A program made the position numbers and the translations under genes. The notes under the pieces are model-generated. The model saw only the letters and a list, made by a program, of their open reading frames with translations, did not search any database and was not told where the DNA came from. Positions 1 through 64,000 of a stretch of DNA of 64,000 nt are shown one piece after another. The DNA comes from Peptococcaceae bacterium BICA1-7 (GTDB taxonomy: Bacteria > Bacillota > Desulfotomaculia > Desulfotomaculales > Desulfocucumaceae): positions 62,001 through 126,000 of the forward strand of contig JUEB01000024.1 of the NCBI GenBank assembly GCA_000802095.1, written 5' to 3'. The stretch's first letter is position 1, and the number at the start of each line of letters is the position of its first letter.

Positions 1-959
1 TCCTCAATACTGTCGGTGGTTACAATGCCGGGCCCCCCGGCATTGGTGACCACTGCCACCCGGCTGCCCCCCGGGACAGGCTGGCTGGAAAAGGCCACGG
101 CCAGGTCAAAAAGTTCGGCCATGGTGGAGGCCCTTATTATTCCCGACTGCCTGAAGGCGGTGTCATAGGCCAGGTTGCTTCCGGCCAGCGCCCCGGTATG
201 GGATGAGGCAGCCTGGGCCCCGGCCTGACTGGTGCCGCTTTTTAGTATTATGACAGGCTTTTTGGCGCTGGCCTCCCGGGCTGTTTTGAGAAAGTGCTTT
301 CCGTCCGCTATATCCTCTATATAGCAGAGAATAACCCTGGTGTTGGGGTCTTCGGCAGCATCCCCGATAAAGTCTGTCTCGGTTAAGTCGGCCTTATTGC
401 CAAGACTTATTATTTTGCTGAAGCCTATGCCCGAGGATTTGCTCCAGTCCAGTATGGCCACCAGCATGGCTCCGCTCTGAGATATAAAGGCTATATTGCC
501 GGCTGCCGGAGATCCCTCGCTAAAGGAGGCGTTAATGGGCACATGGGTGTCCATCATGCCCACGCAGTTGGGTCCTAAAAGGCGCATACCGTAATCCCGG
601 CATATGCGCAACATCTCTTTTTCAAGGGCTAGCCCCTCTTTACCCACTTCCTTAAACCCGGCGCTCACCACCACCAGACTCTTTACCCCGGCCCTGCCGC
701 ACTGCTCGGCCACCTTTACCGCGCCGGCGGCAGGAACAGATATTACGGCCAGATCCACCTTCTTTTCTATGGAAGCTATATCGGGATAGCATTTTAGCCC
801 TTCAATTTCTTTTTCCCTGGGGTTAACCGGATATATGTCCCCTTTGTAGCCGCTCCCGACCATGTTTTTAACTATGGCATTGCCTATTTTCCCGGGCGTT
901 TTTGAGGCCCCTATGACTGCCACCGATCCGGGACTGAAAAAGCTGTTAAGGACACCCAA
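1..959 (-). CDS. ADP-forming acyl-CoA synthetase, CoA-binding N-terminal part (3' end outside window)
   Basis: The N-terminal ~319 residues of an NDP-forming acyl/acetyl-CoA synthetase, which interconverts acyl-CoA + ADP + Pi with acid + CoA + ATP. The start FFSPGSVAVIGASKTPGKIG is the CoA-binding Rossmann domain; next come LLGPNCVGMMD, FISQSGAMLVAILDW and the succinyl-CoA-ligase-like part with SSHTGALAGSN, whose His fits the phosphohistidine loop. I chose TTG at 959 because GGTGGAG lies six bases upstream and the protein then begins as homologues do (MGVLNSFF). An in-frame ATG at 1037 would add 26 atypical residues. It is truncated by the window edge and divergent from the permease at 1166. 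In anaerobes such enzymes make ATP from acyl-CoA; the substrate cannot be read here. Confidence 0.85.
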   Translation of the reverse strand, partial: MGVLNSFFSPGSVAVIGASKTPGKIGNAIVKNMVGSGYKGDIYPVNPREKEIEGLKCYPDIASIEKKVDLAVISVPAAGAVKVAEQCGRAGVKSLVVVSAGFKEVGKEGLALEKEMLRICRDYGMRLLGPNCVGMMDTHVPINASFSEGSPAAGNIAFISQSGAMLVAILDWSKSSGIGFSKIISLGNKADLTETDFIGDAAEDPNTRVILCYIEDIADGKHFLKTAREASAKKPVIILKSGTSQAGAQAASSHTGALAGSNLAYDTAFRQSGIIRASTMAELFDLAVAFSSQPVPGGSRVAVVTNAGGPGIVTTDSIE

Positions 960-1046
960 TACCCACTCCACCTTTTTAAACGGTGTCAACCTCTTTTTAT
1001 GCTTTCCAGGCTGGAGGCTATAAATACGTTTTTGCATGATTAACTT

Positions 1047-1112
1047 GAAACCTGTCGGTATACTGTATATTCTGCAGAAAAATGTTCCCGCAGCCTGTCG
1101 GTATAGTATAAT
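1047..1112. promoter_or_regulatory. Divergent promoter region with a 12-bp direct repeat
   Basis: The sequence CCTGTCGGTATA occurs at 1051-1062 and again at 1094-1105, 43 bp apart (about four helical turns). A TATAAT at 1107-1112 directly follows the second copy and could be the -10 box for the permease. The -35 hexamer is poor, which would suit an activator. Seen directly: the repeat and the TATAAT. Inferred: an operator for a regulator shared by the two divergent genes. Confidence 0.4.
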
Positions 1113-1165
1113 TATAGTGTTTGGTTGCTTTTGACCAAAATAGCTTTAGGGCCGGAGGTATACAG

Positions 1166-2548
1166 TTGCAAAAGGCAGAGCTCAAGGAGATACCGCTGGC
1201 CGACTTTATGGGCCGGGTAAAAAGCCTGGTGTTTGTGGCGCTGTTGGCGGTTTACATAATAAATGTCTGGCTCCCCGGTGAAATAACAGGACAGTTGGTT
1301 AACTACCTCACCGTGATCGCCGTGTCCATCAGTATACCCTTTATCGGTAGGGGCGCCAGGCTGGTGTGTCTGGTGCTTTTTATTGCCGGCGCCTATCTGC
1401 TGTATATGTCCGGGGCAGGGGTGTCTTACTGGGTTGAGGCCATGGGGAAAAACACCAGCCTCTTAATGCTTATGATATCGGTGCCATTGATGGGCGTGCC
1501 CCTCAAATACGGGGGCTACATAAGCACCCTGGATTCGCTGGCCCGGAAATACATGGTCAAAAGATACCAGATGTACTGGGTGCCGGCGCTCTTTAGCTAT
1601 GTGCTGGGGATTTTTATGAATATTGGGGCGGTAACCCTGGCTCACCAGATAACTGCCCGGGGCAGGGTGGCCCACTGTCCCGGGATGCTGGCCAGAAGCA
1701 TATCCAGGGGGTTCGGGTGCGCTCTTTTCTGGTCCCCGAACATGATTTCCACCGCGCTGGTGCTGGATTACCTGAATGTTCCCTGGGAAAAGTATGTATA
1801 CGCAGGTTTTATAATCGCTCTGGTATCACTGGTTTTGGGGTATGTGGCAGAAATATTTGCCCGTCAAGAGGCTGCCGGTGAACCTGACTTGGATTTCCGG
1901 GATACCGCCCCAAAAACGGGAAAAAACAAAATGATTCAGCTGGCTGTGGCAGGAACGGCCTTTTTGTCACTGGTGATATATATTGAGGTGGCCACCAATG
2001 CCCGGGTTATTTCGGTTATCCCTGTTATAGCTCTTCTTTTTCCGGTGGTCTGGCTTCTTTTAATAGGTAAGGGTGGGGCCATCAGGGAAGGGTACGGGGA
2101 CTATTTCAGAAACAGGATAAACAGGTATGATGGTGAAGTTGTGCTTTTTACCGTGGCCGGCTTTTTTTCCGCAGCCCTGGCCCAGTCAGGCTGGGCTGCC
2201 AGAATAAGCGGCTATCTTATGCACTTTTCCGGCCAGTCCATAGCGTCGGTGGCTCTGACCATAATGCTGGCAGTAATTTTAACCAGTATGATAGGCATTC
2301 ATCCCATGGTACTGGTTTCAGCCTTTGCCACATCCCTTGATGCGGCGGCAATGGGCATTAATCCGGTATATCTTGCTCTGGTGCTTATTGCCGGGTGGTC
2401 TCTGGGGGCCACCGTATCTCCTATGTCAGGCACCTCTCTGGTGGTGGGAAGCCTTACCCGAAAGTCTCCCATGGAGGTGGCCTACGGCAATCTGCCCCAT
2501 ACCGTGCTGGTGACCGGAGCTATTATTTTATTCCTGGCTCTGTGCTAG
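1166..2548 (+). CDS. Multi-spanning membrane permease, ion-transporter superfamily type
   Basis: A protein of about 460 residues with some ten to twelve hydrophobic segments and a central hydrophilic loop (~230-250). The two halves carry matching Pro/Gly-rich, Ser/Thr-rich signatures: PNMISTALVLDYLNVPW in the first and GATVSPMSGTSLVVGSL near the C-terminus, like the paired re-entrant loops of carboxylate/citrate/DctM-type secondary transporters. Substrate unknown; an organic anion is a guess supported only by the divergent acyl-CoA synthetase. I chose TTG at 1166, with GGAGGT six bases upstream; another in-frame TTG at 1121 has no ribosome site. An intrinsic terminator follows at 2581. Confidence 0.75.
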   Translation: MQKAELKEIPLADFMGRVKSLVFVALLAVYIINVWLPGEITGQLVNYLTVIAVSISIPFIGRGARLVCLVLFIAGAYLLYMSGAGVSYWVEAMGKNTSLLMLMISVPLMGVPLKYGGYISTLDSLARKYMVKRYQMYWVPALFSYVLGIFMNIGAVTLAHQITARGRVAHCPGMLARSISRGFGCALFWSPNMISTALVLDYLNVPWEKYVYAGFIIALVSLVLGYVAEIFARQEAAGEPDLDFRDTAPKTGKNKMIQLAVAGTAFLSLVIYIEVATNARVISVIPVIALLFPVVWLLLIGKGGAIREGYGDYFRNRINRYDGEVVLFTVAGFFSAALAQSGWAARISGYLMHFSGQSIASVALTIMLAVILTSMIGIHPMVLVSAFATSLDAAAMGINPVYLALVLIAGWSLGATVSPMSGTSLVVGSLTRKSPMEVAYGNLPHTVLVTGAIILFLALC

Positions 2549-2580
2549 CCGGTCTGTCTTAATAATTTACACAGCAAAAA

Positions 2581-2601
2581 AGAGGCAGGGACACTGCCTC
2601 T
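2581..2601. terminator. Hairpin terminator, probably shared by convergent genes
   Basis: AGAGGCAG (2581-2588) pairs perfectly with CTGCCTCT (2594-2601) around a five-base loop. A-rich sequence precedes it, so it has a T-run on the minus strand and could serve both the permease and the small gene at 2621. Confidence 0.6.
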
Positions 2602-2620
2602 TAAATCTGCAAGCGGTAAG

Positions 2621-2848
2621 TTATTTGTTTGTGGCTTTGCCCAGAGTCAGATCTACATTGAACATGTTGCCCATGTCAATAAATATCTTCCAGTTAGGTC
2701 TGTTCCGGCACTCTTCTATAAGCTCCGCAAGCGGTGACCTTATCTTTTCCGGCAGCCTGGTCCCGCAGCTGGGGCAAACGGGGTTTTCGGTTTTTCCCTC
2801 AATGAGCTGGTATTTTCCTCCACAATCACCGCAACTAACAAAAATCAT
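2621..2848 (-). CDS. Small zinc-ribbon protein (75 aa)
   Basis: A 75-residue protein with two CxxC knuckles, CGDC near residue 6 and CPSC near residue 25, arranged as a rubredoxin-like zinc ribbon, followed by a short helical and mixed tail ending NVDLTLGKATNK. It begins MIFVSCGDCGGKYQL behind GGGGAGGG. Family function unknown; such FmdB-like or orphan ribbons are often nucleic-acid or protein adaptors. Its stop lies just inside the terminator at 2581. Confidence 0.65.
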   Translation of the reverse strand: MIFVSCGDCGGKYQLIEGKTENPVCPSCGTRLPEKIRSPLAELIEECRNRPNWKIFIDMGNMFNVDLTLGKATNK

Positions 2849-2919
2849 AATTACCCCTCCCCGTATTAAAGAATGTATATTGTTTTATTCGGCAAATTTG
2901 CCAAAAATCTGTACTCTTT

Positions 2920-2945
2920 AAAAAAAATACCGGTTATAAACCGGT
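2920..2945 (-). terminator. Intrinsic terminator at the end of the riboswitch transcript
   Basis: On the minus strand ACCGGTT pairs with AACCGGT (plus-strand 2929-2935 and 2939-2945) and is followed by eight T residues. It ends the transcript that starts at the c-di-GMP riboswitch near 3857 and closes immediately behind the stop of the small ORF at 2945-3121. Confidence 0.75.
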
Positions 2946-3121
2946 TAGAGGTTTTTTGATTTCTTTGTGGATATAGGGAAGGAGGTAGAATTCTTTTTTG
3001 CTGTTTTAATGCTTCCTCTGTACATAGCCCCGTAATACCATTTAATAAGCTCTCTTTTAAATGACTGGCTTAGTCCGGCCCTTTCTCCGGACGGGGCTTT
3101 GGCTCCTGTTTTTTCCGGCAA
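2945..3121 (-). CDS. Possible small basic protein (58 aa), TTG start
   Basis: An open frame of 59 codons begins with TTG at 3121 behind AAAGGAG (nine-base spacing) and stops exactly at the terminator hairpin. The product is lysine-rich, with a central stretch FKRELIKWYYGAMYRGSIK and a basic Ser/Thr/Lys-rich tail. It overlaps the shifted tail of the receiver gene by 65 bases in another frame. I recognise no family. Support is the ribosome site, the fit to the terminator and the protein-like middle; against it are its size and the overlap. Confidence 0.4.
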   Translation of the reverse strand: MPEKTGAKAPSGERAGLSQSFKRELIKWYYGAMYRGSIKTAKKNSTSFPISTKKSKNL

Positions 3122-3268
3122 TGACGGTCTCTCCTTTCAAGGCAATGAGTAAGTATTTAATGCTATTTGAAAGGATGGATAAATATACCTCGCCGTCAAT
3201 TTTTTTAACTATCCGGCCTTGCGGCCCCACCTCATCCTGCCACCCTCCCTGACAGGGACCTCGGTAGA
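3057..3268 (-). pseudogene. Out-of-frame C-terminal continuation of the receiver-like gene
   Basis: After the receiver frame is left, the -1 frame on the minus strand stays open to TAA at 3057-3059 and reads as convincing protein: GWQDEVGPQGRIVKKI, then DGEVYLSILSNSIKYLLIAL and a basic end. The frame actually used by the upstream gene degenerates into REGGRMRWGRKAG before its stop. One extra C in the C-run (G-run on the plus strand, 3269-3272) would join the two as WNPLYRGPCQGGWQDEVG. I infer a one-base deletion, either real or a homopolymer error. Confidence 0.5.
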
Positions 3269-3727
3269 GGGGTTCCAGCCTTTGCCGTTGTTGAATTCCA
3301 GTTCTCTTCTCCGGTGGTTGGACATATAATATTTCCTTATTTCACCGGGGGCCAGCAGGAAGTAGCGTCCCAGTCTTTCCCCCTGCTGCAGGGGCTTTAA
3401 TAATATGTCGTCGGCATTGGCGGAAAAGCTCTGCAGAACATCTTCCTTGGTGATGGAGTTGGCATAGATAATTACAGGGCACTTGTGAATATTCTTCAGC
3501 GTCTTGACAAATTTCATTTTGTTTTGCTTGGCGAATCCTAGAGACAACAGTATAAAGCTGGGCTTTTTATTTACTATCATGGTTACTGCCATCGATTCCT
3601 CATCAGCCTCGAATATTTCGCAGTTCTTGCCCAGAAGAAGAATCTTCATGGTTGTCCTCATGAACATGGAGTGGTCAATGATCATTACTTTTTTGAGGGG
3701 ATCTGCTGAAATGGTTTTCCTGGGCAT
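3209..3727 (-). CDS. Degenerate response-regulator receiver protein, likely frameshifted near its 3' end
   Basis: A CheY-like receiver fold covers residues ~10-120: KKVMIIDHSMFMRTTMKILL at the start and DDILLKPL with the conserved Lys111. The acidic pair is reduced to D18-H19 and the phospho-acceptor aspartate is replaced by Ser62 (FILLSLG), so ordinary phosphorylation looks impossible: a pseudo-receiver. I chose ATG at 3727, with GGGAGGTC upstream; the longer frame from 3781 would overlap the riboswitch. No DNA-binding domain is visible. The last ~25 residues look out of frame (see 3057-3268). Because the gene sits under a c-di-GMP riboswitch, a role in motility, adhesion or development is a reasonable inference only. 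Confidence 0.7.
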   Translation of the reverse strand: MPRKTISADPLKKVMIIDHSMFMRTTMKILLLGKNCEIFEADEESMAVTMIVNKKPSFILLSLGFAKQNKMKFVKTLKNIHKCPVIIYANSITKEDVLQSFSANADDILLKPLQQGERLGRYFLLAPGEIRKYYMSNHRRRELEFNNGKGWNPSTEVPVREGGRMRWGRKAG

Positions 3728-3780
3728 AAAAATGACCTCCCTTATGGTATCGAAAGGCCACTGGTACTTGACCACCGTCA

Positions 3781-3857
3781 AGGCAGCTGGCTGTCATAGG
3801 TTGGATGCCTTTAGACCCTCTAGCTTTGCGTCACTGCTTTTCAGCAGTTTTGCCAAA
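3781..3857 (-). promoter_or_regulatory. Cyclic di-GMP-I (GEMM) riboswitch
   Basis: The minus strand holds the conserved parts of the class I c-di-GMP aptamer in order: GGCAAA, a short stem capped by the GAAA tetraloop, GTGACGCAAAGC, GGTCTAAAG, a second stem, then ATGACAGCCAGCTGCC. The outer GGCA and TGCC ends pair to close P1. It ends about 50 bases before the start of the receiver-like gene. No T-run hairpin separates aptamer and gene, so control may be translational. A possible promoter (TTGCAC, 17 bp, AAATAT) lies just upstream at 3865-3900. Confidence 0.9.
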
Positions 3858-3952
3858 TTATTCTCTTGACTATATTTTAAACTAAGCAGGCTCAGTGCAA
3901 ATAGGACTTAGAGTAGATATTTGTGGGACAATAGGCCCATTTATGACCTTTG

Positions 3953-4153
3953 TCACAGTATTCTCATGCGGGGGCCGGTGCCCCTTAAATTCTGATAGTG
4001 TCCGCAGTCCGGGCAGGGAAAGCGCATTCTGGTCATTATCTCGGCATAGAGCTTTTTAGTCTCATCCGACTGTTTTTCAATATCCGGCACCTCAAATAGT
4101 GTTCCGCACTCCACACACCTTATGGCCGTTGCCAGGTTGGGCCTTTCAGTCAA
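3953..4153 (-). CDS. Small zinc-ribbon protein (66 aa)
   Basis: A 66-residue protein with two CxxC pairs, CVEC near residue 13 and CPDC near residue 47, separated by a charged helical spacer (EKQSDETKKLYAEIMTRM). It starts at TTG 4153, eight bases behind a G-rich ribosome site. It resembles the ribbon at 2621 in design but not in sequence. No family recognised; a zinc-binding structural or adaptor role is inferred from the cysteines alone. Confidence 0.55.
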   Translation of the reverse strand: MTERPNLATAIRCVECGTLFEVPDIEKQSDETKKLYAEIMTRMRFPCPDCGHYQNLRGTGPRMRIL

Positions 4154-4560
4154 ATCAAACGCCCCCCTTATATGATTGCCAGCATATTCTGTGGTCTTTG
4201 CTATATTGTCTGCCTGTTTGGCTTTTTTTTATTCACCTGGGCTGTCTTAAAGGAATGCGACCCTTGCCTGCTGTATTTGTCAATTTACTTTATTAGTGTA
4301 TATCTATCAGTTCTTTCCGGGTTTCTCCCGGTGACTGGTTCTGATATAATTACCCTGTGGGCAGTATATTTTAATTATTAGAAATAATAGGTGGTACCAA
4401 CCCCAGGAGTGACAAGGACTTCCACAACACAGCTGTCAAATTTCAAGCCTCTATAAACAGAGAAATTCTAATAATTATTAATTAGTCTGCCAATTTACCA
4501 GATAGTGGCATAAAAATAGGTACTAAAAATTAAAAAACACTGTATTTTCTGTAATTTTCC
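4154..4560. other. AT-rich intergenic region upstream of frdCAB
   Basis: No convincing gene. A hydrophobic 69-codon frame at 4172-4381 (plus) has no ribosome site and is probably chance. An 11-bp perfect inverted repeat is present: AATTATTAGAA at 4373-4383 and TTCTAATAATT at 4466-4476, about 90 bp apart, which could be paired operator half-sites for the fumarate reductase promoter downstream. Confidence 0.35.
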
Positions 4561-4574
4561 CTCTTTGTCCCTCC

Positions 4575-4590
4575 TGGCATAATTTTTGCG
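4575..4590 (+). promoter_or_regulatory. Candidate sigma-54 (-24/-12) promoter of frdCAB
   Basis: The string TGGCAT-N5-TTGCG places GG at 4576-4577 and GC at 4588-4589 with exactly ten bases between, as in the -24/-12 consensus TGGCAC-N5-TTGCA. It lies 100 bp upstream of frdC. No sigma-54 activator is encoded in this window. A single match of this kind can arise by chance. Confidence 0.4.
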
Positions 4591-4689
4591 TAGATATATG
4601 TAGCTGGCCGGAAAAAACCCCCAGCAGCCGGCAGGAGGCAGCACCCAGGGCGCCATGCCGGCAAAAGAGGAAAATGAAAGGAGTTAAAA

Positions 4690-5322
4690 ATGCTGGTACA
4701 AAAAATTCTTACCAGAAACCCAAAGGCAGAACTGTATTATGACCTGGTGGAACTTTTTACCGGGATCACACTGGTGGGTTTCCTGTGGACGCACATGCTG
4801 TTTGTTTCCACTATCCTCCTGGGATCGGACCTGTTCAACACTCTGTCAAAGTCCCTGGACGATTATTATCTGTCCTACGTAGGCATTCCTTTTATTGTTT
4901 TAGTTTTTATTATGCACATTCTCTCCGCCGGTCGCCGGCTGCCTACCCGCTATCAGGAGCAGAAGATAATCTGGCGGCATGCCAAAATGCTCCAGGGGAC
5001 GGACACCTGGGTCTGGGTTTTCCAGGCAATCACCGGGGCAGCCATATTTGCTCTGGCCAGCATTCACATGTTTGTGGTACTAACAGGCTGGCCCATCACG
5101 GCCACCACCAGCGCCGGACGCGTGGAGGCCTTCTGGTGGTTCTACCTGGTACTTTTGCTGCTTGGGGAATATCACGCCGGGTTCGGAATCTACCGGCAGT
5201 TCGTTAAGTGGGGATGGTTCCCCAGAAAGCCTTTGGGCTATGTTTCCAAGCTTATCACCGTAATCATACTGACACTGGGCGTGGCCGCCCTGTGGGTATT
5301 TCTTCAGCTGGGAGGTGCCTAG
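4690..5322 (+). CDS. frdC: Fumarate reductase / succinate dehydrogenase diheme cytochrome b subunit
   Basis: A membrane anchor of 210 residues with five hydrophobic helices, of the Wolinella-type diheme cytochrome b family. Four well-placed histidines for two b hemes lie in FLWTHMLF (~35), FIMHILSAGRRLP, LASIHMFVVLTG and LLGEYHAGFGIYRQF. It passes electrons between menaquinone and the catalytic subunits. ATG at 4690 follows AAAGGAG. Its stop abuts the ATG of frdA with no spacer. Gene order C-A-B and the diheme type suggest quinol:fumarate reductase or succinate oxidation by reverse electron flow, as in syntrophic and sulfate-reducing Firmicutes; direction cannot be told from sequence. Confidence 0.9.
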   Translation: MLVQKILTRNPKAELYYDLVELFTGITLVGFLWTHMLFVSTILLGSDLFNTLSKSLDDYYLSYVGIPFIVLVFIMHILSAGRRLPTRYQEQKIIWRHAKMLQGTDTWVWVFQAITGAAIFALASIHMFVVLTGWPITATTSAGRVEAFWWFYLVLLLLGEYHAGFGIYRQFVKWGWFPRKPLGYVSKLITVIILTLGVAALWVFLQLGGA

Positions 5323-7158
5323 ATGAGCAACTATACTACTATTGTTAGCGATGTACTGGTCGTCGGGGCAGGGCTGGCCGGAGAAAGAGCAGCCATAGAA
5401 GCAGCCTCCCGGGGACTCGATGTTATTATTCTTAGCCTTGTGCCGCCCCGGCGGTCACACAGCACGGCGGCCCAGGGAGGCTGCCAGGCATCTTTGGGCA
5501 ACTGCGCCATGGGCAGCGGAGACAATACCGATGTCCACTTTGCCGACACCGTAAAGGGTTCTGACTGGGGCTGCGACCAGGAGGTGGCCCGCCTTTTCGT
5601 GGAGACCGCGCCAAAGGCGGTTCGGCAGATGTCCATGTGGGGCGTTCCCTGGAACCGCGTGGTGGGAGGCAAAAAAACCCTCCCGGACGGTCGGGAAGTT
5701 GAAGACCCCAAAGAAAAAGAAGGACTTATCACTGCCAGGGACTTTGGAGGCACCGCCAAGTGGCGTACCTGCTACACCGCCGACGGCGCCGGGCACACCC
5801 TTCAGTACGCCGTGGACAGCGTAGTGATAAAGTTGGGGATAACGGTGCACGACCGCACCGAGGCCATTTCCTTAATACATGACGGGGAGACCTGCCTGGG
5901 TGTTGTGGCCAGGTGCCTGAAAACCGGTGAGCTGAGAATTTATCTGGCCAAATCCACTGTTATTGCCACCGGCGGTTACGGAAGGCTTTACGGGGCCTCC
6001 ACTAACGCCATAATAAACGAGGGCAATGGTATGTCCATCGCCCTGAATACCGGCCTTGTTCCCCTGGGCAATATGGAGGCCGTACAGTTTCACCCCACCG
6101 GGATGGTCCCGGTATGGATACTGATTACAGAAGGAGCCCGGGGTGACGGAGGCTACCTGCTTGACAAGAATCACCACCGCTTCATGCCGGACTATGAGCC
6201 CAAGAAAAAGGAGCTTGCCTCCAGGGACGTTGTATCCCGCCGCATGATTCAGCACATTCGCAAGGGCCATGGAGTGGACAGCCCTTACGGGCCGCACCTC
6301 TGGCTGGATATAAGGCACCTGGGCGCCAAGCACATCAATACAAACTTAAGGGAAATAGCCAATATCTGCAAAAACTTTAATGGCATAGACCCGGTAAATG
6401 CCCTCATTCCTGTGCGGCCTACCCAGCACTACAGCATGGGCGGGGTAAGGACCAATATAGACGGGCAGGTATATGGTCTGAAAGGCCTCTTCGCAGTGGG
6501 CGAGGCTGCCTGCTGGGACCTGCACGGCTTCAACCGCCTGGGGGGCAACTCCCTGGCTGAAACCATAGTGAGCGGCTGGATAGTCGGCAAAAAAATGGCG
6601 GAATACACCCTGGGTGCCGCCGAGCTCAATTATCAGTACAACAATGTGCAGGGTTTTGCCAAAGAGCAGCAGGAGAGAATCAACAACCTCATCGCAGGGA
6701 AACAGGGAAAAGAGAATGTCTATGCCCTGAGAAAAGAGATGGAGCAAACCCTGATGGACTATGTGGGCATATTCAGAAACGGGCCCGACCTGCAAAAGGC
6801 GGTAGACAACTTAAAAGAAATCTACCATAGATCTCTTAAGATAGGTCTTCAGAGCAGCGGCAAAGGGGCCAATCCGGAGCTGAGCACTTGCCTGCGTATG
6901 CCCGGAATGCTTCGCCTGGCACTGTGCATCTCTTACGGGGCGCTGACCAGGACCGAAAGCCGGGGCAGTCACGCCAGGGAGGATTTCCCCAAACGTGACG
7001 ACGCCAACTGGCTTAAGCGCACATTGGCTTACTGGAAGGAAGGAAGCGACCTTCCGGACCTCCAGTACGAGCCGGTCAAGATAACCGAGCTGCCTCCGGG
7101 AGACCGCGGATACGGTGAATCCTCCGCCTCATCGGCGGAAGGGAAAAAACAAAACTGA
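5323..7158 (+). CDS. frdA: Fumarate reductase / succinate dehydrogenase flavoprotein subunit
   Basis: A 611-residue FAD subunit that carries out fumarate/succinate interconversion at the membrane. The N-terminus has the dinucleotide fold VVGAGLAGERAAIEA; SHSTAAQGG near residue 45 carries the histidine that binds FAD covalently. The substrate site shows HPTGMVP, TEGARGDGG, RPTQHYSMGG and the C-terminal HGFNRLGGNSLAE with its arginine. The C-terminal helical domain includes SRGSHAREDFPKRDD. Length is normal for the family. It lies between frdC and frdB and ends 13 bp before the frdB start. Confidence 0.95.
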   Translation: MSNYTTIVSDVLVVGAGLAGERAAIEAASRGLDVIILSLVPPRRSHSTAAQGGCQASLGNCAMGSGDNTDVHFADTVKGSDWGCDQEVARLFVETAPKAVRQMSMWGVPWNRVVGGKKTLPDGREVEDPKEKEGLITARDFGGTAKWRTCYTADGAGHTLQYAVDSVVIKLGITVHDRTEAISLIHDGETCLGVVARCLKTGELRIYLAKSTVIATGGYGRLYGASTNAIINEGNGMSIALNTGLVPLGNMEAVQFHPTGMVPVWILITEGARGDGGYLLDKNHHRFMPDYEPKKKELASRDVVSRRMIQHIRKGHGVDSPYGPHLWLDIRHLGAKHINTNLREIANICKNFNGIDPVNALIPVRPTQHYSMGGVRTNIDGQVYGLKGLFAVGEAACWDLHGFNRLGGNSLAETIVSGWIVGKKMAEYTLGAAELNYQYNNVQGFAKEQQERINNLIAGKQGKENVYALRKEMEQTLMDYVGIFRNGPDLQKAVDNLKEIYHRSLKIGLQSSGKGANPELSTCLRMPGMLRLALCISYGALTRTESRGSHAREDFPKRDDANWLKRTLAYWKEGSDLPDLQYEPVKITELPPGDRGYGESSASSAEGKKQN

Positions 7159-7171
7159 CAAGGAGGGTAAA

Positions 7172-7897
7172 ATGAGCACCAGAAAGTTCAGCATTTTTAG
7201 ATATAACCCCATTACTCCGGAAGTCAAGCCCTTCATGCAGGAATACACCATAGAAGAGCCGCCGGGGATGACCATTTTCGTGGCGCTGAACAAAATCCGC
7301 GAGGAGCTGGACCCCACCCTCATGTTTGATTTCGTTTGCCGGGCCGCTATCTGCGGTTCCTGCGCCATGATCATAAACGGCAAGCCCAGGCTGGCCTGCA
7401 AGACTCTTACCAGTGACCTGAAGGGCACGGTAACCCTGATGCCGCTTCCTGTTTTCAAGCTCATCGGAGATCTTTCGGTGGACACCGGAACATGGTTCAG
7501 GCACCTTTCAGTCAAGACCAAGTCCTGGATTCACAGCAGTAAGGAGTTCGACCCCAATGCTCCAGAGGACCGCATGGATAACGAAACAGCCCTGGAGATA
7601 TACGAGGCTGAGCGGTGCATAGAGTGCGGCTGCTGTATAGCCGGCTGTGTTACGGCCAATATAAGGGAAGACTTCCTCGGTGCGGCCGGGATAAACAGGG
7701 TTGCCCGCTTCATGGTGGACCCCAGGGATGAAAGGTCCAAAGAGGAATATTTTGATGTTATCGGATCGGACGAGGGAGCTTTTGGCTGCATGGGCCTCAT
7801 GGCCTGTGACGATAACTGCCCGATGCAGCTGCCGCTGCAGTTGCAGCTCTCCTTCGTGCGCAGGAAGATGGTGTCCTTTGGTCTTTCAATAAAATAG
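7172..7897 (+). CDS. frdB: Fumarate reductase / succinate dehydrogenase iron-sulfur subunit
   Basis: A 241-residue electron-transfer subunit. The plant-type [2Fe-2S] domain shows CRAAICGSC plus a fourth cysteine 12 residues on (KPRLAC). The C-terminal domain has CIECGCCIAGC for [4Fe-4S] and CMGLMACDDNCP for the second cubane/[3Fe-4S] ligands. ATG at 7172 lies behind AAGGAGGG; an upstream in-frame ATG at 7115 sits inside frdA and lacks a ribosome site. Last gene of the frdCAB operon, followed by two strong terminators. Confidence 0.95.
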   Translation: MSTRKFSIFRYNPITPEVKPFMQEYTIEEPPGMTIFVALNKIREELDPTLMFDFVCRAAICGSCAMIINGKPRLACKTLTSDLKGTVTLMPLPVFKLIGDLSVDTGTWFRHLSVKTKSWIHSSKEFDPNAPEDRMDNETALEIYEAERCIECGCCIAGCVTANIREDFLGAAGINRVARFMVDPRDERSKEEYFDVIGSDEGAFGCMGLMACDDNCPMQLPLQLQLSFVRRKMVSFGLSIK

Positions 7898-7930
7898 TAC
7901 AACTTTCCTTCCCTTCTCAATACTCCAAAA

Positions 7931-7960
7931 ACGAGCTGCCTTTAAGGCAGCTCGTTTTTT
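7931..7960. terminator. Strong bidirectional terminator after frdB
   Basis: ACGAGCTGCC (7931-7940) pairs with GGCAGCTCGT (7946-7955); T-run 7955-7960 on the plus strand and an A-run upstream that serves the minus strand. Confidence 0.9.
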
Positions 7961-8003
7961 AAAAAGGCAGGGCGCCTTTACTTAAAGGGGCCCTGCCTTT
8001 TTT
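7961..8003. terminator. Second bidirectional terminator, between convergent genes
   Basis: AAAGGCAGGG pairs with CCCTGCCTTT around an inner CCTTT/AAAGG helix, with T-runs on both strands. It stands just after the stop of the minus-strand stalk protein gene at 8018, so each convergent unit has its own hairpin. Confidence 0.8.
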
Positions 8004-8017
8004 ATGTTTGACTGCGC

Positions 8018-8932
8018 TCAGTCGGTTATGCTTACAAGATTGCTCTGTCCGTAGAAGTCTACCTTACACTTGAAGCCTTCACTAATAAACCTCAGGGGCA
8101 CCATGGTCCTGCCGTTTTCAATTTCCGCCGGCACGTCCAGCTCAACCTCCTGCCCGTTTACCAGGGCTATACGGCTCTTTATTTTCATTCTTATATTGGC
8201 CTGACCCTGTATATTCACGGTTTCGGTGTCCTGGTCGTAAGTAACGTTGGCATTGAGAGCCTCTGCTATAAACCGCACCGGGACCAGCGTTCTGCCTTCA
8301 ACAATACGGGGAGCCACGTCAAATATAGGGGTTTGGCCGTTGACATAGACCTTTACCTTGGTATCCATTTTTTTTGCGTAAAGGCTGTCCAGCTCTTTGA
8401 ATGTCTCTTCGTCCAGGCTGTTATCCCTTACCGACAGGTTAATAAACTTTAGCGCGTCATCCATTTTCCCGGCCTTTACATGTATCTGAGCCATGTATTT
8501 GAATGTAAGCGCCCGGGTGCCGCTGTCCATGGTGTCATCACCAGCCAGCTGTTCTATCTCCTCCGCTATAGCTTCCAGTTCCCCGGCATCTATATCTTCC
8601 GGGCCTGCAAGGCTGTTCTTGTACTTGTAAACCTCGTCGCAAACACTTTTCCCTTCCAGTATTGCCTGGAGCACAACCCGGGCCTGGGGGTTCTTCACAT
8701 GGGTAAGGGCGTTGGGTATGCCCTTGTGCCTGCCCTGGTTTCCTTCGTAAACCTCTTCCGCTACAGTTTCTTCAGTATTAGCCAATTCTTCACTCAATAC
8801 CTGGTCCTGATTAAGTTTTTGGATCTTTTCATGACCATTCTGCTTATTATCAGCGGCGGCAAAGGCAGCCGGGGCCAGCGCCAGAACAAGCAAACTTAAG
8901 GTCAGCAGCAGGGAAACTAACTTTTTTTTCAT
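8018..8932 (-). CDS. Secreted protein with copper-amine-oxidase N-terminal-like (stalk) domain
   Basis: 304 residues. Residues 1-26 are a clear Sec signal peptide (MKKKLVSLLLTLSLLVLAL then APAAFAA). A helical middle region (~30-185) contains a TPR-like stretch. The C-terminal ~110 residues carry two related motifs, EGRTLVPVRFIAEAL and NGRTMVPLRFISEGF, typical of the copper amine oxidase N1 domain, which in Firmicutes is a wall- or surface-associated module rather than an enzyme. ATG at 8932 has GGAGG eight bases upstream. Exact role unknown. Confidence 0.8.
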   Translation of the reverse strand: MKKKLVSLLLTLSLLVLALAPAAFAAADNKQNGHEKIQKLNQDQVLSEELANTEETVAEEVYEGNQGRHKGIPNALTHVKNPQARVVLQAILEGKSVCDEVYKYKNSLAGPEDIDAGELEAIAEEIEQLAGDDTMDSGTRALTFKYMAQIHVKAGKMDDALKFINLSVRDNSLDEETFKELDSLYAKKMDTKVKVYVNGQTPIFDVAPRIVEGRTLVPVRFIAEALNANVTYDQDTETVNIQGQANIRMKIKSRIALVNGQEVELDVPAEIENGRTMVPLRFISEGFKCKVDFYGQSNLVSITD

Positions 8933-9025
8933 ATCGAAAACCTCCTTTTACTTCCTTATACGACAACGTATTATATTTACAGGGGGTATAAAAGTGGTAA
9001 AATTGTCTCAAAATGCCGTAAATAA

Positions 9026-9054
9026 AAAGCCCCACCCGAATACGGGGGGGCTTT
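9026..9054 (-). terminator. Intrinsic terminator for the small gene at 9069
   Basis: On the minus strand AAAGCCCC pairs with GGGGCTTT through a further CCCG/CGGG helix, and a T-rich tail follows. Confidence 0.75.
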
Positions 9055-9068
9055 CACCATTAGTCAAT

Positions 9069-9239
9069 TTATTTTGACCAGGTTCTGAGGGTGCAGTAAT
9101 TATGGCTTAGGGTTTCCGCCAGCGAGGTCATTATACCGACGCCGGAGTCATCTCCCAACATTTCAGCCCTGCTCAGCTCTGCCTGGTAAAAAGGTTCTTC
9201 AAGAAATCTTTCAAACCAGTTTCTTACCGCTTCCATCAT
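9069..9239 (-). CDS. Hypothetical protein (56 aa)
   Basis: A short acidic, largely helical protein beginning MMEAVRNWFERFLEEPFYQAE, with no signal peptide and no recognisable motif. I placed the start at ATG 9239, nine bases after AAAGGAG; an upstream ATG at 9281 has no ribosome site. It has its own terminator and so is probably a monocistronic gene. No family recognised. Confidence 0.5.
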   Translation of the reverse strand: MMEAVRNWFERFLEEPFYQAELSRAEMLGDDSGVGIMTSLAETLSHNYCTLRTWSK

Positions 9240-9488
9240 ATGAAACATCTCCTTTGAGGTGGTCAAATATCTTCTAAACACAGAGTACTACTTATTATTA
9301 AAAAAATAAATTAATTTACCTCTAAATGTTTAATATAGTAGTCTACTGTTTCACAATTGGTTTAGCTTCACTTCAGCAAGGCGAAAGTTTCACATGCCAG
9401 GAAATGAAAAAAAGTTTTTTTAGCAGAACCCCAACCCCGGTTTAGTCGTCAATAATGTATAGAATGATAAACGGAAGGAGAAATAGAA

Positions 9489-11666
9489 TTGAGGAGATAC
9501 TGCTTTTTCCCGGTTGTTTTCGTAATTGCCGCTATAATAGCGGCTGTGCAGCTGGCTAATCCCGCTCCGTCAGACGCCGAGCAGCTCAATATATTTACCG
9601 GCATGCAGCAGCTTGTTGAGTACATAAAGTCCAATAAGGAAATGGCCCAATACCGGTATAACCTGGGCGGGCTTAAGTCCGAAATGGCGGTGCAGATGGA
9701 TGCAGCGTCCGGGAGCATACGTACCACTGCGGCCGATAATGCAGAATCACTGCCTGCCTTAAAAGCTCCTGTGGAGCAAAATGCAAAGTCTGCGGACTCC
9801 TTTTCCTCCACCAATATTCAGGTGGAGGGTGTGGATGAGGGGGATATATTAAAGAGTGACGGCAAGCACCTTTACGTGGCCTCAGGAGGGCTGGTGCACA
9901 TAATTGACGCCTATCCGGCCGGGAGCTCAAAAATACTTTCCTCCATAAAGTGTGACGGCTATCCCCAGGAAATTTACCTTAAAGGTGACAGACTTTTGGT
10001 TTTGAGCCGCAGGGCCATGAAAGAGGGCATGATAGCAGCGGTATACGATATTACCGACCGGTCCAAACCAACATCGGTAAGATCACTGGCCTGGGAGGGC
10101 AGTTATGTCAGCTCACGGTTAATTGGAAACCATGCCTACCTGGTGATCAATATGCCGGTGAATCTGGTGGGGGGTATGCAGGGAGACGGGGAAACCGTGA
10201 CTTTGCCCAAAATCACCGAGAACGGTAAGGACAGGGTTATACCGCCGGACCAGATTTACTACTTCGACTATCCTGATTATAACTACAGGTATACCGTTAT
10301 TGTATCGGTAGATATACTGGATGAAGGAAAGGAGTCTCTTTGCAGGACCTTTCTGACGGGCAGGTCGCAGAATATATACTCCTCAGAGGAGAATCTGTAT
10401 CTCACCGGGCCCAAGTCTCCTGATACAGTGCAGTTTACCAACCGTTTTATCAACGATCTGGCTTCCCTGGCAGGGGGAGAGACTTCTGTAAAAATAAAGG
10501 GCCTGGCTGCCTCAAATACTCCTCCCGGCCAGAAGCTGGCGGAAGTGGAAAGTATTCTGGAGGCATACCTGGGTGGGCTTGGAGACAGTGAGGCGGCGGT
10601 GCTTGAGGAGAGGATTTACAGCCTGCGGGAGAAAATGAGCCGGGACATGGAGAGGGAAAGGAACAAAACCGTTATTCACAGGCTGGCTGTTAAGGACGGT
10701 GATATAGATTACAGGTGCCGGGGCGAGGTCAACGGAAGGCTTCTTAATCAATTTTCCATGGATGAGTATGGCGGTTATTTCAGGGTGGCCACCACTTCCG
10801 AGGGGCGCATATTCTTTGACAGCCCGGTCAGCCGGAACAATATCTATGTTCTGGATGGGGACCTTAATGTGGTGGGAAGGCTCGAAGGGCTGGCCCCCCG
10901 GGAGAGGATTTACTCGGCCAGGTTTATGGGCAGCCGTGTCTATCTGGTCACCTTTAGAAATATTGACCCCCTGTTTGTGATTGACTTGAAAAATCCTAAA
11001 GAGCCCAAAGTCCTCGGTGAGCTGAAAATTCCGGGCTATTCTGACTACCTGCACCCCTATGATGAGAATCACCTGATCGGTGTCGGCAAAGAGGTGGCCC
11101 CGATTAACGAACCCCAGCCGGTGCCCATGAGGGAGGGTATGGGGGTGACGGCTCCGGATATAATGCCTTCGCTGCCACTAAGGCAGCAGGGTGTCAAGAT
11201 CGCCCTTTTTGATGTTACCAACCCGGCAAGGCCTGTTGAGCTTGCCAAATACCAGGTGGAACAGCAGGGCTCAGACTCGGAGGTCTCCCGGGACCATAAG
11301 GCTTTCCTTTTCAGCCGTGACAAAAACCTCATGGCACTGCCCGTATCTTATAGCAGAACCTTCCCGTCAGGGCTGGAAAGGGGACTTATGCCATATTACC
11401 GGAACTGGCAGGGGATGTATGTGTTCAATATCTCCACGGCAGAAGGAATAAGCCTGAAGGGCAAGATTGAGCATAACGCCACGTATAAATCCGATTATGA
11501 GGCCACCGAGGCTATAAGGAGATCTGCTTATATAAACGAAATTTTTTACACCGTGTCGGAAGGTGCGGTAAAGCTAAGCAGCATGGCCGATCTAAAAGAG
11601 ATAAAGACCATAAAGCTGCCCCGGGATACTGATGATCAAATGTATAGGGTGGAAATGATTGACTAG
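9489..11666 (+). CDS. Secreted beta-propeller protein (Beta_propel domain family)
   Basis: 725 residues. The first ~30 form a signal peptide or anchor (YCFFPVVFVIAAIIAAVQLA). The segment FSSTNIQVEGVDEGDILKSD (~103-122) is the hallmark of the C-terminal beta-propeller family of secreted prokaryotic proteins. Later repeats such as GRIFFDSPVSRNNIYVLDG and PLFVIDLKNPKEPKVLGELK read as blades. TTG at 9489 lies eight bases behind GGAAGGAG. Function unknown; related proteins are cell-surface. Its stop shares the bases CTAG with the stop of the convergent transporter gene. Confidence 0.8.
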   Translation: MRRYCFFPVVFVIAAIIAAVQLANPAPSDAEQLNIFTGMQQLVEYIKSNKEMAQYRYNLGGLKSEMAVQMDAASGSIRTTAADNAESLPALKAPVEQNAKSADSFSSTNIQVEGVDEGDILKSDGKHLYVASGGLVHIIDAYPAGSSKILSSIKCDGYPQEIYLKGDRLLVLSRRAMKEGMIAAVYDITDRSKPTSVRSLAWEGSYVSSRLIGNHAYLVINMPVNLVGGMQGDGETVTLPKITENGKDRVIPPDQIYYFDYPDYNYRYTVIVSVDILDEGKESLCRTFLTGRSQNIYSSEENLYLTGPKSPDTVQFTNRFINDLASLAGGETSVKIKGLAASNTPPGQKLAEVESILEAYLGGLGDSEAAVLEERIYSLREKMSRDMERERNKTVIHRLAVKDGDIDYRCRGEVNGRLLNQFSMDEYGGYFRVATTSEGRIFFDSPVSRNNIYVLDGDLNVVGRLEGLAPRERIYSARFMGSRVYLVTFRNIDPLFVIDLKNPKEPKVLGELKIPGYSDYLHPYDENHLIGVGKEVAPINEPQPVPMREGMGVTAPDIMPSLPLRQQGVKIALFDVTNPARPVELAKYQVEQQGSDSEVSRDHKAFLFSRDKNLMALPVSYSRTFPSGLERGLMPYYRNWQGMYVFNISTAEGISLKGKIEHNATYKSDYEATEAIRRSAYINEIFYTVSEGAVKLSSMADLKEIKTIKLPRDTDDQMYRVEMID

Positions 11667-12628
11667 ATTGTTTTACCGCTGTCAGCAGGGGATAGGGCGG
11701 TCCTTTCAGGGCCGTCCTTATCCATTGGGCCGGCGCCGGACTGCCCAAATCTGGCTGTCTGCACCAGAACCACCCCGGTCAGTATGATAAAGGCCCCGGC
11801 TATATCACGCAGGGACACGCTTTCGTTAAGCACCAGCCAGCCCAGAAAAATGGCCACCACCGGGTTGATATAGGAGTAGGTGGATGCCTTTGCCGGGGGC
11901 ATGGCCTTTATAATGTAAACAAAGCAGCTGAAGCCAATTATTGATCCGAAGAAAATGAGATATAGTAGAGCTCCGGCCCCCTTTACCGTAAGATGGAAAA
12001 GTGGGGCCTCTCCGGCTGCCAGGCCGGTGAGGCAAAGGGCAGTTCCCGCCGCCAGCATCTCCAGCGCGGAAATGGAAAGCATTGAGCCTGAAACTGAGTT
12101 TCTGGAAGAGTAAAGTGAGCCCGAGGCCCATAAAAAGGCTCCGGCCAGTACTCCAATAACCCCCTTTAAGTCTACCTCATGTAGGCCTGTTCCAGGCAAA
12201 ACCAGCACTCCAACCCCCCCAAAGCCAATAAGCAGACCGGTCCAGCCCTTCCAGTTCATCCTGGTGCCACCGGGGAAAATAAGGTCCAGCAGGGCGACGA
12301 AGAGAGGAACGGTGGAAATAATAAGTGCGGTAAGGCCGGAGGCTATGAATTGCTCGGACCAGACCACCAGCCCGTTGCCCCCGAAGAGAAGAAAGAGGCC
12401 CACCGTTGCTATTATTCGTATATCCTTCAGTGTGCGGGGCATTTCCAGCCCCTTAAGCTTTACATAGGCCAGCATGAGGCTTCCGGCAATAATAAAGCGC
12501 ACCCCGGCAAAAAGTGCGGGGGGGAGGTCGCTGACTCCTATACGTATGGCCAGATAAGTCGATCCCCAGACTATACAGACTACGGAATAGGCAATATAGG
12601 CCCGGGTGTCAAGAACGCCTGTTTTCAA
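11663..12628 (-). CDS. EamA/DMT-family transporter
   Basis: 321 residues with ten hydrophobic helices in two homologous five-helix halves. The first half opens VVCIVWGSTYLAIRIGV with the typical GGNGLVVWSEQFIASGLTALI; the second holds the conserved PPAKASTYSYINPVVAIFLGW before the last helices. The family exports or imports small metabolites; substrate not predictable. The start is TTG 12628, seven bases after GGAGGAG. The C-terminal tail is hydrophilic. It follows the HAD gene at 12652 with a 23 bp gap and may be cotranscribed. Confidence 0.85.
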   Translation of the reverse strand: MKTGVLDTRAYIAYSVVCIVWGSTYLAIRIGVSDLPPALFAGVRFIIAGSLMLAYVKLKGLEMPRTLKDIRIIATVGLFLLFGGNGLVVWSEQFIASGLTALIISTVPLFVALLDLIFPGGTRMNWKGWTGLLIGFGGVGVLVLPGTGLHEVDLKGVIGVLAGAFLWASGSLYSSRNSVSGSMLSISALEMLAAGTALCLTGLAAGEAPLFHLTVKGAGALLYLIFFGSIIGFSCFVYIIKAMPPAKASTYSYINPVVAIFLGWLVLNESVSLRDIAGAFIILTGVVLVQTARFGQSGAGPMDKDGPERTALSPADSGKTI

Positions 12629-12651
12629 TTGTGAACTCCTCCACTCTGGTG

Positions 12652-13209
12652 CTATAGATTATAGATAATATAATCCTTTATCTCCCGCCAGTTAAAGACT
12701 CTGGTAACCAGGGCCGGAAGTTCGCCCCGGTTGTATGTGGCATCCATGAGAAGTACGGGGATTCCGCAGGAGCTCACCTGAGTGGCGTTTTTCAGGCTGT
12801 CCTCTATAAACAGGTCCACACACTGATCGGTGCAGGCGGCCCGCTTATCATGCTGACCTAAAAGGACCAGTCCATGGCGGGAAACTTTGAACCTGTCCAG
12901 CCAGGCCTCTGTTCTCTGTGTGTGAATAGGGGTTCGGGCCGAGATAAGGTAAACACCGTAGTTCTGCGCAAGGTCACTGACTGTTTCTGCAGCGCCGGGA
13001 ATGGGCAGGGCCTCTTCAATGATCTCCTGCTCTTTTTCCATAATAAAGCTGTCCAGCTGTTTGCGGTCCATACCGAACATTTTTACGGGGTTGAAATTTA
13101 CAAAGTCGAGAAGGGTGTAACGGCTGCCGAAGTGATCATTGAGCTTTTTTATAATCACCGGCTGGGAATCGGCAATAACGCCGTCAATGTCTATACCTAT
13201 CCTTTTCAT
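12652..13209 (-). CDS. HAD-superfamily 5'(3')-deoxyribonucleotidase-like phosphatase
   Basis: 185 residues. The N-terminus GIDIDGVIADS supplies the DxD catalytic pair (Asp7, Asp9), ISARTP is motif II with its Thr region, and DLFIEDSLKNA gives the C-terminal acidic motif III. Layout and length match the NT5C-type 5' nucleotidase family, which removes phosphate from deoxynucleoside monophosphates. Start ATG 13209 follows GGGAG. Possibly first gene of a two-gene unit with the EamA transporter. True substrate not known. Confidence 0.75.
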   Translation of the reverse strand: MKRIGIDIDGVIADSQPVIIKKLNDHFGSRYTLLDFVNFNPVKMFGMDRKQLDSFIMEKEQEIIEEALPIPGAAETVSDLAQNYGVYLISARTPIHTQRTEAWLDRFKVSRHGLVLLGQHDKRAACTDQCVDLFIEDSLKNATQVSSCGIPVLLMDATYNRGELPALVTRVFNWREIKDYIIYNL

Positions 13210-13238
13210 GTGCCATTTCTCCCTGCTGCCAAAGTTAA

Positions 13239-13267
13239 GGCAGCCCTACTTACGGGTACGGGCTGCC
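13239..13267. other. Leader hairpin upstream of the HAD gene
   Basis: GGCAGCCC (13239-13246) pairs perfectly with GGGCTGCC (13260-13267), 13-base loop, ending about 30 bp before the HAD gene start on the minus strand. There is no long T-run (TTAACTTT follows), so it may be a weak attenuator or an mRNA-stabilising hairpin. Confidence 0.3.
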
Positions 13268-13361
13268 GACTATTTATATTTCAACATACCCATCACAATT
13301 TCCTCTTGGCTAGATATAGCCACAAAAAAACACCCTCGCGAACCGATAGCGACATTGATAT

Positions 13362-13580
13362 ACACACGTGCCGTAAAAGAATTACGTCACCCCGGAGGTA
13401 TTAAAATGTTTTTTGCATGCTGTATTGCAGGTCCTAATAAACCACAGAGCACACAGAGGACACAGAGATTCTTAGCCCTGCTTGATTGTTTAATAAAATG
13501 ATTTGGCCATGAACTTGATAGTAGTGCCTATTAAATTTTCTCTGTGATCTCTGTGCCCTCTGTGGTTTTTAAAATAATCA
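13362..13580. repeat. CACAGAG palindromic element, copy A
   Basis: Left arm at 13442-13467 reads CCACAGAG-CACACAGAG-GACACAGAG; right arm at 13539-13565 reads TCTCTGTGATCTCTGTGCCC and ends CTCTGTGG. The arms are inverted repeats around ~70 bp of AT-rich DNA. The 80 bp upstream (AAAGAATTACG ... GTCCTAATAAACCA) recur at copy D (52195-52275), so A and D form one subfamily. No ORF. It separates the HAD gene from the transporter operon at 13669. Confidence 0.8.
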
Positions 13581-13606
13581 TTATTTTCAGGACTGCCATA
13601 TATTGT

Positions 13607-13642
13607 AAAAAAACCGCCTCCCGTTTTTAAGGGAAGCGGTTT
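13607..13642 (-). terminator. Terminator of the YeiH-type transporter operon
   Basis: On the minus strand AAACCGCTTCCC pairs with GGGAGGCGGTTT (one mismatch) and runs into seven T residues. Confidence 0.85.
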
Positions 13643-13668
13643 CGGTAAGTATAACATATAATTTTATT

Positions 13669-13857
13669 TCAGGAATGCGCCGCCGGGAAAAGGAATACAA
13701 ATACCACTATAAATACTACCAGCAGGGACACTCCAATGCCCAGTGACCACCCGATGAGCTTTTTTTCTATGGGAAGCAAATCGTACCACTCTTCGTTTTG
13801 CAGCAATTCAGAAACCTGCAGGTTCTGGTCTGCTATTTTGGGCACGCTTTCAGACAT
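13669..13857 (-). CDS. Small single-span membrane protein (62 aa)
   Basis: The first 35 residues are acidic and soluble (LLQNEEWYDLLPIEKK); residues ~36-58 are one long hydrophobic helix (GWSLGIGVSLLVVFIVVFV). It starts at ATG 13857 behind AGGAGGTG, only 27 bp after the transporter gene, and precedes the shared terminator. No family recognised; position suggests an accessory subunit or partner of the transporter. Confidence 0.65.
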   Translation of the reverse strand: MSESVPKIADQNLQVSELLQNEEWYDLLPIEKKLIGWSLGIGVSLLVVFIVVFVFLFPAAHS

Positions 13858-13884
13858 ATCTACACCTCCTAATATTGCCGCTGT

Positions 13885-15366
13885 TTAGGCAAGCGGCGGC
13901 ATAATGCCATGATAGAAGACCCACGAAATAAACAGGCCTACCCAGAGTATAAAGCCGAACAGGCAAACAGCGTAGACCACTACTATTTTGCCCATTCCCT
14001 CTGCCCACAGCTTGCGAACGTTGGTGATAAGCCCTATGGAGAAGAAGCAGAGGGCGAAGAAAATGCTTCTGAGGGCATTGGCATGATCCATCCCCGACTT
14101 GGCCGGTTTTACTATGTCAGGGTTGGATAGGCCTGCTAAGAACATAATCACTAAGGTAGCAATAAACCCGATAATGAACTTGGGGAAGCGCTCCCATATT
14201 TCCATGGGCGAAACCTTCTGCCCCTTTTCCTGTGCCCCGTCTCTTTTGTCAATCCGATAAACCGACCATACTATGGCCAGGATAAAGGCCCATACACCGA
14301 TGAAAATATCTATGAACACCTTTGTTGTGGTGGTTACCATAAGTACCCAGTCCTTGGCGTAATTTATTCCCTTGACAGCATAGACCTTGGCGTATATAAG
14401 AGATTCGGTTAATGCGCCGCTGGCGATGGCCCCCCCGTCACTCTTTACTGCCAAACCCATCCATGCGCCGGCCACCATGGGCTCTTCATAAAGTGTTGCA
14501 GCGGCAAGGAACGGAAGGAATAGCAGTTCAACGGCCACAAATACAATGATAACCGCCGATAGCACAACCGGTACAACCGGTCGGGACCTGATGGCGGCGC
14601 CGGTGGCTATGGCTGCCGAAACACCGCAGATGGATATGCCCGAGGCCAGTGGGGCAGACCATTCCGGTGTGAACTTGAAGTATCTTCTGGAAATAAAATA
14701 TACCACCGGCCAGTAAATGAGGTAGGCCTCTACAACAGCACAGAGGCCCCGGACGATAACCGTACCGGCAAGCGCCGCCGCCTCGATGGTTTTGATGCCA
14801 ATGGCTGCCCCCAGAATTACTATGCCGGTTTTGATGAACCATTCAGGCTTGGCGGCCTCCTCAAGGAATTTAGCCAGCCCTGTAAAAAAGTTTCCTATTA
14901 TTAGACCAACAATCATTGCAAATACAAGACCCATTTCACCCAGGCCCAAAGACCATGTTATACCTGCCTTGGCCTGTGCAGCAGCGTTTGGCGGTGTGGA
15001 AATCTGAGCGATTTGACCCAGCATTATGCACCCGTAGGTGAGCCAAAAAATGATGGTGAAGCCGGCTATATATTTCTTTACGTTGGAGCCCATAGCAGCT
15101 GCTCCTATAGTGGTGATCGCCAGCAGGAAAAGATAGGTTAGTATTAAGGACATGTAACCAGGGATTATTTTGCTGTACGTCTTGGATATTGGGGCAAGCG
15201 CCTTACTGATATCAGTAAAGGAGCCTGTTTTTACCACCCAGCCCAGCAGGTCGCTGCCGAAGACCTGTCCCAGGCCAAGAATAAAAATAAAGAGACCAAT
15301 CCATACCGCCCACCAATCTTCAAGCTTCAATAGTTTGGAACCTCCAGCGTTTGCCGGTGATGACAT
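13885..15366 (-). CDS. YeiH-family putative sulfate/anion exporter
   Basis: 493 residues with about twelve hydrophobic helices. The family signature is ASGISICGVSAAIATGAAI, together with FIKTGIVILGAAIGIKTIE and AGAWMGLAVKSDGGAIASGA. The family is annotated as putative sulfate exporter, with related proteins linked to sulfite or sulfur metabolism; the substrate here is not proven. It is longer than the usual ~340 residues, with extra N-terminal helices. ATG 15366 follows GGAGGGG. First gene of an operon with the small membrane protein at 13669. Confidence 0.8.
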   Translation of the reverse strand: MSSPANAGGSKLLKLEDWWAVWIGLFIFILGLGQVFGSDLLGWVVKTGSFTDISKALAPISKTYSKIIPGYMSLILTYLFLLAITTIGAAAMGSNVKKYIAGFTIIFWLTYGCIMLGQIAQISTPPNAAAQAKAGITWSLGLGEMGLVFAMIVGLIIGNFFTGLAKFLEEAAKPEWFIKTGIVILGAAIGIKTIEAAALAGTVIVRGLCAVVEAYLIYWPVVYFISRRYFKFTPEWSAPLASGISICGVSAAIATGAAIRSRPVVPVVLSAVIIVFVAVELLFLPFLAAATLYEEPMVAGAWMGLAVKSDGGAIASGALTESLIYAKVYAVKGINYAKDWVLMVTTTTKVFIDIFIGVWAFILAIVWSVYRIDKRDGAQEKGQKVSPMEIWERFPKFIIGFIATLVIMFLAGLSNPDIVKPAKSGMDHANALRSIFFALCFFSIGLITNVRKLWAEGMGKIVVVYAVCLFGFILWVGLFISWVFYHGIMPPLA

Positions 15367-15760
15367 TGTTTTTCCCCTCCTATTTACAGATTAAAGGTTT
15401 AAGTTGGACTACACTGTGGCATGCTGCCATTTATCACCTCTTTCCTGCCGTTATAATGCTGCATCACTCCCCCTTTTTATCATAATATGGGAGGATGTAG
15501 GTTTTAATTCACCTATTTTTTAAAGCAACAATACTTCTTCTGTTGTATCCCTGGGATATTATCCTTATTCTTCCTTTGTAGCTATTATATCTCTATGTTG
15601 TAGTATAGACAAGCTTATTGCAATGTTAATACCCATATTGAGTCTATATGTCACTACAAAAGAGTTTGGTTGTGGAATATGTTCTTTATATGTGTCATAA
15701 ATTGTCTATATGGTCTCTTTGACTGAGCAATGGTCTTAATGATTATATTGCACAAAAAAA
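15367..15760. promoter_or_regulatory. AT-rich promoter region of the YeiH operon with a repeated TGTCTATA motif
   Basis: No gene in ~390 bp. A short motif recurs: TATAGACAA at 15604-15612 (inverted), AGTCTATATG at 15641-15650 and TTGTCTATATG at 15702-15712. They could be operator sites for a regulator of the exporter operon transcribed leftward. No promoter could be fixed with confidence. Confidence 0.35.
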
Positions 15761-15827
15761 AGCCCTTTAGGGGCTGGTAAAAAAAATATGAAGCACAACC
15801 ATTATGGTTGTGCTTCATATTTTTTTT
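15761..15827. terminator. Pair of hairpins, strong bidirectional terminator
   Basis: A perfect 15-bp stem (ATATGAAGCACAACC with its complement, 15786-15820) is flanked by A-run and T-run, and serves the minus-strand gene at 15841. A smaller AGCCC/GGGCT hairpin with an adjoining A-run lies at 15761-15775. Confidence 0.9.
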
Positions 15828-15840
15828 GTCACTACAGTCT

Positions 15841-17046
15841 TTAGCGCCTCATTTTTTCCCGGTACTTTATTTCCTGATAAAGGCTTCTGGCCTTTTCCAC
15901 CAACTGGGTATCCTTATCCATAGAGTTATGCCGGGTGATGGCGAAAAGCCATTTCTGCGCGTCTGCGGTTATTCCCAGGTCGAGGTAGATCATCGCTATC
16001 ATGTACATAATGTATATGTCCCCCATCGGGTTGGGGAAGTCTCCCGGATCCTCGAAGAAATCCTTGTACCTGTTAAGGGCCAGTCCCAGGTATTTTTTTT
16101 CATTCTCAGTGTCTTTCTTGTACCGGTAAAGCCAGGCCAGTCTAATAAGCAGCTCGGCCCGGACATAACTGCTGATGTCTCTTTCACCATGTAAATAACA
16201 GGCCCGCTGGTATGCTTCTATAGCCTGGTCAAGGCTTCTGGGGCCGGTGTGGTTTCTGGGTTTGCCCAGCTTTTCCAGTATCCCCTGCAAAACTCCTTTT
16301 TCCTGTGGGTCTATCTTTCCATAAAGGCTGTCATTGAAGGCGTATCCGCAAACGGGGCAAACAGTGACATCATAATATATAGGGTTCAGGTCCTTGTAAT
16401 GCGGGCAGAAATCACCGTCTATCTTTACTGTTTCGGCAAGTCCTTCCCTTAATTTTAATGTTTTAATTGACCAGTCACAATTAGGACAGGGGTATTCTTC
16501 CCTGGTAAAACTGCTTTTGGTGTCTGGTTTTTCCTCTTCCTTGGCAGAGATGGGCAGACTCTGCATTAATGTCTTAATATTTTCATTTTCATCTATTAAT
16601 TCTTTCATTCTAATATTGGTGTCCCGGAGCCTCCGGCTGATGGCTTCCACCAACTTTAGGGAAACCTCGGGATTTCTTATAAGAAAAAGGTTGAAATCTG
16701 TCCTGTTTATGCAAAAGAGTATGGCTTTGCCTGCGCATACCTTTACTGAAGCAGATCTGGGCAGGCCATCCAGCAGCGCCATTTCTCCGAAAACCTCCCC
16801 GGGATTCATTGTTCTGAGCTTTATTTCTTCCCCCCCGGGCCTTCCCGCCAGAATATCAACCTTACCCGAGGCAATAATGTAAAGGCAGTCTCCGGGATCT
16901 CCCTCCCTGAAAATGGTGGCTCCCTGGTCGTATTGGCTCAGCCTGGCAAGCTGGGCCAGTTTTATAATGGACTCAGGGGAGATATCTTTAAATATGGGGA
17001 CACTGGTCAGAACCTTTATTATTATTTCACTGTACAACGGTTCCAT
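15841..17046 (-). CDS. Cyclic-nucleotide-binding domain protein with DUF2225-type C-terminus
   Basis: About 401 residues. Residues ~10-130 form a CRP-like cNMP-binding domain (GATIFREGDPGDCLYIIASG, PGEVFGEMALLDGLPRSASV). A charged linker leads to a zinc-binding region with CPNCDW and CPVCGYAF, followed by a TPR-like helical region (~265-390), matching the DUF2225 family. No helix-turn-helix, so it is a cytosolic sensor/scaffold rather than a CRP transcription factor. Start taken at ATG 17046; a GTG directly before it is equally possible. Ligand unknown. Confidence 0.75.
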   Translation of the reverse strand: MEPLYSEIIIKVLTSVPIFKDISPESIIKLAQLARLSQYDQGATIFREGDPGDCLYIIASGKVDILAGRPGGEEIKLRTMNPGEVFGEMALLDGLPRSASVKVCAGKAILFCINRTDFNLFLIRNPEVSLKLVEAISRRLRDTNIRMKELIDENENIKTLMQSLPISAKEEEKPDTKSSFTREEYPCPNCDWSIKTLKLREGLAETVKIDGDFCPHYKDLNPIYYDVTVCPVCGYAFNDSLYGKIDPQEKGVLQGILEKLGKPRNHTGPRSLDQAIEAYQRACYLHGERDISSYVRAELLIRLAWLYRYKKDTENEKKYLGLALNRYKDFFEDPGDFPNPMGDIYIMYMIAMIYLDLGITADAQKWLFAITRHNSMDKDTQLVEKARSLYQEIKYREKMRR

Positions 17047-17089
17047 CACCTTTCAATGCTTACAAAACTCAAATAAAATTAAATTCCTT

Positions 17090-17308
17090 TTAAATGTTTT
17101 CGAGATTTATAGCTATTCTCCTGTCATATCCACAGGCAGAACATGAAAAAAGATGAATGCAGCTGGAAGATTCGAAGTGGAGGCTGAAATATGGGCTATA
17201 CGGGCCAAAATAATCGGTTACCGGACCGGAATCCACCATCTCCTCACCGCATCCGCATACCGGCCCCCTGGTGAGAATTCCACTGCAGGCCGGGCACATG
17301 GTATTCAA
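17090..17308 (-). CDS. Small zinc-ribbon protein (72 aa)
   Basis: 72 residues with CPAC (residue 5), CGC (18-20) and CSAC (~56-59) pairs around an aromatic centre DYFGPYSPYFSLHFESSSC. TTG 17308 sits six bases behind GGAGG, whereas the ATG three codons later is too far from it. It lies 43 bp upstream of the cNMP-binding protein gene on the same strand and may be cotranscribed. No family recognised. Confidence 0.5.
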   Translation of the reverse strand: MNTMCPACSGILTRGPVCGCGEEMVDSGPVTDYFGPYSPYFSLHFESSSCIHLFSCSACGYDRRIAINLENI

Positions 17309-17445
17309 AGGGCGCCTCCTTTCCCGGTGTATACCGTGGTTGGCATTTTATTATCATTGATATTTTTGCTTATACCGGCGGAGTGTATGCACAGGCTGGA
17401 TAATGGCCGGCAGCCTGCGGAATAATTGATGTATATGCATTTTGG

Positions 17446-20175
17446 ATGGAGGTGCTTAAAATTTCCGGTGAAGCTTTGTTTCCCGATATCGATAAACTGG
17501 TGTCAGCTGCCGGGGGGGCCGCTGAAGAATTTCTGTCCTTTGACCAGGAAAAGGTGGATAGAATAGTCCATGCCATGGCCCTGGCCGGGCTTGAAAAACA
17601 TATGGGTCTGGCCAGGCTGGCTGTTGAGGAGACCCGCCGCGGTGTTTTCGAGGACAAGATAACAAAAAATATTTTTGCCACGGAGTCTGTTTATCACAGT
17701 ATAAAATATAAGAAAACAGTTGGCGTAATAAGGGAAAGTGAAGAGGAAGACTACCTGGAGGTGGCCGAGCCGGTAGGAGTTGTGGCGGCTGTGGTGCCGG
17801 TGACCAATCCCACCTCCACCACCATGTTCAAATCCCTGATCTGCATGAAAACAAGAAACCCTGTTGTATTCAGCTTTCACCCCGGGGCTGTCCGGTCGAG
17901 CTCGGAGGCTGCCCGGGTGATGCTGGAGGCCGCCCTTTCGGCCGGTGCGCCGGCCGGCTGTATTTCCTGGATGGACAGCTCTTCCATAGAGGGCACTGGA
18001 TATCTCATGAGGCACCCGGGTGTATCTATGATTGTGGCCACCGGGGGGGCAGGGCTGGTCAGGGCAGCCTATAGCACAGGTAAGCCGGCCTTGGGGGTGG
18101 GCCCCGGCAATGTGCCCTGCTATATTGAAAAAACAGCCAGCTTAAGAAGGGCGGTAACAGACCTGGTGATGAGCAAGACCTTTGATAACGGGCTCATCTG
18201 CGCTTCGGAGCAGTCCCTTATAGTTGACAGGGAAATATCCGGCCGGGTATTTGAAATAATGAAGGAATACCGCTGTTATTTTGTAAATCCGGAGGAGAAA
18301 AAAAAGCTCGAGGGCATTGCTCTTAAAGGAGGAGGCTGCTCGCTGAACCCCCAGGTGGTGGGGCAGTCCGCCCGGGTGATCGCGGAGATGGCGGGCTTTG
18401 CGGTGCCGCCGGACACTAAGATACTAATTGTGCCCCTGGAGGGAGTTGGGCCTGACTATCCACTGTCTATGGAGAAGCTGAGCCCCATACTGTCCCTGTA
18501 CACCGTGGGGAGCAGCAGAGAGGGTATAGACATGGCTGAGAGGGTGATTGAATACGGAGGTCTGGGCCACTCAGCGGTAATCCACTCTGAGGATAGCGGG
18601 GTAATCGGAGAATTTTCCCGCCATATAAGGGCCGGTAGAATTATAGTGAACTCTCCCTCCACCCACGGGGCCATAGGGGACCTGTACAATATAAATGTCC
18701 CTTCCTTTACCCTGGGGTGCGGGTCCATGGGAAGCAACAGCACCACTTCCAATGTCAGCGTGGATAATCTGATAAACATAAAGAGGGTGGCTAAAAGGCG
18801 AGAAAAAATACAGTGGTTCAGAGTGCCGGAAAGGATATATTTTGAGCACGGCTCAATAAGTTACCTCAGTAAGCTTCCCGGCGCCCAGAGAGTTTTCATA
18901 GTGACCGACCCGGCCATATTAAAGCTGGGCATGGTGGACCGTATTCTTTACCACTTGAAAAAGCGCAGCGATCCGGTGACAGTGGACATATTCAGCGAAG
19001 TGGAGCCGGATCCCTCGCTGGAAACGGTGAAAAAGGGCTGCGAGGCCATGAAGGCCTTCAGGCCGGATACCATTATAGCGCTGGGCGGCGGATCGCCGAT
19101 AGATGCAGCCAAGGCCATGTGGCTTTTTTATGAACACCCGGAGGTGGAGTTTGAATACCTCAGGCTGAGGTTTTTGGATATAAGGAAGAGAACCTACAAG
19201 TTTCCAAAGCTGGGCCGTAAAACTGTTTTTGTGGCCATTCCCACCACCAGCGGCACCGGGTCCGAGGTGACGGCCTTTACAGTGATTAGTGACCGGGGCA
19301 AACACATCAAGTATCCCCTGGCGGATTACGAGCTTACTCCGGATGTGGCCATAATTGATCCCAGCCTGGCCATGTCCATGCCTCCCCGGGTTGCCGCCGA
19401 CACCGGCATGGATGTGCTTACCCATGCCCTGGAGGCCTATGTTTCGGTGATGGCCTCAGACTATACAGATGCCCTGGCCTTAAAGGCTGTGGAATTGGTA
19501 TTCCGGTATCTCCCCCGCTCATACCGTAACCCGGACGACAGGGAGGCCCGTGAAAAAATGCATAATGCCTCCTGTATTGCCGGGATGGCCTTTACCAACG
19601 CCTTTTTGGGAGTGAATCACAGCCTGGCGCACAAGCTGGGGGCGGAATTCGGGGTGTCACACGGCCGGGCCAATGCTGTTCTGCTTCCTTATGTAATTGC
19701 CTATAACGCCAGCCTGCCGGTTAAATTTGCCCCCTTTCCCCAGTACGAGTTCTTCAAGGCTCCTGAAAAATACCGGGAAGTGGCGGCGTTCTTAGGTCTT
19801 CCCGCTGCATCCACTGTAGAGGGGGTGTCGTCGCTGATCGATGCGGTAAAGAAGCTTACTGCCGGTGTGGATATGCCTCTTAATATTGCCGGCCTGGGAA
19901 TCAGCTGGGAGAGGTATTCGGAGAGGACTGCCGCAATGGCCGAGGAGGCCTTTGATGATCAGGTTACCGGAACCAACCCCAGAAGTCCTCTTGTTACAGA
20001 ACTTTCAGGCCTGTACCGGCTGGCCTACGGCCCGCCGCTAAACAGCCAGGCACAAGAAAATCTGGTGGCCCCGGAGTACCTGCCACTGCTGGATGTTTAC
20101 CAAAAACAGCCACTGCAGGTGTCAGGTCCCCACCAGCCCGGAGGTACCCCGGAAGAGGGCAAATGGCTGCAGTAG
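17446..20175 (+). CDS. adhE: Bifunctional acetaldehyde-CoA / alcohol dehydrogenase
   Basis: 909 residues, the normal fused length. Residues ~1-430 are the CoA-acylating aldehyde dehydrogenase half, with catalytic Cys252 in NGLICASEQS and a GVGPGNVP turn. Residues ~460-880 are the iron-type alcohol dehydrogenase half, with GGGSPIDAAKAMW, PTTSGTGSEVTAF, and the metal-binding DVLTHALEAYVS and NHSLAHKLGAEFGVSHG. It reduces acetyl-CoA to ethanol or runs in reverse. The ATG at 17446 lies inside the only Shine-Dalgarno (GGAGGTG, 17448-17454); an ATT at 17461, in frame with six-base spacing, may be the real start. Standing alone, divergent from the zinc-ribbon gene. Confidence 0.93.
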   Translation: MEVLKISGEALFPDIDKLVSAAGGAAEEFLSFDQEKVDRIVHAMALAGLEKHMGLARLAVEETRRGVFEDKITKNIFATESVYHSIKYKKTVGVIRESEEEDYLEVAEPVGVVAAVVPVTNPTSTTMFKSLICMKTRNPVVFSFHPGAVRSSSEAARVMLEAALSAGAPAGCISWMDSSSIEGTGYLMRHPGVSMIVATGGAGLVRAAYSTGKPALGVGPGNVPCYIEKTASLRRAVTDLVMSKTFDNGLICASEQSLIVDREISGRVFEIMKEYRCYFVNPEEKKKLEGIALKGGGCSLNPQVVGQSARVIAEMAGFAVPPDTKILIVPLEGVGPDYPLSMEKLSPILSLYTVGSSREGIDMAERVIEYGGLGHSAVIHSEDSGVIGEFSRHIRAGRIIVNSPSTHGAIGDLYNINVPSFTLGCGSMGSNSTTSNVSVDNLINIKRVAKRREKIQWFRVPERIYFEHGSISYLSKLPGAQRVFIVTDPAILKLGMVDRILYHLKKRSDPVTVDIFSEVEPDPSLETVKKGCEAMKAFRPDTIIALGGGSPIDAAKAMWLFYEHPEVEFEYLRLRFLDIRKRTYKFPKLGRKTVFVAIPTTSGTGSEVTAFTVISDRGKHIKYPLADYELTPDVAIIDPSLAMSMPPRVAADTGMDVLTHALEAYVSVMASDYTDALALKAVELVFRYLPRSYRNPDDREAREKMHNASCIAGMAFTNAFLGVNHSLAHKLGAEFGVSHGRANAVLLPYVIAYNASLPVKFAPFPQYEFFKAPEKYREVAAFLGLPAASTVEGVSSLIDAVKKLTAGVDMPLNIAGLGISWERYSERTAAMAEEAFDDQVTGTNPRSPLVTELSGLYRLAYGPPLNSQAQENLVAPEYLPLLDVYQKQPLQVSGPHQPGGTPEEGKWLQ

Positions 20176-20179
20176 CATA

Positions 20180-20613
20180 ATGCTTATACTGAAATCCTTT
20201 GCGGTCGGAATACAGAACCCAGAATTCAGCCCCCAAGGAGAATGTTAATGGGCCTTTTAAAGCCACAGAGGCCACAGAGGACACAGAGTTTAAGCCCTGC
20301 TTGACTGCTATATAATGTTCTTAATTAAATACAGTGGAAAGGACTATAAAAAATACTCTAATTCTTTTGCTTCAGACCTCATAGTAGTGCTTAAGAGTAA
20401 ATTCTCTGTGATCTCTGTGTCCTCTGTGGCAAAAAAAGACCCGGGTGATTTCAGGTAGGATGGTTTGGGCATTCCGCTTGGGTCTTTATATAAAGAGGCT
20501 GTTACAAAATAAATCCCCTCTAGAGGGGATTTTCTTTTGCCGGGACATTTAGCCCCAACTATTCTGGATTCTGAATTCTGAATTCCGACCGCAAAGGATT
20601 TCAGTATAAGCAT
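20180..20613. repeat. 434-bp element with 32-bp perfect terminal inverted repeats, containing CACAGAG copy B
   Basis: Bases 20180-20211 (ATGCTTATACTGAAAT...) are the exact reverse complement of 20582-20613. Inside lies a CACAGAG element (arms 20263-20288 and 20403-20429) and, near the right end, runs of GGATTCTGAATTCTGAATTC. No ORF of note. It fills the space between the stops of adhE and spoVT. The design is that of a miniature inverted-repeat element, perhaps one repeat nested in another. Confidence 0.8.
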
Positions 20614-20616
20614 AAA

Positions 20617-21153
20617 TTACTGCTCCATTTGCCGGGCCAGGAATCCTGCGGCGGTTTCAGCCAGTTTGGCCTCCAGGCTGCTCATCTGGACTTTTTCTTT
20701 GGAGGCTATGATCACCGAGCCTATTGCGACGCCCTCAGAAATGATTGGAGCTATTACCGCAGATTCGAAGGTTGACTTTTGATCCTCAGTTATTGATAGT
20801 GGAGTAGAAAATAACTCAACCTTTTTATTCTCCAGAATCTCTTCCACGTTGGCGCTGATGGTCTGGTTAAGTAAATCCTTTATGTTTTTACCTGCAAGAG
20901 CCACAACGCTGTCTTTGTCTGTTATGATGGCCATGTGGCCAAGAGCCTCATTAAGTGATTCGGCATACTCCTGGGCAAATTGCCCCAGCTCATTGATGGG
21001 AGAGTATTTTTTCAGCATTATCTGCCCTGTTCTGTCGACGTATATTTCCAGGGGGTCGCCATTACGGATCTTCAGAGTTCTGCGAAGCTCCTTGGGAATT
21101 ACCACCCTGCCCAGGTCATCGATTCTCCGCACTATACCTGTTGCCTTTGCCAA
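20617..21153 (-). CDS. spoVT: Stage V sporulation protein T (AbrB-type regulator)
   Basis: 178 residues when started at TTG 21153, the same length as Bacillus SpoVT; that TTG is seven bases behind GGAGGT, whereas GTG 21162 overlaps it. Residues 1-50 are the AbrB swapped-hairpin DNA-binding domain (GIVRRIDDLGRVVIPKELRR). Residues ~55-178 are a GAF-like sensory domain. It is a transcription factor of the forespore in late sporulation, and its presence supports an endospore-former. Monocistronic as far as can be seen. Confidence 0.93.
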   Translation of the reverse strand: MAKATGIVRRIDDLGRVVIPKELRRTLKIRNGDPLEIYVDRTGQIMLKKYSPINELGQFAQEYAESLNEALGHMAIITDKDSVVALAGKNIKDLLNQTISANVEEILENKKVELFSTPLSITEDQKSTFESAVIAPIISEGVAIGSVIIASKEKVQMSSLEAKLAETAAGFLARQMEQ

Positions 21154-21562
21154 CAGACTCACCTCCTTTTTTGTTGTAGTATCTTATAGTTTCTTATTTT
21201 TTATAAAAAAATATGCCATAGAAGGTATAAACAGAATAAGTAAAATATGTTAGGGACAAGGGTTCCAAAAATACTGTCATAATACTTAACACACAGTTTT
21301 TATCCGGGTTCTTTTTATCGCTTCAGCTAAAGGTATAAATCATAGCAAACTATAAAATAAATACTTTTTTACCATGTTTATGGTTACTCTCACTATTTTG
21401 TTGCTTTTACTAATTTTTGTCCCTTTAGCAAGAGGAAAAAGAGAATAATTACCGAAAGAGTAAATTTGTATTGGTAAAAATGGGCCCCTGGACTTTTTGT
21501 TGAGGGTATAATTTATATACGTCCACTGTGGTAGAAGGTTAGATGGTGAGGGATCAGATAAT
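21154..21562. other. AT-rich intergenic region between spoVT and the LysR gene
   Basis: About 400 bp of AT-rich DNA holding the divergent promoters of spoVT and the LysR-type gene. I see no gene, no terminator and no strong repeat in it. Confidence 0.4.
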
Positions 21563-22480
21563 ATGAATTTGAGACATTTGGAGACATTTTTGCTGGTGGC
21601 CGACCTGCAGAGTTTCACTGCAGCCGCCCGCAAGCTTTTTATGAGTCAGCCGGCGGTAAGCTTTCAGATAAAATCCCTGGAGGAGGACCTGCAGGTAACA
21701 CTGTTCCAGCGCGGAGATAAAAGACTCAGCCTTACGCCGGCCGGGAGGCTGATATACCCGGAAGCTAAAAAAATGGTGAACAGATATCAGAAAATAAGAT
21801 CAGGTATCGATGATATGAAAGGACTTAAAACAGGACACCTGGTGGTGGGGGCCAGCACCACTCCGGGTGAGTACCTGATGCCCCTTATTGTGGGGGATTT
21901 CCGGAAGGCATACCCGGGCATAACCATCAGCCTTCAGGTGGCCGGAAGCGGCCAGGTATTCAGGTGGGTAAAGGACAATGAAATAGATATAGGGGTTACA
22001 GGCACACCCTCCAGCGGAAGCGGGATTTGGAGCGAGCCCTGGGTCAGGGACAATCTTGTGCTGATAGTGCCGCCGGGCCACCGCTGGGCCGGCCGGGACG
22101 GACTGGAGGCCAGTGATCTGTTGGAAGAGCCCTTTGTATTGAGGGAGCCTGGCTCCGGAACAAGGCGGTCCTTTGAAAAAAAATTAGCTGAAAGGGGTAT
22201 TGATTCCGACAGAATAAAAGTCTCCATGGAAATGGGCAGCACCAGGGCGGTAATAACCGCCGTCAAGGCAGAGCTGGGTGTGGCCGTGGCTTCCAGCCTG
22301 GCTGCCGCGGATGCCCTGGAACTGGGAAGCATAATAAGCGTGCCGACACCTTTTGATTCTGAAAGGACACTGTATCTGACCGGGAATAAGCAAAGCCAGG
22401 AAAGCCCGCTGGTAAATGAGTTTCTTTTGTTTGCCAGGAAGATAAATATTTCCTGCCAGGGGATTGAGCAGGGGACTTAA
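21563..22480 (+). CDS. LysR-family transcriptional regulator
   Basis: 305 residues. The N-terminal winged helix-turn-helix is LRHLETFLLVADLQSFTAAA followed by LFMSQPAVSFQIKSLEEDL; residues ~90-300 form the two-lobed periplasmic-binding-like effector domain (GHLVVGASTTPGEYLMPLIV). The closest flavour is the CysB/CbbR-like group. Ligand unknown. It ends 50 bp before the CoA-transferase gene on the same strand, which it may control. Confidence 0.9.
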   Translation: MNLRHLETFLLVADLQSFTAAARKLFMSQPAVSFQIKSLEEDLQVTLFQRGDKRLSLTPAGRLIYPEAKKMVNRYQKIRSGIDDMKGLKTGHLVVGASTTPGEYLMPLIVGDFRKAYPGITISLQVAGSGQVFRWVKDNEIDIGVTGTPSSGSGIWSEPWVRDNLVLIVPPGHRWAGRDGLEASDLLEEPFVLREPGSGTRRSFEKKLAERGIDSDRIKVSMEMGSTRAVITAVKAELGVAVASSLAAADALELGSIISVPTPFDSERTLYLTGNKQSQESPLVNEFLLFARKINISCQGIEQGT

Positions 22481-22531
22481 ATTTTTAAGTCATATATAAA
22501 ATTTTTTATGCCGGGGAGGTATGTAAAAGTC

Positions 22532-23689
22532 GTGAGTAAAATGCTGGAAGGCTTAAAGATTCTGGATCTCAGTATGAATTTACCGGGTCCTTACTGCACG
22601 CTGCTACTGTCAGACATGGGGGCCGATGTTGTAAAAATAGAGGAGCCCAGGATTGGAGATCAGGCCAGGGTGCTAAGCACTCCATTTTTCAGGCAGCTGA
22701 ACAGGGGAAAGAGAAGCGTAAAAATCAATCTGAAAAATACTGCCGGGAGGGAGGCTTTCCTGAAACTGGCCGGGCAGGCCGATGTGGTTTTGGAGAGCTT
22801 CAGGCCTGGGGTTGTAAAAAGGCTGGGGGTGGACTACGACTCCGTCAGAAAGGTTAATGAAAGGATCATATACTGCTCAATAAGCGGGTTTGGTCAGGAT
22901 GGGCCGATGAGGGATACCCCCTGCCATGATTTAAATATTATAGGACTCACCGGAATACAGCATATGATGGGACAAAAGGGAGGACCTCCGGTTGTGCCGC
23001 CGGTGCTGATTGCCGACACAGCCACCGGTACCCTGGCCGCCCTGGCCATTGTATCCGCCCTCTGGCAGAGGTCTGTAAAAAACAGGGGGCAGTATCTGGA
23101 TATATCAATGTATGAGAGCTGTTTTTCCTGGCAGCACATCAATGCGGCCTTTCTTCTGTCAGGTTTTGGATACGGAGCCGGCGAGGGGATGCTCACCGGG
23201 GCCTCCCCGTCCTATAATCTCTATGAGACTGCTGATGGCAGGCACCTTAGCATAGGGGCAGTGGAACCACACTTCTGGGCCGGCATATGCAGGCAAATCG
23301 GCAAAGAGCACCTTATAGACAGGCAGTTTTCTTCCGGCGAGGAGGCAGAGCAGACCAAAAGGGAATTGAGCAAACTTTTTATGACCAGAACAGCCTCCCA
23401 GTGGATGGAGCTTCTTGGTCCGGCCGGACTGTGTGTAACCCCGGTGCTTTCGCTTGAGGAATCTCTGGAAGAGCCCCAGGCGCTGCACAGAAATGTGCTG
23501 GTTTCTGCCTCTGTAAAAGAAGAGGTGCTGCAGCAGCTAAATTGCCCTGTGAAGGGTCCCGGCCTGGATCAGCCCCAGGCCGGAGTTGGTCCTGAGTTGG
23601 GTGAGAACAACAATGAGGTGTTTGGTGAGCTAGGGATGCCCGGGGAGGAGCTGGACAGGCTGCGGGACAGCGGAGCTTTTACCCCATAA
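22532..23689 (+). CDS. CaiB/BaiF-type (family III) CoA transferase or acyl-CoA racemase
   Basis: 385 residues from GTG 22532 (GGGGAGG twelve bases upstream). The opening LEGLKILDLSMNLPGPYCT and LLSDMGADVVKIEEP, the SFRPGVVKRLGVDY motif, and GFGQDGPMRDTPCHDLN are typical. The last motif places a His-Asp pair where family members have their active site; the GHDIN-like version also occurs in alpha-methylacyl-CoA racemases, so racemase activity is an alternative. Substrate not readable. Confidence 0.85.
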   Translation: MSKMLEGLKILDLSMNLPGPYCTLLLSDMGADVVKIEEPRIGDQARVLSTPFFRQLNRGKRSVKINLKNTAGREAFLKLAGQADVVLESFRPGVVKRLGVDYDSVRKVNERIIYCSISGFGQDGPMRDTPCHDLNIIGLTGIQHMMGQKGGPPVVPPVLIADTATGTLAALAIVSALWQRSVKNRGQYLDISMYESCFSWQHINAAFLLSGFGYGAGEGMLTGASPSYNLYETADGRHLSIGAVEPHFWAGICRQIGKEHLIDRQFSSGEEAEQTKRELSKLFMTRTASQWMELLGPAGLCVTPVLSLEESLEEPQALHRNVLVSASVKEEVLQQLNCPVKGPGLDQPQAGVGPELGENNNEVFGELGMPGEELDRLRDSGAFTP

Positions 23690-23766
23690 AATTGTGGAAC
23701 AAAGGGGTTATGCGAAGAAGATATGTTGACGATGCCTAGATATAGGTTATTGTGAGAGGTGTTTTC

Positions 23767-24855
23767 ATGGATAACCCTGCCGGTAGAATAATAAAAATTC
23801 TTAATTCTATAGAACTTCCTTTTGCGGTAATTACCTACCCTGATTTTGATGTTATTATGTCCAATGCCGCCTCTAACGGTAATACTGTTTTTCCATGGCC
23901 GGGCGGGGAGCCGGAGCTGTCGGCTTTTGAGGATATTTTGCACAGGTCCGCTAAAAGCAGAAGGGTTGCCAGGTATTACATGGATGGCCGGGGTGAGGCG
24001 GGCAGGTACGAGGTAATTATTGCCCCGGCTGTTACCGAAAAAGGCAATACCAGCCATATAATTGTGTTGATGCTGGAAGCAGCTGAAAGCAGCCTCTTTT
24101 CCAAATCTAACAGCGGTGCAGTTTCCTTCCTTCCGGCCAGGCAGGAGCAGGCCGTGGAAAATGAGCGTCTGGCCCTCATCGGGCAGCTCACCCTGGGCAT
24201 AGCCCATGAGATAAAAAACCCGCTAACTGTTATATCCGGCTTTGCCGAGGTCACAAAAAGCAAATTGTCCAGGGTGTCAGGCCATGATGAGCTGAAGGAG
24301 TCAATAGCCTATTACCAACAGGAAATAGTTGACAACTGCCGCAATATGAACAGGCTCCTCGTGGATCTTCTTCAGGTGGCCAGGCCCAGAAAAACAGAAA
24401 AAATTCCGGTGAATATGGCCGGCATACTGGAAAGAATATGCAATATTATTGCCCCGTTCGCGTTGCAGAGAAATGTAACATTAATAAAGGATCTGATCGA
24501 TGCTGATGTTGAGATATATACAGATACAATTAAATTAAGGCAGGTTCTACTGAACCTTTGCAACAATGCCGTTCAGTCCATGACCGGGGGAGGGATACTG
24601 AGAATAAGGGCTGAAAAAAGCTGTGAACACCTTATTATCAGTGTGACAGACACAGGCTGCGGAATCAGTCCCGATGACATAAACAAGCTGGGGACTCCTT
24701 TTTACACCACCAAGGCTGAGGGAACCGGTCTGGGACTGACTGTTACTTACAGCATTGTGCGGGACCTGGGAGGAAGAATTGAGGTGGACAGCCAGTTGGG
24801 CAGGGGAACCACTTTCCGTGTTTATCTCCTGCTGAATGCAGGCCAGGATGATTGA
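23767..24855 (+). CDS. Soluble sensor histidine kinase (PAS-like + HisKA + HATPase)
   Basis: 362 residues, no membrane segment, hence a cytosolic sensor. Residues ~8-115 look like a PAS fold. The dimerisation/phosphorylation helix has His147 in GIAHEIKNPLTVISGFAEV. The ATPase domain shows LLNLCNNAVQSM (N box), VTDTGCGISPDD (G1), GTPFYTTKAEGTGLGLTV (F/G2). The NtrB/Kin-like HEIKNPL class is common among sporulation and nitrogen kinases. ATG 23767 lies behind AGAGGTG. No response regulator gene is adjacent, so this is an orphan kinase. Confidence 0.9.
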   Translation: MDNPAGRIIKILNSIELPFAVITYPDFDVIMSNAASNGNTVFPWPGGEPELSAFEDILHRSAKSRRVARYYMDGRGEAGRYEVIIAPAVTEKGNTSHIIVLMLEAAESSLFSKSNSGAVSFLPARQEQAVENERLALIGQLTLGIAHEIKNPLTVISGFAEVTKSKLSRVSGHDELKESIAYYQQEIVDNCRNMNRLLVDLLQVARPRKTEKIPVNMAGILERICNIIAPFALQRNVTLIKDLIDADVEIYTDTIKLRQVLLNLCNNAVQSMTGGGILRIRAEKSCEHLIISVTDTGCGISPDDINKLGTPFYTTKAEGTGLGLTVTYSIVRDLGGRIEVDSQLGRGTTFRVYLLLNAGQDD

Positions 24856-24861
24856 ATCTCC

Positions 24862-26166
24862 CTAGAGGTAAATCCTGACCTTCCTTAACACCAGATAAAG
24901 GCTGGATATTATAATTAAAAAGCTGATGGAAAGAAGCAGCAGCAGCCCGGAGACGGCTAAATTGGCCAGAAGTGACGGTGTGCTTACCATTTTTTCCAGA
25001 GCCGCTGTGGCCGGAACCATAAGCCCTTCCGCGTGGGGAATAGACGGGCCGAACAGAAAAACTGCATACAGGGCTGCCAGGGCTGCATGGGCAAGCCTGG
25101 CCAATACAAATGGAAACATTCGGATATCCGTTTCACTTATCATTCCGGCCACCTGGGCTATTACCGACAGTCCGCTCCAGGCCAGCAGCATCTCTACCGC
25201 GGCAACCTGTTGGATTAGTGGGGCCTGTGATTCTGTGACCATCTTTGAACCTATGGTCATTTCAAAAAAACCGCTGGCCAGGGCGGGCATTACTTCAGGA
25301 TAAAAGCCCAGCGGGCACAATAAGGCCCCCAGGGCTGCTGCGGCCCAGTCTATAAAGCCGGCCACAGTGATCAGCTTGATGATTACTGCAAATAGAATTA
25401 TAAAGCCGCCTATGGACAGGAGGCTGTTTACGGCATTTTTTACAGAATCGCTAACAATTTTGCCCAGGGGTCGCTTTTCCTTTTCCCAGGCTGCCTCCAG
25501 TTCACTGAATGCCCGCCGGAACACACTTCCGTAAGGATATCCCCGGACCGGCAGAACTTCACTGTCATGACGCCCGTAAAAGCGCATTAAAAGCCCCAAA
25601 GTAAGGTTGGAAAGGTAGTGGGACCCGGCAATGACTACCGCCAGCTCCGGACGTCCCAGCATTCCCACAGATACCGCCACCATCATAAAAAGAGGGCTGG
25701 AGTTATTAGTAAATGAGAGCAGCCTCTCGGCCTCTATCCTGGTGCAGAGTTTTTGTGTCCGCAGGCGTGCGGTGACCATGGCCCCAATGGGGTAGCCGCT
25801 GGTATAGCCAATACACATAACAAAGGACCCGCAGCCCGGCACATTAAAAAGGGGCCGCATCAGGGGCTCCATCAGGGCTCCGATAAAACTGACCAGGCCG
25901 AAGCTCATTAGCAGCTCAGATACTATAAAGAATGGCAAAAGAGAAGGGAATACTATGTTCCACCACGTCTTTAAGCCCATGGTGGCCCCGGCGAACACCT
26001 CCGCCGGATTGGTCACCAGGCCGGCGGCAAAGGCCACGGCACAGGTTGTCCAGAACAGCCCGGAAACGGTTCCAAATGCCTTTTGGGGATCGGAACCCCT
26101 TACCGACAGCAGTATGAACAGGGCCGTAAATAAAGATAGTATGATCACCAGTAAAGGAAAAGACAA
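24862..26166 (-). CDS. ylbJ: Sporulation integral membrane protein YlbJ
   Basis: 434 residues with about nine to ten hydrophobic segments and the nucleoside-transporter-like Gate motifs: WWNIVFPSLLPFFIVSELLM in the first half, CIGYTSGYPIGAMVTARL, and SFTNNSSPLFMMVAVSVGML. These match YlbJ, needed for proper spore coat/cortex formation in Bacillus. Start TTG 26166 behind a weak GGGGTG. In Bacillus ylbJ lies close to ylbN-rpmF; here the same neighbours are present but divergently arranged, which supports the call. Confidence 0.88.
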   Translation of the reverse strand: MSFPLLVIILSLFTALFILLSVRGSDPQKAFGTVSGLFWTTCAVAFAAGLVTNPAEVFAGATMGLKTWWNIVFPSLLPFFIVSELLMSFGLVSFIGALMEPLMRPLFNVPGCGSFVMCIGYTSGYPIGAMVTARLRTQKLCTRIEAERLLSFTNNSSPLFMMVAVSVGMLGRPELAVVIAGSHYLSNLTLGLLMRFYGRHDSEVLPVRGYPYGSVFRRAFSELEAAWEKEKRPLGKIVSDSVKNAVNSLLSIGGFIILFAVIIKLITVAGFIDWAAAALGALLCPLGFYPEVMPALASGFFEMTIGSKMVTESQAPLIQQVAAVEMLLAWSGLSVIAQVAGMISETDIRMFPFVLARLAHAALAALYAVFLFGPSIPHAEGLMVPATAALEKMVSTPSLLANLAVSGLLLLLSISFLIIISSLYLVLRKVRIYL

Positions 26167-26282
26167 TGAAAAACACCCCGTTTATATATATATCTAGAAA
26201 ACTTTTTTAAAATGATTTATACTATGTAAAGTGTATATTTAGAATCTGCAGGGGAAATAAAGGAATTAAGAAGAGCAAATCC

Positions 26283-26312
26283 TTGACAAAATAAACCCGG
26301 CTTTTATATAAT
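26283..26312 (+). promoter_or_regulatory. Sigma-A promoter of yceD-rpmF
   Basis: TTGACA at 26283-26288 and TATAAT at 26307-26312 with an 18-bp spacer, both perfect hexamers. Transcription would start near 26319, leaving about 20 bases before ATG 26340. Confidence 0.8.
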
Positions 26313-26339
26313 TCTTTTTGTGGCATGGTGAAAAGTATA

Positions 26340-26864
26340 ATGATTGAGCTCGATATTTTAAGGATAAAAAACAGCCCCGGCGCTGAATATCATCTGGTAA
26401 AAGAATTTGATATGCAGCCAATTCAGACCGAGCTTGAGGAAGTATTTTTCAATACTCCTGTCAGGCTTGATGTTAACGTAGCCAACAGAGGCAGCTTCAT
26501 CGCCATTGAGGGAACCTTTGAGGCAAATATAAAAATTGCCTGCGGGCGCTGTTTGGATCTTTTTGACCTTCCTGTCCGGGAGGAGATAAAAGAATTCTAC
26601 TACAACACCGGTAAGATGGATGCAAAGCCGGAGGAAGACGGAGAGGACTGGATACCGTACCGGGGAGACTCCATTGATGTTACTCCGGAGGTAGCCAGGA
26701 CAATAGTGGCCTCCCTCCCTATGAAGCTCCTCTGCCGTGATGATTGCCAGGGGCTGTGTCAGATCTGCGGAGAAAATTTAAATACTGCAAAATGTGAATG
26801 CCATAAAGATGAGGTAGATATCCGGCTGGTTAAACTCAAACAGCTTCTGGAAAAAGACCAGTGA
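26340..26864 (+). CDS. yceD: DUF177 / YceD (YlbN) family protein
   Basis: 174 residues. Four cysteines form a zinc-ribbon-like site: CGRC (~67-70), then CRDDCQGLCQICGENLN, which is the family hallmark, and a closing CECH. The family is linked to ribosome/23S rRNA accumulation and is encoded next to rpmF in most bacteria, as here. ATG 26340 has GGTGA eight bases upstream; the in-frame ATG at 26325 would lie only about five bases from the predicted transcription start. Confidence 0.88.
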   Translation: MIELDILRIKNSPGAEYHLVKEFDMQPIQTELEEVFFNTPVRLDVNVANRGSFIAIEGTFEANIKIACGRCLDLFDLPVREEIKEFYYNTGKMDAKPEEDGEDWIPYRGDSIDVTPEVARTIVASLPMKLLCRDDCQGLCQICGENLNTAKCECHKDEVDIRLVKLKQLLEKDQ

Positions 26865-26897
26865 ACATAAAGACCGGGTTGAAGGGGGTGGCGATAA

Positions 26898-27077
26898 ATG
26901 GGAGTACCAAAGAGGAGATCATCGAAAACTAGAGGCAGGCAGCGGCGGGCGGCTAATGTTAACCTGGAGGCCCCTAACCTGGTAGAATGTCCTCAGTGTC
27001 ACGCGCTGATTGTTTCTCACAGTATCTGTCCCGAGTGCGGTTATTACAAGAACAGGGAAGTTGTCGCAAAAAAATAG
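26898..27077 (+). CDS. rpmF: 50S ribosomal protein L32
   Basis: 59 residues: MGVPKRRSSKTRGRQRRAA is the basic N-terminal tail; the zinc knuckle is CPQC plus CPECGYY, i.e. the four-cysteine (zinc-binding) form of L32. The gene lies 33 bp behind yceD with ribosome site GAAGGGGG, and is closed by an intrinsic terminator 13 bp after its stop. Confidence 0.95.
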   Translation: MGVPKRRSSKTRGRQRRAANVNLEAPNLVECPQCHALIVSHSICPECGYYKNREVVAKK

Positions 27078-27090
27078 CTTTAATCAAAGG

Positions 27091-27116
27091 CCTGCAGCAA
27101 AAGCTGCAGGTTTTTT
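27091..27116 (+). terminator. Terminator of yceD-rpmF
   Basis: CCTGCAGC (27091-27098) pairs with GCTGCAGG (27103-27110), AAAA loop, six T residues. The repeated ~345-bp element begins one base after the T-run. Confidence 0.92.
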
Positions 27117-27117
27117 G

Positions 27118-27463
27118 TCGTTAAGCAAAGTATATGCTGCTTTAAAGCACTAAAGTAAAAGCAGAGTTTTTGGGGTAGTTTTTGGGTCACTCATTGGTCG
27201 CTAAAGAGCCGGTGGAGGGGGTTGAATCCGATCTCCCGGACCTCCGGCTGAACTGACTCTAAGCTCGTCGCCTACGGACTGCCGGCCGCCTCCAACGCCG
27301 CGTCCATGCGTCGATTCCGGCTGCCGTCTGCGTCCTGCAGCCGGCCCGGCATTCCGTATGGCTCTGTCGCTAAGAGTCAGTAGCAGCCTCCGGGACGTCC
27401 GCCTGGATTAAACCCCCTCCCCCTCTATGCATGTCACCAGGAGGTCTTTTTGCTGCCTGAAAT
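27118..27463 (+). repeat. ~345-bp terminator-adjacent element, copy 1
   Basis: Bases 27118-27433 match 58742-59057 without gaps and with about four substitutions; weaker similarity continues to ~27463. It starts TCGTTAAG, has an AT-rich first 85 bp, then a GC-rich core (27209-27425) with imperfect inverted repeats: GGGGGTTGAATCC (27217) with GGATTAAACCCCC (27405), and CTGACTCTAAGC (27253) with GCTAAGAGTCAG (27369). No open frame of 60 codons exists in it. It is much more GC-rich than surrounding intergenic DNA. Either a non-autonomous mobile element or a structured RNA gene; no known family recognised. Confidence 0.85.
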
Positions 27464-27562
27464 CCCTGCCTATTCTGTCTCCTGTCTCCCGACCAGAGGG
27501 ATTACCTTTAAGCAGTCTCCTGTCTCCCGACAGTAATACCTATCAGAATAAGCCAAAACAAG
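27464..27562. other. Short-repeat stretch before fapR
   Basis: Contains two copies of GTCTCCTGTCTCCCGAC (27477 and 27518 regions), similar in style to the other degenerate intergenic repeats of this window. No gene seen. Confidence 0.4.
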
Positions 27563-27613
27563 TTGCTTTTTTTTCCCAGGATGGTATAATTATATTTAGT
27601 ACCTGGTACTAAA
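27563..27613 (+). promoter_or_regulatory. fapR promoter with FapR operator
   Basis: TTGCTT (27563-27568), 16 bp, TATAAT (27585-27590), followed by the palindrome TTTAGTACCTGGTACTAAA (27595-27613), which matches the known FapR box ATTAGTACCTGGTACTAAT. The operator covers the expected transcription start, so FapR would repress its own operon until malonyl-CoA releases it. Confidence 0.93.
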
Positions 27614-27638
27614 TTTGTCGATTTTAAGGTGATAAATA

Positions 27639-28217
27639 ATGTCCAGGAGCAGTGCCAACAGAATAGCCAGACAGGGTCTGATTGAAAAATATATTTCCGG
27701 TAATCCTTTTTTAACAGATGAAGATCTTGCCGAAACACTGGGCGTGAGCATTCAGACTATACGCCTGGACAGATCTGAGATGAGTATTCCGGAAATGAGA
27801 CTGAGAGTTAAAAACGTGGCCAGCGGCGTGTACGGACAGGTCCGGTCCATTGGTGTTGATGAGATGATCGGTGAGCTGGTGGACCTGGAAATAGGCCGGT
27901 CAGGCATATCGGTGCTGACCATAACCGGGAGAATGGCCCTTAAAAAGACCAAGGTAACCAGAGGACACTATCTTTTTGCCCAGGCCAACTCACTGGCTGT
28001 GGCCCTGGTGGACTCAGAAGTTGTATTGACGGGAACAAGCAAAATAAGCTATAAAAGGCCTGTGTTCAGCGGTGAAAGGGTTGTGGCAAGGGGTTACATA
28101 AGCAGGAAAAGTGGGAACAGGTATATGGTAAGGGTTACTTCCACGGTGAGGGATGAGATTGTTTTTACCGGGAAATTCCTTGTGTTTGCCATTCCGGAGG
28201 AGGTCTGGAGGCGTTGA
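27639..28217 (+). CDS. fapR: Fatty acid and phospholipid biosynthesis regulator FapR
   Basis: 192 residues. Residues ~1-55 hold a DeoR-like helix-turn-helix (DEDLAETLGVSIQTIRLDR). Residues ~75-190 form the hot-dog fold that binds malonyl-CoA, with LTITGRMALKKTKVTRGHYLFAQANSLA in place (shown in part). It represses lipid synthesis genes and is released by malonyl-CoA. A matching FapR box lies at its own promoter. Its stop overlaps the TTG start of plsX. Confidence 0.93.
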   Translation: MSRSSANRIARQGLIEKYISGNPFLTDEDLAETLGVSIQTIRLDRSEMSIPEMRLRVKNVASGVYGQVRSIGVDEMIGELVDLEIGRSGISVLTITGRMALKKTKVTRGHYLFAQANSLAVALVDSEVVLTGTSKISYKRPVFSGERVVARGYISRKSGNRYMVRVTSTVRDEIVFTGKFLVFAIPEEVWRR

Positions 28218-29230
28218 AAATAGTGGTTGATGCCATGGGAGGGGACCATGCCCCCGGGGAGATAGTGACCGGGGCACTGCAGGCAAGCCTGGATGGCATC
28301 GAAATAATTCTGGTAGGTGACCGTGACAGCATAACCAGTGCTATGGCTGGACAAAAACACGGTCAGGTTGAGATTGTTCACACCACTGAAACAATATCCA
28401 TGGGTGAGCACCCGGCCAATGCGGTACGCAGAAAAAAAGACTCTTCTATAGTAAAATCGGTGCAGATGGTAAAGGAAGGGACGGCCAGCGGCTTTGTATC
28501 GGCCGGCAGCACCGGGGCCGTGATGGCCGCCTCACTGTTGGGGCTGGGCAGGATAAGAGGTATAGACAGGCCGGCCATAGCCAGTGTTTTTCCCACTTTA
28601 GGAGGGGGAACAGTTCTTTTGGATGTGGGGGCCAATGTGGAAAGCAGGCCCAAAAACCTGCTTCAGTTTGGTATCATGGGGTATCTTTACGCCCAGAAAA
28701 TTCTTGGATTTAAAGAGCCCACCGTTGGACTTTTAAATGTAGGCGAGGAGGAGTCCAAGGGCAACGATCTTACCCGGGAGGCCTTTCCCCTTTTAATAGA
28801 GGCCGGTATTAATTTTAAGGGCAATGTTGAGGGAAGGGATCTTTTCAACGGCTCCGTCAATGTTATAGTATGCGACGGCTTCGTTGGCAACATAGTGCTA
28901 AAGGCCGGCGAGGGGCTGGCCATGTCGCTGATGAGCATGATGAAGGAGGAAATATCCCGCAACTGGGTGTCCAGGGTGGGGGCGGCCCTTACCCTGTCAG
29001 CCATGAGGGAGGTAAGGAAAAGGGTGGACTATGCCGAGTACGGAGGGGCGCCCCTGCTGGGAGTTAACGGTGTGGTTATAGTATGCCACGGCAGCTCAAC
29101 TGCCCTTGCCATAAGAAATGCCTTGAGGGTGGCCGCAGGAGCTGTGAACAGCGGCCTGGTGGGATCTATAAGAGAAAATATTGAGATCAAAGGCAGCCTG
29201 GCTGCAAAAGTGGGGTGCGGTGATGCCTGA
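28214..29230 (+). CDS. plsX: Phosphate acyltransferase PlsX
   Basis: 338 residues starting KIVVDAMGGDHAPGEIV, the family hallmark; makes acyl-phosphate from acyl-ACP for phospholipid synthesis. Other conserved parts: SAGSTGAVMAASLLGLGRI, VLLDVGANVESRP and VCDGFVGNIVLKAGEG. TTG start at 28214 is preceded by GGAGGCG and overlaps the fapR stop by four bases, implying translational coupling. Ends overlapping fabH by eight bases. Confidence 0.95.
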   Translation: MKIVVDAMGGDHAPGEIVTGALQASLDGIEIILVGDRDSITSAMAGQKHGQVEIVHTTETISMGEHPANAVRRKKDSSIVKSVQMVKEGTASGFVSAGSTGAVMAASLLGLGRIRGIDRPAIASVFPTLGGGTVLLDVGANVESRPKNLLQFGIMGYLYAQKILGFKEPTVGLLNVGEEESKGNDLTREAFPLLIEAGINFKGNVEGRDLFNGSVNVIVCDGFVGNIVLKAGEGLAMSLMSMMKEEISRNWVSRVGAALTLSAMREVRKRVDYAEYGGAPLLGVNGVVIVCHGSSTALAIRNALRVAAGAVNSGLVGSIRENIEIKGSLAAKVGCGDA

Positions 29231-30239
29231 TGCCGGAATCCGGGCGGGAATATTAGGATTGGGTACATATGTTCCGGAAAAGATTTTAACAAATGAAGAA
29301 TTGGAAAAAATGGTGGATACATCGGACCAATGGATTGTCAGCAGGACCGGGATAAGGGAAAGAAGGCTGGCAGGCCCCGGGCAGGCCACCTCCGATCTGG
29401 CCCTGGAGGCAGCCGGGAGGGCCCTTGCTGATGCCGGCCTGGAGCCTGGTGAGATTGATTTGATCATAGTGTCTACCAATACTCCGGACAGCCTTTTCCC
29501 GGCGGCTGCCTGTATAGTGCAGGACCGCCTGGGGGCAGTAAACGCGGGGGCCTTTGACCTGCTGGCCGGCTGTACCGGGTTTTTATACGGACTGTCTGTG
29601 GCCCAGGGCTTTGTGGTCTCTGGAATGTACAAAAAGGTACTTGTAATAGGTGCGGAAACTCTTTCCAGGATTGTGGACTGGGAAGACAGGAATACCTGTG
29701 TGCTTTTTGGCGACGGGGCCGGAGCTGCGGTGGTGGGTCCGGTTTCCGGCGGCTACGGGCTTATTCATACCAGGCTGGGCGCCGATGGGTCCGGTGGGCA
29801 GCACCTATGTGTACCTGCCGGTGGATCGAGAATCCCGGCCAGCAGGGAAACGGTTGAACAAAGGCTGCACTACGCGCGTATGAACGGCAGGGAAGTGTTT
29901 AAATTTGCCGTCAGGGCCTGCGGGGACGGCTCTTTGGAGGCCCTGGCAGCGGCGGGCCTGACTGTTAAGGATGTGGATTTTCTCATACCGCACCAGGCCA
30001 ATATTCGCATTATAGAGGCGGCGGCAAAAAGGCTGGAGCTGCCTATGGAAAAAGTGCTTGTAAATGTTGACAGGTTCGGTAATACCTCTACCGCCTCAAT
30101 TCCCATGGCATTGGAGGAAGCATACAGCCAGGGGCGGATTAAGGATGGCGATAATATACTGATGGCCGCCTTTGGGGCAGGGCTGACCTGGGCGGTGGCC
30201 ATAATGCGCTGGCACGATTATAGAAGAAAGAATAGATGA
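29223..30239 (+). CDS. fabH: Beta-ketoacyl-ACP synthase III
   Basis: 338 residues; condenses acyl-CoA with malonyl-ACP to start fatty acid synthesis. Catalytic triad: Cys117 in LLAGCTGFLYGL, His in IPHQANIRII, Asn in DRFGNTSTASIP. It has the ATG at 29223 overlapping the plsX stop; the longer frame from 29181 lies within plsX. Followed by a short intergenic run of GGGATTA repeats (30251-30272) before fabK. Confidence 0.95.
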   Translation: MPDAGIRAGILGLGTYVPEKILTNEELEKMVDTSDQWIVSRTGIRERRLAGPGQATSDLALEAAGRALADAGLEPGEIDLIIVSTNTPDSLFPAAACIVQDRLGAVNAGAFDLLAGCTGFLYGLSVAQGFVVSGMYKKVLVIGAETLSRIVDWEDRNTCVLFGDGAGAAVVGPVSGGYGLIHTRLGADGSGGQHLCVPAGGSRIPASRETVEQRLHYARMNGREVFKFAVRACGDGSLEALAAAGLTVKDVDFLIPHQANIRIIEAAAKRLELPMEKVLVNVDRFGNTSTASIPMALEEAYSQGRIKDGDNILMAAFGAGLTWAVAIMRWHDYRRKNR

Positions 30240-30304
30240 AGGTTGATAATTAGGGATTAGGGATTAGGGATTGATTCCCAACTCCATGGAAGGGGGATTA
30301 GGCT

Positions 30305-31255
30305 ATCATTCATACTATTTTATGCGATCTCCTTAAAATTAAATATCCCGTAATACAGGGGGGAATGGCCTGGGTATCCACTGCTGAGCTGGCCGCAGCG
30401 GTAAGTGAGGCCGGCGGTTTGGGGGTAATAGGCTCCGGGCAGGCCTCTCCCGACTGGCTGAGACAGCAGGTGCAGAAGGCAAAAAAAATTACGGCAAAGC
30501 CCTTTGGGGTTAATGTGATGCTTCTCTCTCCCCATGTTGACGAGATAATGGAAATAATAAAAGAAGAAGGCGTGGCGGTGGTGACCACCGGGGCCGGAAA
30601 TCCTGGGAAATACGTCCCGGCCCTGCAGGAGGTAGGTATTCGAGTTATTCCGGTAGTGGCTTCGGTAGCCCTGGCCAAAAGGTTGGTCAGATCAGGGGTT
30701 GACGCTTTAATAGCCGAAGGTACCGAGAGCGGAGGCCATGTAGGGGAGCTAACAACATTGGCGCTGGTTCCCCAGATAGTGGATGCGGTGGAGGTTCCGG
30801 TCATAGCCGCCGGAGGTATATGTGACGGGCGGGGTATGGCCGCAGCTATGGCCCTTGGGGCGGTGGGAGTCCAGATGGGCACCAGGTTCATGTGTGCGGC
30901 GGAGTGTATAATACACAAAAATGTCAAGGATATGGTGATTAAATCCAAAGATCGGGATACCGTGGTAACCGGAAGAAGCACCGGGCATCCGGTCAGGGTG
31001 CTGCGCAATAAATTAAGCAGAAGATTTGTTGAAATGGAGGATAACTGCCTTCCCTCCGAAGAGATTTTTAAGCTGGGAGTGGGGGCTCTTAAGGCAGCCA
31101 TGGTGGATGGGGACGTGGACATGGGGTCGGTTATGGCCGGTCAGGTTTCGGCCATGGTGAATGAGATTCAGCCGGCCCGGGAGATTATAGAAAATGTGGT
31201 GGCCGGAGCCCGGAATGTCATGCTGGGGCTGGCTCAACTGGCGGGTGATCGCTGA
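30305..31255 (+). CDS. fabK: Enoyl-ACP reductase II (FMN-dependent FabK), apparent near-cognate start
   Basis: A nitronate-monooxygenase-like TIM barrel of about 316 residues, reducing enoyl-ACP with NAD(P)H. It shows AEGTESGGHVGELTT, VIAAGGICDGRGMAAAMALG and GVQMGTRFMCAAEC. The first ATG (30365) is internal: the 20 codons before it encode CDLLKIKYPVIQGG, the standard FabK N-terminus, and the frame is open back to a TAG at 30299. No ATG, GTG or TTG lies there. ATC 30305 (eight bases from GGAAGGGGG) or ATT 30308 must start translation, unless there is a sequence error. Ends TGATG, overlapping fabD by one base. Confidence 0.9.
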   Translation: MIHTILCDLLKIKYPVIQGGMAWVSTAELAAAVSEAGGLGVIGSGQASPDWLRQQVQKAKKITAKPFGVNVMLLSPHVDEIMEIIKEEGVAVVTTGAGNPGKYVPALQEVGIRVIPVVASVALAKRLVRSGVDALIAEGTESGGHVGELTTLALVPQIVDAVEVPVIAAGGICDGRGMAAAMALGAVGVQMGTRFMCAAECIIHKNVKDMVIKSKDRDTVVTGRSTGHPVRVLRNKLSRRFVEMEDNCLPSEEIFKLGVGALKAAMVDGDVDMGSVMAGQVSAMVNEIQPAREIIENVVAGARNVMLGLAQLAGDR

Positions 31256-32199
31256 TGGCTGAAACTGCTTTCATATTCCCCGGGCAGGGCTCCCAACAGG
31301 TGGGCATGGGCAGAGATCTTTATGAAAAATTCCCTGCCGCCCGCGATGTTTTTATCAGGGCCGGGGAAACTCTTGGGATGGACATGGAGTCCCTGTGCTT
31401 TGAGGGACCCGAGGAGGAGCTTAAAAAGACCGTTAATGCCCAGCCGGCTATACTGACGGTCAGTGCTGCCTGCCTGGCGGTAATTGGTGAAATGGGACTG
31501 AAGCCCGAGGTTGCGGCGGGACACAGTCTGGGTGAATACACCGCCCTGGTGGCCGCCGGAGCCATTAGTTTTGAAGATGCTTTAAGAATAGTGAGGGCCC
31601 GGGGGAAGTACATGCAGGAGGCGGTCCCCCTTGGAGAGGGGGGAATGGTGGCCGTAATGGGCCTGGATGCCGGGGCTGTCAGTGAGGTGTGCCGGGGCAT
31701 CTCGGGACCGGGCGGCGTGGTGGAGGCTGTAAACCTTAACTCTCCCGGCCAGGTGGTCATAGCAGGTGACCACCTGGCCCTGGGCAGGGCTGTGGAGGAA
31801 CTGTCTCAAAGGGGGGCGAGAAAGTGCATACCTCTTTCGGTAAGCGCTCCCTTCCACTCATCACTTATGAAACCTGCCGGAGAAAGGCTTTCAGTCGATC
31901 TGGCCGGGGTTGACGTGCGGGATCCGTCCATCCCTGTGGTTTCCAATGTAACAGCCGGATATCACGGATCCGGGCAGGCTGTAAAGGATCTGCTGGTCAA
32001 ACAGGTGTTCAGCCCTGTGCGCTGGGAAGAGTGTGTAGAGACCTTGATTGAGGGAGGGGCCAAAAAGTTTGTAGAGGTGGGACCGGGCCGGGTTCTTTCG
32101 GGACTGGTCAGGAAAATAAGCAGGGATGTAAAGGTTATGAACGTTGAAGACGGCTCTTCACTGGAAAAAGTCCTTGCTAGTTTCAGGGAGGTTAGCTAA
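31255..32199 (+). CDS. fabD: Malonyl-CoA:ACP transacylase
   Basis: 314 residues. FIFPGQGSQQVGMGRDLYE opens the acyltransferase fold; nucleophile Ser91 lies in AGHSLGEYTALV and the catalytic His in SAPFHSSLM; the Arg that binds the malonyl carboxylate is in RARGKYMQ. Transfers malonyl from CoA to ACP. Overlaps fabK by one base and is followed one base later by the fabG start. Confidence 0.95.
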   Translation: MAETAFIFPGQGSQQVGMGRDLYEKFPAARDVFIRAGETLGMDMESLCFEGPEEELKKTVNAQPAILTVSAACLAVIGEMGLKPEVAAGHSLGEYTALVAAGAISFEDALRIVRARGKYMQEAVPLGEGGMVAVMGLDAGAVSEVCRGISGPGGVVEAVNLNSPGQVVIAGDHLALGRAVEELSQRGARKCIPLSVSAPFHSSLMKPAGERLSVDLAGVDVRDPSIPVVSNVTAGYHGSGQAVKDLLVKQVFSPVRWEECVETLIEGGAKKFVEVGPGRVLSGLVRKISRDVKVMNVEDGSSLEKVLASFREVS

Positions 32200-32200
32200 A

Positions 32201-32944
32201 ATGTATCTAAATGGCAGGGTGGCCGTAGTTACCGGCTCTTCAAGGGGTATAGGGCGCGCCGTGGCTCTGGCTCTGGCCCGGGAAGGAGCCGACGTGGTGG
32301 TCAATTACTCCGGCAGGGAGGCTGACGCCCGTGTGGTGGCCGAAACCATTAATGCCATGGGCCGGCGGGCCCTGGCCCTCAAAGCTGATGTGGCTGACCC
32401 CGCCCAGGCTGCCGGCCTGGTGGAGGAGGCGGTCAAAAGTTTAGGGCGCCTGGATATACTTGTCAATAATGCCGGGATAACCAGAGACAACATAATTCCC
32501 AGAATGAAGGAAGAGGATTGGGATGCGGTGCTTTCAGTCAATCTGAAAGGGGCCTTTAACTGCATAAAGTCCGCTATCCGCCCCATGCTTAAGGCAAAGT
32601 GGGGAAGGATAATAAATATTACCTCGGTGGTGGGTATAACCGGGAATCCCGGGCAGGCCAATTACTGCGCCAGCAAGGCCGGCCTGATAGGTCTTACCAA
32701 GTCGGCGGCCAGGGAGTTTGGGTCCCGGAGCATTACGGTCAATGCGGTGGCCCCGGGGTACATAGTGTCCGAGATGACAGAATCTATGCCTGAAGAGGCA
32801 AGGAATAAAATGCTGGCCGGCATTCCGCTGGGAAGGCCGGGTATGCCCGAAGACATCGCTGCTCTGGTGGCCTTTCTAACCGGAGAGTCCGCAGCCTATA
32901 TAACCGGCCAGGTTATTGCTGTGGATGGCGGTATGACCATGTAA
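32201..32944 (+). CDS. fabG: 3-oxoacyl-ACP reductase
   Basis: 247 residues, short-chain dehydrogenase. TGSSRGIGRAVALALA is the NADP-binding glycine motif, NNAGITRDN the structural one, and the catalytic set is Ser of NITSVVG, Tyr and Lys of NYCASKAG. C-terminus GQVIAVDGGMTM is typical for FabG. ATG 32201 lies behind GGGAGG; the frame extended to 32144 overlaps fabD and is not needed. Confidence 0.95.
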   Translation: MYLNGRVAVVTGSSRGIGRAVALALAREGADVVVNYSGREADARVVAETINAMGRRALALKADVADPAQAAGLVEEAVKSLGRLDILVNNAGITRDNIIPRMKEEDWDAVLSVNLKGAFNCIKSAIRPMLKAKWGRIINITSVVGITGNPGQANYCASKAGLIGLTKSAAREFGSRSITVNAVAPGYIVSEMTESMPEEARNKMLAGIPLGRPGMPEDIAALVAFLTGESAAYITGQVIAVDGGMTM

Positions 32945-32978
32945 TATTTTATTATTTTTCGAGGGGGGGTGAATAGGA

Positions 32979-33209
32979 GTGGCCTATTTTGAAAAGGTGA
33001 AGGCGATTATATCCGAACAGCTCGGAGTGGATGAGGCGGATGTTACCATGGAATCATCATTTATTGAAGACCTGGGCGCCGATTCGCTGGACATAGTGGA
33101 ACTGGTGATGGCCCTGGAGGAAGAATTTGATATTGTTATCCCGGATGAGGATGCGGAGAAAATACGAACTGTCGGAGAGGCAGTTAATTATATCAAGGAA
33201 CATAAGTAA
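32979..33209 (+). CDS. acpP: Acyl carrier protein
   Basis: 76 residues, acidic, with the 4'-phosphopantetheine serine Ser36 in [20 protein letters not shown]. Starts at GTG 32979 behind GGGGGGTGAATAGGA. A terminator-like hairpin follows its stop, which could give acpP more transcript than the downstream genes. Confidence 0.96.
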
Positions 33210-33223
33210 GAGTTAAACTCTTC

Positions 33224-33250
33224 GTCCCGCACCCGCTGCGGGACTTTTTT
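33224..33250 (+). terminator. Intrinsic terminator between acpP and fabF
   Basis: GTCCCGCA (33224-33231) pairs with TGCGGGAC (33237-33244), five-base loop, six T residues. Within a run of same-strand genes it probably works as a partial terminator. Confidence 0.8.
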
Positions 33251-33286
33251 AAATAATAAGCTTTCGTTGGTGTTGGAGGTGTTGTT

Positions 33287-34528
33287 TTGTTGACCAGAGT
33301 TGTAGTTACCGGAATCAGTGCAGTTTCGCCTGTGGGCATAGGCATTGAGCCGTTCTGGTCGAACCTGGTGGAGGGGAAATCCGGTGTGGGCCCTGTTACG
33401 AGGTTTGACACCGAGGGTTACAGTACCAGGATAGGAGCCGAGGTAAAGGATTTCAGCCCCGATAATTTCATGGACAAAAAAGAGGCCCGCCGGATGGACA
33501 GGTTTACCCAGTTTGCCGTGGCGGGAGCCAGGATGGCCGTTGAAGATGCCCGCATTGACCTGGATACGCTTGACAGAGACCGGATGGGTGTTATACTGGG
33601 TTCCGGAATAGGCGGCCTGGAGACCCTGGAGGAGCAGCACAAGGTGCTTCTTAACAGGGGGCCCGGAAGAATAAGCCCATTTTTTATTCCAATGATGATT
33701 GCCAATATGGGGGCGGCCCAGGTGGCTATTTCTTACGGGCTGAGGGGTTGTAACCTGGTGACTACCAGTGCCTGCGCATCCAGCAACAACGCTATTGGAG
33801 ACTCCTTCCGGCTGCTGCAGAGAGGGCAGGCCGACATGATGATTTGCGGTGGGGCCGAGGCGCCCATTACACCCATGGCTATGGCGGGCTTTTGCTCAAT
33901 GAAGGCCATGTCCACCCGGAATGATGATCCGGAAAAGGCGAGCAGACCCTTTGATTCCGGCCGGGACGGCTTTGTCATAGGTGAGGGGGCGGGCTTACTG
34001 GTACTGGAGAGACTTGACCACGCCCTTAAAAGAGGCGCCCGTATTTACGGGGAAATGGTCGGCTATGGAATGAGCTGTGACGCCTATCATATTGTCGCGT
34101 CGGACCCTGAGGGAAAAGGGAGTGCCCTATCCATGGCTATGGCGCTGAAGGATTCCGGTTTGGCCCCCGAAGAGGTTGACTATATAAATGCCCACGGTAC
34201 TTCCACACCAGTTGGAGATAGCTCTGAAACCATGGCCTTAAAAAATGTTTTCGGCCAACACGCTTATAAACTGGCGGTAAGCTCCACAAAATCAATGACC
34301 GGGCACCTGCTCGGGGCGGCCGGTGGCCTTGAGGCGGTGGTATGTATTATGGCCATTGACAGAGGGGTAATTCCACCAACTATAAACCTTGACAATCCAG
34401 ATCCTGAGTGCGACCTGGATTATGTGCCCAATAAGGCCAGAAAGGCCGGTGTCAGTGTAGCCATGTCAAATTCTTTCGGGTTTGGTGGCCACAATGTCAC
34501 CCTGGTGTTTAAAAAATTTGCCGGTTAA
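33287..34528 (+). CDS. fabF: Beta-ketoacyl-ACP synthase II
   Basis: 413 residues; chain-elongating condensing enzyme. Active-site Cys163 in [15 protein letters not shown], first His in [14 protein letters not shown], second in [16 protein letters not shown]. Starts at one of two adjacent TTG codons (33287 or 33290) behind GGAGGTG. It ends 10 bp before rnc. Confidence 0.95.
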
Positions 34529-34538
34529 CGGGGGCATC

Positions 34539-35252
34539 ATGAATACCGAGGATACCATTAAAAATGTCAGTAAGCGGCTGGGAGTAAAGTGGAAAAATAC
34601 TGATCTGCTTTGCAACGCGCTAACCCACAGCTCTTTCTCCGCTGAAGGAAAAGGCAGGACGGCGAGCAACCAGCGGCTGGAGTTTCTGGGTGACGCCGTT
34701 CTGGAGTTGGTGGTGAGCGAGTATCTGTATCATTCCTTTCCCCAATATGCTGAGGGAGATCTTACCAAGCTGAGAGCTGCTATTGTTTGTGAGCCTTCCC
34801 TGTCCAGGGTGGCCAGAAAGCTTGGCCTGGGAGATTATCTGTATATGAGCAGGGGTGAGGAAAAATCAGGCGGCCGGGACCGCCCCTCAATACTGGCTGA
34901 CTCCTTTGAGTCTGTGCTGGGGGCCATTTACCTGGACCAAGGACTGGAAAAGGCCGGCCAATTCGCCCTGGGCCATCTGGAGGAAGTTATCGCCGATGTG
35001 CTGGAAGGCAGGGTGGACAGAGATTACAAGACCGAGCTGCAGGAGATATTACAAAAGAGGTCCAGCAGCACTGTCAGCTATGTTATACTGAAAGAAGACG
35101 GCCCGGCTCACAACAGGGTTTTTACCGCCGGAGTGGTATTTATGGGCAAGCAGCTGGGAGTAGGCGCCGGGCACTCCAAAAAAGAGGCCGAGCAGCAGGC
35201 CGCCAGACAGGCCCTGCTGTGCCAGGCCAGCCTGGAAGAGGTAATAAGGTAA
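34539..35252 (+). CDS. rnc: Ribonuclease III
   Basis: 237 residues. The endonuclease domain carries NQRLEFLGDAVLELVVSEYL (catalytic Glu and Asp) and ADSFESVLGAIYLDQG (second acidic pair). The C-terminal double-stranded-RNA-binding domain spans ~160-230, ending GAGHSKKEAEQQAARQAL. Cleaves rRNA precursors and structured mRNAs. ATG 34539; the frame back to 34482 lies in fabF. In many Firmicutes smc separates rnc from ftsY; it is absent here. Confidence 0.94.
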   Translation: MNTEDTIKNVSKRLGVKWKNTDLLCNALTHSSFSAEGKGRTASNQRLEFLGDAVLELVVSEYLYHSFPQYAEGDLTKLRAAIVCEPSLSRVARKLGLGDYLYMSRGEEKSGGRDRPSILADSFESVLGAIYLDQGLEKAGQFALGHLEEVIADVLEGRVDRDYKTELQEILQKRSSSTVSYVILKEDGPAHNRVFTAGVVFMGKQLGVGAGHSKKEAEQQAARQALLCQASLEEVIR

Positions 35253-35263
35253 TTTTACTTAAG

Positions 35264-35356
35264 GATAGCAAATGCGGTCTATAAGGAATGCCCGGAATTC
35301 TGTATTCTGACTCCTGACTTCTGTATTCCGACCGCATAAAAGTATCAGTATAAGCA
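35264..35356. repeat. Degenerate intergenic repeat between rnc and ftsY
   Basis: GCGGTC (35276) and GACCGC (35330) bracket repeated TTCTGTATTCTGACTCCTGA-type words, followed by ATCAGTATAAGCAT, a variant of the terminal sequence of the 20180-20613 element. Same repeat family, degraded or partial. Confidence 0.5.
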
Positions 35357-35378
35357 TGTTCAGGAGGTTACCGGCAAA

Positions 35379-36287
35379 ATGGGTATTTTCAGCAAGCTTA
35401 AGGAGTCCCTTACCAGGACCAGACAGGGTCTGGTGGAAAAGATAGACGGGCTGATCACGGGGAGAAAGAATATTGACGAGGGTCTATACGAAGAACTGGA
35501 GGAGATACTCATTCAGGCCGATGTAGGATCGGATACTTCGCTGAATTTGGTGGACAGCCTGCGCAGCCTGGTAAAGGAGAGAAGAATAGGCGATCCTGCA
35601 GAGCTGCGGCCCCTTTTAAAGGAGCTGGCCAGGGATATACTGGGCCAGGAGCCGTCTCCCATGGCCCGCGGAGGTAATCCCACCACCATACTGGTGGTGG
35701 GGGTGAACGGGGTAGGCAAGACCACCACCATAGGAAAACTGGCCTATAACCTGAAGCAGGATGGTAAAAAGGTTATTCTGGCGGCCGGAGACACCTTCCG
35801 GGCGGCGGCCATAGATCAGTTGGAGATATGGGGCAGCCGGGCCGGTGTAGATGTCATAAAGCACAGTGAAGGATCGGACCCTGCCGCGGTGGTTTATGAC
35901 GCAGTGCAGGCAGCCAGGGCCAGAAATGCAGACTTTCTGGTGGTGGACACTGCGGGAAGGCTTCATACCAAGAGCAACCTGATGGACGAGCTGAAAAAGG
36001 TGGGCCGTGTTCTTTCCAGGGAAAATCCCGGGGCCCCCCACGAGGTGCTGCTGGTGCTGGACGCCACCACCGGTCAGAATGCCATCAACCAGGCCAAAAT
36101 TTTCGGAGAGGCCACCGGAGTTACCGGAATAGTGCTTACCAAGCTGGACGGCACTGCCAAGGGCGGGGTTGTCATAGGCATAAAGCAGGCCCTGGACATC
36201 CCGGTGAAATTTATCGGGATAGGCGAGGGGATGGAGGACTTGCGTCCCTTTGACTCCGAGGAATTTGTGGAGGCGCTGTTTGCCTGA
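35379..36287 (+). CDS. ftsY: Signal recognition particle receptor FtsY
   Basis: 302 residues, a short FtsY without a long acidic A domain. The N domain (1-90) precedes the G domain with GVNGVGKTTTIGKLA (P-loop), DTFRAAAIDQL, DTAGRLHTKSNLMDEL and TKLDGTAKGGVV. It docks SRP-ribosome complexes at the membrane. ATG 35379 follows AGGAGG. A terminator lies 60 bp downstream. Confidence 0.96.
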   Translation: MGIFSKLKESLTRTRQGLVEKIDGLITGRKNIDEGLYEELEEILIQADVGSDTSLNLVDSLRSLVKERRIGDPAELRPLLKELARDILGQEPSPMARGGNPTTILVVGVNGVGKTTTIGKLAYNLKQDGKKVILAAGDTFRAAAIDQLEIWGSRAGVDVIKHSEGSDPAAVVYDAVQAARARNADFLVVDTAGRLHTKSNLMDELKKVGRVLSRENPGAPHEVLLVLDATTGQNAINQAKIFGEATGVTGIVLTKLDGTAKGGVVIGIKQALDIPVKFIGIGEGMEDLRPFDSEEFVEALFA

Positions 36288-36344
36288 TAAAGTACCGGGC
36301 GGGACCGGGTAGTTTTGACTGATAAAGATTTGCAAAAGAGTTTC

Positions 36345-36378
36345 GCCGTGCGCTAATAAGGTATAGCACGGCTTTTGT
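36345..36378 (+). terminator. Probable terminator after ftsY
   Basis: GCCGTGC (36345-36351) pairs with GCACGGC (36366-36372), followed by TTTTGTTTTATTT. Confidence 0.7.
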
Positions 36379-36418
36379 TTTATTTGGGAGCCAGCATGCC
36401 GGACTTGTGGGGGATCTA

Positions 36419-37255
36419 ATGAATTATATTGAAATAGTAAGTGACGCCATTATATATATCGAGTCTAACTTACATAAAAAGCTGTCCCTGGAGGAACTGG
36501 CCTCCCGTTATTACATATCTCCCGCTTATTTCTACCGCATCTTCCGGGCAGTAACCAATCAAACGGTTAAATCCTATATTCTGGGACGAAAGCTTTCCGC
36601 AGCCGCTGTTGCCCTGAAAAAAACAGGCCGCAATGTGGTGGACATTGCCTTCCAGTATGGTTTCAATTCCCATGAGCAGTTTACCAGGGACTTTTTTAAA
36701 ATGTTTCACGTTACCCCCAGCCGCTACAGGAAGGAGAATATCTCTGTTCCATTGATGGCGGAGATGGATATTGTTGAACGGGATTTCAAAAATGAGAATA
36801 ATGATATTATCGTTGATTACTCCTGCCTGGATTTTAATGAAATAAAATTATTGGGAGAGGAAGTCCGTTTTAACCCGTGGAACTCATGTGAGCTGGAAGC
36901 CATTATGGGCTTAAATCTGGTTTTTTATCAAAAGTACGTACAGGGCAGGCTATCGTACAAAATAGTCCGCAGTGACCCGGGCGATCCATCCCACATTTAT
37001 GGTTTTCAAGGTATAGCCGAAGGGGAGTATAGGGGAGACCGGTCCGGGCTTGAGGAGAGGATTATTCCCGCATCCAGGTATGCTGTATTCAGATACCCGG
37101 GGAGCATTGGGTTAGTTTCTCATACCACCGAGAAAGATTACTACAAGTGGCTAAGTGTAACAAAACTTAAAATTAACACTGATGCAGGTTTTGATTACTT
37201 TACAATGGATTATGCCCAGGCTGGAATTTTTTATATACACATACCTGTGATCTAA
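36419..37255 (+). CDS. AraC-family regulator with C-terminal effector-binding-like domain
   Basis: 278 residues. Unlike classical AraC proteins the DNA-binding domain is at the N-terminus (~10-105): LSLEELASRYYISPAYFYRI and DIAFQYGFNSHEQFTRDFFK are its two helix-turn-helix units. Residues ~120-278 resemble the GyrI/BmrR effector-binding fold, as in Rob/SoxS-like or BltR-like multidrug sensors (RIIPASRYAVFRYPGSIG). ATG 36419. Two methyltransferase genes follow on the same strand and may be its targets. Confidence 0.82.
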   Translation: MNYIEIVSDAIIYIESNLHKKLSLEELASRYYISPAYFYRIFRAVTNQTVKSYILGRKLSAAAVALKKTGRNVVDIAFQYGFNSHEQFTRDFFKMFHVTPSRYRKENISVPLMAEMDIVERDFKNENNDIIVDYSCLDFNEIKLLGEEVRFNPWNSCELEAIMGLNLVFYQKYVQGRLSYKIVRSDPGDPSHIYGFQGIAEGEYRGDRSGLEERIIPASRYAVFRYPGSIGLVSHTTEKDYYKWLSVTKLKINTDAGFDYFTMDYAQAGIFYIHIPVI

Positions 37256-37336
37256 AACTATTATTGTAAAAAACCTCAAGATTTCATTCTCCGCCCCGGT
37301 TATTATTTAGATATAACCTTAAAAGGAGGCTGTGCG

Positions 37337-38263
37337 ATGAAAGAGAATCAGGTCAGCCGCACCGCGCTGTTAATGGCCTACGTTCGAGGCTACCATGCCA
37401 CACAGGGCACTCTTAAAATATTTGAGGACAATCTGGCCCGGCAGTTGCTTAACGAGGAGGAGCGGGCAATATTTGAAGAGCAGTTTACGCCGCCAATACA
37501 GCTTATTGAGGCTGTTGATCCCGCAGGCGCCGCTTCCTGCCGTGACCGGGCAGACCGCCTGGCCTGGGCGTTGCGGGTTATCCCCAGCGCATCCCACAGC
37601 CTCAGCCGGTCGCGTTATACCGAGGACGCCCTGGAGGAAGCTGTCAGGCAGGGGGTAAAGCAGTATGTGATACTGGGGGCGGGGATGGATACCTTTGCCT
37701 TTCGGAGGCCGGATTTACTGGATCAGATTCAGGTGTTCGAGGTGGACCATCCCGCCACCCAGGCCTTTAAGCGCACCCGCATGGCTGAAATAGGCTGGGA
37801 ACAGCCGGATCAGCTGCGTTTCGTTCCGGTGGACTTCACAAAGGAGAGCCTGGCGTCGGCACTTACCCGATCATCGTATGACCCCAGGTTACTGAGCTTC
37901 TTCAGCTGGCTGGGGGTTACCTACTACCTGCCCCGCCAGGCGGTGTTGGCTGCTCTGCGGGCCTTTGCCGATATTGCCCCCGGGGGAAGCGCTGTTATTT
38001 TCGATTATATGGATACCGACGCCTTTGTCCCCGGAAGGGCGGCCAGGCGTATGCAGATGTCCATGGAGAAGTGCCGGGAGTGGGGAGAGCCCCTGATTAC
38101 CGGCTTTGATCCGGTCACACTGGCCGGGGACCTGGCAGGTGTGGGGCTGCAGCTTAAAGAAAATTTGAGTCCCTCAGATATACAGGAGCGCTACTTCCGG
38201 GGATGTACCGATGGCTACTATGCTGTAGAGCATGTGCACTTTGCGTGGGCAGTGGTGGAATAA
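37337..38263 (+). CDS. SAM-dependent O-methyltransferase, leucine-carboxyl-methyltransferase (LCM/PpmA) family
   Basis: 308 residues. The SAM-binding motif is YVILGAGMDTFAFRRPDLL, followed by VFEVDHPATQAFKRTRM, both hallmarks of the LCM-type bacterial family; the YYLPRQAVLAALRAFADIAP segment is also conserved. N-terminus is ALLMAYVRGYHATQ. These enzymes methylate carboxyl or hydroxyl groups of small molecules or proteins; the substrate is unknown. ATG 37337 lies behind AAAGGAGG. It stands between an AraC regulator and a membrane methyltransferase. Confidence 0.85.
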   Translation: MKENQVSRTALLMAYVRGYHATQGTLKIFEDNLARQLLNEEERAIFEEQFTPPIQLIEAVDPAGAASCRDRADRLAWALRVIPSASHSLSRSRYTEDALEEAVRQGVKQYVILGAGMDTFAFRRPDLLDQIQVFEVDHPATQAFKRTRMAEIGWEQPDQLRFVPVDFTKESLASALTRSSYDPRLLSFFSWLGVTYYLPRQAVLAALRAFADIAPGGSAVIFDYMDTDAFVPGRAARRMQMSMEKCREWGEPLITGFDPVTLAGDLAGVGLQLKENLSPSDIQERYFRGCTDGYYAVEHVHFAWAVVE

Positions 38264-38410
38264 CGAACATGCGTAATTTATACAATATATTGTAAATGCA
38301 GGAAAAAGACTGGGTACGGATTTCGGGGCATATCTTAATACTAAGGTATACTTGCTGCTTCTCAACATGCGTTAGGAACGCTCCCAAGTCAATGTTGAAG
38401 GAGGCTCCTT

Positions 38411-39079
38411 ATGGACACGCCGCTTACCAAAGCTGCCGGACCATCGCTAAACAGCCGGATCTCCGCTTTTCTCGCCAATCCCCTGGTGGATAAGACCTTT
38501 GCTGTGCTGGCCTGCCTGCCGTTTCTCTACATCATCTATCTGAGGCTGCGGGCGGGCACCCTGGATATAGTGCGCATAAACATATGCATCCAGAACCTGA
38601 TAGTGATTGTGACCATGCTGGCCAGGCGCACGCCGGTGCGTGTGACTATTAACCCCTGGTTTTGGCTGCTGGCCTTTATAGCGACTTACTGGCTGTTTTT
38701 GACAGCCACTGTTACCGCTCCGGGTACCGCCATAGCGCCGCGCTGGTTTTCGGTGGGGCTTTCCTGGTTTGGCCTGGCCATTACAGTTTATGCGCGGCTC
38801 AGCCTGGGACGCAATATAGGCCTGGTGCCGGCCCAGCGTCAACTGGTGACTACGGGCGCGTACGGGCTGGTGCGCCACCCTATTTACACGTCTATGTTCA
38901 TAACCTACCTTTCCATAGCGCTGTTGTCCTATTCGCCCGGAAATATTGTGATTATTGGACTGGGAGTGATCTGGTTCGTTATTAAAAGCTTCATTGAGGA
39001 GGGTTATTTGGCCGCAGACCCGGAGTATGCCGAATACATGCGCCGGGTGCGGTGGCGGTGGCTGCCCGGGATTATCTAG
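38411..39079 (+). CDS. Isoprenylcysteine carboxyl methyltransferase-like membrane methyltransferase
   Basis: 222 residues, with about five hydrophobic segments. The C-terminal cofactor region reads TTGAYGLVRHPIYTSMF, then EEGYLAADPEYAEYMRRVRWR: the RHPxY and (E)EExL...Y motifs of the ICMT/PEMT/NnrU group, which bind SAM at the membrane. Bacterial members act on unknown lipids or small molecules. ATG 38411 follows GAAGGAGG. Confidence 0.85.
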   Translation: MDTPLTKAAGPSLNSRISAFLANPLVDKTFAVLACLPFLYIIYLRLRAGTLDIVRINICIQNLIVIVTMLARRTPVRVTINPWFWLLAFIATYWLFLTATVTAPGTAIAPRWFSVGLSWFGLAITVYARLSLGRNIGLVPAQRQLVTTGAYGLVRHPIYTSMFITYLSIALLSYSPGNIVIIGLGVIWFVIKSFIEEGYLAADPEYAEYMRRVRWRWLPGII

Positions 39080-39135
39080 CCTGGTTATGCGTTCCCGGTC
39101 AGTGCCTGTAATAACACAATAATACTATGTGATAA

Positions 39136-39160
39136 AAAGCCGGACTAAATACCCGGCTTT
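39136..39160 (+). terminator. Weak hairpin after the methyltransferase genes
   Basis: AAAGCCGG pairs with CCGGCTTT around a nine-base loop; the tail ATGTATT is poor in T, so efficiency is doubtful. Confidence 0.4.
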
Positions 39161-39322
39161 ATGTATTACTTCATTTTAATATCATTTATTGTTCGGTAAT
39201 CACCACAATTTAAGGGCTGGATAATAATTTAGCCGCCGGAAAAGGAAAGACTGTCCAAAAAAGCGAATACTAGGTGTGTATGTTAAGCAAGATAATCTAA
39301 AGACAGACAGGAGGGCCCGAAA

Positions 39323-40108
39323 ATGCCAGTCAAAATTGCAATTATCGGAGGCACCGGGGTATATGATCCTGAAATACTTACCGGCATAAGGGAGGAAAAA
39401 ATAGGCACCCCTTACGGCGACGCAAAGGCTGTTATAGGCAGCTACCTGAATAGGGAAATAGTGTTTATGGCCAGGCACGGCGCCGACCACTCCACCCCTC
39501 CGCACCTGGTGAACTACCGGGGCAATATCTACGCACTAAAAGAGCTGGGAGTTAAAAATATATTTGCCACCGCTGCTGTGGGATCACTGAACCCTGATAT
39601 GGGTCCGGGGCAGTTTGTTTTTGTTGACCAGTTCCTGGATTATACCAAGGGAAGGCCGTCCACCTTTGTGGAAAAGGGAGTGGTTCATCTGGATATGACT
39701 GACCCATACTGCTCCAGGCTAAGGGGACTGCTGGCGGATACCGCCCGCAAGCTGGCGCTGGAATACCACGGCACAGGGGTATATGTCTGCACCGAGGGCC
39801 CCAGGTTCGAAACGGCCGCCGAGGTAAGGGTGTTCAGGCAGCTGGGTGGTGACCTGGTGGGGATGACCAGCGTGCCCGAGGTGGTCCTGGCCAGGGAGGC
39901 TGAAATCTGCTATGCCACCATTGCCATGGTGACCAATTTTGCGGCCGGGATAAGCCCCAATAAGCTTACCCACCAGGAAGTACTGGACGTTATGGCTCAA
40001 AATGCCGCCAACCTGAGGCAGCTGATCATGCAGGCAGTTTCCGGGCTGGACCCGGACGGGGACTGCCCCTGCAGGCATGCCCTGGGAGAAGGGCCGGTAG
40101 GGGGCTAG
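39323..40108 (+). CDS. mtnP: Methylthioadenosine/methylthioinosine phosphorylase
   Basis: 261 residues of the PNP/MTAP family: IAIIGGTGVYDPEIL, the phosphate-binding RHG (MARHGADHSTPPHLVNYRG), and CTEGPRFETAAEVR. It cleaves a thio-nucleoside with phosphate. At the base-recognition site the sequence is MVTNFAAG with Asn205, where MTA-specific enzymes have aspartates (TDYD). An Asn is the rule for 6-oxopurine specificity, so methylthioinosine is the likely substrate, in line with the deaminase gene downstream. ATG 39323 behind GGAGGG. First gene of the salvage operon. Confidence 0.9.
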   Translation: MPVKIAIIGGTGVYDPEILTGIREEKIGTPYGDAKAVIGSYLNREIVFMARHGADHSTPPHLVNYRGNIYALKELGVKNIFATAAVGSLNPDMGPGQFVFVDQFLDYTKGRPSTFVEKGVVHLDMTDPYCSRLRGLLADTARKLALEYHGTGVYVCTEGPRFETAAEVRVFRQLGGDLVGMTSVPEVVLAREAEICYATIAMVTNFAAGISPNKLTHQEVLDVMAQNAANLRQLIMQAVSGLDPDGDCPCRHALGEGPVGG

Positions 40109-40141
40109 AGATAAAGAGATTGAAGCCGGGGGGAGTGAATT

Positions 40142-41170
40142 ATGGATACAATGAAATGGGAGGACGGCCGGCTCTTACTGCTTGACCAGACCAGGCTGCC
40201 GGGCTGTACCGAGTATATAAGCTGTGAGGACCATGAAACTGTGGCTGAAGCTATAAAGAGGCTGTCGGTGCGGGGTGCTCCCGCCATTGGCGCGGCGGCG
40301 GCCTATGGTCTGGTACTGGGGGCCATGAAACTGGACTGCAGCGATACCGGGGAATTTATTGACGGGGTGGAGAAGGTGGCGGTATTTCTTTCGGGTACCC
40401 GCCCCACCGCTGTTAACCTTAATTGGGCGCTGGAAAGAATGCTGGCCAGGATAAGGCCGGCAGTTACCGCAAAGCCTGAGGATTTGATTAATATAATGCT
40501 GCGCGAGGCCGGGGCCATTTACCGGGAGGACCTGGAGGGCAACAGGAAAATGGGTGAGTACGGCCTTGAGGTGATACCGGAGGGGGCCAGAATACTGACT
40601 CACTGCAATGCCGGTTCCCTGGCCACGGCAGGGTACGGCACCGCCCTGGGAGTGATCAGGGCGGCTCATGAGGCAGGGAAAAAGGTAAGCGTATACGCCG
40701 ACGAGACCAGGCCGCTGCTGCAGGGGGCCAGGCTTACCTGCTGGGAAATGCTGCAGGAGGGCATACCGGTAACCCTCATTACCGACAATATGGCCGGCCA
40801 CCTGATGTCCCGTGGAATGGTGGACCTGGTGGTGGTGGGGTCGGACAGGATAGCCGCTAATGGAGATGTGGCCAATAAAATAGGGACTTACGGGGTGGCC
40901 GTTCTGGCCCGGGAGCACGGACTGCCTTTTTATGTGGCGGCTCCCTTTTCCACAATAGATATAAGTCTTGGATCAGGATCCGGTATTCCCATAGAGGAAA
41001 GAAATCCGGACGAGGTGACCCACATCGGGGGGGTCAGGATGGCCCCTGAAGGGGTCAGGGTCTGGAACCCGGCCTTTGATGTAACCCCTGCCAGGCTGGT
41101 GAGCGCTATTATTACCGAGCGCGGAATTTTGAGGGCGCCTTACGAAAAAGCTATCAGGGCAATGTATTAA
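40142..41170 (+). CDS. mtnA: Methylthioribose-1-phosphate isomerase
   Basis: 342 residues, homologous to eIF2B alpha. [13 protein letters not shown] is the phosphate-binding start; catalytic Cys155 lies in [19 protein letters not shown] and Asp235 in [19 protein letters not shown]. Converts methylthioribose-1-phosphate to methylthioribulose-1-phosphate, the step after MtnP. None of mtnB, mtnC or mtnD is present nearby, so the later fate of the product is open. ATG 40142 with GGGGGGAG upstream; 17 bp from ahcY. Confidence 0.93.
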
Positions 41171-41187
41171 AAAGGAGTGTATTAATT

Positions 41188-42444
41188 GTGAAAGCGAATG
41201 TGATCAGGGATATTGGACTGGCCCCCGGAGGAAGGCTTAAAATAGACTGGGTCAGGGAGCACATGCCGGTGCTCAACGCCATCAGAAAGGAATTTGAAAA
41301 GGATAGGCCCTTTAAGGGTGTGCGGGTGGCCTTAAGTATACACCTGGAGGCCAAAACCGCCTATCTGGCCGAGGTGATGAAGGCCGGTGGGGCTGATGTG
41401 TCCATAACCGGGTCCAACCCCCTTTCTACCCAGGACGACGTGGCGGCGGCCCTGGCGGCCGGGGGCATAAATGTTTATGCCTGGTATAACGCCACTGCCG
41501 GGGAATACCGGGAACACATACTGGAAACACTGGAGACCCGCCCCAGGATAATAATAGACGATGGTGGAGACCTGGTCAACGCCCTCCACAACGAGAGAAG
41601 GGACCTGGCCCCGGATATTATCGGGGGCTCCGAGGAGACCACCACCGGGGTTGTCAGGCTCAGGGCGCTGGATAAGGCCGGAAAGCTGCTTTTCCCCATG
41701 CTGGCTGTTAACGACGCCCTGTGCAAATACCTCTTCGACAACCGGTACGGCACCGGGGAGTCGGTCTGGTCAGGTATAATGCGCACCACCAACCTGATAG
41801 TGGCGGGCAAAAATGTGGTGGTGCTGGGATACGGCTGGTGCGGCCGGGGAGTGGCCATGAAGGCCAAAGGCCTGGGGGCCAGGGTGATTGTCTGCGAGGT
41901 GGACCCGGTGAAGGCCATAGAGGCCTATATGGACGGCTACCAGGTCATGAACAGCCTGGATGCGGCCGCCGCCGGGGATATATTTATCACTGTCACCGGC
42001 TGCCGGGACATATTGCGGGGAAGCCACTTCGCCCGCATGAAAAACGGGGCCATTCTGTCCAACGCCGGCCATTTCGATGTGGAGATAAATAAGCCCGAGC
42101 TTGAGTCCGCCTCGGTAAGCAGGAGGGTGGTCAGGAAGGATATTGAGGAGTTTTTGATGTCCGACGGCAGGAAAATATATCTCCTGGGCGAGGGAAGGCT
42201 TGTAAATCTGGCGGCCGGGGACGGGCACCCGGCGGAAATAATGGATATGTCCTTTGCCCTGCAGGCGCTCTCCGCCAGGTATGTGCTGGAGAATGGAAAT
42301 AGGCTGGAAAACCATGTTTATGACGTTCCCGGGGAATTGGACAGGCGTGTGGCCCAACTCAAATTAGAGTCTCTGGGCATTCAGATTGACAACCTTTCAC
42401 CTGAGCAGGATGAGTACATAAACAGCTGGAATCATGGGGAGTAA
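41188..42444 (+). CDS. ahcY: Adenosylhomocysteinase (possibly S-inosylhomocysteine hydrolase)
   Basis: 418 residues, the short form found in Thermotoga and archaea. Motifs: ALSIHLEAKTAYLAEVM, GGSEETTTGVVRLRAL, the NAD site VVLGYGWCGRGVAMKAKGLG, SNAGHFDVEI and the C-terminal GEGRLVNLAAGDGHPAEIMD. It hydrolyses SAH to homocysteine and adenosine; because an MTA/SAH deaminase is encoded next door, S-inosylhomocysteine may be the true substrate, as in some methanogens. GTG 41188 behind AAAGGAG. Confidence 0.93.
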   Translation: MKANVIRDIGLAPGGRLKIDWVREHMPVLNAIRKEFEKDRPFKGVRVALSIHLEAKTAYLAEVMKAGGADVSITGSNPLSTQDDVAAALAAGGINVYAWYNATAGEYREHILETLETRPRIIIDDGGDLVNALHNERRDLAPDIIGGSEETTTGVVRLRALDKAGKLLFPMLAVNDALCKYLFDNRYGTGESVWSGIMRTTNLIVAGKNVVVLGYGWCGRGVAMKAKGLGARVIVCEVDPVKAIEAYMDGYQVMNSLDAAAAGDIFITVTGCRDILRGSHFARMKNGAILSNAGHFDVEINKPELESASVSRRVVRKDIEEFLMSDGRKIYLLGEGRLVNLAAGDGHPAEIMDMSFALQALSARYVLENGNRLENHVYDVPGELDRRVAQLKLESLGIQIDNLSPEQDEYINSWNHGE

Positions 42445-42484
42445 CTCTGTAATTGAATTATGAGAGGACAGGGGGGACATTTTA

Positions 42485-43783
42485 ATGGGTAAACTGCTGA
42501 TAAAGGGCGCCACCGTCATCACCATGGAAAATCACGACAGTGTTTTTGACGGCGGTGAAATAGCCGTAGAGGGGCAGAATATAGTCAGTGCCGGGCCTGC
42601 CGGGTCGGCCCCGGAGGGATTTGACCCCGACAGAACCATTGACGCCTCCGGCATGGTGGCCCTGCCGGGGTTTGTGAACACTCACACCCACGCCGCCATG
42701 ACACTTTTACGGAGCTATGCCGACGATCTGCCCCTGATGAAGTGGCTGGAGGAGAAAATATGGCCCCTGGAGGCCAGGCTTGAGGCAGAGGATATTTACT
42801 GGGGCACCATGCTTTGCTGCCTGGAGATGATTCGTTCCGGAACCACCAGCTTTGCGGATATGTATTTTTTTATGGATCAGGTGGCCCTGGCGGTGGAAAA
42901 GGCAGGCATGAGGGCCAGCCTTTCCAGGGGCATGATTGGGGTGGGGCCGGAGGCCCAGCAGGCTCTGGATTATGGTCCTGAGTTCGTCGGCCGGTGGCAC
43001 GGGCAGGCCGGGGGTAGAATAACGGTCAGGCTGGGGCCCCACGCCCCCTACACCTGCCCACCGGACTATCTGAAAAAAGTAATTGAAATGGCCGGCAAGC
43101 TGGGGGTGGGCATACATATCCACCTGGCGGAGACCCGCACCGAGGTGGAAGATATGCTTAAAAATTACGGAAAGACCCCCATTCAGCTGGTGGAAAGCCT
43201 GGGGCTATTTGAACTGCCGGTGCTGGCTGCCCACTGCGTTCACCTGGATGAGCGGGATATGGAAATACTGGCTGCCAAGAAAGCTATTGTAGCCCATAAC
43301 CCGGAGAGCAACATGAAGCTGGCCAGCGGCATAGCCCCGGTAACAGCCCTGCTGAAGGCCGGGGTAGCTGTGGGCCTGGGCACCGACGGGGCGGCCAGCA
43401 ACAATAACCTGGATATGATGGAGGAGATGCGCAGCGCAGCCCTTCTTCAGAAGGTGAGCACCATGGACCCCTTGGCTTTACCTTCTTTTCAGGCGCTTGG
43501 CATGGCCACTGCCGGGGGGGCCGGGGCCATGGGACTGGAAGGCCAACTGGGCCTCTTAAAGAAGGGCTGTAAGGCCGACCTCATTTTACTGGATGCCAAA
43601 AAGCCCCACTTCTTCCCCAGAAATGACTGGATGGCCCATATAGTGTACGCCGCCCAGTCATCCGATGTTGATACCGTTATTATCGACGGAAATGTAGTCA
43701 TGGAAGGCCGGAAGGTGCTTACCATAGACGAGGATGAGGTATACCAACAGGTACAAAGTCGGGCCGAAAGGCTTACAAAATAG
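42485..43783 (+). CDS. mtaD: 5-methylthioadenosine/S-adenosylhomocysteine deaminase
   Basis: 432 residues, amidohydrolase family. Metal ligands: HTHAAM (HxH), the His of IHLAETRTEVED and of AAHCVHLDE, and Asp in GLGTDGAASNNNLDMMEEMR. The NPESNMKLASGIAPV loop is typical of the MTA/SAH deaminase subgroup. It converts MTA to methylthioinosine and SAH to S-inosylhomocysteine. ATG 42485 follows AGGGGGGA. Last gene of mtnP-mtnA-ahcY-mtaD. Confidence 0.92.
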   Translation: MGKLLIKGATVITMENHDSVFDGGEIAVEGQNIVSAGPAGSAPEGFDPDRTIDASGMVALPGFVNTHTHAAMTLLRSYADDLPLMKWLEEKIWPLEARLEAEDIYWGTMLCCLEMIRSGTTSFADMYFFMDQVALAVEKAGMRASLSRGMIGVGPEAQQALDYGPEFVGRWHGQAGGRITVRLGPHAPYTCPPDYLKKVIEMAGKLGVGIHIHLAETRTEVEDMLKNYGKTPIQLVESLGLFELPVLAAHCVHLDERDMEILAAKKAIVAHNPESNMKLASGIAPVTALLKAGVAVGLGTDGAASNNNLDMMEEMRSAALLQKVSTMDPLALPSFQALGMATAGGAGAMGLEGQLGLLKKGCKADLILLDAKKPHFFPRNDWMAHIVYAAQSSDVDTVIIDGNVVMEGRKVLTIDEDEVYQQVQSRAERLTK

Positions 43784-43786
43784 TAG

Positions 43787-43873
43787 TCGGTCGTCAGTCG
43801 TAAGGAAATACGGTGCTTGACCCGGGTGAAAAGCTAGCACACCGAAGTCTGACGTCTGACGTCCGACGACCGA
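43787..43873. repeat. Intergenic inverted repeat after mtaD
   Basis: TCGGTCGTC (43787-43795) is the reverse complement of GACGACCGA (43865-43873). The arms carry degenerate direct repeats of the words GTCTGACGTCTGACGTCCGAC. No T-run. Another short intergenic repeat type of this genome. Confidence 0.5.
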
Positions 43874-43891
43874 ATTAGGAGGTGGCTAAAT

Positions 43892-45067
43892 ACGGCCACG
43901 GTAAAATTGGTCAGGGGGCGGCGCCCCAGGGCTGCAGGGGGACACCCATGGGTTTACCGGACAGAGGTTGCCGGCATCGAAGGGGAATTTGAGCCCGGTG
44001 ATATAGTGGAAGTCCTTGATTCCCGCGGACGCTTTTTGGGCAGGGGCTATATAAACCCTGCTTCCCAGATAATGGTGCGTATTATGACCAGGAACAGGGA
44101 TGAGTCAATAGACCGGGACTTTTTTCTAAGGCGCATCAGGGAAGCACTGGACTACAGGAAAAAGGTGGTCAGGAATACCAACTCCTACCGGGTGGTGTTC
44201 ACCGAGGCCGATTTCATCCCCGGCCTGGTGGTTGACAGGTTTGGCGATTACCTGGCCCTTCAGACCCTTACCCTGGGAATTGAAAGGCACAAAGAGACTA
44301 TAATAGACGTACTGCGTGAGCTGGTAAGCCCTGCCGGGATATACGAAAGAAATGATGTCAGTGTCAGGGGGCTGGAGGGGCTACCCCTGCAAACAGGGTT
44401 TATAGGCGATGAGTTCAACACCGTTGTAGAAATACTGGAAAACGGACGAAGTTTCGAGGTAGATCTGGCCGGGGGGCAAAAGACCGGCTATTTTCTTGAC
44501 CAGAGGGAAAACAGGCTGGCCCTGGAATACCTGTGCGATGGGGCCAGGGTGTTGGACTGCTTCTGCCATACCGGCACCTTTTCTGTATATGCGTCGGGAT
44601 TTGGGGCCAGGGAGGTTCATGGTATCGACATTTCCGGACCTGCCCTTTCCATGGCCTCAAAAAACGCGGCGCGCAACGGCGTGGAAGGAGTCTGCGCCTT
44701 CAGGGAGGGCAACAGCTTTGATGAACTCCGGGCCATGGAGAGGGCAGGGGAAAAATTTGACGTGATCATACTTGACCCCCCCGCCTTTACAAAGTCCAAA
44801 AGAGCGCTGGAGGGGGCGGTGAGAGGATATAAGGAAATTAACCTCAGGGCTATGAAATTACTGAATCCCGGGGGATTCCTGCTCACCTGCTCCTGCTCCT
44901 ATCACATGAGCGAGGAACTTTTCATAGAGGTGCTGGGCAACGCCGCCCTGGATGCCGGGAGACTGGTGCGGATGGCCGAAGTCCGCAGGCAGGCCAGGGA
45001 CCATCCCATGCTGCTGGGCTCACCGGAGACCTATTATCTCAAGTGTGTGATACTGCAGGTAATCTAG
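43892..45067 (+). CDS. Class I rRNA (cytosine-C5) methyltransferase, RlmI-like (PUA + MTase)
   Basis: About 391 residues. PUA domain (~1-75: RPRAAGGHPWVYRTEVAG, GRFLGRGYINPASQI), a middle RlmI-type domain, and a Rossmann SAM domain from ~190 (GQKTGYFLDQRENRLAL, VLDCFCHTGTFSVYA, ILDPPAFTKSK, TCSCSYHM with the catalytic Cys). The first canonical start is TTG 43907, 23 bases from the only Shine-Dalgarno (AGGAGGT, 43877-43883). ACG 43892 is eight bases from it and gives MATVKLVRGRRPR, the usual start of homologues, so an ACG start or a sequence error is likely. Confidence 0.85.
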   Translation, partial: TATVKLVRGRRPRAAGGHPWVYRTEVAGIEGEFEPGDIVEVLDSRGRFLGRGYINPASQIMVRIMTRNRDESIDRDFFLRRIREALDYRKKVVRNTNSYRVVFTEADFIPGLVVDRFGDYLALQTLTLGIERHKETIIDVLRELVSPAGIYERNDVSVRGLEGLPLQTGFIGDEFNTVVEILENGRSFEVDLAGGQKTGYFLDQRENRLALEYLCDGARVLDCFCHTGTFSVYASGFGAREVHGIDISGPALSMASKNAARNGVEGVCAFREGNSFDELRAMERAGEKFDVIILDPPAFTKSKRALEGAVRGYKEINLRAMKLLNPGGFLLTCSCSYHMSEELFIEVLGNAALDAGRLVRMAEVRRQARDHPMLLGSPETYYLKCVILQVI

Positions 45068-45163
45068 CTAATAGCTAATATATATTGCCTCGGGTCAGAA
45101 TACAGAATTCAGAATGATTATACTTTACAGACCTGAGGAGTCCAACCATTTTTCGCCACAGAG

Positions 45164-45186
45164 AAACCGCCCAAGGGCGGTTTTTT
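45164..45186 (+). terminator. Terminator between convergent genes
   Basis: AAACCGCCC (45164-45172) pairs with GGGCGGTTT (45175-45183) with a two-base gap as written and a run of T. The stop codon of map overlaps its end. Confidence 0.75.
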
Positions 45187-45928
45187 ATATCGTAAGGATG
45201 ATGGGAGATCCTTTGGTTACCACTATGGTGTGCTCAAACTGGGCCACCCGGCAGCCATCGATGGTTTTCAGCGTCCAGCCGTCCCTGTCCCGGTATACAG
45301 ACTCCGCACCGGCCGAGATGAAGGTCTCGATGGCCAGTACTGTTCCATTGCCCAATACCCTCACATCCCGGGGATCATAGTAGTTTAGTATATTGTGGGG
45401 CTCCTCGTGCAGCCTCCTCCCGATTCCGTGCCCGGTAAGGTTCTTTATAACCGTAAAGCCGTTTAGGCAGGCCTCGTTGAAAATAGCCCGGCCAATCTCA
45501 TTGATCATGACTCCTGCCACTGCCTTTTCTATGGCCCTGTACAGCGCGGACTCTGCTGCCGCCCGGAGCTTTTCTGAGGCAGCGCCGGCCCGACCTACCG
45601 ATGCCGTTGCCCCGGTATCGGCATAATACCCGTCCAGCTCTGCTGACACATCCACATTAACCGTGTCTCCCTCCCTCAGCACCCTGGGGCCCGGAATTCC
45701 GTGGGCGGCCTCGTCATTTACGCTGATACAGGTGGCTCCAGGAAAATTATAGTCACTCTGGGGGGCCGGTCTGGCCCCATAGCCGGACAGCACCTTTTTC
45801 CCTATGAAGTCCAGCTCTGCTGTGGTAATCCCGGGCCTGACTGCGCCAAGCATCTTTTGCCGGGCCATGGCCACAATTTTCCCTATTCTTTTAAGGGCAG
45901 CCATATCTCTTTCAGATCCAACCGTCAT
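45185..45928 (-). CDS. map: Methionine aminopeptidase, type I
   Basis: 247 residues. The five metal ligands are all present: Asp in TVNVDVSAELDG, Asp in YADTGATASVG, His in LTGHGIGRRLHEEP, Glu in LAIETFIS, Glu in VAQFEHTIVV. It removes the initiator methionine. No N-terminal zinc extension or SEC-C tail. ATG 45928 lies behind GGGGAGG. Not in the common rpl/adk/map/infA context, so possibly a second copy. Confidence 0.95.
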   Translation of the reverse strand: MTVGSERDMAALKRIGKIVAMARQKMLGAVRPGITTAELDFIGKKVLSGYGARPAPQSDYNFPGATCISVNDEAAHGIPGPRVLREGDTVNVDVSAELDGYYADTGATASVGRAGAASEKLRAAAESALYRAIEKAVAGVMINEIGRAIFNEACLNGFTVIKNLTGHGIGRRLHEEPHNILNYYDPRDVRVLGNGTVLAIETFISAGAESVYRDRDGWTLKTIDGCRVAQFEHTIVVTKGSPIILTI

Positions 45929-46311
45929 GGCTACCTCCCCTTTTTATTTATAATAATTATTAAAGCTGCTGTTATTAAGGTATGTCGTAAATACAGCCTT
46001 TTACATATTTTAGAGCCAAAAATAACATAAGGCAATCGAGAGTAATAGGCACCAAGAAAAAGAACAAAAAAAAATGATGCTTGCTGCTTACCAGCTAAAG
46101 CCTTAATAAATACAAACTCAATAAATAGAATTCTTTAAAACTCTTTAAAACTCTTTACCATCTGTCGAAATTATATATAATAATACACAATAAGTCATAA
46201 AATTGACAAGCTGCATTGGCCTGTGAATCTGAGACTACTGCTGCCTGCGGGGCAGAAATTCATACAGCAGCTTGATAAATATGTTTATTTCTTTATTTGG
46301 AGGGCCTTGAG
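45929..46311 (+). promoter_or_regulatory. Intergenic region with structured leader before the GGDEF/HD-GYP gene
   Basis: The first 270 bp are AT-rich with no gene. At 46207-46274 a nested hairpin is seen: CAAGCTGC (46207-46214) pairs with GCAGCTTG (46267-46274), TGTGAAT pairs with ATTCATACA inside it, and CTGCC/GGCAG (46241-46255) forms the tip. It ends about 38 bases before the GTG start. I do not recognise a known riboswitch; no T-run follows. Confidence 0.4.
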
Positions 46312-48681
46312 GTGAGAGATGATGAAAAAGTAATAGAACTACTTAAACAATTGTATGGAAATGTGAGTAATTTATCAGAAAAAGATTTGGTCAATATTCT
46401 TTATGAGAAATGTGCAGGCCTTGAAAAACAGGTTAATTATATAACTTCTTTACTGGAAAATATGAATGAGTTTTTCTTAACCTACGACATCTCGGGGAAA
46501 GTAACCTTCGTCAACAAGAGGTCGCTGGAGTTCTTGGGATATAGCGCAGAAGAAATACTGGGCAAGTCTGTAATCTCTTTTGTTCATTCCGAAGATAAAG
46601 AAGTAATTGAAAATCAGATGGATTGCAGGCTGCTTCAGGGGCTGGCGGGCTGTTATGAAGTAAGGCTCATGCACATCAGCGGGGAGCCGAGGGTAATCAG
46701 GATAAGCGCCACCCCTATCTTTGAAAACGGAATTATAACCGGGGGATCTGTGCTGGGGGAGGATATAACCGAACGGAAGCGCATGGAGGAGGAATTAAGA
46801 GAGTCCGAGGAGACCTACCGGACCATCTTTGAGAATACCGGCACCGCTATGCTGATAGTTGACGGTGATACAACGGTAAGGCTGGCCAATAGCCAGGTGG
46901 AGAAACTGGTTCTGTATACCAGGGAGGAGATAGAGAACAAAAAAAGCTGGACTGAATTTGTCCCCGGGGATCATCTTTATGTGATGAGGGATTACCATTT
47001 TTCCAGAAGGAAGGACCCGTCTTTGGCGCCCTCGGCCTATGAGTTTACCCTGCTGGACAGACTTGGCAATTTTAAGGATATTTTTCTTAACATAGGAATG
47101 ATCGCGGGAACCCCAAAAAGCGTGGTTTCCATGATGGATATCACCGAAGCAAAGGGCATAGAGAGGAAGTTGGCCGAGTCCGAGGAGATTTACAGGACCA
47201 TATTTGAAAATACCGGCACTGCAATGCTTATCATCGAAGAAGACACCACCATTTCACTGGGCAATACACAGCTGGAGAGGCTGACCGGATACTCCAAGGA
47301 AGAGGTTGAAAACAAAAAAAGCTGGACGGAGTTTGTGTATCCCAAAGACCTGGAAATGATGGTTGAATACCACAGCTGGAGAAGAAAGGACAGGGACGGC
47401 GCGCCCTCATCCTATGAGTTTAAGTTTGTTGACCGCTATGGAGACATAAAGGATATGCTGCTGAACCTAGCCATGATTCCGGGGACAAAAAAGAGCCTGG
47501 TTTCACTGATAGACATAACCGACCGCAAGCAGGCCGAAAAGCATATTGCCACCGTCAATGAAGAGCTGGAGGCAGCTCTTGAACATCTGAAGGCCACAGA
47601 AGATGAGCTGAGGCACCAGATTATCCTGCTGCTGGAAAAGGAAAAGCAGCTTCGCTTTGTAAGTATGCACGATACCCTTACCGGCCTGTGCAACAGGGCC
47701 TACTTTGAGGAGCAGCTGCACCGTATGGAAGAGGGCGGCTATGACCCTCTGGGGCTGGCCATATGCGACGTGGACGGGCTAAAGCTGGTTAATGACACCA
47801 TGGGACACGATACCGGAGACAGTCTGCTTACTGCAGTGGCCAATGTTATCAAAAACAGCTTCCGGGAAGGGGATATAGTAGCCAGGGTGGGTGGAGACGA
47901 ATTTGCTGTGATACTTCCCAATACCGCCCTGCCGGAGGTGGAAGAGGCCTGCCGGAAAGTATATGAGGCGGTGGCTGAGTACAATAGGAACAACAACGAC
48001 CTGCCTCTTAGCATATCGGTGGGGTTTGCGGTAAGAGCTGACTCTTCAAGAACTATGGACGACCTTTTCAGAGAGGCCGACAACAGTATGTACCGTAAAA
48101 AGCTGCACAGCAGCAGGAGCGCCAGGAGCGCCATAGTACAGACTCTGATGAAGGCCATTGAGGCCAGGGACCATATCACCGAGGGTCACGCTGAGCGCCT
48201 GCAGGGCCTGGCGGCAGCCATGGCCGCGGTGCTTGGACTGCCTGAGAGGAGTATAGTGGACCTGCGCCTGCTGGCCCAGTTTCACGACATCGGCAAAGTA
48301 GGTATTCCGGATAGAATACTATTTAAAAAAGGCCGACTCACCCCCTTGGAGTACGAGGAGATGAGAAGGCACAGCGAGATCGGCCACCGCATTGCCCAGT
48401 CAGCACCGGATATGCTTCCCATTGCCGAGTGGATACTGCTGCACCACGAATGGTGGAATGGAGAGGGCTATCCACTGGGCCTGAAAGGAGAAATCATCCC
48501 CCTGGAGTGCCGCATACTGGCTATAGCCGACGCCTATGACGCCATGACCAGTGACCGGCCGTACCGCAGGGCAATGGCGCACGAAGATGCCCTGGAGGAA
48601 ATAAGAAGGTGCGCCGGGACGCAGTTTGACCCCAACCTGGTGGAAAAATTCGCAGAGGTGCTGGAGAGCCTGAGGAAATAA
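46312..48681 (+). CDS. PAS-PAS-PAS-GGDEF-HD-GYP cyclic di-GMP signalling protein
   Basis: 789 residues from GTG 46312 (GGAGG eight bases upstream; TTG 46297 overlaps the ribosome site). Three PAS domains (~40-160, ~165-285, ~290-410); the second and third are near-duplicates (EETYRTIFENTGTAMLI / EEIYRTIFENTGTAMLI). A coiled coil leads to the cyclase domain with intact GGDEF (527-531) and the RxxD inhibitory site (REGD) five residues before it. The HD-GYP phosphodiesterase domain keeps FHDIGKVGIPDRIL, RRHSEIG, LLHHEWWNGEGYPLGLKG and IADAYDAMT. Both making and breaking c-di-GMP look possible; a c-di-GMP riboswitch is present at 3781. No membrane segment. Confidence 0.92.
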   Translation: MRDDEKVIELLKQLYGNVSNLSEKDLVNILYEKCAGLEKQVNYITSLLENMNEFFLTYDISGKVTFVNKRSLEFLGYSAEEILGKSVISFVHSEDKEVIENQMDCRLLQGLAGCYEVRLMHISGEPRVIRISATPIFENGIITGGSVLGEDITERKRMEEELRESEETYRTIFENTGTAMLIVDGDTTVRLANSQVEKLVLYTREEIENKKSWTEFVPGDHLYVMRDYHFSRRKDPSLAPSAYEFTLLDRLGNFKDIFLNIGMIAGTPKSVVSMMDITEAKGIERKLAESEEIYRTIFENTGTAMLIIEEDTTISLGNTQLERLTGYSKEEVENKKSWTEFVYPKDLEMMVEYHSWRRKDRDGAPSSYEFKFVDRYGDIKDMLLNLAMIPGTKKSLVSLIDITDRKQAEKHIATVNEELEAALEHLKATEDELRHQIILLLEKEKQLRFVSMHDTLTGLCNRAYFEEQLHRMEEGGYDPLGLAICDVDGLKLVNDTMGHDTGDSLLTAVANVIKNSFREGDIVARVGGDEFAVILPNTALPEVEEACRKVYEAVAEYNRNNNDLPLSISVGFAVRADSSRTMDDLFREADNSMYRKKLHSSRSARSAIVQTLMKAIEARDHITEGHAERLQGLAAAMAAVLGLPERSIVDLRLLAQFHDIGKVGIPDRILFKKGRLTPLEYEEMRRHSEIGHRIAQSAPDMLPIAEWILLHHEWWNGEGYPLGLKGEIIPLECRILAIADAYDAMTSDRPYRRAMAHEDALEEIRRCAGTQFDPNLVEKFAEVLESLRK

Positions 48682-48727
48682 GGCTTTGGCCAGAGTTTGA
48701 GAGTAATACCTTGCTGTCCTTTTTAAG

Positions 48728-48865
48728 CCACAGAGCACACAGAGGACACAGAGGTTTTTAGCCTGCTTGAATGCATTAAAATTTTTATAGATTTTTTTAA
48801 TTAGGTTTCAGACCTGAGAGTAAATCCATAGAGCAAATTCTCTGTGATCTCTGTGTCCTCTGTGG
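48728..48865. repeat. CACAGAG palindromic element, copy C
   Basis: Left arm 48728-48753 (CCACAGAGCACACAGAGGAC plus ACAGAG), right arm 48839-48865 (TCTCTGTGATCTCTGTGTCC plus TCTGTGG), with ~85 bp between including GGTTTCAGACCTGAGAGTAA, which recurs in copies B, E and F. It is followed by TAATAGAGACCCGG and a CCTGAAAA end shared with the other copies. Confidence 0.85.
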
Positions 48866-48886
48866 CTAATAGAGACCCGGTAGTTT

Positions 48887-49447
48887 TCAGGGTAGTGAGG
48901 GTTCCCCAATAGCTTCCGCCCAGGCCCGGCTGTATATATCAAAATCCTTTTGGCTAAAAAGAACGAATCTTACCTCTTCCGGTGAATTTTTTTCTTCAAG
49001 CAGCTTTTTTACGGTGTCCACCGCCACCCGGGCAGCCCTTTGGGTGGGGAAGCCATAGGCTCCGGTGCTTATGGAGGGAAAGGCTATTGATTTAATGCCG
49101 TATACAGCCGCAAGCCTGAGCGAGTTCCGGTAGGCACTGGCCAGCAGCTGGTCCTCACCGCTGTCTCCCCCCGACCATATTGGCCCCACGGTATGTATCA
49201 CGTAACGGGAAATAAGGTTTCCTCCGGTGGTTATAACGGCCTCCCCGGTGGGGCACCCTCCCTTGGCAGCCCTTATTTTTTTACACTCCTCCAATATTTG
49301 CGGGCCTCCGGCCCGGTGAATTGCGCCATCCACCCCACCTCCGCCCAGAAGCGTTGAATTGGCGGCGTTTACCACAGCCACTGTATCCTGCCCGGTGATG
49401 TCACCCTGCACCAGGGTTACAAGAGTGTTCTTAACCTTAAACTGCAC
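48887..49447 (-). CDS. Macro-domain protein (O-acetyl-ADP-ribose deacetylase / ADP-ribosylhydrolase type)
   Basis: 186 residues, a single macro domain: [24 protein letters not shown] is present in its two parts (NAAN ribose contact, [10 protein letters not shown] substrate loop), then VIHTVGPIW and [10 protein letters not shown], the phosphate loop. The pattern is that of the MacroD/YmdB class, which removes ADP-ribose or deacetylates O-acetyl-ADP-ribose. GTG 49447, seven bases behind GGAGG. The inverted tandem arrays at 49476 lie directly upstream. Confidence 0.92.
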
Positions 49448-49475
49448 GACCGTTCCTCCTTTGGCTTTGGCTTAT

Positions 49476-49732
49476 GGGTAGTACCTCCGGTCAGGAGGAT
49501 CTCGGGGTAGTACCTGTTGGTTGGAGGAGCTAATGGGCAGTACCCCCGGTCGGAGGGGCTTACGTGTAGTACTTCCGGTCGGAGAGCTTCAGGAATTGCT
49601 CAACCGTCCTCTCCAGTCTCCGACCCTCCGGGAATGCATCGCCGTCTACTCCGACCAATCGGGAATGCATCTCGTCCCCTCCGACTAATCGGAAATGCAC
49701 CCCTGGCTCCTCCGACCGACCGGAAATGCTTA
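49476..49732. repeat. Two four-unit ~30-bp tandem arrays in inverted orientation
   Basis: Array 1: units start at 49476, 49505, 49535 and 49564 (period 29-30) with core GTAGTAC-CTCCGGTC-GGAGG. Array 2: units start at 49618, 49649, 49679 and 49710 (period 30-31) with core CTCCGAC-NNNCGG-GAATGC, which is approximately the reverse complement of array 1. Most units contain a small CC...GG palindrome. The whole could fold as one large hairpin. It fills the gap between the macro-domain gene start and the aldolase gene end. Confidence 0.75.
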
Positions 49733-49740
49733 TTAGCAAC

Positions 49741-50322
49741 TCACCATCCTGTGGTCCTGGCGTCATTGTGGCCGTAGCCCAGTGATCTTGTCAGCACCAG
49801 TATCCGGCAGCTGTGTTCCAGGCTGGTGGTAAGCTGGAAGGCCTCCTCCGGAAGCATGCCCACCGCAAAGCTGCCGTGTCCCCTGATCATCACAGCCCTG
49901 TATTCACTCAGCACCTCCGGCAGCGCCTGCTCAATCTCCTGAGAGCCTATAGTGTGCTCGGCGTACACCACCGGTATTTTGTGCAGGAGGTAAGAACCCT
50001 CGGAGTCCACCGGCATTATTTCATCCTCAACAAGAGACAGCGCTATGGCATGGGGAGGGTGGGCGTGCACAATGGCCAGGGCCGGGGTCCTTTTGTAGAT
50101 AGCCCGGTGAACCCTTATTTCTGTTGAAGCCAGGGTTATATTGCTGTCATTTTTGTCCAGTCCGGTCTCAATGAGGTCACCCTCCTGCAGGTGGCCCAGC
50201 ATTGAGCCCCTGCGGGTGATGATTATCCGGTCGCCAAAGCGCACGCTTATATTGCCGCTGTGGGAGTTGTTCAGTCCGGACTGGAAAAGGTCACTGCCTA
50301 TCTGCTGGAAAACACTCAGCAT
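49741..50322 (-). CDS. Class II aldolase/adducin family protein
   Basis: 193 residues from ATG 50322 (GGAGG seven bases upstream). Zinc ligands HAHPPHA (His-x-His) and the third His in IRGHGSFAVG are present, and NNSHSGNISVRFGDRIIITRRG is the phosphate-binding start of the family. Members include fuculose-phosphate aldolase and methylthioribulose-1-phosphate dehydratase (MtnB). Because mtnA is present without mtnB, an MtnB-like or MTRu-1P/deoxyribulose-phosphate aldolase role is worth considering, but nothing proves it. It overlaps the AOR stop by seven bases and is cotranscribed with it. Confidence 0.85.
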   Translation of the reverse strand: MLSVFQQIGSDLFQSGLNNSHSGNISVRFGDRIIITRRGSMLGHLQEGDLIETGLDKNDSNITLASTEIRVHRAIYKRTPALAIVHAHPPHAIALSLVEDEIMPVDSEGSYLLHKIPVVYAEHTIGSQEIEQALPEVLSEYRAVMIRGHGSFAVGMLPEEAFQLTTSLEHSCRILVLTRSLGYGHNDARTTGW

Positions 50323-52106
50323 AAAAATTCCTCCAGGCCCAGCTGGGCTATTTTTCTGCCGGTGGGTACGCCCTTTTGATCCCATCCTCTAAAACGGTAA
50401 TACTCCACCAGCATTTCATCCAGTTTTACAGTATGACCCCGGGACGGGCCGCTTTCCACCGGCTCTCCGGTAAGCCTGGGGGGAAGCCTGTCATCATCGG
50501 CAGTGAAGCCGCACCCGAGGTTGTATATTCTCTCCAGATTCCATATGCGCTCCCCGGCCAGGTGCAGGTCCTGGGGCTGGAACTGCTCTCCGGTAACGGC
50601 AGTAAGAATCCTGGCGTAGTATTCCTCCGACACCGCCAGTGATATAAAGCGGCAAAAGGAAAGGCTGTCCACGGCGGCGTTGACATTCTGGCTGAATATG
50701 GTGAGCCCCGCCTTTCCGCCGGTGGAAAAGCGGTCCACCCTTTTGGGTATGCCCAGCACCTCAGTTCCAACCATATAGGCCCGCAGGTGGCAGGCTCCCC
50801 TGTTGGAGGTGGCAAAAGCCAGTCCCATCCCCTGCAGACCTCTGGGGTCGTAGGCCGGTATTTCAAGACCCTTTACCTGCATGGCCAGGTCGGGCTGTCC
50901 ATGACTTGCCGCCATGCGCATGGAACCCTCCGCCAGCAGGCTGCCCAGCCCCTCCCGGTGAGCCATTTTATTAATTATGTCTAAAAGACCTTCCCGGTCA
51001 CCGAAGCGGGGTCCTCCTTCCAGGAGACCCCTGGCAGTCAGCTCCATGGCGCAGCCTATGGTTACACCGGTGGAGATGGTGTCCATGCCCAGCCGGTTGC
51101 ACAGGCTGTTGGCCTCAATGATAGTCTCCAGGTGATCAATACCGCACTGGGGCCCCATGGACCAGATGGTTTCATATTCCGGGCCTTGCTCAGGGCCGCT
51201 TCTTCCCCTGACCACCCGGGTGCAGTGCACCGGGCAGCCCCGGCAGCCTGTTCTCTTTATTGCCACCGTTTCTGCTATGGCCTCGCCGCTTATCCTGTAT
51301 GCGGTTTCAAAGTGTGACTTTTGAAAGTTATAGGCCGGCAGCACTCCCATCTCGTTAAAGAGGTTAACCAGCACCGGGGTTCCGAATTCCGGAAGTCCCT
51401 GGGAGGTGATGGGGTTGGCCTTAATCCACTTGTTGGTCTCGCTAAGAAAATAATTGTACCCGGGGCGGTCAGCAATGCCCACCTTAAGCCGGCCCTTTAA
51501 GACTACCGCCTTCAGATTCTTGCCGCCCATTACCGATCCCAGTCCGCCCCTTCCCAGGGACCTGCCGTCATCGGTGATGACCGAGGCCAGGAGCACCCCG
51601 TTTTCCCCTGCCGGCCCGATGGCAGCCACGCTGGCGTCCTCACCGTGCTTTTTTTTCAGCCCCGAGCAGGCTGAAGGTATGTCCAGACCCCAAATGCCGT
51701 CCGCCTCCAGCACACTGCAGCCGGTATCGGAAATAAGCAGGTATGAGGGCTTCTGGCAGCTGCCCTCTATTATGACAGCATCATAGCCGCATTTTTTTAG
51801 CATTATCCCCCACATTCCCCCGGCGTTACAGTCAAAAGCAGTGCCGGTGAGGGGTGACCGGGAGGTCAGGGAAAATCTGCCCGACCCGGGGGCGCCTGTG
51901 CCGGTGACCGGGCCGGCAGTGAAAATAAGCTTGTTTTCCTTCCCCGGAGGCCTGCCCGAAGGGGGTGCCTCCCGGGCCAGGAGGGCCATCCCCAGCCCGC
52001 GCCCGCCAAGCCACTTTTTTAAAAAAGGGATGTCTATATTCTCCTCAGTGGAGGTTTTATTGCTAAGGTTCACCCTGAGGAGCTTTCCATTCCAGCCAAA
52101 TGTCAT
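50316..52106 (-). CDS. Aldehyde:ferredoxin oxidoreductase (tungsten/molybdopterin)
   Basis: 596 residues from ATG 52106 (AGGAGG six bases upstream); the frame extends to 52199 without support. Starts FGWNGKLLRVNLSNK, then GGRGLGMALL and RFSLTSRSPLTG; GGLGSVMGGKNLKAVVLKG contacts the pterin; TGCRGCPVHCTR plus Cys in DSLSFCRF are the [4Fe-4S] ligands. It oxidises aldehydes to acids with ferredoxin, or in reverse makes aldehydes that AdhE could reduce. The aldolase gene overlaps its 3' end, suggesting that the aldolase yields the aldehyde it uses. Confidence 0.93.
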   Translation of the reverse strand: MTFGWNGKLLRVNLSNKTSTEENIDIPFLKKWLGGRGLGMALLAREAPPSGRPPGKENKLIFTAGPVTGTGAPGSGRFSLTSRSPLTGTAFDCNAGGMWGIMLKKCGYDAVIIEGSCQKPSYLLISDTGCSVLEADGIWGLDIPSACSGLKKKHGEDASVAAIGPAGENGVLLASVITDDGRSLGRGGLGSVMGGKNLKAVVLKGRLKVGIADRPGYNYFLSETNKWIKANPITSQGLPEFGTPVLVNLFNEMGVLPAYNFQKSHFETAYRISGEAIAETVAIKRTGCRGCPVHCTRVVRGRSGPEQGPEYETIWSMGPQCGIDHLETIIEANSLCNRLGMDTISTGVTIGCAMELTARGLLEGGPRFGDREGLLDIINKMAHREGLGSLLAEGSMRMAASHGQPDLAMQVKGLEIPAYDPRGLQGMGLAFATSNRGACHLRAYMVGTEVLGIPKRVDRFSTGGKAGLTIFSQNVNAAVDSLSFCRFISLAVSEEYYARILTAVTGEQFQPQDLHLAGERIWNLERIYNLGCGFTADDDRLPPRLTGEPVESGPSRGHTVKLDEMLVEYYRFRGWDQKGVPTGRKIAQLGLEEFLC

Positions 52107-52194
52107 CATTAACCTCCTGTAAGAATAGCTGTCAGCATCTGCCATCAGCTCTTTATTAGAATAATCAGCAGAAATATTTGCTTTCATTCTCGTA

Positions 52195-52452
52195 GACACA
52201 TGCCGAAAAGAATTACGGCCACCACAGAGGAATGAAAATATTTTTGCATACTGTTAATGCACGTCCTAATAAACCAAAGAGCACACAGAGGACACAGAGG
52301 TTTTTAGCCCGGTCTGAAGGTTTGATATATTTTTTACTCAAATTGTAGAATCCCGCTTATAGAGCTGATAGTAGTGCCTGTTAGCTTTTTCTCTGTGATC
52401 TCTGTGCCCTCTGTGGTTTTATAAAAAAGACAGTCATTATTTTCAGGATATG
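52195..52452. repeat. CACAGAG palindromic element, copy D
   Basis: Left arm 52273-52299, right arm 52390-52416. The flanking ~80 bp (GCCGAAAAGAATTACG ... GTCCTAATAAACCA) and the TTTTCAGGA end match copy A at 13362-13590, so the transposed or amplified unit is longer than the CACAGAG core. Confidence 0.8.
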
Positions 52453-52577
52453 TGGACTCTTTTTGCGGCCCAGTGTCTGTATGCTGATAGCCAGCCGCCG
52501 GGAAGGGCGGCTGCTATATTTCATTTTATATCAAAATCGCCCCGGCGCAATTTTTTTTTAAAATGTACCCCCCGTGG

Positions 52578-52714
52578 TTGAGCTGATTAATTTATGATGT
52601 TATACTTTTCATGAAAACAAAAGCTGAGATGAGATAGATGAGCTGAGACAGTTAATGCTTTAGACGACTCGGAGCTGCGGGGTGAGGACCGGCGTGTTAG
52701 TGCTGGTCTTTTTT
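52578..52714 (+). promoter_or_regulatory. Promoter, GAG/TAG-triplet leader and terminator: attenuator or ~100-nt small RNA upstream of pabABC
   Basis: A good sigma-A promoter (TTGAGC 52578-52583, 17 bp, TATACT 52601-52606) is followed by five (G/T)AG triplets spaced by one or two bases (52626, 52631, 52635, 52640, 52645), three more at 52661, 52672 and 52684, and then a terminator: GACCGGC (52687-52693) with GCTGGTC (52702-52708) and six T. Regularly spaced GAG/TAG triplets before a terminator are the mark of TRAP-controlled tryptophan/folate leaders. pabA starts 300 bp further on. Alternatively a free small RNA. Confidence 0.5.
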
Positions 52715-52762
52715 ATTTGAAAGGAATGGGGACACACCTGCTGAAGTCAAGGCATTTCTTTT

Positions 52763-52938
52763 GGGACAGGAATGTCCCCGATCGGGATGGCGGGGATGCA
52801 CCGAACAATGATAATGGTACATGGAGTTTGACTAGGTCGGAGGAATGTCCCCGATAGTATGGCTGACAGCGGGAGGAATTTTCCGGATATGTGACTCGGT
52901 ATCGGCTTTGGGGACAGGAATGTCCCCGATCGGGATGG
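52763..52938. repeat. REP-like hairpin repeats (GGGGACAGGAATGTCCCC)
   Basis: GGGACAGGAATGTCCCCGAT occurs at 52763 and 52911 (full hairpin, both followed by CGGGATGG), with a half copy AGGAATGTCCCCGAT at 52841. GGGGACA/TGTCCCC forms a 7-bp stem with a four-base loop, as in REP sequences tied to RAYT-type transposases. No transposase gene lies in this window. The region between 52715 and 53010 holds no gene. Confidence 0.6.
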
Positions 52939-53016
52939 CTTTTGTCCTCCCCCCAATTCCTAATAGCTCAAAGCTTAAGGCTGACAGCTGATAGCTTTAA
53001 AGGAGCGTGATTGCCG

Positions 53017-53613
53017 ATGATACTAATGATAGACAACTATGACTCCTTTGTGTACAACCTTGTATCGTACCTGAGGGAAATGGGACAGCAAGTGGCGGTT
53101 TGCCGCAATGACAGTATAGATGTAAGAGACATTGAAAGAATGAGTCCGGGTCATATAATTATCTCACCCGGGCCCTGTAGTCCGGATGAGGCAGGAGTTT
53201 CCCTGGAGGCGGTCAGTCATTTTGCCGGGAAAATTCCCATACTGGGAGTATGCCTGGGCCACCAGTCCATTGGACAGGCCTTCGGGGGCAGGGTGGTCAG
53301 GGCGGACCGGCCCATGCACGGCAAGACCTCGGTTATACGGCATGATGGCCGGGGAGTTTTTAGAGACCTCCCCCAGGAACTGGTGGTGGGCAGATACCAC
53401 TCACTGGTGGTAAGCCCCCTGGGGCTGCCGGACTGCCTGGAGGTCACTGCCCTGACCGGCTCCGGCGAAATTATGGGATTTCGTCACCGGGAACATTATA
53501 TCGAGGGTGTTCAGTTTCACCCCGAGTCAATACTAACCAGTTACGGCAAAGAAATGCTTAAAAATTTTCTCCACCCCCGGGAGGTTTGCCAGAGTGAGCT
53601 CATTTCTGCTTGA
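53017..53613 (+). CDS. pabA: Aminodeoxychorismate/anthranilate synthase glutaminase subunit
   Basis: 198 residues, class I glutamine amidotransferase: MIDNYDSFVYNLVSYL start, ISPGPCSPDEAG oxyanion loop, Cys79 nucleophile in LGVCLGHQSIGQAF, His-Glu in VQFHPESILT. It supplies ammonia to PabB (or TrpE). ATG 53017; a TTG at 53011 lies nearer the AAAGGAG and is also possible. It overlaps pabB by 20 bases. Confidence 0.93.
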   Translation: MILMIDNYDSFVYNLVSYLREMGQQVAVCRNDSIDVRDIERMSPGHIIISPGPCSPDEAGVSLEAVSHFAGKIPILGVCLGHQSIGQAFGGRVVRADRPMHGKTSVIRHDGRGVFRDLPQELVVGRYHSLVVSPLGLPDCLEVTALTGSGEIMGFRHREHYIEGVQFHPESILTSYGKEMLKNFLHPREVCQSELISA

Positions 53614-55051
53614 AAAACTGGCTATAAAGCCGGATACAACTGCTCTTTTCAACCCCGTAAAAGACCTTCCCGGCAGCATTTTGCTGGACAGCAGCATGAT
53701 GGTGGAAGGGTTGGCCAGATACTCTTTTATTATGGCCGACCCCTTTCTGGTGGTGACATCCCGGGGCAGTGAGATAATGCTGGAAAGAAGATCCGGCCCC
53801 GGGGACTGTGAGACCGAGATTATAAAGGGCAACCCCCTGGACACAATAGGGTGTCTTATGAAAAGGTACCGGATGAAGGAAATCTGCCAGTTGCCGTTCT
53901 TCGGAGGGGCGGCGGGGTTCTTTGCCTACGACCTGGGCCGGCAGCTGGAAAAAATACCCCAATTGGCCCTGGATGACTCCGGCACTCCCGACTGCTGGCT
54001 GGGTTTTTATGATGTGGTGGCCGTTGCAGATCATCTGGAGGACTGTGTGTATATAGCTTCCACGGGATTTCCCGAGGAGGAGCCCGGCCGGGCTGCCAGA
54101 AGGGCCCGGGAGAGGCTGGAGTGGCTCAAAGATGTTGTCACCGGCTCATACAATTCTTCAATTATTGCAGCCGGGAGAGTTAGCAGTGCCCTGGCTGCCC
54201 GGGAAGGCGATGAGGCGGCAGGGCTGACCTCCGATTTTAACCGGGAGAGCTATTGCCGGGTGGTGGAAAGGGCAAGAGAGTATATAGCGGCCGGGGACAT
54301 ATTCCAGGTCAACCTTTCCCAGCGCTTCCGCCTGCCCAGAAGGGGAGACCCGTGGGAGGTATATAAGTGCCTTAAGAGGATAAACCCGGCGCCCATGTCG
54401 GCCTACTTAAACTGCGGGGACCTGCGCGTGGTCAGTTCGTCAATGGAGAGATTTTTAAAGGTTACAGACAGAATGGTGGAAACAAGGCCCATCAAGGGCA
54501 CCCGTCCCAGGGGCGGGAGCCCCGGGGAAGATGCGCTTATGCGTCAGGCCCTATGGAATAGCGACAAGGACAGGGCCGAGCTGGTGATGATAGTTGACCT
54601 GGAGAGAAACGACCTGAGCAGGGTTTGCGTCCCCGGATCGGTAGCCGTTCCGGAGCTCTACAGAATAGAGGAGTACCCCACGGTGTTTCACCTGGTATCC
54701 ACCGTTACAGGCAGGCTGGAGGAGGGCCGGGGAACTGTGGATCTGCTGAAGGCCTCCTTTCCCGGCGGGTCTATTACCGGCGCGCCAAAAATAAGGGCCA
54801 TGGAGATTATTGAGGAGCTGGAGCCGGTAAGGCGGGGGCTATACTGTGGTTCCATCGGCTACCTTTCCTTTAATGGCGACGCCGACCTTAATATTGTTAT
54901 AAGAACACTGGTGTTTAGCGGAGACAGTATATATCTGCAGGTGGGAGGGGGTATAACCATAGACTCAGACCCCGCCGCAGAGTATGCAGAAACACTGGAC
55001 AAGGCCAGGGCCCTGGTCAGGGCACTGAGGCTGGAAGGGGTGCTGGACTGA
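53594..55051 (+). CDS. pabB: Aminodeoxychorismate synthase component I
   Basis: 485 residues, chorismate-binding family: SFIMADPFLVV N-terminal part, then AAGDIFQVNLSQRF, METRPIKGTRPRG-type motif (here VETRPIKGTRPRG), VDLERNDLSRVC, and PGGSITGAPKIRAMEII. The lysine in PIKGT is the residue that forms the covalent intermediate in aminodeoxychorismate synthase; anthranilate synthases have alanine there, so PabB is favoured over TrpE. GTG 53594 lies in the pabA 3' end. Produces 4-amino-4-deoxychorismate for folate. Confidence 0.93.
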   Translation: MSSFLLEKLAIKPDTTALFNPVKDLPGSILLDSSMMVEGLARYSFIMADPFLVVTSRGSEIMLERRSGPGDCETEIIKGNPLDTIGCLMKRYRMKEICQLPFFGGAAGFFAYDLGRQLEKIPQLALDDSGTPDCWLGFYDVVAVADHLEDCVYIASTGFPEEEPGRAARRARERLEWLKDVVTGSYNSSIIAAGRVSSALAAREGDEAAGLTSDFNRESYCRVVERAREYIAAGDIFQVNLSQRFRLPRRGDPWEVYKCLKRINPAPMSAYLNCGDLRVVSSSMERFLKVTDRMVETRPIKGTRPRGGSPGEDALMRQALWNSDKDRAELVMIVDLERNDLSRVCVPGSVAVPELYRIEEYPTVFHLVSTVTGRLEEGRGTVDLLKASFPGGSITGAPKIRAMEIIEELEPVRRGLYCGSIGYLSFNGDADLNIVIRTLVFSGDSIYLQVGGGITIDSDPAAEYAETLDKARALVRALRLEGVLD

Positions 55052-55884
55052 TGGAAACAGATAAAATTGTCTGTTTGAATGATTGCTACATGCCGGCAGG
55101 GGAGGCCGCCGTGCCTGTCGCCGACCAGGGTCTTCTCTACGGGATGGGCATATTTGAGACTATCAGGGTCAGCGGGGGACTTCCCCGTCTGGTGGGACTG
55201 CACCTGTCCCGCCTGCAGAAATCCGCCGGGGAGTTGGGGCTGGAGGTGCCGTACAGCCCGGGGGCAATAGAGGAGATGCTTTACCGGACGGCCCAAAAAA
55301 ACGGTATAACAGAGGGAGGTCTGCGCCTCACCCTGACCGCGGGGGGCGGTCAGTGCCGGCCCAGCCTTCTGGTGCAGCCCAGGGATCAGACCTATGGAGA
55401 GGAAATGTACAGCCTCGGCATAAGGGCGGGGTTCTCCCCCTATGTAAGGAATGAAAGGTCGCCCCTGGTAAGGCACAAGACTTTAAACTATTATGAAAAC
55501 ATTATGGCCAGGCGGCTGGCGGCCTCCTCGGGGTGGGGAGAGGCACTGTTCCTAAATTGCTCCGGGAACCTGGCCGAGGGCTCGGTGAGCAATGTGTTTC
55601 TGGTCAGAGATGGCCGGGTGATTACCCCGGAGTCCGGGTCCGGCCTGCTTCCGGGTATAACCAGACGCAGGGTGATAGATGCCTGCGCCTCTTTAAAAAT
55701 ACCGCTGGAGGAGAGGGTAGTGGGGCCAGGCCGGCTGTACGGGGCCGGCGAGATCTTTTTAACCAACTCCCTGATGGGAGTAATGCCCCTTACAAGGCTG
55801 GAAAACACTCCCGTAGGAAACGGCGTCCCCGGAGAGATTACCCGGCTGGTGGCGCAAGAGATGGAAAGGCTGGCAGCACTTTAA
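55051..55884 (+). CDS. pabC: Aminodeoxychorismate lyase (class IV aminotransferase fold)
   Basis: 277 residues. VADQGLLYGMGIFETIRV is the family start; the PLP lysine lies in VRHKTLNYYENIMARR, and the C-terminal Glu/Thr contacts are in NLAEGSVSNVFLVRDG and LLPGITRRRVIDA. It makes p-aminobenzoate and pyruvate. A D-amino-acid transaminase is the main alternative, but the overlap TGATG with pabB supports PabC. A strong terminator follows. Confidence 0.9.
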   Translation: METDKIVCLNDCYMPAGEAAVPVADQGLLYGMGIFETIRVSGGLPRLVGLHLSRLQKSAGELGLEVPYSPGAIEEMLYRTAQKNGITEGGLRLTLTAGGGQCRPSLLVQPRDQTYGEEMYSLGIRAGFSPYVRNERSPLVRHKTLNYYENIMARRLAASSGWGEALFLNCSGNLAEGSVSNVFLVRDGRVITPESGSGLLPGITRRRVIDACASLKIPLEERVVGPGRLYGAGEIFLTNSLMGVMPLTRLENTPVGNGVPGEITRLVAQEMERLAAL

Positions 55885-55911
55885 TGCTGCGCCAATAGCT
55901 TATTATAAGTA

Positions 55912-55943
55912 AGTGAGCGGCTTAAAAGCCCGCTCACTTTTTT
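55912..55943 (+). terminator. Terminator of pabABC
   Basis: AGTGAGCGG pairs with CCGCTCACT, loop CTTAAAAGC, six T residues. The convergent small gene stops six bases further on. Confidence 0.9.
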
Positions 55944-55948
55944 ACTCT

Positions 55949-56119
55949 CTAGAACCGGCAGTCGTGGTCGTGCTCCACGAGATCTATAGCGCCGAGCAAA
56001 ATGTGGGCCAGGCCGAAGCCGGCCATTCCCCAGCCCAGTTTAGGGTTGGAGTCTCTCAGCACCAGTCCGGTGGCGGTTACCGCAGTACCGAGGACCGTTG
56101 GCATTAATCCTTCACGCAA
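55949..56119 (-). CDS. Small membrane protein of 56 aa (conserved type), TTG start
   Basis: Reads LREGLMPTVLGTAVTATG-LVLRDSNPKLGWGMAG-FGLAHILLGAIDLVEHDHDCRF with TTG 56119 as start, eight bases behind GGGGGG. Two short hydrophobic segments flank a polar turn, ending in an acidic/His-rich tail. The composition and the GLAHI-GxIDLVEH ending resemble a small conserved protein of Firmicutes, sometimes mislabelled asparagine synthase in annotations (from memory). Function unknown. It is convergent with pabC. Confidence 0.7.
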   Translation of the reverse strand: MREGLMPTVLGTAVTATGLVLRDSNPKLGWGMAGFGLAHILLGAIDLVEHDHDCRF

Positions 56120-56227
56120 CTGTTTATCCCCCCTTTTTTGAGAGTAAGTATATTTTACACAGAGAGAGTGATTTGTACCGAGATATATATTGGGGGGAAT
56201 GACACATTTTAGGAGCTTTGGGGCACT

Positions 56228-56405
56228 GCTTTCCGGTCGGAATTCAGAGCTCAGAATTCAGAATTCAGAATACACGGGCCGTCTAAAACGGCCGACAGGT
56301 AGGTTTGAGAAGGTCTAAGATTAATGCTATCCGTGCTGAAAGGAAGGCTCATACATTCTGAATTTGACTCCTGTATTCTGTATTCTGACAGAATAAAAAT
56401 TTCAG
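56228..56405. repeat. Degenerate GAATTCAGAATTCAG intergenic repeat
   Basis: GGTCGGAATTCAGAGCTCAG followed by further GAATTCAGAATTCAGAATAC at 56236-56272, an inverted GCCGTC...GGCCGAC pair, and the opposite strand of the motif (CTGTATTCTGTATTCTGAC) at 56363-56390 followed by TTTCAGTATGAGTG. Same family as the ends of the 20180-20613 element. Confidence 0.55.
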
Positions 56406-56490
56406 TATGAGTGTTTTTTTGTATACGCGCGTTTTTTTTTGGTAAAAATCATATCAAAAAAAGGTTGTCCATTTTGAAAGGAGCGGGTAT

Positions 56491-57021
56491 ATGTCCAACA
56501 GTAATGATATTGAAAGGCTTGCCCAGTCTATGCTTGATTCCGACACAAGGACCAGCAACTATAAGCTTAAGGTAAGAGTAAACGGCGGTCTGGCCCAGGT
56601 TACCGGAATAGTTGACACACTGTCGGAGAAGGAGCAGGTGCAACAGATACTTTCCGGAGTCGGGGGGCTTAAGGGAATTGAAAATGGTGTCACCATCAGC
56701 ACCGATGGCTCCATTATAGACGAGGATGTTATCGAGGAGGTCACCGAGGAGCTCAACGCCGACCCCGGTGTGGACCTCCGCAATGTAGGGGCCAGGAGTG
56801 TAAGAGGAAATGTGTACCTGGTGGGCAATGTAAGCAGCCCGGAGGAAGAGAAGGCGGCCATCAGGGCGGCCTCCAGGGCCAGGGGAGTCAAATCAGTGGT
56901 GAGCCAGCTTAAGATACATACAGATGAGTACGACACCGACGACCTGAGGCAGATATTCCACCGCCAGGTCAATAATGACCGGGAAGTGAGTAAAGAAGTG
57001 GACAGGATGGACTTTTATTAA
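56491..57021 (+). CDS. BON-domain protein (two BON repeats)
   Basis: 176 residues, soluble, no signal peptide. Two BON-like modules: ~8-75 (KLKVRVNGGLAQVTGIVDTLSEKE in part, GLKGIENGVTIS) and ~78-145 (ITEEL-type start, RGNVYLVGNVSSPEEEKAA, ARGVKSVVSQLKI). BON domains bind phospholipid surfaces or carbohydrate, as in Kbp/OsmY; a cytosolic two-BON protein suggests a structural or ligand-binding role. ATG 56491 lies behind AAAGGAG. Monocistronic between repeats. Confidence 0.8.
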   Translation: MSNSNDIERLAQSMLDSDTRTSNYKLKVRVNGGLAQVTGIVDTLSEKEQVQQILSGVGGLKGIENGVTISTDGSIIDEDVIEEVTEELNADPGVDLRNVGARSVRGNVYLVGNVSSPEEEKAAIRAASRARGVKSVVSQLKIHTDEYDTDDLRQIFHRQVNNDREVSKEVDRMDFY

Positions 57022-57022
57022 T

Positions 57023-57258
57023 TGCTTATACTGAAATGCCTGTGAACATCTCGGGTCTCTATTAGCCACAGAGGACACAGAGATCACAGAGAATTTGCTC
57101 TCAGGCATTACTCTCAGGTCTGAAACCTATGAAGAAAAATAGAGAAGTTTTCTTTCTCCAATCCATTAAATTAAAACTCTTAAATCATTCAAGCAAGGCA
57201 TAAAACTCTGTGATCTCTGTGTCCTCTGTGGCTTTAAAAGGACCCCAATTTTCATCTG
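57023..57258. repeat. CACAGAG palindromic element, copy E (inverse orientation)
   Basis: Begins TTGCTTATACTGAAAT (as at the 20180 terminus), then CGGGTCTCTATTAGCCACAG; arms 57066-57092 and 57206-57231; ends GGCTTTAAAAGGACCCCAAT. The order of arms and inner sequence is the reverse complement of copies A-D. Confidence 0.85.
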
Positions 57259-57494
57259 CCTTGGTGGCCGCCGTGAAACAGCCGTGTAAAATTTTGCTGA
57301 ATTGTATAGTTTCAGCGGGAGGAAAATAAAGGTTAAGATAAAATTAGAAATACAGGAGGTATTTTAAATATGACGGAAATGTTTTAAATATTATGTCATA
57401 TATCAAATATATAGTGAAATAGTCCTCCCCAAGCGCATAATATGTTACAATATAACTATGTTGAATATTAAATTTATACTGGGAGTGTGAACTT
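57259..57494. other. Promoter region of glpX
   Basis: AT-rich; no gene seen. Contains TATACTG-type and ATATTATG words but no promoter that I could fix. The GGGAGTG at 57481 is the ribosome site of glpX. Confidence 0.3.
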
Positions 57495-58478
57495 ATGGAT
57501 CGGGAGCTTACTCTGGAACTGGTCAGGGTTACCGAGGTGGCGGCGCTGGCGTCCGCGCAGTGGATGGGGCGCGGAAAGAAAAACGAGGCGGACGGTGCTG
57601 CTGTCAACGCCATGAGGGCTATGTTTGATACCGTTTCGATAAAGGGCACAGTGGTTATAGGAGAGGGCGAGATGGACGAGGCGCCCATGCTTTACATAGG
57701 GGAAAAGGTGGGCTGCGCCGAGACTCCCGAGGTTGATGTGGCGGTGGACCCCCTGGAGGGCACCAACATACTGGCCAAGGGACTGCCCAATGCTCTGTCG
57801 GTGGTGGCTATGGCCGATAGAGGAAATCTTCTGCACGCTCCGGACATGTACATGCAGAAGATAGCGGTTGGACCAAGGGCGGCCGGTAAAATACATATAG
57901 ACGACCCGGTGGAAAAAACCCTCGAAATAGTGGCCAGAGCTCATAATAAGAGGATATCGGACTGTACTGTAATGGTTCTTGACCGGCCCCGCCACAAGGA
58001 AATAATAGAGGCGGTGAGGAATGCCGGCGGACGGGTCAGGCTTATTGGCGATGGCGATGTGGGGTCGGCCATTTACACTGCCATACCTGATACCGGAATA
58101 GACCTTTGCATTGGCATAGGGGGGGCCCCCGAGGGAGTCATAGCTGCTGCCGCCCTCAAGTGCCTGGGCGGTGAGATGCAGGCCAGGCTGTGGCCCGAGG
58201 ACGATGCTGAAAGAGAACGGTGCGCCAGGATGGGCATAGAAGACACCAGCAGAATACTGTACATGGATGATATGGTAAAGGGAGACGCCATATTCGCAGC
58301 CACCGGGGTAACCGACGGCGAACTGCTGAAGGGGGTTCGTATGCTGGGTAATGACCTGGCCGAGACCCACTCCCTGGTGATGCGCTACAAGAATAAAACG
58401 GTAAGGTATATTAAGGCCATACACAACCTAGCCTTCAAAGCCAACATGGTATTCGGAAGCCCAATTTTTTTTGATTGA
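57495..58478 (+). CDS. glpX: Fructose-1,6-bisphosphatase, class II
   Basis: 327 residues. Lithium-sensitive phosphatase fold: [38 protein letters not shown] (metal-binding DPxEGT), [12 protein letters not shown] and [20 protein letters not shown] are all GlpX hallmarks. Key gluconeogenic enzyme. ATG 57495 follows GGGAGTG. A small membrane protein gene follows 55 bp downstream before a terminator. Confidence 0.95.
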
Positions 58479-58533
58479 CTGACTGATTGTGATCAGGGGA
58501 ATAATAGGTTATAATCCCTTTGAGGTGATACTA

Positions 58534-58695
58534 GTGAAATTAGACCCCAGGCTTATTCTGGTGGCTGTGGTGACAGTATCAGGCAACGCCTATGTCCAGT
58601 ATCTGGCCTATGGGGATGTAAACTGGGCCAGCGCCCTGGCTATCGGGCTGGTGCTAACCGCCCTGCTGCCTCTGGTGATGAAAAAGAAAAAATAA
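58534..58695 (+). CDS. Small hydrophobic membrane protein (53 aa)
   Basis: From GTG 58534 (GAGGTGA five bases upstream) it reads KLDPRLILVAVVTVSGNAYV, a short loop with YGDVNW, then a second helix ASALAIGLVLTALLPLVM and a basic KKKK end: two transmembrane helices with a lysine stop. The longer frame from 58489 has no ribosome site. No family recognised. Shares the glpX terminator. Confidence 0.6.
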   Translation: MKLDPRLILVAVVTVSGNAYVQYLAYGDVNWASALAIGLVLTALLPLVMKKKK

Positions 58696-58709
58696 AAAAC
58701 TCTATTCAG

Positions 58710-58740
58710 GTTAGCGCCTCTACCGGCGCTAACTTTTTTT
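58710..58740 (+). terminator. Terminator after glpX and the small membrane protein gene
   Basis: GTTAGCGCC (58710-58718) pairs with GGCGCTAAC (58725-58733), seven T residues. The second ~345-bp element begins one base after the T-run, exactly as copy 1 does after rpmF. Confidence 0.92.
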
Positions 58741-58741
58741 A

Positions 58742-59089
58742 TCGTTAAGGAAAGCATATGCTGCTTTAAAGCACTAAAGTAAAAGCAGAGTTTTTGGGGT
58801 AGTTTTTGGGTCACTCATTGGTCGCTAAAGGGCCGGTGGAGGGGATTGAATCCGATCTCCCGGACCTCCGGCTGAACTGACTCTAAGCTCGTCGCCTACG
58901 GACTGCCGGCCGCCTCCAACGCCGCGTCCATGCGTCGATTCCGGCTGCCGTCTGCGTCCTGCAGCCGGCCCGGCATTCCGTATGGCTCTGTCGCTAAGAG
59001 TCAGTAGCAGCCTCCGGGACGTCCGCCTGGATTAAACCCCCTCCCCCTCTATGCATGCCGCTAAGAGGTCTATATTGCTGTAAGAAATG
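58742..59089 (+). repeat. ~345-bp terminator-adjacent element, copy 2
   Basis: Gap-free match to 27118-27433 over 58742-59057; the GC-rich core from 58854 on shows no difference that I can find. Same orientation relative to the preceding terminator and gene as copy 1. Right end blurs at ~59089 (GAGGTCT...TTGCTG shared, then unrelated). No ORF. Confidence 0.85.
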
Positions 59090-59205
59090 CATGCTCTCAT
59101 TCTGGATTCTGGCTTCTGGATTCTGGATTCCGCCGTCTGTCAAGACGACTCCGCCCGAAAGGGCGGCTTTTTTAATGGCTTATACTGAAATGGTTATACT
59201 GCCGG
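59090..59205. repeat. Mixed short repeats with an internal terminator
   Basis: Tandem TTCTGGATTCTGG words (59098-59130), a GCCGTCT/AGACGAC hairpin, then CCGCCC-GAAA-GGGCGG with six T (59151-59173), a good intrinsic terminator, and GGCTTATACTGAAATGG (59176), the terminal word of the 20180-20613 element. Confidence 0.55.
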
Positions 59206-59261
59206 AGGGACCAGGAGACAGAAGCCAAGAGACAGAATTGCGGCATGGGCAACTATCCTGA

Positions 59262-59475
59262 AAGCCTCTCGGGTCACTATTAGCCACAGAGGACACAGAG
59301 ATCACAGAGAATAAGCCCACAGGCATTACTCTCAGGTCTGAAACCTATGTAGAAAATTAAAGAAGTTTGTCTTCTCCAATCCAATTTAATAAAAACCTCT
59401 TAAAGCATTCAAGCAGGGCTGAAAAATCTCTGTGTCCTCTGTGGCTTGAAAAGGACCCCAATTTTCATCTTCCTG
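59262..59475. repeat. CACAGAG palindromic element, copy F (inverse orientation)
   Basis: ATCCTGAAAGCCTCTCGGGTC leads into arms 59284-59310 and 59427-59444 and ends GGACCCCAATTTTCATCT, the same ends as copy E. The right arm is shorter (the middle CTCTGTGAT unit is lost). The remaining 150 bp to addB hold no gene. Confidence 0.85.
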
Positions 59476-59624
59476 GTGGCCGTTTTAGGCGATTCAGCCT
59501 GCAAGGAGGTTAAGCCGGGCGGTTTTTCCGTAAGGGCTGTTGGAAATGGAGGAAGGGGGGCCCGGTTGTTGAATTAATTACATATAAAGGCCGTCCTCCG
59601 GGCGGCAGGGAGACAGGATGTGAT

Positions 59625-62600
59625 TTGTTGAGCCTGAGATTTATTATTGGCCGGGCCGGAAGCGGCAAAACCAGATACTGCCTGAATGAAATTAAGGCAA
59701 GAGTCAGTGGTGGAGCCACCCACCCCCTGGTGCTGCTCGTCCCGGAGCAGTTTACCTTTCAGGCGGAAAGAGATCTGATCACTGTATTGGAGACCGGAGG
59801 CATACTTAAAACAGAGGTCTTAAGCTTTCGGCGGATGGCCTTCAGGATATTCAACCATGTGGGGGGCATCACCTATCCCCACATTCATTCTGCCGGCAAG
59901 TCCATGATTATATATAGAATACTGGACAAAATGAGGGACGGCCTCAGGGTGTTTTCCAAATCAGCCGACCGGCAGGGTTTTGTAAATACACTGGCCACTA
60001 TGATTACCGAGTTCAAGCGGTACAATATAACTCCTGAGACCTTAGAGATTGCAGGCAAGGGCTTTGCTGAAGACAGCCCGCTAAAGGACAAGCTGCTGGA
60101 GCTAAATTCCATCTATTCCGCTTTTGAAAAGACTATCGCTGAGAGATACAGAGACTCGGATGATGACCTGACCCTTGCCTCGGAAAAGCTTAGCTCTACT
60201 ACACTGTATGATGGTGCGGAAATCTGGATTGACGGCTTTGCGGGCTTTACCCCACAGGAATACAGGGTGATCGCAGGGCTTATGAAAAAGGCGGTGCGGG
60301 TCAATATCAGCCTGTGCACCGGCAGCCTGAAGGGTGAAGGGAGCTCTGACGGGGCCGATGTTTTTTCTGCGGTGAAGGGGACCTGTAGGAAGTTTATTAA
60401 AATTGCCCGGGAATTTGGCATAAAGGTTGAAAAAGAGGTCCTTTTGGCCAAAGAGCCACTGTTCCGGTTTGCGGCCAGCCCGGAGCTGGCCCACCTGGAG
60501 AGGAATATATACTCCTATCCCTATAAAGTCTACCGGGAAAAAACCAGGGATATTTCATTGTTTTCCTCAGTCAATATATTTACAGAGATTGAGTCTGCGG
60601 CGCAGGATATTGTCCGGCTGTGCAGGGACAGGGGCCTGCGCTACCGTGATATTGCCGTGGTGGTGAGAAACCTGGCGGCCTATGAGCGGCCTGTTGAGGT
60701 CATCTTCGCAGAGTACCAAATCCCTTGTTTTATAGACAGGAAAATAGATATTACCAATAATCCGCTGGTCCGGCTCATACTGTCCATGCTGGATATTTTC
60801 AATGAGAACTGGTCCTATGAGGCAGTGTTCCGCTACCTTAAAACAGGCCTGACAGGCGTTGACAGGAGCAGTATAGACAGGCTGGAAAACTATGTTCTGG
60901 CCTGCGGCATCAGGGGCAGCCGCTGGACCGGTGAGCGGGACTGGGATATGAGCCCCGGCCTGTTTCCGGACGAGAGAGACACTGGAGAACAGAACAGGGC
61001 GCTAAGGGAAATTAATAAAACCAGATTTTATATTTGCGGGCCGCTGCTGGAATTTCGCAAGAAAACCAGGGGCAGAAAAAAGGCCTCCGAAATATGCGGA
61101 GCGCTGTACCATTTCCTTATCACCATCGGGGTGCCCGGGAGAATTGAATCCATCATTGACCAGTTCAGAGAAGGCGGGCAGCTAAGCCTGGCCAGTGAAT
61201 ACTCCCAGGTATGGAATATTGTAATGGAGGTCTTTGACCAGACGGTTGAGGTTATGGGAGATGAAACCTTTGGCCTGGAAAGGTTTGCAAATATTCTTAA
61301 GATAGGTCTTGGTGAATACAAGGTGGGGCTGATTCCCGCCGCCCTTGACCAGGTGCTGGTGGGCAGCGTGGAGCGTTCCAGAAGCCATCAGGTAAAAGCG
61401 CTGTATATACTTGGGGTCAATGATGGTGTGTTCCCCTCTGCGGCAGCGGAAGAGGGCATCCTTTCAGACCTGGACAGGGCTGCTCTGGGCAGTGCCGGTA
61501 TTGAGCTGGCCAGTGATACTAGGACAAAGGCCTTTGACGAACAATACCTGGTATACAGGGCGCTGACCACCGCAGGAAGCTTCCTCAGGCTGAGCTGGCC
61601 TATTGCAGACCATGAGGGGCGATCCATGCGTCCGTCAATTATTGTCTCAAGGATCAGGAAGCTGTTTTTGTCCATTACCGAGGCCAGCAATATATTAAAG
61701 CCTGAATCGGCCAGGGATGAGATGGATCTGGTGACAGGAAAGACTCCGGCCTTTAAATATATGGTGTCTGCCCTGCGGCAGAAAGCGGATGGCCTGGACA
61801 TAGGGCCTGTTTGGCAGGGAGTTTACCGCTGGTTTGCCGCCCGGGAGGACTGGCAGCCCCAATTGCAGTCCGCACGCTCTGCCTTCTGGATTAAAAACAT
61901 AGCCCAGCCGGTCAGCAGGGACAAGATTCCCCTGCTTTACGGCAGCCCTGCCTATTCCAGCGTATCCAGGCTGGAGAAATATGCAGACTGCCCCTTCGCC
62001 TATTATGTTCAGTATGGATTGGGGGCCAGGGAGCGAAAAATATACCGGCTGAGCCCTCCGGACGTAGGCACCTTCCTGCATGCCGTTATTGAAAACTTCT
62101 CCAGGAAGGTTGCCGATCAAAATATAGACTGGCGGGAATTTGACAGGGAATGGTGTAAGGATACGGTTTCCCTGATTGTGGATGAAATGCTGGATAATAT
62201 GCAGGGCGCAGGCCTTTCCGGATCGAAAAGATTCACTGCTCTTACCCTGAGGCTGAAGAGGGTAATTACAAGGGCTGTCTGGATCATCGCCGAGCATATC
62301 AGGAGAGGCAGCTTTTATCCCGTTGGCTATGAGATGGATTTTGGGGATGGAGAAAAACTTCCTCCCATTGCCATAGAACTGGAATCAGGTGAAAAGATAT
62401 ACCTTACCGGAAGAATCGATCGTTTGGATGCCCTGAAGGCGGAAGAGGGCACTTACCTCAGGATTGTGGACTATAAGTCGGGAAATAAGGCTTTTAAGCT
62501 GTCGGATGTATTTTATGGCTTACAGGTTCAGCTAATCACCTATCTGGATGCCATTGGGGAAAACAGCGGGCTGGACATAACACCGCCTGTTCTTCCGGGA

Positions 62601-63071
62601 GGAGTGCTGTACTTTAAGATTGACGACCCTATTATAAAAGGGACTGGCAGGCTCCCGGAGGAAGAAATAGAGAGATCCATCATGAGGCAGCTTAAGATGA
62701 AGGGACTGCTGCTGGCCGACGTGAAGCTGATCAGGGAAATGGATAACACCATGGAAGGGACTTCACTGATTATCCCGGCCAGGATCAATAAAGGGGATGT
62801 GCTGGGCAAATCCTCGGCAGCCTCTCCGGAGCAGTTCGGGCTGCTCAGAAAATATGTGCGGAAGCTGTTAAAGAGCCTTTGTGAGGAGATCATGAAAGGG
62901 AATACCTCTATACAGCCTTATAAGAAAAAAGGGATCACCTCCTGCAAATACTGCGGCTTTTCCGCAGTGTGCCAGTTTGATACCGCCAGAGAAGAGAACA
63001 ACTTCAGGCTTTTATATGACCGTGAGGATGAAGAAGTCTGGAGGCTTTTGGGGGTAAACAGTGATGTCTGA
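59625..63071 (+). CDS. addB: ATP-dependent helicase/nuclease subunit AddB
   Basis: 1148 residues, usual length. N-terminal Walker A FIIGRAGSGKTRYCL (helicase-like fold), C-terminal nuclease domain with RIDRLDAL, LRIVDYKSGNKAF (catalytic Asp-Lys) and the iron-sulfur cysteines Cys789 (ADCPFAYY) plus Cys1107, Cys1110 and Cys1116 (CKYCGFSAVC). With AddA it resects double-strand breaks for RecA. Start is TTG 59625 (or 59628). It overlaps addA by eight bases. Confidence 0.94.
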   Translation: MLSLRFIIGRAGSGKTRYCLNEIKARVSGGATHPLVLLVPEQFTFQAERDLITVLETGGILKTEVLSFRRMAFRIFNHVGGITYPHIHSAGKSMIIYRILDKMRDGLRVFSKSADRQGFVNTLATMITEFKRYNITPETLEIAGKGFAEDSPLKDKLLELNSIYSAFEKTIAERYRDSDDDLTLASEKLSSTTLYDGAEIWIDGFAGFTPQEYRVIAGLMKKAVRVNISLCTGSLKGEGSSDGADVFSAVKGTCRKFIKIAREFGIKVEKEVLLAKEPLFRFAASPELAHLERNIYSYPYKVYREKTRDISLFSSVNIFTEIESAAQDIVRLCRDRGLRYRDIAVVVRNLAAYERPVEVIFAEYQIPCFIDRKIDITNNPLVRLILSMLDIFNENWSYEAVFRYLKTGLTGVDRSSIDRLENYVLACGIRGSRWTGERDWDMSPGLFPDERDTGEQNRALREINKTRFYICGPLLEFRKKTRGRKKASEICGALYHFLITIGVPGRIESIIDQFREGGQLSLASEYSQVWNIVMEVFDQTVEVMGDETFGLERFANILKIGLGEYKVGLIPAALDQVLVGSVERSRSHQVKALYILGVNDGVFPSAAAEEGILSDLDRAALGSAGIELASDTRTKAFDEQYLVYRALTTAGSFLRLSWPIADHEGRSMRPSIIVSRIRKLFLSITEASNILKPESARDEMDLVTGKTPAFKYMVSALRQKADGLDIGPVWQGVYRWFAAREDWQPQLQSARSAFWIKNIAQPVSRDKIPLLYGSPAYSSVSRLEKYADCPFAYYVQYGLGARERKIYRLSPPDVGTFLHAVIENFSRKVADQNIDWREFDREWCKDTVSLIVDEMLDNMQGAGLSGSKRFTALTLRLKRVITRAVWIIAEHIRRGSFYPVGYEMDFGDGEKLPPIAIELESGEKIYLTGRIDRLDALKAEEGTYLRIVDYKSGNKAFKLSDVFYGLQVQLITYLDAIGENSGLDITPPVLPGGVLYFKIDDPIIKGTGRLPEEEIERSIMRQLKMKGLLLADVKLIREMDNTMEGTSLIIPARINKGDVLGKSSAASPEQFGLLRKYVRKLLKSLCEEIMKGNTSIQPYKKKGITSCKYCGFSAVCQFDTAREENNFRLLYDREDEEVWRLLGVNSDV

Positions 63072-64000
63072 CAGTGCAAAGGTGGAAAGTGTGATGAGGG
63101 GAAATACCAACTGGACTGCCGAGCAGTGGGATGCCATCACTGAAAGGGACTGCAGCCTGCTGGTGGCTGCGGCTGCAGGAGCGGGCAAAACCGCCGTGCT
63201 GGTGGAGAGAATTATCCGGAAGATAACAGACCCCGATAATCCCGTAGATATTGACAGTCTTTTGATAGTGACCTTTACCAATGCGGCGGCCACTGAAATG
63301 AGAGAGAGAATTGCCGGGGCCATAGCGGCGGTTTTGGAGAAAAATCCCGGCTCAAAAAATATTCTAAGACAGCTGGCCTTATTAAACAAGGCCAGCATCA
63401 CCACCATTCACTCCTTTTGCCTGGAGGTGATCCGCAGCAATTTCCAGAGCATCAATATAGACCCGGGCTTTAGGATTACCGATGAAACCGAGGCCGCGCT
63501 GATGAAGCTGGAGGTTTTACAGGAGCTGTTCGAGGACCAGTATGAGCAGGAAGATAATAAATATTTCTTCGATCTGCTGGAGTGCTATGGAGGGAACAGG
63601 GATGACCAGGCGCTGCAGGACATGGTCTTAAGCCTGCACAGCTTTATACAGAGCAGCCCGTGGCCGGAAAAGTGGCTTGCTGAGATGACCGGGGGCTTTA
63701 ATGTCTCCGAAGGGCTTGATTTTGGAGAAACCCCCTGGGGGCAGGTGCTCATTGGCTCAGTCAGGTTTGAGCTTGGCGGCCTGAAAGAAATGCTGGCCCG
63801 GGCGTTAGATATTTTAAGGAATGCCCGGGGCCTTGAAAAATACGTTGGCGTCTTCCAGGAGGACCTGTCTGAACTGGAGGCTCTATTGAAGGTCTGCGAA
63901 GGTGAAAGCGGCACAAAGTGGGATACAGTGTATAGCGCCCTCCAAAACCGGGAATTCAGGCGCCTGCCTTCGGCGGCCAGGGATGCCGACAGTGAAAAGC
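63064..64000 (+). CDS. addA: ATP-dependent helicase/nuclease subunit AddA (3' end outside window)
   Basis: The first ~312 residues of a UvrD-type helicase: WTAEQWDAITERDCSLLVAA (Q motif), AAAGAGKTAVLVERIIRK (Walker A), LIVTFTNAAATEMRERI (motif Ia) and ITTIHSFCLEVIRSNFQ. Start ATG 63064 lies within the end of addB, the usual overlapping addBA arrangement. Truncated by the window end; motifs III-VI and the nuclease domain are not visible. Confidence 0.94.
   Translation, partial: MSDSAKVESVMRGNTNWTAEQWDAITERDCSLLVAAAAGAGKTAVLVERIIRKITDPDNPVDIDSLLIVTFTNAAATEMRERIAGAIAAVLEKNPGSKNILRQLALLNKASITTIHSFCLEVIRSNFQSINIDPGFRITDETEAALMKLEVLQELFEDQYEQEDNKYFFDLLECYGGNRDDQALQDMVLSLHSFIQSSPWPEKWLAEMTGGFNVSEGLDFGETPWGQVLIGSVRFELGGLKEMLARALDILRNARGLEKYVGVFQEDLSELEALLKVCEGESGTKWDTVYSALQNREFRRLPSAARDADSEK

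Follow-up and report, generated by a model that had tools for sequence, protein, structure and literature searches.

A predicted TRAP attenuator of PABA-synthesis genes, built on a conserved RNA core, in Peptococcaceae bacterium BICA1-7 and its relatives

In the window (the whole 64 kb stretch of Peptococcaceae bacterium BICA1-7 DNA analysed here), a short leader with its own promoter, a cluster of (G/T)AG triplets and an intrinsic terminator stands upstream of the pabA, pabB and pabC-like genes. Triplets of this kind are the signature of RNA bound by TRAP, the product of mtrB. The locus therefore raises the question of what the leader does: does it attenuate transcription of the pab genes in response to tryptophan, or does it end as a small RNA with a function of its own? 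An earlier note on this DNA had proposed both.

Anatomy of the leader and TRAP in the same genome

The promoter and the five triplets at 1-2 base spacing described in the earlier note are found as described (Table 1). Promoter-like hexamers can also be read by eye at the corresponding place in the pab leaders of other species. The triplets of the array start at 52626, 52631, 52635, 52640 and 52645, with spacers of 2, 1, 2 and 2 nt, and a scan of both strands finds no other array of at least four closely spaced triplets in the 64 kb window. Additional (G/T)AG occur beyond the array at 52661, 52672 and 52684. The first two can stand as the further triplets counted previously, but the third (GAG, 52684-52686) is better read as the 3' side of a hairpin, P1, since in other lineages it becomes GCG as its partner changes too. 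The T-run hairpin is likewise borne out as a terminator (52687-52708, then T6), and its stem covaries across species, with GC, AU, CG and UA pairs at one and the same position.

The array sits 370 nt upstream of the pabA start codon, an ATG. The gap of ~300 bp between terminator and pabA, filled in part by repeats, is seen as previously reported; it contains two copies of a 34-bp repeat and is a lineage-specific trait. The closest relative (L003) is without the repeats, and its start codon lies ~60 bp past the terminator. The repeat, which includes the palindrome GGGACAGGAATGTCCC, looks like a small mobile or REP-like element. Assignment of the first two downstream genes rests on scores above the model cut-offs (Table 1); the pabC-like gene matches aminodeoxychorismate lyase and related aminotransferase models, every one of them below the curated cut-off.

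The mtrB gene, which the earlier note had suggested looking for, is present once in the genome (E 1.2e-38). The encoded protein matches solved TRAP structures and keeps the segments FHHSEKLDKGE and IKIRG, which we take to carry the RNA-contacting residues; judged by its sequence, it is clearly TRAP. The trp operon of this genome is preceded by a canonical TRAP attenuator with 11 (G/T)AG triplets at 2-nt spacing. Together, mtrB and this textbook trp attenuator indicate, within the limits of sequence evidence, that TRAP control is in use in the organism.

Table 1. Coordinates of the pab leader, its downstream genes and related features (window positions unless another locus is given)
Feature	Position	Strand	Remarks
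Sigma-70 type promoter, TTGAGC-17-TATACT, TG before -10	52578..52606	+	Identical in congener L003
Array of five (G/T)AG triplets, GAG at GAG a TAG at GAG ct GAG	52626..52647	+	5-nt register; predicted TRAP binding site
Last triplet, TAG, 4 nt before hairpin P1	52661..52663	+	AG never varies; in relatives the first base is mostly G or T
Conserved core, ACGACTCGGAG-N-YGGGGTGAGGACCGGC	52664..52694	+	Near invariant in 45 aligned leaders and 64 cores
Hairpin P1, CUCG (52668-52671) paired with UGAG (52683-52686)	52668..52686	+	Pairing and double changes
Intrinsic terminator, GACCGGCG (52687-52694) paired with TGCTGGTC (52701-52708), then T6	52687..52714	+	
Repeats GGGGACAGGAATGTCCCCGATCGGGATGGC, between terminator and pabA	52758..52939	+	Outside the conserved leader; absent from congener L003
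pabA/trpG-type glutamine amidotransferase (aminodeoxychorismate synthase component II)	53017..53613	+	TIGR00566, 264 bits (cut-off 121)
pabB, aminodeoxychorismate synthase component I	53594..55051	+	TIGR00553, 369 bits (cut-off 328)
pabC-like class IV aminotransferase/lyase	55051..55884	+	Family level only
trp-operon TRAP attenuator	L063:7050-7260, i.e. G000:C26 about 76050-76260	-	11 (G/T)AG triplets
Array-less pab leaders of family f46	L208/L229 (one complete genome), L206/L226, L204/L214/L230, L209/L233, L234, L235, L237		

Distribution, triplet register and co-occurrence with mtrB

Elsewhere in the order, the homologous pab operons of other families show this layout at the matching position. 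When 84,980 species were scanned with a pattern, 31 stretches came up, from Desulfofundulus, Desulfotruncus, Desulfoscipio, Desulfallas, Moorella, Pelotomaculum, Candidatus Formimonas and unnamed MAGs. With a covariance model, the leader is found in 39 of the 113 genomes of the order at scores of at least 60 bits, clearly apart from the lower-scoring hits to other TRAP arrays, and a second model extends it to further families of the phylum. Three MAGs labelled Actinobacteria, Armatimonadetes and Deltaproteobacteria (L096, L106 and L115) appear to correspond to G002, G089 and G019, which are placed in the order; the labels look wrong.

The gene behind the leader is strikingly constant. Among 71 distinct leaders, 69 have enough downstream DNA to be tested, and the next gene is pabA in 48, pabB in 21 and any other gene in 0. 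Although pab leaders were the source of both the pattern and the models, the scans themselves ignored the downstream gene, so that this context is informative. In most relatives the gene starts 65-100 nt after the core. Desulfofundulus thermobenzoicus has on one contig two different pab leaders (L102 and L109), ~11 kb apart, with a pabA after each. In Moorella mulderi and what is probably the same species (L103 and L205), the leader passes straight into pabB codons, and both terminator and pabB start are gone, apparently through a natural deletion within the attenuator.

Conservation of the triplets in related species, the other check suggested at the outset, is found as well. In 42 distinct arrays there are 90 pairs of (G/T)AG spaced by 2 nt, against 15.8 +/- 3.8 (sd) in dinucleotide shuffles (z 19.6). 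The commonest spacers, 2 and 7 nt, amount to a single 5-nt register with some triplets missing. The pab arrays, with a median of six (G/T)AG, are shorter and less regular than trp arrays; relatives typically have 6-9 triplets, and the window has five close ones plus others. The layout is thus more than chance, because its position and sequence are conserved before pabA or pabB in dozens of species and because the 2-nt spacing lies far above that of shuffles. By these measures the pab-leader triplets are a real TRAP-type array and a predicted binding site.

Within the order, mtrB is found in 38 of the 39 leader genomes versus 105 of 113 genomes overall, and since the order is this rich in mtrB, the co-occurrence says little there. 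Outside the order, all leader genomes tested have mtrB, compared with 200 of 398 sampled genomes of the phylum; the species are related, and no probability is attached to this association. The exception within the order is a congener (G002), in which the leader is present and mtrB was not found; its assembly is fragmented and still contains a trp TRAP array (L070). Conversely, three genomes of genus g27 (G069, G070 and G072) have mtrB absent or truncated, and the leader is absent too. In G072, an amidotransferase gene lies directly behind a trpE/pabB-type gene.

A conserved core with hairpin P1

The most unusual part of the leader, missed in the earlier reading, is the segment between the last triplet and the terminator. 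In 45 aligned leaders this core is near invariant, ACGACUCGGAG-N(4-7)-YGGGGUGAGRACC, and far more conserved than the triplet array. Within it, the P1 helix CKCG/UGMG is paired in 256/256 cells across 64 distinct cores (64/64 sequences). One UA pair is replaced by GC in 12 sequences from two lineages (CUCG/UGAG to CGCG/UGCG). The change is seen in G038, where CUC becomes CGC together with a distant GAG becoming GCG, and the same double change is typical of the whole of family f46, in another part of the phylum. A competing hairpin, ACUC/GGGU, is the first choice of RNAalifold and fails in 12 of the 64 sequences. The P1 part of the core ends exactly at the start of the terminator stem, with zero nucleotides in between. 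The core is absent from the trp and other TRAP attenuators seen in this analysis, and when the window and 16 loci of related genomes were scanned against Rfam (THF riboswitch, T-box and others), there was no credible match and none over the family threshold. On this comparative evidence, the core with P1 is a new conserved RNA element.

Family f46 separates the core from the array. Seven distinct leaders of this family keep promoter, core, terminator and pab gene, and have zero or one (G/T)AG, too few for a TRAP-regulated leader defined by multiple triplets. mtrB was found in 5/5 of the genomes with such leaders that were tested (G181, G375, G460, G419 and G439). These leaders (L206, L208, L209, L204, L234, L235 and L237) share a short motif, approximately CACCWCGGG, 15-25 nt upstream of the core in place of the triplets. 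Since the core persists here without the array, it is more than a piece of the TRAP site: it may feed in a second regulatory signal, or it may belong structurally to the terminator and have outlived the array.

Folding gives little guidance on how array and terminator communicate. At equilibrium the terminator dominates whether or not the triplets are masked by TRAP, and the free RNA favours the terminator in most leaders. The same calculation fails to separate two states for most of the trp leaders used as a control, so folding is not diagnostic. No strong antiterminator joining the triplets to the 5' arm of the terminator was found by folding in the pab leaders, with a method that misses most trp antiterminators too. 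In nascent-RNA folding, the CUC of the core pairs with the array at 0.64 versus 0.47 in shuffled arrays, but f46, where CGC replaces CUC, breaks this pairing and so argues against it as a mechanism common to all the leaders. Another candidate antiterminator, YGG/CCR, is complementary in most sequences, yet its covariation is little above that of shuffles. The missing obvious antiterminator is not fatal to attenuation, because in the B. subtilis trp leader TRAP can cause termination even without the attenuator hairpin (PMC3913778).

Predicted mechanism, alternatives and the wider TRAP regulon

The best reading of these data is a PABA-synthesis TRAP attenuator built on a separate conserved RNA element. 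With mtrB present and with array, terminator and pab context all conserved, this upholds the attenuator proposed in the earlier note, and TRAP control of the pab leader appears likely. We put the probability that the leader acts in cis to attenuate transcription of the pab operon (PABA, a folate precursor) under control of tryptophan-bound TRAP at roughly 0.7. At high tryptophan, the TRAP ring would wrap the array and raise termination before pabA; at low tryptophan, more polymerases would read through into the pab operon. P1 and its loop would be a second component that sets terminator efficiency and, as one family keeps the core but not the array, may take an input of its own.

This last point can be carried further. 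Core, loop and terminator may form an independent cis-regulatory RNA that binds a small molecule of the folate or chorismate pathway, or another protein, the TRAP array then being an addition through which tryptophan enters as the second signal. Conservation of the core far above that of the array points this way, as do its restriction to pab genes (69/69), its absence from the trp and other TRAP attenuators seen, and the retention of core, terminator and pab gene in the seven array-less leaders despite mtrB in the genomes tested. Against it, the core is small (~30 nt plus the terminator), a candidate sensor to which no ligand, pocket or partner has been assigned, and the leaders without an array, all from a single family, could have degenerated or be constitutive. 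We regard independence of the core as a tentative alternative, and hold equally tentatively its more specific form, a small RNA sensor of a folate- or chorismate-pathway metabolite or of a protein, which would control PABA synthesis by transcription attenuation and be fused to a TRAP array in most species.

The remaining explanations fare worse. The conserved segment could be a DNA element, or an ordinary terminator behind a purine-rich leader free of TRAP control, as the strength of the terminator in free RNA might suggest; the 5-nt register of the triplets, the compensatory changes at the RNA level and the link to mtrB make this improbable. TRAP might instead act on pabA translation. The idea has a precedent in B. 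subtilis trpG, whose ribosome binding site is blocked by TRAP (see references B31 and B154 in PMC4347634), but in the window and in relatives the triplets do not overlap the ribosome binding site: array and core come before an intrinsic terminator that covaries, and the ribosome binding site comes after it, so that control of translation in place of transcription is very improbable. The stand-alone RNA of ~100 nt that titrates TRAP, raised in the earlier note, draws on the strong terminator and the 300-bp gap in BICA1-7. It finds no support among relatives, where pabA or pabB always comes next (69/69) and in most lies close by, the gap being due to lineage-specific repeats; moreover, one weak array would have to compete with the 11 triplets of the trp leader in the same genome. 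We consider such an RNA hardly credible.

The pab leader has the sequence features of a TRAP attenuator and resembles those of trp operons (B. subtilis trpEDCFBA and the trp leader of BICA1-7) in its promoter, its (G/T)AG array in 5-nt register, its intrinsic terminator, the association with a chorismate-branch operon and the presence of mtrB. It differs in having fewer and less regular triplets and no antiterminator seen, in always preceding pab genes, and in the invariant core with P1 between array and terminator, which trp leaders do not have. With trpG (pabA) in the B. subtilis folate operon it shares a homologous target gene and, by prediction, the regulator. The sites of action would differ, a ribosome binding site there and a region upstream of a terminator here, and in 21 of 69 leaders pabB comes first, with no amidotransferase gene ahead of it. 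THF-I and THF-II riboswitches are likewise leader RNAs of folate genes, but neither the window nor the leaders of relatives gave a credible Rfam match. T-box leaders also work through terminators, and GGGGUGAGGACC superficially resembles a T-box sequence; the pab leader, however, is only ~100 nt long and has neither a specifier domain nor an Rfam T-box match. No description of the pab leader was found in the searchable open literature.

TRAP-type arrays with terminators also precede other genes across the phylum (L171, L077, L081, L082; L166, L169, L170; L207, L216, L218; L089, L090; L074, L075, L080, L172; L079; L088, L167, L168, L175; L173). These genes encode indolepyruvate ferredoxin oxidoreductase, a TrpX-type ABC transporter, DAHP synthase, a PaaK-like CoA ligase, a membrane protein and possible Trp transporter, an amino acid permease preceded by two tandem arrays, and a stand-alone trpB product. 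From these arrays, the TRAP regulon of the phylum looks much wider than in Bacillus.

The pab leader would carry TRAP attenuation beyond tryptophan genes to PABA and folate synthesis in acetogens and sulfate reducers (Moorella and Desulfofundulus, for example); in some organisms of this kind, carbon metabolism depends on folate. The core, kept without a TRAP array in one family, is a compact candidate for a second signal at the chorismate branch, where tryptophan and folate synthesis part. If the sensor reading is true, the fused leader would read tryptophan and a second signal at once.
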